Shown piece after piece: positions 1 to 21,608 of a stretch of 21,608 nt of DNA. Position numbers and translations under genes: made by a program. The notes beneath the pieces are model-generated. The model worked only from the letters and a program-made list of their open reading frames with translations, ran no database searches and was not told the DNA's origin. The DNA is from a virus. Location: IMG/VR virus record IMGVR_UViG_3300013136_000893, positions 1-21,608 of that record, one strand, 5' to 3'. Position 1 is the stretch's first letter. Each line of letters opens with the position of its first letter.

Positions 1-1
1 C

Positions 2-265
2 ACGCTGGCGGATGGCGAGAACCTGCCCGCCATTGGGCAGATCGTTGCGCTTGCCATCATCACGAGCGGTGGCACGAGCGATACGGGGCCCCGTGTGCTG
101 GGATTCACGGCAGCCGCGAAGGGCGCCGGCTCGGTCGGCATCGCAACCCTGAGCGCGGACGGCAAGACGCTCACCTTCGAGGGGACCTGCACGGCCTTCT
201 CGTTCACCTACATCCCGCGCCCGGCCGTCTCGACGGATGGTCTGTTCGCGGGCGAGGGTGCGTAG
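2..265 (+). CDS. Unrecognised protein, C-terminal part (probable head gene)
   Basis: An open frame enters from the left edge and ends at TAG 263-265, giving the last 87 residues of a protein whose start lies outside the window. The visible part is rich in Gly, Ala and Thr with alternating hydrophobic residues, as in a small beta-rich domain, and has no catalytic motif I recognise. It lies just upstream of the scaffold and capsid genes, where phages often carry a head decoration protein or the end of a portal/protease unit. That role is inferred from position only. The tail of the protein shares the reading frame of the scaffold gene downstream, with only TAG codons (263 and 290) between them. 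Confidence 0.6.
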   Translation, partial: TLADGENLPAIGQIVALAIITSGGTSDTGPRVLGFTAAAKGAGSVGIATLSADGKTLTFEGTCTAFSFTYIPRPAVSTDGLFAGEGA

Positions 266-268
266 TAC

Positions 269-282
269 CCGCCTTCGGGCGG
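269..282 (+). other. Stem-loop with UUCG tetraloop after the first gene
   Basis: CCGCC-TTCG-GGCGG forms a 5 bp stem capped by the very stable C(UUCG)G tetraloop, four bases after the TAG at 263-265. No T-run follows, so it is not a standard intrinsic terminator. It could protect the 3' end of a message or mark a processing site. Confidence 0.5.
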
Positions 283-325
283 CCAACCGTAGCCGGGCGC
301 GTCCCGGCGAATAGCGGGATCGCCC

Positions 326-348
326 CCGTCGTCCACGCGGGACGGCGG
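326..348 (+). other. Leader hairpin upstream of scaffold gene
   Basis: A 9 bp stem (326-334 with 340-348, one G-U pair) closes a 5-base loop, 40 bases before the scaffold ATG. It is one of a series of GC-rich hairpins in the gene gaps of this window. There is no T-run. Confidence 0.45.
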
Positions 349-388
349 CGGTGAACAGCCGGGAAAGAACCGGACGGGAGCGGATCTC

Positions 389-1219
389 ATGCTGGTGCGA
401 AAGAGGCAAGGCTGGCTGGAGGGCAAGCTGGGCACGCGGTTCTGTCGTGTTCCTGCGATGGGTCTCGAGGATGCCGGCGGTGGCGGCGGGGCGTCCGCCC
501 CGAAGCCGGATGAAGATGGCGTGATCGCGGAAGGCGATACGCTCAAGGTGCCGAAGCCCGCGTTCCTGAAGATCAAGGAGCGCGCGGAGGCGAAGGGGCG
601 CGAGGCGGTGCAAGCCGATCTGGCGCAGAAGGCGAAGGCCGCGGGCTACGATTCCGTGGATGCGCTTCTGGCCGATGCCCCGCGGCTCAAGGCGCGTGTG
701 GGCGAACTGGATCCGAAGGTTGCGGAGCTGACGAAAGCCCGTGAGGATCTGGACAGGAAGCTCGTCTCCACGCAGCAGGAGAAGGACGCACTGGCTGCCG
801 ACAAAGTGAAGCTCGATGAGGCGCTCAAGGCAGCTCAGACCGAGGCGAAGGCGAAGGCGGATGCACTTGCCGAGCAGCAGAGCCGTGCGGCGACGCGCGA
901 GGCCGCCATCCTCTCCGGATTCGTGGACCCGGACTACGCCGAGCATCTTGTGAAGCAGCACATCGCGTCCCTGAAACCCGAGGACGCGCTCAAGTTCGAC
1001 CGGGCGGCCTTCTTCGCGGACATGAAGAAGAGTCGACCTGCACTGTTCGCGGCGGTCGGTCCGGCGACCACCGGGCACGGGGCGCAGGGTGCGCCTCCAC
1101 CGCCGAGTCCCGGGAATGCCTCGAAAGGCGGGGCCCTGCCGCCGGGCGTGCTGGGTCTCTCGGACGAGGAGTACGCAGCGCGGCGGCGGGCGGCTGGAAT
1201 CCGAACCCCCGTGATGTAG
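389..1219 (+). CDS. Capsid scaffolding protein
   Basis: The 276-residue product has the layout of a phage internal scaffold: a flexible Gly-rich N-terminus (about residues 25-40), a long charged helical region with coiled-coil character (about 98-172, rich in Lys, Glu, Ala), a Pro/Gly linker (about 225-255), and a short basic C-terminal helix (LSDEEYAARRRAAGI, about 257-271) of the kind that binds coat protein. It sits directly upstream of the major capsid gene, the usual place for a scaffold, which assists prohead assembly and is then lost. The ATG at 389 has a GGGAG upstream (376-380). An internal ATG at 458-460 would remove a basic 23-residue N-terminus that is less typical of scaffolds. 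The function is inferred from composition and position. Confidence 0.75.
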   Translation: MLVRKRQGWLEGKLGTRFCRVPAMGLEDAGGGGGASAPKPDEDGVIAEGDTLKVPKPAFLKIKERAEAKGREAVQADLAQKAKAAGYDSVDALLADAPRLKARVGELDPKVAELTKAREDLDRKLVSTQQEKDALAADKVKLDEALKAAQTEAKAKADALAEQQSRAATREAAILSGFVDPDYAEHLVKQHIASLKPEDALKFDRAAFFADMKKSRPALFAAVGPATTGHGAQGAPPPPSPGNASKGGALPPGVLGLSDEEYAARRRAAGIRTPVM

Positions 1220-1230
1220 CGGGGGATCGG

Positions 1231-1272
1231 GCCGGGTCCGCAGACGAGACCTCTGCCGGGAACGGACCCGGC
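1231..1272 (+). other. Leader hairpin before the capsid ribosome binding site
   Basis: A perfect 10 bp inverted repeat, GCCGGGTCCG (1231-1240) and CGGACCCGGC (1263-1272), with a 22-base loop. The capsid ribosome binding site AAGGAG (1275-1280) starts two bases after the stem. With no T-run it looks more like a leader structure that stabilises or sets the 5' end of capsid mRNA than a terminator. Confidence 0.55.
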
Positions 1273-1286
1273 GCAAGGAGAAACAC

Positions 1287-2732
1287 ATGGCGAACTGGCC
1301 GATTTTCGTCAACTCCCCCGAGATGCGGCAGCTCATCCAGGAGAACTACCTGGAGCGGGAGATCAAGGACGTTCTCTTCCCGAAGCAGCTCTTCCGCGGC
1401 GAGGTGGGTCCCGAGGACGCCGAGAAGTGGGACGGCGAGATCGGTGACAGCAAGTGGATGTCGGGTGCTGGCATCATCACCCCGACCACGAACAAGCTCC
1501 AGCCCGGCTCGGACCCGACGGTGCGCAACGCGCCCTACGAGCAGTGGCAGGTGGTGCTGGGCCACTATGGCGGCACTACGGACTTGCACGTCACGAGCGA
1601 TCACATCTCGGTACGCAACGGACTTCTGCAGAAGGCCAAGGAGCAGGCCCTGCACGCGGCCTACTCGGTGGATCGCATCGCGCGAAACCGGCTCTACAAC
1701 GCCGCGCTTTCCGGCTGGACGACCTGCCGGGGCGGGCAGGGTCCCGTCACGGCGCTCGCGGTCACGCGGCTCAACGGGTTCACGCTTGCCCGCAATCCGA
1801 CGCTCGCGAACTCGACCAACCCGGTGCGCTTCGGCGCCGTGAGCGGCAACAATCCGCTCTCGGTCACGATCCTGACCACGACGGGGGAGGTCACGCGCAC
1901 GGTCACGGGTTTCACGCCCGACAACCAGGACGATGTGTGGGGGCCGGGCACCCTGACGCTCTCGGGTGGGGCGGTCACGGTGGCTGATCGTGCCTACGTC
2001 TTCGCGACGGACGCGACGTGGATGCACCGGGTCGGCGGGGCGATGAACGACGACGGCATCGCGAGCAACAACACGCTGTCGCTTGCGGCCATCCGGGCGA
2101 TGGTCGGGCGCTTCGAGCAGACCTACGTGTCCCGCTTCCCGGAGGGCTTCTACCACGCTCACCTGGACGCTGTGATGAAGTCGCAGCTCTTCAGCGATAG
2201 CGAGTTCCGGCAAGTCCACCAGAGCGTGCCCGACCACTTCACCTACAGGCAGTTCGTAGCGGATGCTGCGCTCGGGTGCCTCTTCCTCGACAACCCGGAG
2301 TGCCCGCAGGATGTGAACGTGCTCAACGCGGACGGCACCGTGGCGTCGAGCTTCGCCACGCAGACCTACGCGACGGGCGACAACCCGTTCGCCGGTGAGG
2401 TCTACAACGCGGGCAGCGTGCGTATCCACCGGGCGCTCTTCGTGGGCGCCGGAGGGTTCAAGGAGTACTTCCTGGACCGTTCGGGGCTCATCACCGAGGC
2501 CGGACTCAACGGCAAGAGCATGACCGGGGCGCGTGTCGTCAACAACGACGTGGACGTGGTCGCGCAGCGCACGCAGATGCTCATCCGGTCGCCGGTCAAC
2601 CGCACGCAGGACATGGTGGCCATCTCCTGGGTGTGGGACGGCGATTTCGCCGTGCGTACCGACGCCGCTGGCGGGGCTGACCGACGCCGCTACAAGCGCG
2701 TGGGCGTCGTGGCCTGCGGGGCCGACACCTAG
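1287..2732 (+). CDS. Major capsid protein
   Basis: This 481-residue protein follows the scaffold gene and precedes the head-tail joining genes, the canonical place of the major coat protein. It has a strong ribosome binding site (AAGGAG, 6 bases before ATG) and even, GC-rich codon use, as expected of the most highly expressed virion gene. The N-terminal 150 residues are charged and helical. A beta-rich stretch (about 150-250) looks like an inserted surface domain. The C-terminal half carries alternating strands and helices typical of an HK97-fold core (axial and peripheral domains). At this length it resembles the larger HK97-fold coats. There is no cleavable pro-domain that I can identify. 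The assignment is by position, size and overall pattern, not by a diagnostic motif. Confidence 0.85.
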   Translation: MANWPIFVNSPEMRQLIQENYLEREIKDVLFPKQLFRGEVGPEDAEKWDGEIGDSKWMSGAGIITPTTNKLQPGSDPTVRNAPYEQWQVVLGHYGGTTDLHVTSDHISVRNGLLQKAKEQALHAAYSVDRIARNRLYNAALSGWTTCRGGQGPVTALAVTRLNGFTLARNPTLANSTNPVRFGAVSGNNPLSVTILTTTGEVTRTVTGFTPDNQDDVWGPGTLTLSGGAVTVADRAYVFATDATWMHRVGGAMNDDGIASNNTLSLAAIRAMVGRFEQTYVSRFPEGFYHAHLDAVMKSQLFSDSEFRQVHQSVPDHFTYRQFVADAALGCLFLDNPECPQDVNVLNADGTVASSFATQTYATGDNPFAGEVYNAGSVRIHRALFVGAGGFKEYFLDRSGLITEAGLNGKSMTGARVVNNDVDVVAQRTQMLIRSPVNRTQDMVAISWVWDGDFAVRTDAAGGADRRRYKRVGVVACGADT

Positions 2733-2753
2733 CGCACGGGTACGGGTCTTTCC

Positions 2754-2796
2754 GAGCGGGGCCGGGCTGGACGCGAATCCCGGCCCGGCCCCGCTC
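2754..2796 (+). other. 14 bp hairpin between capsid and the next gene
   Basis: A perfect 14 bp GC-rich stem, GAGCGGGGCCGGGC (2754-2767) with GCCCGGCCCCGCTC (2783-2796), and a 15-base loop. Only CTTT follows, so intrinsic termination would be weak. It could act as a partial terminator that lowers expression after the capsid, or protect the 3' end of capsid mRNA. Confidence 0.6.
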
Positions 2797-2822
2797 CTTT
2801 CCGAGGGGAGAGGCAGGGGACG

Positions 2823-3215
2823 ATGGCGTCGGAAAAGTTCGGACAGCAGCAGAAGCGTCCGCCTGTGCAGGGCGACGAGAAGCCGATGCTGGAACAGCCA
2901 CCGCAGCCGGAGTCGCGCGTCGAACAGCTCAACGCGCTGGTGCGGTCGGGTTCCCCGAGGCTCAAGGAGCGCGCCCGGGCGCTCGCAGCGGAGTACGAAC
3001 TCCGCTACACGGACGCGCTGGAGCAGATCGTCGCGGAGGAAAACGGCACGCCCCCCGCGGAGACGTACCGCGTGCGCGAGACGGGGCGCGCGTTCGTCAA
3101 CGGCGGCATGACGACCTTCCCGAAGGGGATGCTCATCACGCCGCGGACACACGGGCCCGGTTTCTACCTGAGGCTCGCGCAGGCGGGTGTGAAGCTCGAT
3201 GCGGTGCAGCACTAG
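2823..3215 (+). CDS. Small head-associated protein, function unknown
   Basis: A 130-residue protein directly after the capsid. Residues 1-30 are Gln/Pro-rich and probably disordered, about 30-65 form charged helices, and about 75-125 make a compact part with short strands ending in a hydrophobic GFYLRLAQAGVKLDAV stretch. The GGGGAG at 2804-2809 is the ribosome binding site. I do not recognise the family with certainty. Small proteins in this slot in other phages are capsid cement, head fibre bases or connector accessories. It shares its frame with the capsid gene before it and the connector gene after it, separated only by TAG codons. Confidence 0.6.
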   Translation: MASEKFGQQQKRPPVQGDEKPMLEQPPQPESRVEQLNALVRSGSPRLKERARALAAEYELRYTDALEQIVAEENGTPPAETYRVRETGRAFVNGGMTTFPKGMLITPRTHGPGFYLRLAQAGVKLDAVQH

Positions 3216-3216
3216 C

Positions 3217-3228
3217 CCCCGCGAGGGG
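3217..3228 (+). other. Short GNRA-type hairpin between small head genes
   Basis: CCCC-GCGA-GGGG, a 4 bp stem with a GNRA tetraloop, begins one base after the TAG at 3213-3215 and ends just before the GGAGG (3233-3237) of the next gene. It is too short to terminate. It could separate translation of the two genes. Confidence 0.35.
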
Positions 3229-3242
3229 CGCCGGAGGTGCGC

Positions 3243-3665
3243 GTGGCGCTCTCGGCCGAAGACAGAGCCCGCGTCAAGATGCACCTCGGCTATCCCCTGG
3301 TGAATCCGGTCATTTCCATCGGGCTCGGGATGCCGGCCGCGCTCTCGACGGCGTGGCTTCTCGACGGGGCGATGGATGCCTTGAGCGAGACGGACGGGGG
3401 CTGCGACCGGGTCCGCCGCGTCCTGAAGATCATGGACGGCGTCGAGGATCTGTTGGTCGCCTCCCAGGAACGACGGGCGGTGACGCGGGCCGACGAGCTT
3501 TCCCTGAACGAGAACGAGGCGAATCAGTTGGAGGGCGAGTACCAGCGCTGGGGCCATCGCCTGGCGGAGACGCTGGGGTCGAAGCCCTACCATCTGTCGG
3601 AGCGGTACAAGCGCGGCTGGGGGCTCTCCGGGCGCATCCGGTCGGTTCCCGTCATGGCGGGTTAG
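3243..3665 (+). CDS. Head-tail connector (adaptor-like) protein
   Basis: A mostly helical 140-residue protein. The beginning, an ALS-x-E-D stretch then a basic helix and HLGYP, resembles adaptor proteins that dock on the portal ring in tailed phages. The rest is amphipathic helices with a basic end (YKRGWGLSGRIR). Position agrees: it is the first globular joining gene after the head proteins. I chose the GTG at 3243 because GGAGG (3233-3237) lies five bases ahead. An in-frame GTG at 3237 overlaps that site and would add only two residues. Function is inferred from order and the N-terminal resemblance; another neck role cannot be excluded. Confidence 0.6.
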   Translation: MALSAEDRARVKMHLGYPLVNPVISIGLGMPAALSTAWLLDGAMDALSETDGGCDRVRRVLKIMDGVEDLLVASQERRAVTRADELSLNENEANQLEGEYQRWGHRLAETLGSKPYHLSERYKRGWGLSGRIRSVPVMAG

Positions 3666-3668
3666 CGA

Positions 3669-4193
3669 ATGGGTTACACGGTGCCAGACGCGCGGATGCT
3701 CAGGGCCTCGCTCGGGCAGAAGCTCGTGCCTGTCGTGGACGGAGCACGCGACATCGCGACGAAGCTGGGGTTGCGCCCCTACGTCGTGCGTCTCGTTTGG
3801 ACTCGTTGGAGTGAGGGTGCCCGTGGCGAGGGCAGCGAGATTGTCGCCAAGACCGAGGTGCTGACGCCTATTCCGAAGTCGCCTGACCTGTCCGATCTTT
3901 CCACTGTCGTCGGTGCCGGTGGCGAAGAGGAACAGGGTTCCATCCGCGTCAACGGTATTTCGGGGCGTTACAGCGAGAATTTCCTGAAAGGCTGCGACGA
4001 GGAGGGGAATCCTCCGGCGGACGATGTGTCCTTCTACTGGGAGGTCGAGTTTCCGCTTGCGGGGAGCGGGAAGGTCGTGCGGCGCTTCTCCGTGCGGGGC
4101 GTTCCCGTCTACCTGGCCGGTTCTCTGCAATGGGCTGTGGACTTGGAACGCGTTCACGCGGAAGGGCACGGTTCGGGCGGGGGGGTGCTCTGA
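3669..4193 (+). CDS. Head-tail joining protein (stopper/closure candidate)
   Basis: A 174-residue protein starting three bases after the previous TAG, so translation is probably coupled; no strong ribosome binding site is seen. The N-terminus is a helix, the centre (about 40-85) is strand-rich with an acidic/Gly linker, and about 90-160 form a second beta part. The size and slot between adaptor and gp10-like protein match head-closure or stopper proteins, but there is no motif that settles it. The end overlaps the next gene in a TGATG arrangement (4191-4195), a sign of translational re-initiation. GC is lower here than in the capsid gene. Confidence 0.5.
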   Translation: MGYTVPDARMLRASLGQKLVPVVDGARDIATKLGLRPYVVRLVWTRWSEGARGEGSEIVAKTEVLTPIPKSPDLSDLSTVVGAGGEEEQGSIRVNGISGRYSENFLKGCDEEGNPPADDVSFYWEVEFPLAGSGKVVRRFSVRGVPVYLAGSLQWAVDLERVHAEGHGSGGGVL

Positions 4194-4918
4194 TGGAGAT
4201 TCGGATCACGGTCAGGGGGCTGAATGCCGTGAATCTGATTCCGAATCGGTTGGACTATGTCATGACGCGCGGAATCGTGCGCGTCGTGCAGAAGTGCCGA
4301 AATCTGTTCGTAACCTGGCTTCAACTCATCGCGAACGAAGTTTCTCCTCCTAGCTACTACCCCCCGCGCGACAAGGGTGGATTCGAGCGTGCCTGGCGCC
4401 CGCGGAACTTCCGGAAGGGGCTGATTCTCGGAAACGACAAGGGCATCTACTCGGAAGTTCTGGAAGTCGGGCGGCATGCCGGCGCCCGGCAGCCTCCTAT
4501 CCGGCCTCTGATGAACTGGCTCCGGCGCAAGGGGATGACCGGGCGCCAGTCGTGGCGAAAGAACACGGCACAGTTGTCCGGGGGCCTTTTCCGGAAGCGG
4601 CGGACACGTACTGTCCAGGTCACGCACGTTGCGCCGGGGAAGAACGGCGGTCTTCCTACCGTGACGGTATCCAGGATGGCACCCTCCGCGTGGGTGTTCT
4701 CGGGCCCGCGCAAGACCACGAAGAAAGGCGTGCGCGGGGGAAAGATCCGGAACTGGATGGTGCTCGATCTCAAGAAGCGCGCGTTTTTGCTGGCGCGTGC
4801 GATCAAGCGGAGGGGGCAGCGTCCCCGTCTTGTGGCAACGAATGCTCTTCCGGGAATCGCGAACATCGCGGAGCAGGCCATCGAGCGGGAACTCGACGCG
4901 ATGCTGCGGAGGATTTGA
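4193..4918 (+). CDS. HK97 gp10-like tail completion / neck protein
   Basis: This 241-residue basic protein matches the HK97 gp10-like pattern: an N-terminal helix after a short strand, a YYPPRDKGGFERAW stretch (where gp10 relatives have Y-P-x-RTG), then GIYSEVLEVGRHAG followed by a PP...L..W segment (about 83-110), and a late FLLARAIKRRGQRP (about 199-212), where relatives carry AR-x-I-x-RG. Such proteins sit at the head-tail joint and complete or join the tail. The start at 4193 (ATG inside TGATG) fits better than an in-frame ATG at 4130, which would run 60 bases into the previous gene. There is an unusual Lys/Arg-rich insertion (about 110-195), making it longer than the usual 110-160 residues. 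Confidence 0.65.
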   Translation: MEIRITVRGLNAVNLIPNRLDYVMTRGIVRVVQKCRNLFVTWLQLIANEVSPPSYYPPRDKGGFERAWRPRNFRKGLILGNDKGIYSEVLEVGRHAGARQPPIRPLMNWLRRKGMTGRQSWRKNTAQLSGGLFRKRRTRTVQVTHVAPGKNGGLPTVTVSRMAPSAWVFSGPRKTTKKGVRGGKIRNWMVLDLKKRAFLLARAIKRRGQRPRLVATNALPGIANIAEQAIERELDAMLRRI

Positions 4919-4921
4919 ACC

Positions 4922-5623
4922 GTGGGCATCTGGACTCCCCGACAGACGGCTCCGGCGAATCCCGTCCCGCAGGCGCCCCGGCCAACAGGTGGCGTCCGTA
5001 TTCCGGGGAAGCGGGAGATCATCGAGAGCACGGCCGTCCGCGAGGTGGATGCTCACACGGCTTTGACGCGCGGTCTGTGCGAGTACCTGTCCGACAAGAA
5101 GATCGAGACTCCCGAGGGTCTGCTCGGGTTCAAGTGTGCCCGTTACGATTGGGCTGAACCGGAGGAGAAGCTTCAGCATCCGGCGCTCATCGTCTACGGC
5201 GAAGGGGATGGAGCCTACCAGGAAGCCCGGCTGACTCCCTCCATCGATGAGGCCAGCGGGCGCCTTCCAGACGGCACTAGGCTGCACGTCTTCTCGGAAC
5301 TTCGGCAGGATCTGGCGGTCGAGATTGACTGTACTCGCTCGGTCGAGCGCAGAAGGCTGTCCCTCCTGGTGGAGGACGCACTCAACCCGGTGGAGTACCA
5401 GTACGGATTCTGTCTCGTGCTGCCTTTCTACCACAACGAGATCGCGTCCTACGCCCTGCAATCCATGCTCTACGAGGATTCTCCGGAGTCCTCGCAGCGT
5501 CGGGATCGTGCGGGGCGTTTCGTCGTGTCTGCGGCCGTCCGGGTCGTGCGCCCGTCGGCTGTGGTCGGAATACGGCCCCGTGCGCGAGTTGCGGTGGACG
5601 GGGTGGCTGCGAGCGGGGGTTGA
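4922..5623 (+). CDS. Tail terminator / neck protein candidate
   Basis: A 233-residue protein beginning with GTG at 4922, eight bases after a GGAGGA (4908-4913) inside the end of the previous gene. A Pro-rich disordered N-terminus (about 1-30) is followed by a mixed alpha/beta domain. It is the last gene before the tail sheath, which is the usual place of the tail terminator that caps the tube and sheath and meets the neck. Terminators are commonly 130-200 residues, so this is slightly long. No diagnostic motif is visible and the name rests on gene order. A second in-frame TGA follows in the gap at 5666-5668. Confidence 0.45.
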   Translation: MGIWTPRQTAPANPVPQAPRPTGGVRIPGKREIIESTAVREVDAHTALTRGLCEYLSDKKIETPEGLLGFKCARYDWAEPEEKLQHPALIVYGEGDGAYQEARLTPSIDEASGRLPDGTRLHVFSELRQDLAVEIDCTRSVERRRLSLLVEDALNPVEYQYGFCLVLPFYHNEIASYALQSMLYEDSPESSQRRDRAGRFVVSAAVRVVRPSAVVGIRPRARVAVDGVAASGG

Positions 5624-5674
5624 AAGGTGCATTTCCTGCCGTCTTGGGGCAGGATGCGGTCGTGAACGGGGGGA

Positions 5675-5705
5675 GCGGGCGGTTGCCGGGTTCGGGGCCG
5701 CCCGT
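5675..5705 (+). other. Leader hairpin before the sheath ribosome binding site
   Basis: An 8 bp stem (GCGGGCGG 5675-5682 with CCGCCCGT 5698-5705, last pair G-U) and a 15-base loop lie directly before CAGGAGG (5708-5714), the sheath ribosome binding site. A smaller CCTGCC/GGCAGG hairpin (5632-5637, 5648-5653) precedes it. There is no T-run. Confidence 0.5.
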
Positions 5706-5719
5706 CGCAGGAGGCTCGA

Positions 5720-8356
5720 ATGGGTTTTGTCCGCCGCTTTACTTCAATGCCGGCTTCCCAGGTGCTCGCGGAAATCGAAGGGCTCGTGATTGTTGATGCC
5801 ACTCCGCCTTCGGCTGTGGCGGGTGTGAGCACAGGCGTCGTGGCCGTCGTGGGCGAGTTCGCGGACATGGCCTACGGCGTGGCGGTGAGCAGTGCGGGTG
5901 TCGTGTCGTCCGACCCGCGCCCCGTGGAAATCTACTCGGGGCAGGATCTCGTGGAGAAGCTGGGCGGGTGGGATTCGACGCTGGGCGAGTGGGGCATCAC
6001 CTGTGGGAGCGGCTGGGCGGCGCTGCAGGGGCACGCCTTCTCACGGCTTGTGGCCGTTCCGGTGAACCTGTGTAGCTCGCGTGGCGTGCGGCTCTTCCGT
6101 GATCTGCCCACGAACACGTCGGCTGCGGATCCCTCGCCGGTCGTGCAGATGCAGGCTGCGACGGTCGAGGCTGGGCGCCAGTTCCGGACGGGGACGAGCC
6201 GGGCGGCGACGGGCACGCGCAAGAGCTTCCTCGCGACGGATGCTTACCATTCGGGCACGGACGGGGCGACGACGGCGGTGACGGACTCCGCGACGGGGGC
6301 TACGGTCACGTCGGGCGCGGGTCCGTTCGATTTCCGTGCTGCCGGGGCGAACCAGATTTCAATGCAATTCAACGCGGGCGGGGTGCAGAACTTCAACATC
6401 ACGGCGAACCACAGCATCCGGAAGAACACGGGTGGGATTGCCGCCTATCCGTGGACCGGAAGTTTCGACGTGGCGTTCGAGAGCGGGCCCGTACAGACCG
6501 TGACGGGCGCGGGTGTTGCGGATGTCGCGGCGCTGATCGCGCTCATCAACACCAGCATCTTCGGCGGACGCGGCGTGCTCAACGGTGCGGACTGCGACCT
6601 TACGTCGGATGTTGGTGGCACGAGTTCGCTTGTGACGATCTCGAACGTGGTCAACACGATCGGGAACTGTGGTTTCACGGCGGGCACGGGCACGCTTGCG
6701 CCAGGCAGCGACGTGGCGAACGATGCACAGGTGACGGCCGCCGAGCTGGCTCTGATCATCGACGGTCCTCTGACGAATGGCACTTGCACGGCGGTTGGCG
6801 CGACGCTCCGGTTCACGTCCAGCACGACGGGTGTGGCTGGGACAGCCACGGTGCTCGTGGCCTCCACGATGGACGTGCGGATGGGGGGCGAGTTCGCTAC
6901 CAACGTCGTGAAGAACGGTACGGATGCCGGACCGGGCACGCAGACGGCCAATACGCTGACAAGTGCCACAGGCGACTTCGTGAACGAGGGTGTCGCCAAG
7001 GGCGACATCGTGGTGCTGGGCGTCATCGGGGGCGCGGGGGCTCTCGGGACGAATGCCATGACCCTGCGGGTGCGCGCGGTGTCGAGTGCGACGCAGCTCT
7101 CGTTGGAGAAGATGGACGGGAGCGCGTTCTCGTTCGCGACCGACGCGGGGGCGCTTCCCTGGCGTATCCATGTTTCGGGTTGTGCGGACACGGGCGGGGC
7201 GAACGCCGTGGACGAAACAGGCGGCTATGTCGTGCCTGCACGGGCACTGGACGCGACCATCGCGGGGGACACGACCGTTTCCCCGATCAGCGTGCCGCCG
7301 GCCGCGACCGCGACGACGTGGGATCCCCTCTCCGGGCTCAAGCTGCGCACGATGACGGGGGCCACCGGGCTCGTCTATACGGCCGCCGTGCAGGCGCCCA
7401 ACGCCCCGCAGAGTGCATCGCTCGACGCGCTGTACGAGACGGCGATCCGCGGACTCATGTCGGACGAGCTTCCCAGCCGGGAAGTGAACGTCGTCTTCTC
7501 CGCGCGCTGCACCAACGACATCGCGAGCAAGCTCTACCAGCTCATGCTGGACACGGATGCCGTCGGGATGCCCAAAGTGGCGGTCGTTTCGCCTCCCGTG
7601 AACCAGGTCACGGTTTCGACTGTGCTGGGGGATGCGGCGCCGGGTGTCGGGGTCAATCGTCTGGACCGCGTGCTCTACTGCTGGCCGGCGGTGCAGACCA
7701 AGATCGGGGATCTCGTCGGGGAGCGGCTGCGCGGGGCGGACGGCTTCTACTACGACGAGGGCGTGGTGGACATGCCCGCAAGCGGCTGGATGGCCTCCAT
7801 CCTGTCGCTGCTGCAGCCAGAGCGCAACCCCGGGCAGACATCGGATCCCGTTCCGCGCTGCCTCTCGACGGTGTATGGGCTTGGACGGGGTACGCCCGCG
7901 CTCCAGATGTCGCACTACAAGCTGTTCCGCGCGAAGGGCGTCTGCGCCCTCCGGGATGATCCCGACCAGGGGTGGCAATTCCAGAGCGGTATCACGACGA
8001 ACATCGCAGAGAGTACGCGCAAGACCATCGCCCGGCGGCGCATGGCAGACTACATCCAGCAGTCTCTGGCCGCCGCGCTGGCTCCTCTCGTGAAGGAGCC
8101 CATGACCGAGGGCCTGAAGAAGGCGGCCCATGCGGTCTGCTACAACTGGTTGAAGGAGCTGAAGAGCGAAGAGCGCCCGGAGGCACAGCGCATTGACGAT
8201 TTCTCGGTGGACGCCGAGAGCGGCAACACCGACGCGCTGGAAGCACAGGGTATCTTCGTTCTGAACATCGCAGTGCGCACGCTGGCGAGTGCCGACGTGA
8301 TCGTCCTGAATACGCAGATCAGCGAGCAGACAGTGGTTGTTTCGGCGGCAGGATAG
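5720..8356 (+). CDS. Tail sheath protein, enlarged
   Basis: The contractile sheath surrounds the tail tube and shortens on infection. The C-terminal ~140 residues (about 740-878) have the sheath layout: a helix starting RRRMADYIQQSL near 775, conserved helical packing, then a beta-rich end with NIAVRTLASADVIVLN. About 565-740 is the alpha/beta core. The N-terminal ~130 residues form the other half of the core. At 878 residues it is far longer than P2 or Mu sheaths (about 400-500) and also longer than T4 gp18 (659). The excess is a Gly/Thr-rich beta insertion at about 140-560, probably an outward-facing set of domains. Within it are two related segments (about 261-310 and 338-388) resembling flagellar hook-IN motifs. 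The start ATG has CAGGAGG five bases upstream. Confidence 0.85.
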   Translation: MGFVRRFTSMPASQVLAEIEGLVIVDATPPSAVAGVSTGVVAVVGEFADMAYGVAVSSAGVVSSDPRPVEIYSGQDLVEKLGGWDSTLGEWGITCGSGWAALQGHAFSRLVAVPVNLCSSRGVRLFRDLPTNTSAADPSPVVQMQAATVEAGRQFRTGTSRAATGTRKSFLATDAYHSGTDGATTAVTDSATGATVTSGAGPFDFRAAGANQISMQFNAGGVQNFNITANHSIRKNTGGIAAYPWTGSFDVAFESGPVQTVTGAGVADVAALIALINTSIFGGRGVLNGADCDLTSDVGGTSSLVTISNVVNTIGNCGFTAGTGTLAPGSDVANDAQVTAAELALIIDGPLTNGTCTAVGATLRFTSSTTGVAGTATVLVASTMDVRMGGEFATNVVKNGTDAGPGTQTANTLTSATGDFVNEGVAKGDIVVLGVIGGAGALGTNAMTLRVRAVSSATQLSLEKMDGSAFSFATDAGALPWRIHVSGCADTGGANAVDETGGYVVPARALDATIAGDTTVSPISVPPAATATTWDPLSGLKLRTMTGATGLVYTAAVQAPNAPQSASLDALYETAIRGLMSDELPSREVNVVFSARCTNDIASKLYQLMLDTDAVGMPKVAVVSPPVNQVTVSTVLGDAAPGVGVNRLDRVLYCWPAVQTKIGDLVGERLRGADGFYYDEGVVDMPASGWMASILSLLQPERNPGQTSDPVPRCLSTVYGLGRGTPALQMSHYKLFRAKGVCALRDDPDQGWQFQSGITTNIAESTRKTIARRRMADYIQQSLAAALAPLVKEPMTEGLKKAAHAVCYNWLKELKSEERPEAQRIDDFSVDAESGNTDALEAQGIFVLNIAVRTLASADVIVLNTQISEQTVVVSAAG

Positions 8357-8364
8357 ACGTGAAA

Positions 8365-8386
8365 CCGGGCGGCGGGTAGAGCCCGG
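8365..8386 (+). other. Short hairpin between sheath and fibre genes
   Basis: CCGGGC (8365-8370) pairs with GCCCGG (8381-8386) across a 10-base loop, eight bases after the sheath stop. The GAGGAGAG ribosome binding site of the fibre gene starts 14 bases later. No T-run follows. Confidence 0.4.
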
Positions 8387-8414
8387 CCGCGAGCAAGCGA
8401 GAGGAGAGAAACCC

Positions 8415-9947
8415 ATGGCGCGCTCCCTGATCGTCAACCTGACCGGATTTCCGGTGTCCCTGCCCTTCCCGTACAAGGGCTACCTGCAGGGCGGAGAGGC
8501 CGCCACTGTCGAGGGGGCCAAGGCCACCGTCGAAGCGCGGCTGGGTGGATCCGATCTCATCCGCTACGTCCTGGAGGTGCGCGACACGCTGGATTCCGCG
8601 AGCGTGACGAGCCACGACGCAGCGCCGGGAGTCAACAGCAAGAAGATCACGAACATCGCGGACGCCACGGCAGACGCGGACGTTCCGAGCAAGCTCCAGA
8701 TGGACACGGCTATTGCGGTGGCCGTGGGTGCGCTGGACATGAAGGATGCTGCGAAGGTCGGCACGACCACCACGCTGACGCTGCACGACGGTGGCAGCGT
8801 GCCGACGTACACGACACAGACCATCACGGGCGGGGCGAACAATGCCTTCCCGACCGTGGACGGCGTGGCTCCCGTTCTCGGGATGCGGGTGCTCGTCAAG
8901 AACGAGGCCGCGACCGCACGCAACGGCTGGTACACGCTCACGACGCTGGGCACCGGGGCGACGCCCTGGGTGCTGACCCGCGCCGCCGATGCGAACACGG
9001 CCGGTGAAATGACGGTGGACGCCTACAGCTTCATCGCCCAGGGCACGCTTCAGGCCGGGCAGGCGTACCGCGTCTCGACGGCGCCGACGACGCTGGGCAC
9101 GGATCCCATCGTGTTTGCCAAGATCGACGATGGCACCAGCTCGGTCGTGTCGCTGACCACTCGGGTCTCCACGGAGGAAAGCACGCGGACCAGCGTGGAT
9201 ACGTCGCTGACCACCCGCGTCAGTGCCGCCGAAAGCGTCGAGACGAGCACGACCGGATCGCTCGAAACCCGTGTGAGTACAGAGGAAAGCACGCGTACCA
9301 GCGCTGACACGTCGCTGGAGACGCGGGTTTCCACGGAAGAGAGCACGCGGGCCAGCGCGGATACTTCACTGGAGACCCGCGTGAGTACGGCCGAGAGCGT
9401 GGAAACTTCCACGACGGGCTCGCTGGAAACCCGCGTTTCGACGGAGGAAAGCACGCGGGCCAGTGCCGACACGTCTCTGACCACCCGGATCTCCACGGAG
9501 GAAAGCACGCGGGCTAGCGCGGATGCTTCCATCGTGGGGGGTCCTCTGGTGCAGCTCCGCACGGCGACCATCGTCCACGGGGATCTGACGAATGCCGTGA
9601 ACGGTGTCGCCGAGGTCGAGAACATCGGAGCTGTGCTCCCGGCCAACGCCCACATCCTCGGGGTGTCCGCGAAGCTGGGCACGCAGTTCTCGGGCGGTGG
9701 AATCGTGTCGCTGGATGTCAAGGTAGGCACGGCCGGGGACGACATCGGCCTGGCCTCCGGCATCAGCGGGATGGACGCTGCCATCGACGGCGAGGTGGAC
9801 AATATCGTGCCGGGGACCGCTCCGCACAAGCACTTCGTCGCGGCCGGGGCACAGATCATTGCGACCTTCACGCCGGATGGGGCGCACAATCTCAATGACA
9901 TGACCACTGGGGAGATCACGGTCAACGTGCTCTTCACGGTGATCTAG
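8415..9947 (+). CDS. Trimeric fibre-like virion protein with Ser/Thr-rich repeats
   Basis: A 510-residue protein in three parts. Residues 1-60 are a small N-terminal domain. About 70-240 is a fibre-type module containing GMRVLVKNEAATARNGWYTL and, soon after, PWVLTRAADANTAGEMTVDA, a pattern common in phage tail-fibre and appendage proteins. Residues 246-371 are seven tandem 18-residue repeats starting SL-x-TRVS, with coiled-coil character. About 372-510 is a beta-sandwich-like head, probably the receptor or carbohydrate-binding tip. This layout suggests a trimeric rod. It lies between sheath and tube, where fibres are not usual, so it may decorate the tail or head. ATG 8415 has GAGGAGAG upstream; an in-frame ATG at 8337 would overlap the sheath gene. 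Confidence 0.7.
   Translation: MARSLIVNLTGFPVSLPFPYKGYLQGGEAATVEGAKATVEARLGGSDLIRYVLEVRDTLDSASVTSHDAAPGVNSKKITNIADATADADVPSKLQMDTAIAVAVGALDMKDAAKVGTTTTLTLHDGGSVPTYTTQTITGGANNAFPTVDGVAPVLGMRVLVKNEAATARNGWYTLTTLGTGATPWVLTRAADANTAGEMTVDAYSFIAQGTLQAGQAYRVSTAPTTLGTDPIVFAKIDDGTSSVVSLTTRVSTEESTRTSVDTSLTTRVSAAESVETSTTGSLETRVSTEESTRTSADTSLETRVSTEESTRASADTSLETRVSTAESVETSTTGSLETRVSTEESTRASADTSLTTRISTEESTRASADASIVGGPLVQLRTATIVHGDLTNAVNGVAEVENIGAVLPANAHILGVSAKLGTQFSGGGIVSLDVKVGTAGDDIGLASGISGMDAAIDGEVDNIVPGTAPHKHFVAAGAQIIATFTPDGAHNLNDMTTGEITVNVLFTVI
9150..9527 (+). repeat. Seven tandem 54 bp repeats in the fibre gene
   Basis: Seven exact-length 54 bp units (378 bp) encode 18-residue repeats. Two unit types occur in the order A B A A B A A: type A is S-L-x-T-R-V/I-S-T-E-E-S-T-R-x-S-x-D-x, type B is S-L-x-T-R-V-S-x-A-E-S-V-E-T-S-T-T-G. 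About half of the residues are Ser or Thr. The 18-residue period equals five helical turns, which suits a coiled-coil shaft. DNA-level similarity between units makes change in copy number by recombination plausible. Confidence 0.9.
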
Positions 9948-9954
9948 TTTTTTT
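9914..9954 (+). terminator. Candidate intrinsic terminator at the end of the fibre gene
   Basis: GATCAC (9914-9919) pairs with GTGATC (9939-9944), with an inner CGTG/CACG stem (9926-9929 with 9935-9938) and a 5-base loop. The stop codon TAG and then seven Ts (9948-9954) follow. The stem is less GC-rich than the second terminator downstream, and the 3-base TAG sits between stem and T-run. Confidence 0.45.
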
Positions 9955-9976
9955 CCTTCGTTGTCGGCTATAGTTG

Positions 9977-10013
9977 GGGGGCGCTGCTTGGTCGAGGCGG
10001 CGCCCCCTTTTTT
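9977..10013 (+). terminator. Rho-independent terminator after the fibre gene
   Basis: A perfect 8 bp stem, GGGGGCGC (9977-9984) with GCGCCCCC (10000-10007), a 15-base loop and six Ts (10008-10013) directly after it. This is the clearest intrinsic terminator in the window. It separates the fibre gene from the methyltransferase/glycosyltransferase pair, whose first ribosome binding site starts only four bases after the T-run. Confidence 0.85.
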
Positions 10014-10027
10014 GTTGGAGGCTTTTC

Positions 10028-10594
10028 TTGCCGACAAGTTCTGCACAAAGTCTTACTCCTGTCCTGCGTATCGTGGATCGGCTGGCCCCGGCTTCAGTGC
10101 TGGATCTCGGTATTGGCTTGGGCAAGTATGGTGTGCTGGTGCGTGAATACGCGGATACGATGTGCCGTGGTCTTCTTCCTCCTGATCGGCGTGTACGAAT
10201 TGTCGGTTATGAAGCGTGGGAGAAGTACCGCAATTTGTGCTGGTTGGCCTATGACGAGATTTGTGTGCTTGATTATGCACAGGCTGTGCGGCAAAATCTT
10301 GCGGGGTTTGATTTGGTGCTTTGGATTGATGGGCCGGAACACCTTGAGCAGATTCCCGCAGAAAATCTGTTGCAGCAACTCTGCGCGGATAATAAGGCCG
10401 TTGTCATCTCGACTCCGAACGGAAGGCGAGAGCAAGGTGCATGGAAAGGTAATACATACGAGTGTCACCGATCAATCTGGACAGCAGGTATGATTCGTCA
10501 ATACGGAGGCGAAGTGCTTCTAGAGACTGACATGCTTGTGGGAAGTTTTGCGGGGAGGTTCCCGTGCTCGTCGTCGGAATCACGTTCTTCCTGA
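10028..10594 (+). CDS. Class I SAM-dependent methyltransferase
   Basis: A 188-residue protein with a Rossmann-fold methyltransferase signature: VLDLGIGLGKYG (residues 24-35) is motif I that binds S-adenosylmethionine, followed by LVREYAD. DLVLWIDGPEHLEQ (95-108) is the motif-IV-type strand and EH helix. NTYECHRSIW (142-151) is typical of a subgroup found near glycan genes. The substrate cannot be read from sequence; a sugar is the favoured guess because a DUF2827 glycosyltransferase-like gene overlaps it. The start is TTG 10028, six bases after GGAGG (10017-10021). The reading frame has clearly lower GC (about 48% in 10261-10320 against about 65% in 9781-9840), a sign of recent acquisition. 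The last 31 bases overlap the next gene. Confidence 0.8.
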   Translation: MPTSSAQSLTPVLRIVDRLAPASVLDLGIGLGKYGVLVREYADTMCRGLLPPDRRVRIVGYEAWEKYRNLCWLAYDEICVLDYAQAVRQNLAGFDLVLWIDGPEHLEQIPAENLLQQLCADNKAVVISTPNGRREQGAWKGNTYECHRSIWTAGMIRQYGGEVLLETDMLVGSFAGRFPCSSSESRSS

Positions 10595-11712
10595 GCAATA
10601 AGCGCACCATCTGGAACAACGGGGGGGATCAGCACTGCGTCTTTCTCCGGCAACTTCTGTCCACTCTTTCCGATGTCGAGGTTCTGGCGATCAACGGAGG
10701 TGATGGCGAGAAAGCGCCTGCAGGAATGCTGTTGGACGGGCTGGGGATCAACTTCCACCGTCTTCCAGATGTGATCGATCGGTTGGACATGCTCGTGGAG
10801 ATGGGCGCTCAGGTTTCCGCAGAGGACGTGGAACGTGTTCATGCACATGGGGGCAAGGCCGTGGCGTTCCGCTACGGTAATTCCTTCGTCATCGACGCGG
10901 AGCGCATGATTCATGGCAAACCGGCTGGCAGTATCTTCAATGGGGCGCGATTCGACGAGGTCTGGACGAATCCTCAGCACGAGCGGACGTGTCGTTCGTG
11001 GTGGGAGGTGAACCATCGTTGTCCCGTGCGCGTGCTTCCCCACATCTGGAGTCCTGTTTTCGTGCAGCGTGCCGTGCGTGAGTTCAAGTCCGATCTCGTG
11101 TTCGGCTATCGTCCGAACGCGCGTAGGGGAAGAGTGGTCGTCGCGGAGCCGGACATCAACATCGTGAAGACGTGCATGGTCCCTTTGCTAGCGTGCGAGG
11201 TTGTAGAGCGCCGCAGGCCCGATGTGCTGGGGGACGTGTACGTTCTCAATTCGGAGCATCTGAAGAAGCATCTGACTTTCGAGCAGTTCGCGTCACATCT
11301 GGATGTGGTGCGGGCGGAGAGTCGGAACAGTCCCGGCACGCGGAAGTGTTCGTTCGAGGCACGCTATCGGCTGCCTTGGTTCATGTCGGCCTACGGAGAT
11401 GTGCTTCTCTCCCATCAGTGGGAGAACGCGCTGAACTACGCCTGGTATGACGCGATGTACGGGGGCTGGCCCGTGGTTCACAACTCCGACATGCTGCCGG
11501 TCGACGTGGGCTTTCGTTATTCGGGATTCGACGCACAGGATGCCGCACGGGCCTTGGAAGCTGCGTTGATCGAGTCACGGGAGTCCGCGGCAGAACGGCA
11601 GCGTCGGGAGCATCTGTTTCTGTTGGGCCTTCTGCCGACCGCTGCGGGTCCGCGGGAGGCACATGCTCGGGCTCTGCATGATGTGCTGGGTCGGTCTCTC
11701 CTGTCGTCCTGA
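10564..11712 (+). CDS. DUF2827 family protein, glycosyltransferase-like
   Basis: A 382-residue protein matching the DUF2827 pattern: an N-terminal strand then IWNNG (16-20), VEMGAQVSAEDVERVHAHGG (78-97), DEVWTNP (131-137), PHIWSP (159-164), AEPDINIVKTCMVPLLACE (194-212), VLNSEHL (227-233) and SHQWENALNYAWYDAMYGGW (283-302) followed by PVVHNS. The second half resembles the nucleotide-sugar domain of GT-B glycosyltransferases, and the family is thought to be glycosyltransferase-like, though not proven biochemically to my knowledge. I know it mainly from bacterial surface polysaccharide contexts. GTG 10564 follows GGGGAGG (10552-10558) by five bases, inside the methyltransferase gene, so the pair is translationally coupled. 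GC recovers towards the end. It is unusual to see it within a phage tail gene cluster. Confidence 0.8.
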   Translation: MLVVGITFFLSNKRTIWNNGGDQHCVFLRQLLSTLSDVEVLAINGGDGEKAPAGMLLDGLGINFHRLPDVIDRLDMLVEMGAQVSAEDVERVHAHGGKAVAFRYGNSFVIDAERMIHGKPAGSIFNGARFDEVWTNPQHERTCRSWWEVNHRCPVRVLPHIWSPVFVQRAVREFKSDLVFGYRPNARRGRVVVAEPDINIVKTCMVPLLACEVVERRRPDVLGDVYVLNSEHLKKHLTFEQFASHLDVVRAESRNSPGTRKCSFEARYRLPWFMSAYGDVLLSHQWENALNYAWYDAMYGGWPVVHNSDMLPVDVGFRYSGFDAQDAARALEAALIESRESAAERQRREHLFLLGLLPTAAGPREAHARALHDVLGRSLLSS

Positions 11713-11830
11713 CAAGGGCGTATGGGGCGGATCGGGGCACCTCGCGGAATTGCTGGGGAATTTCCCCCTCAACCCTGTGGCTAGAATAAGAAGCGCCCCT
11801 CGTAGCGGGCGCACCGTGTCCCCTCGTTTC

Positions 11831-11860
11831 TTGACCCCCGGCATCGCCTAGCGCTACCTT
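11831..11860 (+). promoter_or_regulatory. Possible sigma70-like promoter for tail tube operon
   Basis: TTGACC (11831-11836) matches the -35 box in five of six positions, and TACCTT (11855-11860) is a weak -10 box after an 18-base spacer. It would give a leader of roughly 110 bases ending at the tube gene. The -10 box is poor, so this is only a candidate. Confidence 0.25.
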
Positions 11861-11913
11861 GTCTCCCGACCGCCCCGGATGGGGCAGGACGTACACGGCC
11901 GCAAGGTCGGATA

Positions 11914-11951
11914 GGCGCCCGAGGTTGCCGGCAGTCGGCAATCCGGGCGCC
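11914..11951 (+). other. 16 bp hairpin upstream of the tail tube gene
   Basis: Two 8 bp halves (11914-11921 with 11944-11951, and 11923-11930 with 11936-11943, one G-U pair) are separated by a bulged A at 11922 and close a 5-base loop (11931-11935). The tube ribosome binding site AAGGAGGAG starts 11 bases after. No T-run follows, so a role in message stability or 5'-end processing is more likely than termination. Confidence 0.6.
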
Positions 11952-11974
11952 TTCGGCGTTTCAAGGAGGAGAAC

Positions 11975-12415
11975 ATGCCCCGAAAGCTCCGTCTCCGTGG
12001 CGAGCAGGTGGAAGTGCAGGTGACGATGAACGGCGTCCCGGTGAAGTCGGTCACGTCGGTGAAGAGCTGCGAGATCGAGGCGATGATGGACGCCAAGGAG
12101 GAGGAGTTCCTCGGCGAGACCACCGTGCGTGTGGACGACATCTTCAAGGGGGTGCGTTTCCGGCTGGAGGTTCAGCTCGACACGGGTGACGTGACGGATC
12201 TCCTCCAGGCGATTATTGGCCGTGCCCGCCGGGACAGTGCCCACATCAACAAGAGGTTCGACATCAAGGCGATCTGCACGTTCCCGAATCTCCAGGCGAA
12301 GACCGTTTCGCTGATGGACGTGGTGTTCGAGGGGCTTCCCGTGAACACGGGCGGGCGGAGCGAGTACAGCACGCTGACGCTGTCGGGCCGTGGTGCGGAT
12401 TTCGACATCCTCTAG
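11975..12415 (+). CDS. Tail tube protein
   Basis: A 146-residue, strand-rich protein of the size of XkdM-type and P2 FII-type tube proteins. Features seen: early strands around VEVQVTMNGVPV, SVTSVKSCEIEAMMDAKEEE with a charged helix, then a beta-hairpin region and a final strand set around GRSEYSTLTLSGRG. Tube subunits form hexameric rings stacked between baseplate and neck, through which DNA passes. It is followed by the chaperone pair and tape measure, the standard tube-chaperone-tape order. A very strong AAGGAGGAG site (11963-11971) precedes ATG 11975, fitting a protein needed in many copies. It is separated from the sheath by 3.6 kb, which is unusual. Confidence 0.8.
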   Translation: MPRKLRLRGEQVEVQVTMNGVPVKSVTSVKSCEIEAMMDAKEEEFLGETTVRVDDIFKGVRFRLEVQLDTGDVTDLLQAIIGRARRDSAHINKRFDIKAICTFPNLQAKTVSLMDVVFEGLPVNTGGRSEYSTLTLSGRGADFDIL

Positions 12416-12433
12416 CGAGGGTGTCCTTTCGAA

Positions 12434-12460
12434 GGGGTAGTGGCCGTCGCGGCCACCCCC
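12434..12460 (+). other. Hairpin before the tail chaperone gene
   Basis: A 7 bp stem GTGGCCG/CGGCCAC (12440-12446 with 12450-12456) with a 3-base loop, extended by GGGG/CCCC (12434-12437 with 12457-12460) across a 2-base bulge. GGGGAG, the chaperone ribosome binding site, follows at 12462-12467. Confidence 0.5.
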
Positions 12461-12472
12461 CGGGGAGAAACG

Positions 12473-12814
12473 ATGCCGGAGAGGACGATTCACACCTTCC
12501 AGATCCCCGAGATCATCGGTGGGGAGATCAAGTCGGTCGGGCTCGTGGAGCTGACTGCGGCTGAGGAACTGATGGCTGCCAAGCGGGTCAAGACCGACCC
12601 GGCGGCGTACACGTTCCAGATGGCCAAGGCTGCTCTCGCGCAAGTCAACGGGGATCCGGTTTCCGTCGTGGACGGGAGCGCGGATCGTGCTTGGGAGCGG
12701 ATGGGGCCGAAGGTCAGGGCGCTCGTCGTGACCGCCTGGAACGACATCTCGCAGCCTACGGAGGAGGCTGTGTCGGGTTTTCTCCAGAGCCGGAAGGTGC
12801 AGGTAGGGGCCTGA
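12473..12814 (+). CDS. Tail assembly chaperone, short form (lambda gpG-like)
   Basis: A 113-residue protein with the pattern of myovirus tail assembly chaperones: ELTAAEELMAAKRVKTDP (about 28-45), AKAALAQVNGDPV (about 51-63), WERMGPKVRALVVTAWNDI (about 74-92), and the final FLQSRKVQVGA. It helps tape measure and tube assembly and is not part of the virion. ATG 12473 lies five bases after GGGGAG; an in-frame GTG at 12440 has no such site. A G GGT TTT slippery heptamer near the end (12775-12781) lets some ribosomes enter the overlapping -1 frame to make the long form. Position between tube and tape measure supports the role. Confidence 0.85.
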   Translation: MPERTIHTFQIPEIIGGEIKSVGLVELTAAEELMAAKRVKTDPAAYTFQMAKAALAQVNGDPVSVVDGSADRAWERMGPKVRALVVTAWNDISQPTEEAVSGFLQSRKVQVGA

Positions 12815-13026
12815 CGCTCGGGCTCCTGTGTTTGCACGCGGAGGGGCCGCAGGAGCGTGAACGCCAGCTCTGGCGGCTTCTGGCCTACCTGGGGCGCTAC
12901 GGGAAGCAGCCGGCAAGCCTGGCGCTGGGTATGAGCGTCCGTGATCTCCAGAGTCTTGCGTCGGCTGTGAACGGGCTCGTGAAAGAGGAGAACGAGGCGA
13001 ACAGGGAGGCTGCGGAAGGCGACTGA
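12473..13026 (+). CDS. Tail assembly chaperone, frameshifted long form (gpGT-like)
   Basis: This is a -1 frameshift product joining 12473-12781 to 12781-13026 (base 12781 read twice), 184 residues. The first 103 residues are those of the short chaperone. The added 81 residues begin SPEPEGAG and contain RERQLWRLLAYLGRYGKQ and an acidic helix ending NEANREAAEGD. The -1 frame has no good start codon with ribosome binding site of its own in this stretch, and its product fits the T-type domain that contacts tube and tape measure in lambda. It ends nine bases before the tape measure ATG. The short-to-long ratio cannot be read from sequence. Confidence 0.8.
12775..12781 (+). other. -1 ribosomal frameshift site G GGT TTT
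   Basis: Read in the chaperone frame as (tc)G GGT TTT, this fits the X XXY YYZ slippery rule with X=G, Y=T. The next bases, starting five after it, can form a 5-7 bp stem (12785-12791 with 12821-12828, one bulge), a possible stimulator. The site lies 10 codons before the zero-frame TGA. Confidence 0.8.
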
Positions 13027-13035
13027 GGTTCCTGC

Positions 13036-14937
13036 ATGGCGGTCACGCGTCACGTCCAGATCATCTTCTCGGTCAACGGGCAGGCCGCCGCCGGGCAGAT
13101 CCGGCAGGTGGGCTTCTCGCTGCGCGATCTGACCGGGACGATCTGGCGCGTGAACTACTTGCTGCAGGGGCTCGGCCGGATTGCGCGTCAATTCGTGGAC
13201 GTGAATCAGATGTTCGAGAATCTGAACCTCTCGTTCGCGGGCGTCATGCATTCGGCCGGGCTTACGCGGAGCTGGTCGGAGGCGCGGCGGCAGGCCGCCG
13301 GCTTCGTGGAGGAGATTCGTAATCAGGCGGCGCTTCTGCCGGGAACGATGCAGGAGTACGTTGAGATCGCTTCCCGGGCGTATCCGGCGCTTGCACGTGC
13401 GGGGTTCACGACGGTCGCGGAGCAGGCGCGCTTCATCGGGAAGTACGGCTCCATCTCCAAGGCGATGATGATCGGGGCGCCTCAGGCGGGTCGCGACCTC
13501 TTCCTGATGCTCACGGGGGCAAGCCGCGCCACGACGCGCATGTGGCTGGAGTTCAAGGAGTACCTGCGGGGCATGGGAATCTCGCAGGAGAAGTGGAAAC
13601 AGATGACCGCCCCGGAGCGCGCGCAGGCGCTGCTCGCCGTCTTTGAGAAGTTCAAGCCGATGGTGGATGACTTCGCACAGACTTGGGACACGATTTGGGG
13701 AACGTTCACGACCCATCTTCAGCAGATCAAGCAGATCGGGACGGGGCGTGTCTTCGACGGGTTGAAGGCGTTGTTCGGGGATATCAACAGGAAACTGGAG
13801 GAGTCCAAAGCGTACTACGGTGATCTTCTGGATCGAAGTATTCAGGTTGCCGGAATTGCCGTGGGCTTGCTTGGTGCGGGAAAGCTGTTCAACAAACTGG
13901 CAGCCACCTCCGCTATTTCCGGTTTTGTTTCAAATCTTGGTGTGCCCGGTGTCTTGGGTGGTACGGTACCGGTTGGAAAAGGGGCCGCGCTTGCGGGGGC
14001 GGGGATGCTGGCCATGGGTGGCGTGAATGCCTACACTCTTGCGAAGAGCCTCCTGGCTGGGGATGTGCTGACCGCTTTGGTTTCCGCGGCCGCCCTGATC
14101 GTGCAGATACTCATGCTGAAGAAGGGGCTCGGAATTCCTGCATTTGCCGCTGGGTTGAGGGGTGCCCTTGGTGTCGGTGCCCTGGGCGCCATTGGTCTGC
14201 TGTTGGCAGGCGGGGCTCACTCGATGATCACGAATCGCAAGAATGTCGGGCAGACTACGACTTGGGGGTTGGAGACGTTTGGAGCCTCGGTCGGCGGTTT
14301 CGGCTTCAACAAGTGGTTCGGGAACGAGCGTGTGAACGAGTACTTCGATCTTTTGTTTCACTCTGCGCTGCCTATAGCCGTCGGGCTTCTGACAGAGGCG
14401 GCAGTCGAGTTGCTTCGCCTTGTGCAGTATGGGTTGAATCTCATTCCCGGCGTTCATGTGGAGGGGCTCACCAATCGAAGTTTCATCGCGCCGGAGAACT
14501 TGGAACGCTGGCAATTGGCTCTTCGCGGGGTGGGTTTGGCCAATGCTCCCGGATTGTGGACAGATCCCGGCGGGCGAAAGACCGCGGGCAAGTTTTTTGC
14601 GACGTTGCCAGGGCAGGAGCAGATGCTGGCTGTCGATCAGTTGGCGCGCGCTCGTGCGGAGTACAAACAAACCAAGTTGCATCTCAAGACGGATCTTTCC
14701 TACCAGGAGTACATGGATCTTCTGGCGGAAGCTGCCCCGCGGAAGGCACGGGCTTTGGGCAAACTCCTGACGCCGGACGGGCGCACGAGCCTGAACCAGG
14801 ACTTCCGTTACAGTCGATTCGACATCAGGCAGATGTTCGCGGAGGGATTCGACCCGGATCGGATCGCAGTGGGGTTCGCGGAGAGCATCGGGAAGATCGG
14901 TGCCATGCGCGGAGCTTCGCACGCCGGATCTCATTAG
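13036..14937 (+). CDS. Tail tape measure protein
   Basis: A 633-residue protein in the tape measure slot, after the chaperone pair. The N-terminal 270 residues are helical and amphipathic. About 270-395 hold several strongly hydrophobic segments (about 270-283, 318-335, 342-362, 368-393), as in tape measures that enter the host membrane during DNA delivery. The C-terminal part is charged and helical. By the usual rule of about 1.5 Angstrom per residue this would suggest a tail near 95 nm (inference only). GC falls from about 75% at 13081-13140 to about 50-53% in sampled lines from 13801 to 14400, marking a mosaic central segment. ATG 13036 follows GAGG (13025-13028) by seven bases. Confidence 0.85.
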   Translation: MAVTRHVQIIFSVNGQAAAGQIRQVGFSLRDLTGTIWRVNYLLQGLGRIARQFVDVNQMFENLNLSFAGVMHSAGLTRSWSEARRQAAGFVEEIRNQAALLPGTMQEYVEIASRAYPALARAGFTTVAEQARFIGKYGSISKAMMIGAPQAGRDLFLMLTGASRATTRMWLEFKEYLRGMGISQEKWKQMTAPERAQALLAVFEKFKPMVDDFAQTWDTIWGTFTTHLQQIKQIGTGRVFDGLKALFGDINRKLEESKAYYGDLLDRSIQVAGIAVGLLGAGKLFNKLAATSAISGFVSNLGVPGVLGGTVPVGKGAALAGAGMLAMGGVNAYTLAKSLLAGDVLTALVSAAALIVQILMLKKGLGIPAFAAGLRGALGVGALGAIGLLLAGGAHSMITNRKNVGQTTTWGLETFGASVGGFGFNKWFGNERVNEYFDLLFHSALPIAVGLLTEAAVELLRLVQYGLNLIPGVHVEGLTNRSFIAPENLERWQLALRGVGLANAPGLWTDPGGRKTAGKFFATLPGQEQMLAVDQLARARAEYKQTKLHLKTDLSYQEYMDLLAEAAPRKARALGKLLTPDGRTSLNQDFRYSRFDIRQMFAEGFDPDRIAVGFAESIGKIGAMRGASHAGSH

Positions 14938-14949
14938 GAGGTTGCGCCA

Positions 14950-16224
14950 GTGGAGTCCACGGTGTTCATCGTCGAGGAGACCACGGGAGAGCAGCGCATG
15001 CTCCGCCTTTTGGGGCGCGCCGGGCCATATCGTCCCGTCGAGTTCGACGGGGAGCAACGCTTCGAGGTGACGTGGAATCCCGGCTGTGCCGCGGGCACCG
15101 TCCAGGTATTGGGCGCGAAAGAGGGCAGCACCACGATTCAAGGGTCGTGGAAACTGCGTTACTTGTCGGATCCGGATTGTGCCGCCTGGTTGGCGCTTGG
15201 TGCGTCGGGCACGGATGCAGGGGATACCCGGCTCTATGCACCAATCGACATCGTATCCGCGGTGGATCTCATTCGTCGCGCGGGCCAGGTACTTCGCGTC
15301 CAGTGGGCGGACATCGTGCGTCGCGGGATGCTGAAGCGGTTCAAGCACCGATGGGAGCGCGTAGAGGACGTGTACTGGGAGATGGAGTTCGAGTGGATCT
15401 CTCAAGATGACGTGGCCCCCCCTGTCGCTTCTCCGGGGGTGGACGCGACGCAGGTTCTCGCAGACTTCGGGCGTGCCTTGGAACGGCTGCGCGGAGAACT
15501 GGACGCTGCCCGGCAGACGGTACGCGAGTGGTATGGTTTGGCCTCCGATCAGGAACCTCGCGAGGATCTTGTCGGAGGTGCTCCCTACAACGCGCTCTCA
15601 CCGGACGCGGTGAATCTGCTGGCTACGCCGGGCACTGGCGGGGCGAATGTGACGTTTCTCTCGCCGGCGGCCGACAAGCTGGCCGCTGTCAACACGTTCG
15701 CGGATACGATCTCCGGCTACGATTCGGACATCCAGGGTGCGATGAACGAGTGGGCGGATACGATCAATGCACAGGTCGATGGCATCCTGTCTCCTGTGCA
15801 GGCCGCACGGCGGTTCGTGGACACTTGCGGGAGCATCATTCCTGCGGCGGAGAACATTCTCGCCCGCAACGAGGCCGTCGTGACGGAGACGCTGTTTCGC
15901 GTTTCGGACAGTGTGCTTCTGGCCGTCGGTGAAGTGCTGGCGGTTTCCTCCGCAACCCGGCCGGCTGCGTCCGCCGCACTCGCGCTGCGAAATCAAGCCG
16001 CTGACGCGAAGAACCGCTTTCTGCGCCAGATCGAGCCACAGGTGCGCGCGGTTCACACGGCCCGCGAGGGAGAGAACCTGCGTGACGTATCTCTCCAGTA
16101 CTACGGGACGCAGGATCACTGGATCGATCTGATGGACTACAACGGGTTGGAGGATTCGGTCCTGACGGCGGGACAGGTGGTTTTCATTCCCCGGCAGTTC
16201 GCGGGAACGGCGGCTGCGGCATGA
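14950..16224 (+). CDS. Baseplate protein with C-terminal LysM domain (XkdP-like)
   Basis: A 424-residue protein with an N-terminal beta-rich domain (about 1-155), a helical middle (about 165-365), and a C-terminal LysM-like domain (about 367-414: HTAREGENLRDVSLQYYG then a DLMDYNGL helix and GQVVFIP strand). This layout matches the LysM-containing baseplate proteins of contractile tails, which sit between tape measure and hub genes and may bind the hub or peptidoglycan. GTG 14950 has AGGAGG (14936-14941) eight bases upstream, overlapping the tape measure stop. The end overlaps the hub gene by ATGA (16221-16224), giving translational coupling. Confidence 0.8.
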   Translation: MESTVFIVEETTGEQRMLRLLGRAGPYRPVEFDGEQRFEVTWNPGCAAGTVQVLGAKEGSTTIQGSWKLRYLSDPDCAAWLALGASGTDAGDTRLYAPIDIVSAVDLIRRAGQVLRVQWADIVRRGMLKRFKHRWERVEDVYWEMEFEWISQDDVAPPVASPGVDATQVLADFGRALERLRGELDAARQTVREWYGLASDQEPREDLVGGAPYNALSPDAVNLLATPGTGGANVTFLSPAADKLAAVNTFADTISGYDSDIQGAMNEWADTINAQVDGILSPVQAARRFVDTCGSIIPAAENILARNEAVVTETLFRVSDSVLLAVGEVLAVSSATRPAASAALALRNQAADAKNRFLRQIEPQVRAVHTAREGENLRDVSLQYYGTQDHWIDLMDYNGLEDSVLTAGQVVFIPRQFAGTAAAA

Positions 16225-18296
16225 GTCTCGGAGTCGCGAGCTTCGGGCAGTTCACCACGGCGAAATCCGGGGGTACGTCTCCCGCGTCCTACCCCGGCAT
16301 CACGGTGAACCTGCGCATCCGTGTTGAGGATGTCGGCACGGTAGCCAAACAGTTCACGTTGAAGCAGACACTTCCCCCGGAGTACCTGAACAGCCCTGTG
16401 AAGGGGGTGGCGGGACGGTTGGAAGCGACGGTCGGGCAGAGTGCGCTCGCAATCACGGAGATGATGGACGATGCGAACGCGATGCTCTATCGGGCCGTGT
16501 CGCGCGTGCCGAAGTCCGCGAGCATGGATTTGAAGTCGTACCGGGAGGCCAGTCGGTTCGAGTTGGTGTTCGCTTACGCGGATCTGCCCATCGACCCCCG
16601 GCTTCTACGTGCCGTGGGTGTCGAAATCTACATGGACTCGGTGGCGGCAGGAGACTTCGCGGCGGCTCAGCAAGGTCGGCACGTACCGGCTGCCGATGGC
16701 CGGGACGGCGGGGCGGGAATCGTCCCCTTGAAGGACAATCTCGTGATGATCGGGGTGGCTGACGAGATGAAGGTCGTCCACGACAATTCGGGCGATTGGG
16801 TGACGCTGAGCGGCCGGGATCTGCGTGGCGTGCTCATCGACAGCGTTGCTCACCCCGCTCGCTTCACGGACCTGAAGCTGAACGAGAACATCGTCAGCGT
16901 GGTCCGGCAGATCGTGGATCGGCATCCTTTCTCGGCTTATATCGACGTAGCCGCGTCCGACCCGAACGAGTGGCCCGGTGGCAAGATTCCGAGTCCGCGG
17001 AGCGCGGACGGAATCACCCGGGTTCATGTTCCCGCGCAGCCGGAGTCCGGCGGGGTCTCGACGGATCCGGGGCCTGCCGAGAACCCGGATTTGGTGTGCG
17101 AGGAGCCACTGGCGGGCGGGAATGCGTCGGGGCCGCAGCAGTCCCTCGGTGCGAAGAGCAATTCGTCGGCTCCCAAGAAGGGGATGCCCAGCGACCCCTA
17201 CCGAAACAGCTTTTGGGATCTTATCACGCAGTTTTGCTTCCTGGTCGGCGCGGTCCCGTACTTCGACAACGAGCTTCTTCGGGTCCGTCCGATTCGGAGT
17301 TTGTACACGACGCTGGAACTCGGTGGGGCTGACCCGCAACATCCGACGCCGTTCGCGGGGGGCGTGCGCCGGATAGTCGAACTGGACGGGGCGAAGGAGC
17401 AGATACCCGTCCGCTGGTTCGTGTACGGGCGGGACGTGAAAGAATGGTCGATCACGCGCAAGTTCAACGGATTCAAGCCGCGCGTGGTCGAGGTGGTGTG
17501 CCTGACACAGGACGGCGGAAAGAAAGGAGGTACGCTCCTGAAGGCGCAATTTCCTCCCGAGAGCGAGATCAAGATAGCCCCCCCGGGCACGCCCAAAAAG
17601 GAGCGGGCGGCAGAGACGGGACTGATCAAGCGGCAGAATAATGGGCGCCCCAGTAGCAAGCAGATCCGCGCCTTGTTCAAGGATGCGGGCGGGTTCAGTA
17701 CCTACGCGGATGTAGTTCGATTCCCCGTTCACGGCATCAAGAAGGCATGGCAACTCGAAGCCATTGCGAAGACGGTGTACTGGGAACTGGCGCGGGGTGA
17801 ATACATGGGGACCGTGACGACCAAGGGGCTTGCTTCATTCGGTGGAGATGCATCGGACCCGGACCTTCTCCGGCTGCGTCCGGGTGACGCCATCCGGATC
17901 GTCGTGAATCAGCAGATGCTTTCCAACCAGTCGCCGCTCGTAGCCAGTGCCATCGACCACTGGAGGGATCCTTACGAGGTGGAGGTGAAACGACTGGCGA
18001 AGGTGCTGGGTGGGGAGGACTACCAGCCGGGAGACGAGAACTTCGCTCGCATCCTGGCAGTATCCGCACGCAATCTGCTGGAAACGCTCATGTACTTCCG
18101 GGTGACGGGGGTGAAGCTCAACGTGAACGGAGACTCGGGCGTCGAGATCAGCGCGGACTACCAGTCGTATCTGGAGCATCGGTTCACGGAGGCGAACGCG
18201 GACGCTCCGAAGAGTCGTGGGTCCGTGCATCGGCGCTCCCGTCCTGCGATCTTTCCGAGCACGCAGGGCCCGGCCGACAGAGGGAGGCGCAGCTAG
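16221..18296 (+). CDS. Baseplate hub protein (gp27/gp44/XkdQ-like)
   Basis: A 691-residue protein that should form the trimeric hub connecting tube to spike. The first ~190 residues are strand-rich tube-like domain; VTLSGRDLRGVLID (about 193-206) is typical of hub proteins, in which a G-R-D-L turn opens the second domain. About 245-315 is a Pro/Ser/Gly-rich linker, and the C-terminal half alternates strand sets with LRLRPGDAIRIV (about 551-562), a hub-like ending. The last ~40 residues are basic and probably disordered. It is longer than Mu gp44 or XkdQ (roughly 330-380 residues), mostly due to linker and C-terminal insertions. It starts in the ATGA overlap and ends in a TAG directly followed by the spike ATG. 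Confidence 0.75.
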   Translation: MSLGVASFGQFTTAKSGGTSPASYPGITVNLRIRVEDVGTVAKQFTLKQTLPPEYLNSPVKGVAGRLEATVGQSALAITEMMDDANAMLYRAVSRVPKSASMDLKSYREASRFELVFAYADLPIDPRLLRAVGVEIYMDSVAAGDFAAAQQGRHVPAADGRDGGAGIVPLKDNLVMIGVADEMKVVHDNSGDWVTLSGRDLRGVLIDSVAHPARFTDLKLNENIVSVVRQIVDRHPFSAYIDVAASDPNEWPGGKIPSPRSADGITRVHVPAQPESGGVSTDPGPAENPDLVCEEPLAGGNASGPQQSLGAKSNSSAPKKGMPSDPYRNSFWDLITQFCFLVGAVPYFDNELLRVRPIRSLYTTLELGGADPQHPTPFAGGVRRIVELDGAKEQIPVRWFVYGRDVKEWSITRKFNGFKPRVVEVVCLTQDGGKKGGTLLKAQFPPESEIKIAPPGTPKKERAAETGLIKRQNNGRPSSKQIRALFKDAGGFSTYADVVRFPVHGIKKAWQLEAIAKTVYWELARGEYMGTVTTKGLASFGGDASDPDLLRLRPGDAIRIVVNQQMLSNQSPLVASAIDHWRDPYEVEVKRLAKVLGGEDYQPGDENFARILAVSARNLLETLMYFRVTGVKLNVNGDSGVEISADYQSYLEHRFTEANADAPKSRGSVHRRSRPAIFPSTQGPADRGRRS

Positions 18297-18968
18297 ATGG
18301 GTGCTCATGCGACACGCGCGCCACCGCGCGCCCGGATCGGGCCGGACATCAACCTGCCCGACCTGGCCTCGGCGCTTTCCTCTCCGCGCATCGACACGCG
18401 GCTCTGGTGCAGCTACGCGCGGGTCGTCTCGCCTTGGTTGGATCCGAAGCACGGCTACCTAGCGGACGTGGTGCTTCTGCCGAGCGAGGAGACCGACACG
18501 GTGCGGGTCGGTACGCTCGCAGCCACGGCCGGATTCTTCGTCTACGCCCCGCTGTGGAAGAACGATCTCGTGCTCGTTGTCTACCCTGAGGGTGTAACGA
18601 GCGAGGGGGGTGTCATCGTCGGAAAGCCGGCCTGGTTGGAGGCGGATCCCCCTCCGCAGGATGTGCTGGACAACCCGCAGGATCTCGTCGTGTTCGCTCG
18701 TCCGGGGGCGAATGCGCGGCTTACGGTGGCGGGGAACGCTGACATCATCCTGAAGGTGGATTCCGGGAAGGTGTTTCTCGGTGACGAGTCCGGTACGGAA
18801 CCCGTGGCGCTGGGTACCACTCTGAAGAATTATCTCGACTCACTCAAAACGGTGCTCTCGACGCATACTCACGCGGGGGTGACTGTGGGTGCGGGCGTGA
18901 CCGGACCTTCCGCTGCTGTCTGGCCGAACACGCCTGCAGTGGAAGCGGGAAAAGTGGAGGCGAAGTAG
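18297..18968 (+). CDS. Baseplate spike protein (gpV/gp45-like) with HxH tip
   Basis: A 223-residue trimeric puncturing spike. About 30-110 is an OB-fold-like domain, with LADVVLLPSEETDTVRV and FVYAPLWKNDLVLVVYPEG as strands. About 135-185 has the regular short strands of a spike beta-helix (NADIILKVDSGKVFLGD). Residues H190-T-H192 within LSTHTHAGV form the HxH motif that in P2 gpV and phi92 spikes binds an iron ion at the apex. A Gly/Pro end follows. It lies right after the hub gene, as in Mu and P2-like phages. ATG 18297 follows the hub TAG with no gap; GGGAGG (18282-18287) is its ribosome binding site. Confidence 0.85.
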   Translation: MGAHATRAPPRARIGPDINLPDLASALSSPRIDTRLWCSYARVVSPWLDPKHGYLADVVLLPSEETDTVRVGTLAATAGFFVYAPLWKNDLVLVVYPEGVTSEGGVIVGKPAWLEADPPPQDVLDNPQDLVVFARPGANARLTVAGNADIILKVDSGKVFLGDESGTEPVALGTTLKNYLDSLKTVLSTHTHAGVTVGAGVTGPSAAVWPNTPAVEAGKVEAK

Positions 18969-19781
18969 ATGCCTGGTTTCGGGCCGAGTCCGTGGGGCGG
19001 GGGTGCGTGGGGCGCGGGGGCAAGTCCGCTCGGCATCGCGAAGCTCTACTCGGTGGGAGAGCGGCAGCTTCGCGTCGAACTCACCGCGAGTCCGCGCTTG
19101 GATGCGGCCGGGGGCGGCATCTACGACCCGAACGGTTGGATCGTCACGCGACAGGACACGGGACTGCGGTTCCATGTCATGTGCGTTCGATACGTTTCCC
19201 TGCCTCTCGTGTTCGACCTCGTGACCTTGCGGCGCTTCGGTTCGGACAACGTGGCGTTGCTGGTCGCGAACTCGCAGCTTCATGACATGATGGGGTTGCA
19301 GACGCCTGTTTCCGGCGTGTGCTACGGGACGCGCTGGACGGATGCGACAAGCGCTGAAGACGGGGCTGTCAATCGTCGCCTGGTTGCGCGCGATCTGGCC
19401 AACCGGCAGGTTCCGGGAGACACCTGGCGCGGGGGCACGCTGCAGATCGATCCGGGAGGGGACTACACGACGGTGAGCGGGATCGAACTTGTCGAGAAGC
19501 TCATCCGCCGGCGCGTGATGACGCCGCGTGGTGCCTTCCGGCATCTCCCGGACTACGGGTTCGGGATGCAGGAGAAGGAGCTTTTCAAGACGAGCGAGCT
19601 TCCGTATCTGCGCGCGGAGATTCTGCGGCAGGTAAAGCAGGAGCCGGAGGTGGACGACGCCTCCGCGACGCTCTCGATGGACTTGGCACACGGGGTGCTG
19701 ACGCTGGACCTGAAAGTGAAGTTGCAGAAGACAGGTGCTCTCGTGGGCATCACGGGGCTCGTGGTGGGGCACCTGACGTAG
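18969..19781 (+). CDS. Baseplate wedge protein (gp25/W-like) with extra N-terminal domain
   Basis: The C-terminal ~90 residues (about 170-258) match the gp25/GPW lysozyme-like fold: LVEKLIRRRVMTPRGAFRHL then PDYGFG, a helix with SELPYLRAEILRQV, then EPEVDDASATLS strands. Such proteins nucleate sheath assembly in the baseplate wedge. Usual gp25 length is about 110-150 residues; here 270. The extra N-terminus starts with a Trp/Gly motif (FGPSPWGGGAWG) and has a beta domain (about 25-115) of the form seen in other phage baseplate proteins. It is likely a fusion. ATG 18969 directly follows the spike TAG, with GGAGG (18956-18960) eight bases upstream. Confidence 0.8.
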   Translation: MPGFGPSPWGGGAWGAGASPLGIAKLYSVGERQLRVELTASPRLDAAGGGIYDPNGWIVTRQDTGLRFHVMCVRYVSLPLVFDLVTLRRFGSDNVALLVANSQLHDMMGLQTPVSGVCYGTRWTDATSAEDGAVNRRLVARDLANRQVPGDTWRGGTLQIDPGGDYTTVSGIELVEKLIRRRVMTPRGAFRHLPDYGFGMQEKELFKTSELPYLRAEILRQVKQEPEVDDASATLSMDLAHGVLTLDLKVKLQKTGALVGITGLVVGHLT

Positions 19782-19790
19782 GAGGACGCC

Positions 19791-20990
19791 TTGGACTTCC
19801 CTCGGCATTCGGAACTCATGCGCATCGGTCGCGACGAGGTGCTCGTGCGCGAGGCGCGCATCTCCCGCGATGCCGTGGATCGCGCCGGCATGGACGCGAA
19901 CGCGATGCTCGCGGCAGGGGCGTCGATGAGCGAGGAAGTGATTTCCCGGCTCATCCTGCTGCAGAGCGCGAGCTTCCTGGACAGCGCACGGGACGTGTAC
20001 CTGGATCATCTCGTGTTCGACCGCTATGGCCTCGTGCGCAAACCGGCGGCCAGCGGGCTCGTGTCGCTCTCCTTCTCGACCACGGCGCCGGTGCCAGGGG
20101 CATTCACGGTGCCCGCGTACACGCGCGTTGGGACGCTGGACGGTACGGAATACGTCACGGTGGCGGCGGGGACGTTCTCCGGGGGCTCCACGGGCCCTGT
20201 GCTCGTCGCCGCCAAGAGCAAGCTGGCGGGGCGGACGCAGCAAGTGCGTGCCGCGACACTCACGACGCTCCTGGACACGATTCCGGGGGCGCCAGGCGAC
20301 TTGGCGGTCACGAATCCGTTGGCGTCCTCGGGAGCAGCGGATGCGGAGGGGGACGAATCCTTGCGGGCGCGGGCGCGGGCGTTTTTCACGACGGCCCGCA
20401 GGGCCACGCTGACGGCTCTGGAGCAAGGCGCGCTTGCGGTGGCGGGGGTAGCCAAGGCCAAGGCGTTCGAGGTCTTGGATGCGCTCGGGAGGCCCGCCAA
20501 GTGGGTCGAACTGGTCGTGGCGGACAGCTACACGGACTATCTGGCCGACCTGACGGGCTCTTCCCCAGCCTACGCTGAACAGTCCCGCTTGCTGGCACAG
20601 GTCGTGTTCCAGGGGCTGCAAGATGTGCGCGCCTGTGGCATCTACGTCAACGTGGTCGTGGCGCGTGTCGTGCTCCAGCCAGTGCGGCTGAACCTTTCGT
20701 TCCAAGCAGGGGTCAACGTGGATGCCGTGGCGCGGCGCGCCCGTGCCACGCTGGCCGCTGCGATCAACTCGCTGGATCCCGGGCAGACCTTCGTGCGCAG
20801 TACGCTCAACGCCGTGCTGCGTCAGATTCCGGGGCTTGCCTATACGGGCAGCGAAATCGCGAGCCCCACGGGCGATATCATCCCGACGCCGCTGCAGGTG
20901 ATCCGCTCGCCACTGGCTCTCGTGACGACGAGCAACACGACTGGGGAGGCTATGAGCGACCCGGCCAACGCGGATGCCTACGGCGGCTAG
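19791..20990 (+). CDS. Baseplate J-like wedge protein
   Basis: A 399-residue protein of the baseplate J family, which together with gp25/W and the next gene forms the wedge. Early helices (ISRLILLQSASFLDSARDVYLDHLVFDRYGL, seen at about 51-81) are followed by the J-type beta domain (about 87-165) and a DESLRARARAFFTTARRAT helix (about 188-206) that is characteristic. The rest is alpha/beta, with the C-terminal SLDPGQTFVRSTLNAVL stretch typical of J. The TTG at 19791 is chosen because AGGAGG (19780-19785) lies five bases ahead and overlaps the previous TAG; an in-frame ATG at 19818 has no such site. Confidence 0.85.
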   Translation: MDFPRHSELMRIGRDEVLVREARISRDAVDRAGMDANAMLAAGASMSEEVISRLILLQSASFLDSARDVYLDHLVFDRYGLVRKPAASGLVSLSFSTTAPVPGAFTVPAYTRVGTLDGTEYVTVAAGTFSGGSTGPVLVAAKSKLAGRTQQVRAATLTTLLDTIPGAPGDLAVTNPLASSGAADAEGDESLRARARAFFTTARRATLTALEQGALAVAGVAKAKAFEVLDALGRPAKWVELVVADSYTDYLADLTGSSPAYAEQSRLLAQVVFQGLQDVRACGIYVNVVVARVVLQPVRLNLSFQAGVNVDAVARRARATLAAAINSLDPGQTFVRSTLNAVLRQIPGLAYTGSEIASPTGDIIPTPLQVIRSPLALVTTSNTTGEAMSDPANADAYGG

Positions 20991-21001
20991 AGTGGGCAGA
21001 A

Positions 21002-21036
21002 CCGCCCGCAGGGTGTACAACGACGGGCGGGAGGAA
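21002..21036 (+). other. Hairpin touching the ribosome binding site of the last gene
   Basis: CCGCCCG (21002-21008) pairs perfectly with CGGGCGG (21024-21030) across a 15-base loop. The last G of the stem is the first base of GGAGGAA, the ribosome binding site of the next gene (21030-21036), so folding could affect access to it. Confidence 0.5.
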
Positions 21037-21044
21037 CTGGCACG

Positions 21045-21608
21045 ATGGTGATCATCCCCGACCCGGCCGCAGGAATCGACCCGTCGGGGTTCGCTCCCTA
21101 CGTTCCCGGCGTGCCTCACCTTCCCGGTCCCATTGATGCGCTTTCTCAGGCGGATCTGCTGGCTGTCGGGGAGGGTGTGCTGCCAGCGAACTACGTCCAG
21201 CCGCTCAAGGACACGGGGCCGGGGCACGAGATGCTCCAGGCGTTCGCGGCACAGAACGCCCGGGCGTCGCTGGCGGTGGCGAATGCCGGGGGCGGCATGT
21301 TCATTTCCTCCGCGTCGGGGGAAAGCCGTGCCACGGTTGCCGTGCAGCTTTCCCGTCCTGTTGGACCTGCGCTGATTGCCGTGACGGTCAAAAGCGGCAG
21401 CATCTTCTCGACGACGCACGGGCACGACTTCCGACTGCTCTACGACGTGGTGTTCGGGGCGGCGGATGTCGGCCCACACACGGGGTATCTGGAAGCTCTC
21501 CGGCCGGGTTGGGAATGGAACGTCCGGGGGCAGCGCACGTCGGCTGCCGGCGAGACGCTTGCCGGAGAGATCACGAAGTCCACGAAGCTGATCGAGGAAC
21601 CCCCCTGG
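21045..21608 (+). CDS. Baseplate-associated protein, N-terminal part (runs off the end)
   Basis: ATG 21045 opens a frame that continues to the window edge (188 codons, no stop). The first 50 residues are Pro-rich and probably extended. About 75-180 is beta-rich; the segment VKSGSIFSTTHGHDFRLLYD (about 119-138), then VVFGAADVGPH and NVRGQ, resembles the beta domain within baseplate J proteins (G-x-x-F-x-T-x-x-D-V-x-F pattern). Its place after J is usually held by tail protein I or another wedge component. I cannot identify it further from the visible part. It shares the frame of J; the 54-base gap has no stop besides the TAG. Confidence 0.6.
   Translation, partial: MVIIPDPAAGIDPSGFAPYVPGVPHLPGPIDALSQADLLAVGEGVLPANYVQPLKDTGPGHEMLQAFAAQNARASLAVANAGGGMFISSASGESRATVAVQLSRPVGPALIAVTVKSGSIFSTTHGHDFRLLYDVVFGAADVGPHTGYLEALRPGWEWNVRGQRTSAAGETLAGEITKSTKLIEEPPW

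Follow-up and report, generated by a model that had tools for sequence, protein, structure and literature searches.

A predicted module of two nested, flagellar IN-like units in the contractile tail sheath of a virus

Results

A contractile tail sheath of the short type

The window is the whole stretch of DNA analysed here, a single virus record of 21,608 bases. The open reading frame at 5720-8356 encodes a contractile tail sheath; its core fold, its phrog_23 match and its gene context all agree on this (Table 1). The sheath gene lies in a myovirus structural cluster, with a scaffold and a head protein upstream and a baseplate hub and wedge downstream, and a weak tape-measure match also falls in this cluster. 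The phrog_23 family matched residues 742-874 of the window's sheath (E 3.7e-8) and 38 of 44 aligned relatives (E <= 0.01). None of the Pfam sheath families matched the window's own sheath frame. Phage_sheath_1C was found in 11 of the 44 relatives at E <= 0.5, the window not being among the matches, and DUF3383 (PF11863) gave no match in a search that lacked a working control.

An AlphaFold2 model of the full-length protein, built from an alignment with 44 sheaths, had a pTM of 0.72 and a pLDDT of at least 70 at 620 of the 878 residues. Its best match among solved structures was the KP1 variant sheath (Z 32.8 over 337 residues). The pyocin R2 sheath, which has only 382-385 residues, aligned over 318 residues scattered across 37-862 (Z 31.4). 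Judged by title, the 50 solved entries listed are from contractile tails, R-type bacteriocins or related injection systems.

A profile of 'short' type sheaths matched the window twice, over residues 1-206 (279.8 bits) and again in a stretch ending at residue 874 (598.0 bits). By this measure the sheath core is of the short type, which occurs in many metagenomic phage records. The first part of the extra beta domain of these sheaths is also present in the full-length model, where strands are predicted with good pLDDT to about residue 200.

The gene that follows the sheath (8337-9947, + strand) matches the head-decoration family phrog_2647 (E 5.6e-14) and contains a 162-base (54-base) tandem repeat at 9149-9529, which codes for ESTRTSADTSLETRVST-like units.

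Table 1. Features of the tail sheath gene, with positions in the window.
Feature	Position	Strand	Evidence
Tail sheath gene, 878 aa	5720..8356	+	phrog_23; AlphaFold2 core; best solved match the KP1 variant sheath (Z 32.8)
Sheath core, N-terminal part, residues 1-126	5720..6097	+	Short-type sheath profile; solved sheaths align from residue 35-38
Extra beta domain of short-type sheaths, first part, residues 127-206	6098..6337	+	Short-type profile; boundaries approximate
IN-like module by homology, residues 194-399	6299..6916	+	Module profile built without the window
Insert absent in close relatives, residues 207-423, 217 aa	6338..6988	+	Short-type profile; gap in L002 and L003; either end may be off by about 15 residues
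Outer unit, first hairpin, residues 211-227	6350..6400	+	AlphaFold2
Inner ββαβββ unit, residues 248-311, IN at 276-277	6461..6652	+	AlphaFold2; FliD and Flagellin_IN profile alignments
Outer unit, helix and three strands, residues 340-380	6737..6859	+	AlphaFold2; the second of the two segments named in the text
Extra beta domain of short-type sheaths, second part, residues 424-545	6989..7354	+	Short-type profile and full-length model; boundaries approximate
Sheath core, C-terminal part, residues 566-874	7415..8341	+	Short-type profile; phrog_23

The sheath carries one discrete insert

The first-pass annotation had described residues 140-560 as extra. This is roughly correct when the window is compared with one-domain sheaths; compared with its closest family, only about residues 207-423 are extra. 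These residues form the sole insert of 15 or more amino acids relative to the short-type profile. The insert falls at profile column 206 and the window is matched on both sides of it. Two relatives with 49% and 45% identity (L002 and L003) lack about 220 residues, with the gap at the insert.

The GC content shows a mild dip over the insert. In nucleotides, the two ends of the insert show no direct repeat, and its two sides share no matching sequence. At the protein level the flanks resemble each other (residues 161-210 against 386-435, approximately positions 6200-6349 and 6875-7024), with a score of 46 that was not compared with shuffles. Scanned on its own against Pfam and PHROG, the insert gave nothing useful and no sugar-binding family; a Teneurin TTR-like match (E 0.032) was below the family cut-off and was discarded. 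A tblastn search of 50,697 phage records with the sheath, the insert, the module of L050 and the sheath of L076 gave no match at that sensitivity. A scan of viral contigs with the insert alone yielded 12 stretches and no relatives, and a scan with the L050 module added no records to the relatives already known.

Other short-type sheaths carry different inserts in this region. The sheath of L052 has an unrelated insert of 80 residues at the same profile column as the window, and those of L008 and L028 have inserts of 57 and 67 residues twelve columns further on. An insert in L024 was placed at column 206, which may be an alignment slip, since the families it matches are those of L008 and L028 at column 218. 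The inserts of these last three sheaths match baseplate wedge and other virion families (phrog_2885, 1.2e-5 to 1.1e-9). With unrelated inserts in L052, L008 and L028 at this loop or one close to it, the loop region of the short-type sheath tolerates insertion.

The small insert of L008, L024 and L028, at about residues 220-286 of their sheaths, reads VSTAGFPASG...EYITYTG...GATRG and matches baseplate-wedge, fibre and virion families. By eye, something like it adjoins the IN-like module in L128 and L139.

The insert is predicted to contain two nested units

The region first singled out in this gene, positions 6500-6890, corresponds to residues 261-390 of the sheath. Two segments within it had been proposed to share a layout resembling the flagellar hook-IN motif, and both sequences do show that layout: residues 261-310 read VAALIALIN...NGADC(292)DLTSDVGGTSSLVTI and residues 338-388 read AAELALII...NGTC(356)TAVGATLRFTSSTTGVAGTATV, with Cys292 and Cys356 present. 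Compared directly, the two segments did not resemble each other above chance (score 34, a value reached or exceeded by 392 of 5000 shuffles), and wider halves of the repeat scored 39, which was reached by 316 of 2000 shuffles. The best internal 50-residue match of the sheath is the one between the insert flanks and not the one between these segments.

We then compared profiles of the two units built from 62 related modules with the window left out. These aligned at 96.0% over 86 columns with a score of 50.4 (96.1% and 50.5 with the window included). Column-shuffled controls for this alignment reached at most 16.2 (n=60), and slices of short-type sheaths compared with the inner-unit profile reached at most 13.5 (n=38). 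Thus, at the level of sequence, the repeat becomes clear only once the relatives are included.

AlphaFold2 applied to residues 185-412 together with the 62 relatives gave a model with a pLDDT of 80.5 and a pTM of 0.75, and a repeated domain is present in it. The model has two ββαβββ units. The outer one is split after its hairpin, and the inner one fills the break ahead of the outer helix. In sheath numbering, the outer unit is predicted to begin with a hairpin (strands 211-217 and 223-227). The inner unit follows, with strands 248-253 and 259-262, a helix at 269-280, and strands 285-288, 291-299 and 305-311. The outer unit then resumes with a helix at 340-348 and strands 354-359, 362-367 and 375-380. 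According to this model each of the two segments is the half of its unit that holds the helix and the strands after it. The model shows one unit set inside the other and not two repeats side by side. We consider it very probable that the insert is an IN-kind nested module of about 200 residues, seated in a loop of the extra beta domain that short-type sheaths have. In the full-length model residues 202-389 fall under a pLDDT of 50, and that model does not give the placement of the insert on the sheath.

The module recurs in a sister clade of sheaths

Scans for relatives gave 54 viral loci from 125 candidate stretches, 6 loci from species genomes (584 stretches), and 79 viral loci, with the best 80 of 124 relatives kept. 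We built a profile from the modules of other sheaths (39 in all, the window left out), and it matched the window with 41.3 bits over positions 6-211 of 217. Against this profile the best of 2000 shuffled inserts scored 3.8 bits, with a best single-domain score of 12.6. Profiles of the separate parts also matched the window, the inner unit with 11.4 bits and the helix-strand half of the outer unit with 13.2 bits for the best domain, each above 2000 of 2000 shuffles. Used alone in a six-frame search of all loci, the inner-unit profile did not reach the window at E 1e-3.

At E <= 1e-3 the module profile matched 69 of 122 distinct sheath sequences, not counting the window. Of the 105 complete sheaths, the module is present in 60 and absent from 45; 9 of the 17 open-ended fragments match and 8 do not. 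These proportions reflect the search seeds, which were short-type sheaths in one search and module-bearing sheaths in another. The inner unit is doubled in 8 of the 69 module-bearing sheaths (i-E < 1e-4). Two columns, an Asn (Asn277 in the window) and a Gly, are invariant among 63 modules. The family phrog_15814, which has no assigned function, matched 24 of these 63, the window not among them. In sum, these comparisons show the module to be regular in a sister clade of sheaths and the inner unit to be present twice in some of them. Two sheaths that had looked by eye as if they had one IN-like domain (L048 and L061) gave no match to the inner-unit profile and were set aside.

One alternative is that the module is a passenger of little consequence for fitness, in a loop that admits inserts. 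In its favour, three kinds of insert occur in the loop region of short-type sheaths and 45 complete relatives are missing the module. The regular presence of the module across the clade of 60 complete sheaths and its invariant Asn and Gly, which suggest selection in that clade, argue against such a tolerated passenger, and we regard it as unlikely.

Among the relatives compared, the window has the single short-type core that bears the module, as might be found if a misassembled or chimeric contig had joined pieces of two sheath genes. Such an artefact is highly improbable, as the sheath is a single open frame of 878 residues with short-type sequence flanking the insert on both sides, its GC dip is only mild, and its module is 18-29% identical to that of any relative, so that none of those compared fits as a donor.

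Several further observations were made on the related loci. Outside the sheath, a 246-residue gene at L145:1198-1938 (- strand), on the same record as L076, carries an inner unit (GGETMVFTIDE...VVNRINAA), and the inner unit therefore also occurs in another gene of the L076 phage. The PF07196 match of this gene is sub-threshold (E 4.6e-4). L109 and L142 are opposite ends of one 91-kb contig that share a sheath start, so this record may be circular with overlapping ends. In L059:2330-4039, from an Armatimonadetes MAG, the sheath frame ends early (570 residues, one of them unread) and departs from the family sequence near its end.

The module resembles flagellar IN domains

When the module model was compared with solved structures by VIA-align, the top matches were a phage XM1 chain (7kh1, Z 8.8) and FliD D2-D3 (5xlk, Z 8.8). 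The best solved match was chain A6 of 7kh1 (rmsd 3.1, 102 aligned residues, chain 95-215), which from its 497 residues would be the sheath. Further FliD entries followed (5xlj, Z 8.4; 5fhy and 5h5w, 8.2; 4nx9, 7.0), with at least 5 FliD entries at Z 8.0-8.8 and flagellins at up to Z 7.9. Going by their titles, 30 of the 50 matches listed are flagellar entries and 14 phage-virion entries that together fill ranks 1 to 44; an entry of another kind first appears at rank 45, with a Z of 2.9. Values of 8-9 are middling. Some FliD alignments cover residues 44-151 of the model, which is the inner unit, and others cover 8-217, a span that fits a split outer unit.

Foldseek alone found no match in the PDB at E <= 0.001, and from the third row down its PDB list consists mostly of antibody fragments. 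In BFVD it gave 5 matches at E <= 0.001, the best to an uncharacterised 731-residue protein of an uncultured phage (1.2e-12, TM 0.74) and the second to a named tail sheath. The module profile gave four matches to PDB sequences at E <= 1, the best at 0.36, and these were not credited.

The Flagellin_IN family (PF07196) is defined by a central IN dipeptide. The inner unit of the window has IN at residues 276-277, and its outer unit has ID at the equivalent place. The inner-unit profile aligned with a Flagellin_IN profile made from 31 bacterial-genome hits at 93.9% (score 39.8; E 1.6e-7 as a single comparison), with IN placed on IN. The corresponding nulls reached at most 13.1 for 60 column shuffles and 11.4 for 38 sheath slices. 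The outer-unit profile aligned at 12.1% only. The proposal that each half is related to Flagellin_IN is thus borne out by profile for the inner unit and not for the outer.

Direct tests of family membership gave a different answer. The curated PF07196 model, with a cut-off of 22.7 bits, found nothing in the window, even with the threshold relaxed to E 10. In 50 module-bearing phage records it gave no match over the cut-off and 8 at E <= 0.1, of which four lie in the sheath inner unit, one in the sheath outside the module and three in other genes. The one outside the module, in L113, lies downstream of it and was not counted as support. In 43 records with module-less sheaths there was one match, elsewhere in the record. 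The 31-hit flagellar profile found 6 frames at E <= 0.01, all of them sheath frames (best L060, 3.1e-5); against the window, 1860 of 2000 shuffles did as well. The likeness to the hook-IN motif therefore holds by fold and by inner-unit profile and does not extend to family membership: the module is IN-like, yet outside Flagellin_IN by the curated test.

Gain or retention of the module

The core of the window's sheath shares a mean of 45.5% identity (maximum 50.1%) with module-less sheaths and 33.6% (maximum 38.9%) with the module clade; the module-less sheaths and the module clade share a mean of 36.0%. In a tree of 55 rows the module clade stands apart at 100/100 and the window falls among the short-type rows. 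The short rows came together without the window in only 3% of 200 bootstrap trees, in a bootstrap that had not settled. Joining the window to the module clade was not rejected by AU tests (p 0.892 with 104 rows, p 0.607 with 55 rows), and trees constrained in this way were slightly to clearly likelier than the free trees. We disregarded the fine-scale branching of a quickly built tree of 104 rows, as its constrained counterpart was 39.3 log units better. Aligning the empty sites of the two sheath clades by hhalign was unreliable in this variable region. As the AU tests do not reject joining the window to the module clade, gain and retention of the module are both possible.

Discussion

A FliD-like domain in a phage sheath is already known from XM1, and decoration is known on a few phage tails. 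What is new here is the nested doubling of the unit, a large clade of module-bearing sheaths, a link to flagellar proteins at the level of profiles, and the module's presence in a short-type sheath. Searches of open-licence PMC papers brought up none that describes a sheath domain with one IN unit nested in another.

The flagellar counterparts, FliD D2-D3 and the outer domains of flagellin (PF07196), share the fold and the inner-unit profile but belong to flagellar proteins, whereas the module of the window is part of a tail sheath. FliD may offer a parallel to the nested units, as its D3 is set within D2.

Among phages, the closest case is Vibrio phage XM1. The report on its sheath, gp6, describes an insertion domain, InD (PDB 7kh1), as FliD D3-like by the authors' DALI search, and the authors suggest gene exchange with the host (PMC10457771). 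In both contractile sheaths, a domain with a FliD-like fold interrupts the N-terminal half. They differ in that InD is one domain of about 120 residues, whereas the window has two nested units within a further extra domain. Type 2 sheaths (Adele, phiTE, Sf14) are described as having a lateral domain, an extra β-sandwich with a helix, of a kind that recurs in sheaths, nozzles, auxiliary capsid proteins, FliD and flagellin (PMC12846349). The phiTE tail (9cba) matched the module model with a Z of 7.4. The lateral domain is single, nesting not being described in the relevant part of that report (PMC12846349), and the module of the window is nested. The auxiliary capsid protein gp36 of crAss001 has been described as bearing a FliD/FliC-like FD domain on the virion (PMC10172136); this is a capsid protein rather than a sheath, and we liken it to the module by description.

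We propose that the module is a peripheral accessory lobe that is dispensable for contraction, a reading drawn by analogy that we favour with some reserve. By analogy with XM1, the module would sit at the outside of each sheath ring, remote from the tail tube. During contraction it would be carried along as a rigid lateral lobe, without driving the movement. In XM1 the sheath subunits are reported to move mainly as rigid bodies, the insertion domain afterwards pointing slightly downward (PMC10457771), and the lateral domain of the phiTE and Adele type is said to take no direct part in contraction (PMC12846349). We suggest that the module is accessory because 60 of 105 complete relatives bear it and 45 do not, and other short-type sheaths have unrelated inserts. 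Its likeliest use may be to make weak lateral contacts. These would be either with adjacent sheath subunits, stabilising the tail in its extended state, or with the envelope of the host. On present evidence we judge these two contacts to be equally likely.

Each kind of contact has some precedent. A survey of 112 sheath models sorts sheaths by which extra domains they have, and puts forward adhesion or stability as what such domains are for (PMC9230969). The lobes along the tail might act as accessory adhesins that bind sugars or other polymers weakly, keeping the phage near its host before the receptor is engaged. Such a role has been suggested for extra sheath domains generally (PMC9230969), and it would suit modules that vary and are exchanged and whose related units occur in other virion genes (L145). 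The insert has no match to a sugar-binding family and its fold matches flagellar structural domains, so an adhesin is possible but on balance doubtful. Alternatively, the modules of neighbouring subunits might touch and cement the extended sheath, as has been proposed for domain II of phage 812 and others (PMC9230969). With close relatives that do without the module, we hold this to be somewhat unlikely.

Beyond the accessory lobe proposed here, a broader picture can be drawn. The loop region could be a general slot for exchangeable lobes, the commonest of which would be flagellin-type IN units that can be nested or multiplied. A flagellin-like coat on the tail would then provide an interchangeable surface for host contact or camouflage, and the window would be a snapshot of the module in transit from one lineage of sheaths to another. 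We consider this picture quite unlikely, and its odds were lowered slightly because the AU tests leave a gain of the module unproven.

Extra domains are known on phage sheaths. As to what they are for, the sheaths compared here offer a natural experiment, in which cores about 45-50% identical occur with and without the module and others have one or two inner units. The effect of the module on tail stability and on adsorption is open to testing by its removal. Additionally, evidence from sequence profiles, beyond the fold, now ties a lobe of a phage sheath to the flagellar IN domain. This bears on whether phages took an IN-like lobe from their hosts, as the authors of the XM1 study suggested, or whether virion proteins share a common building block.
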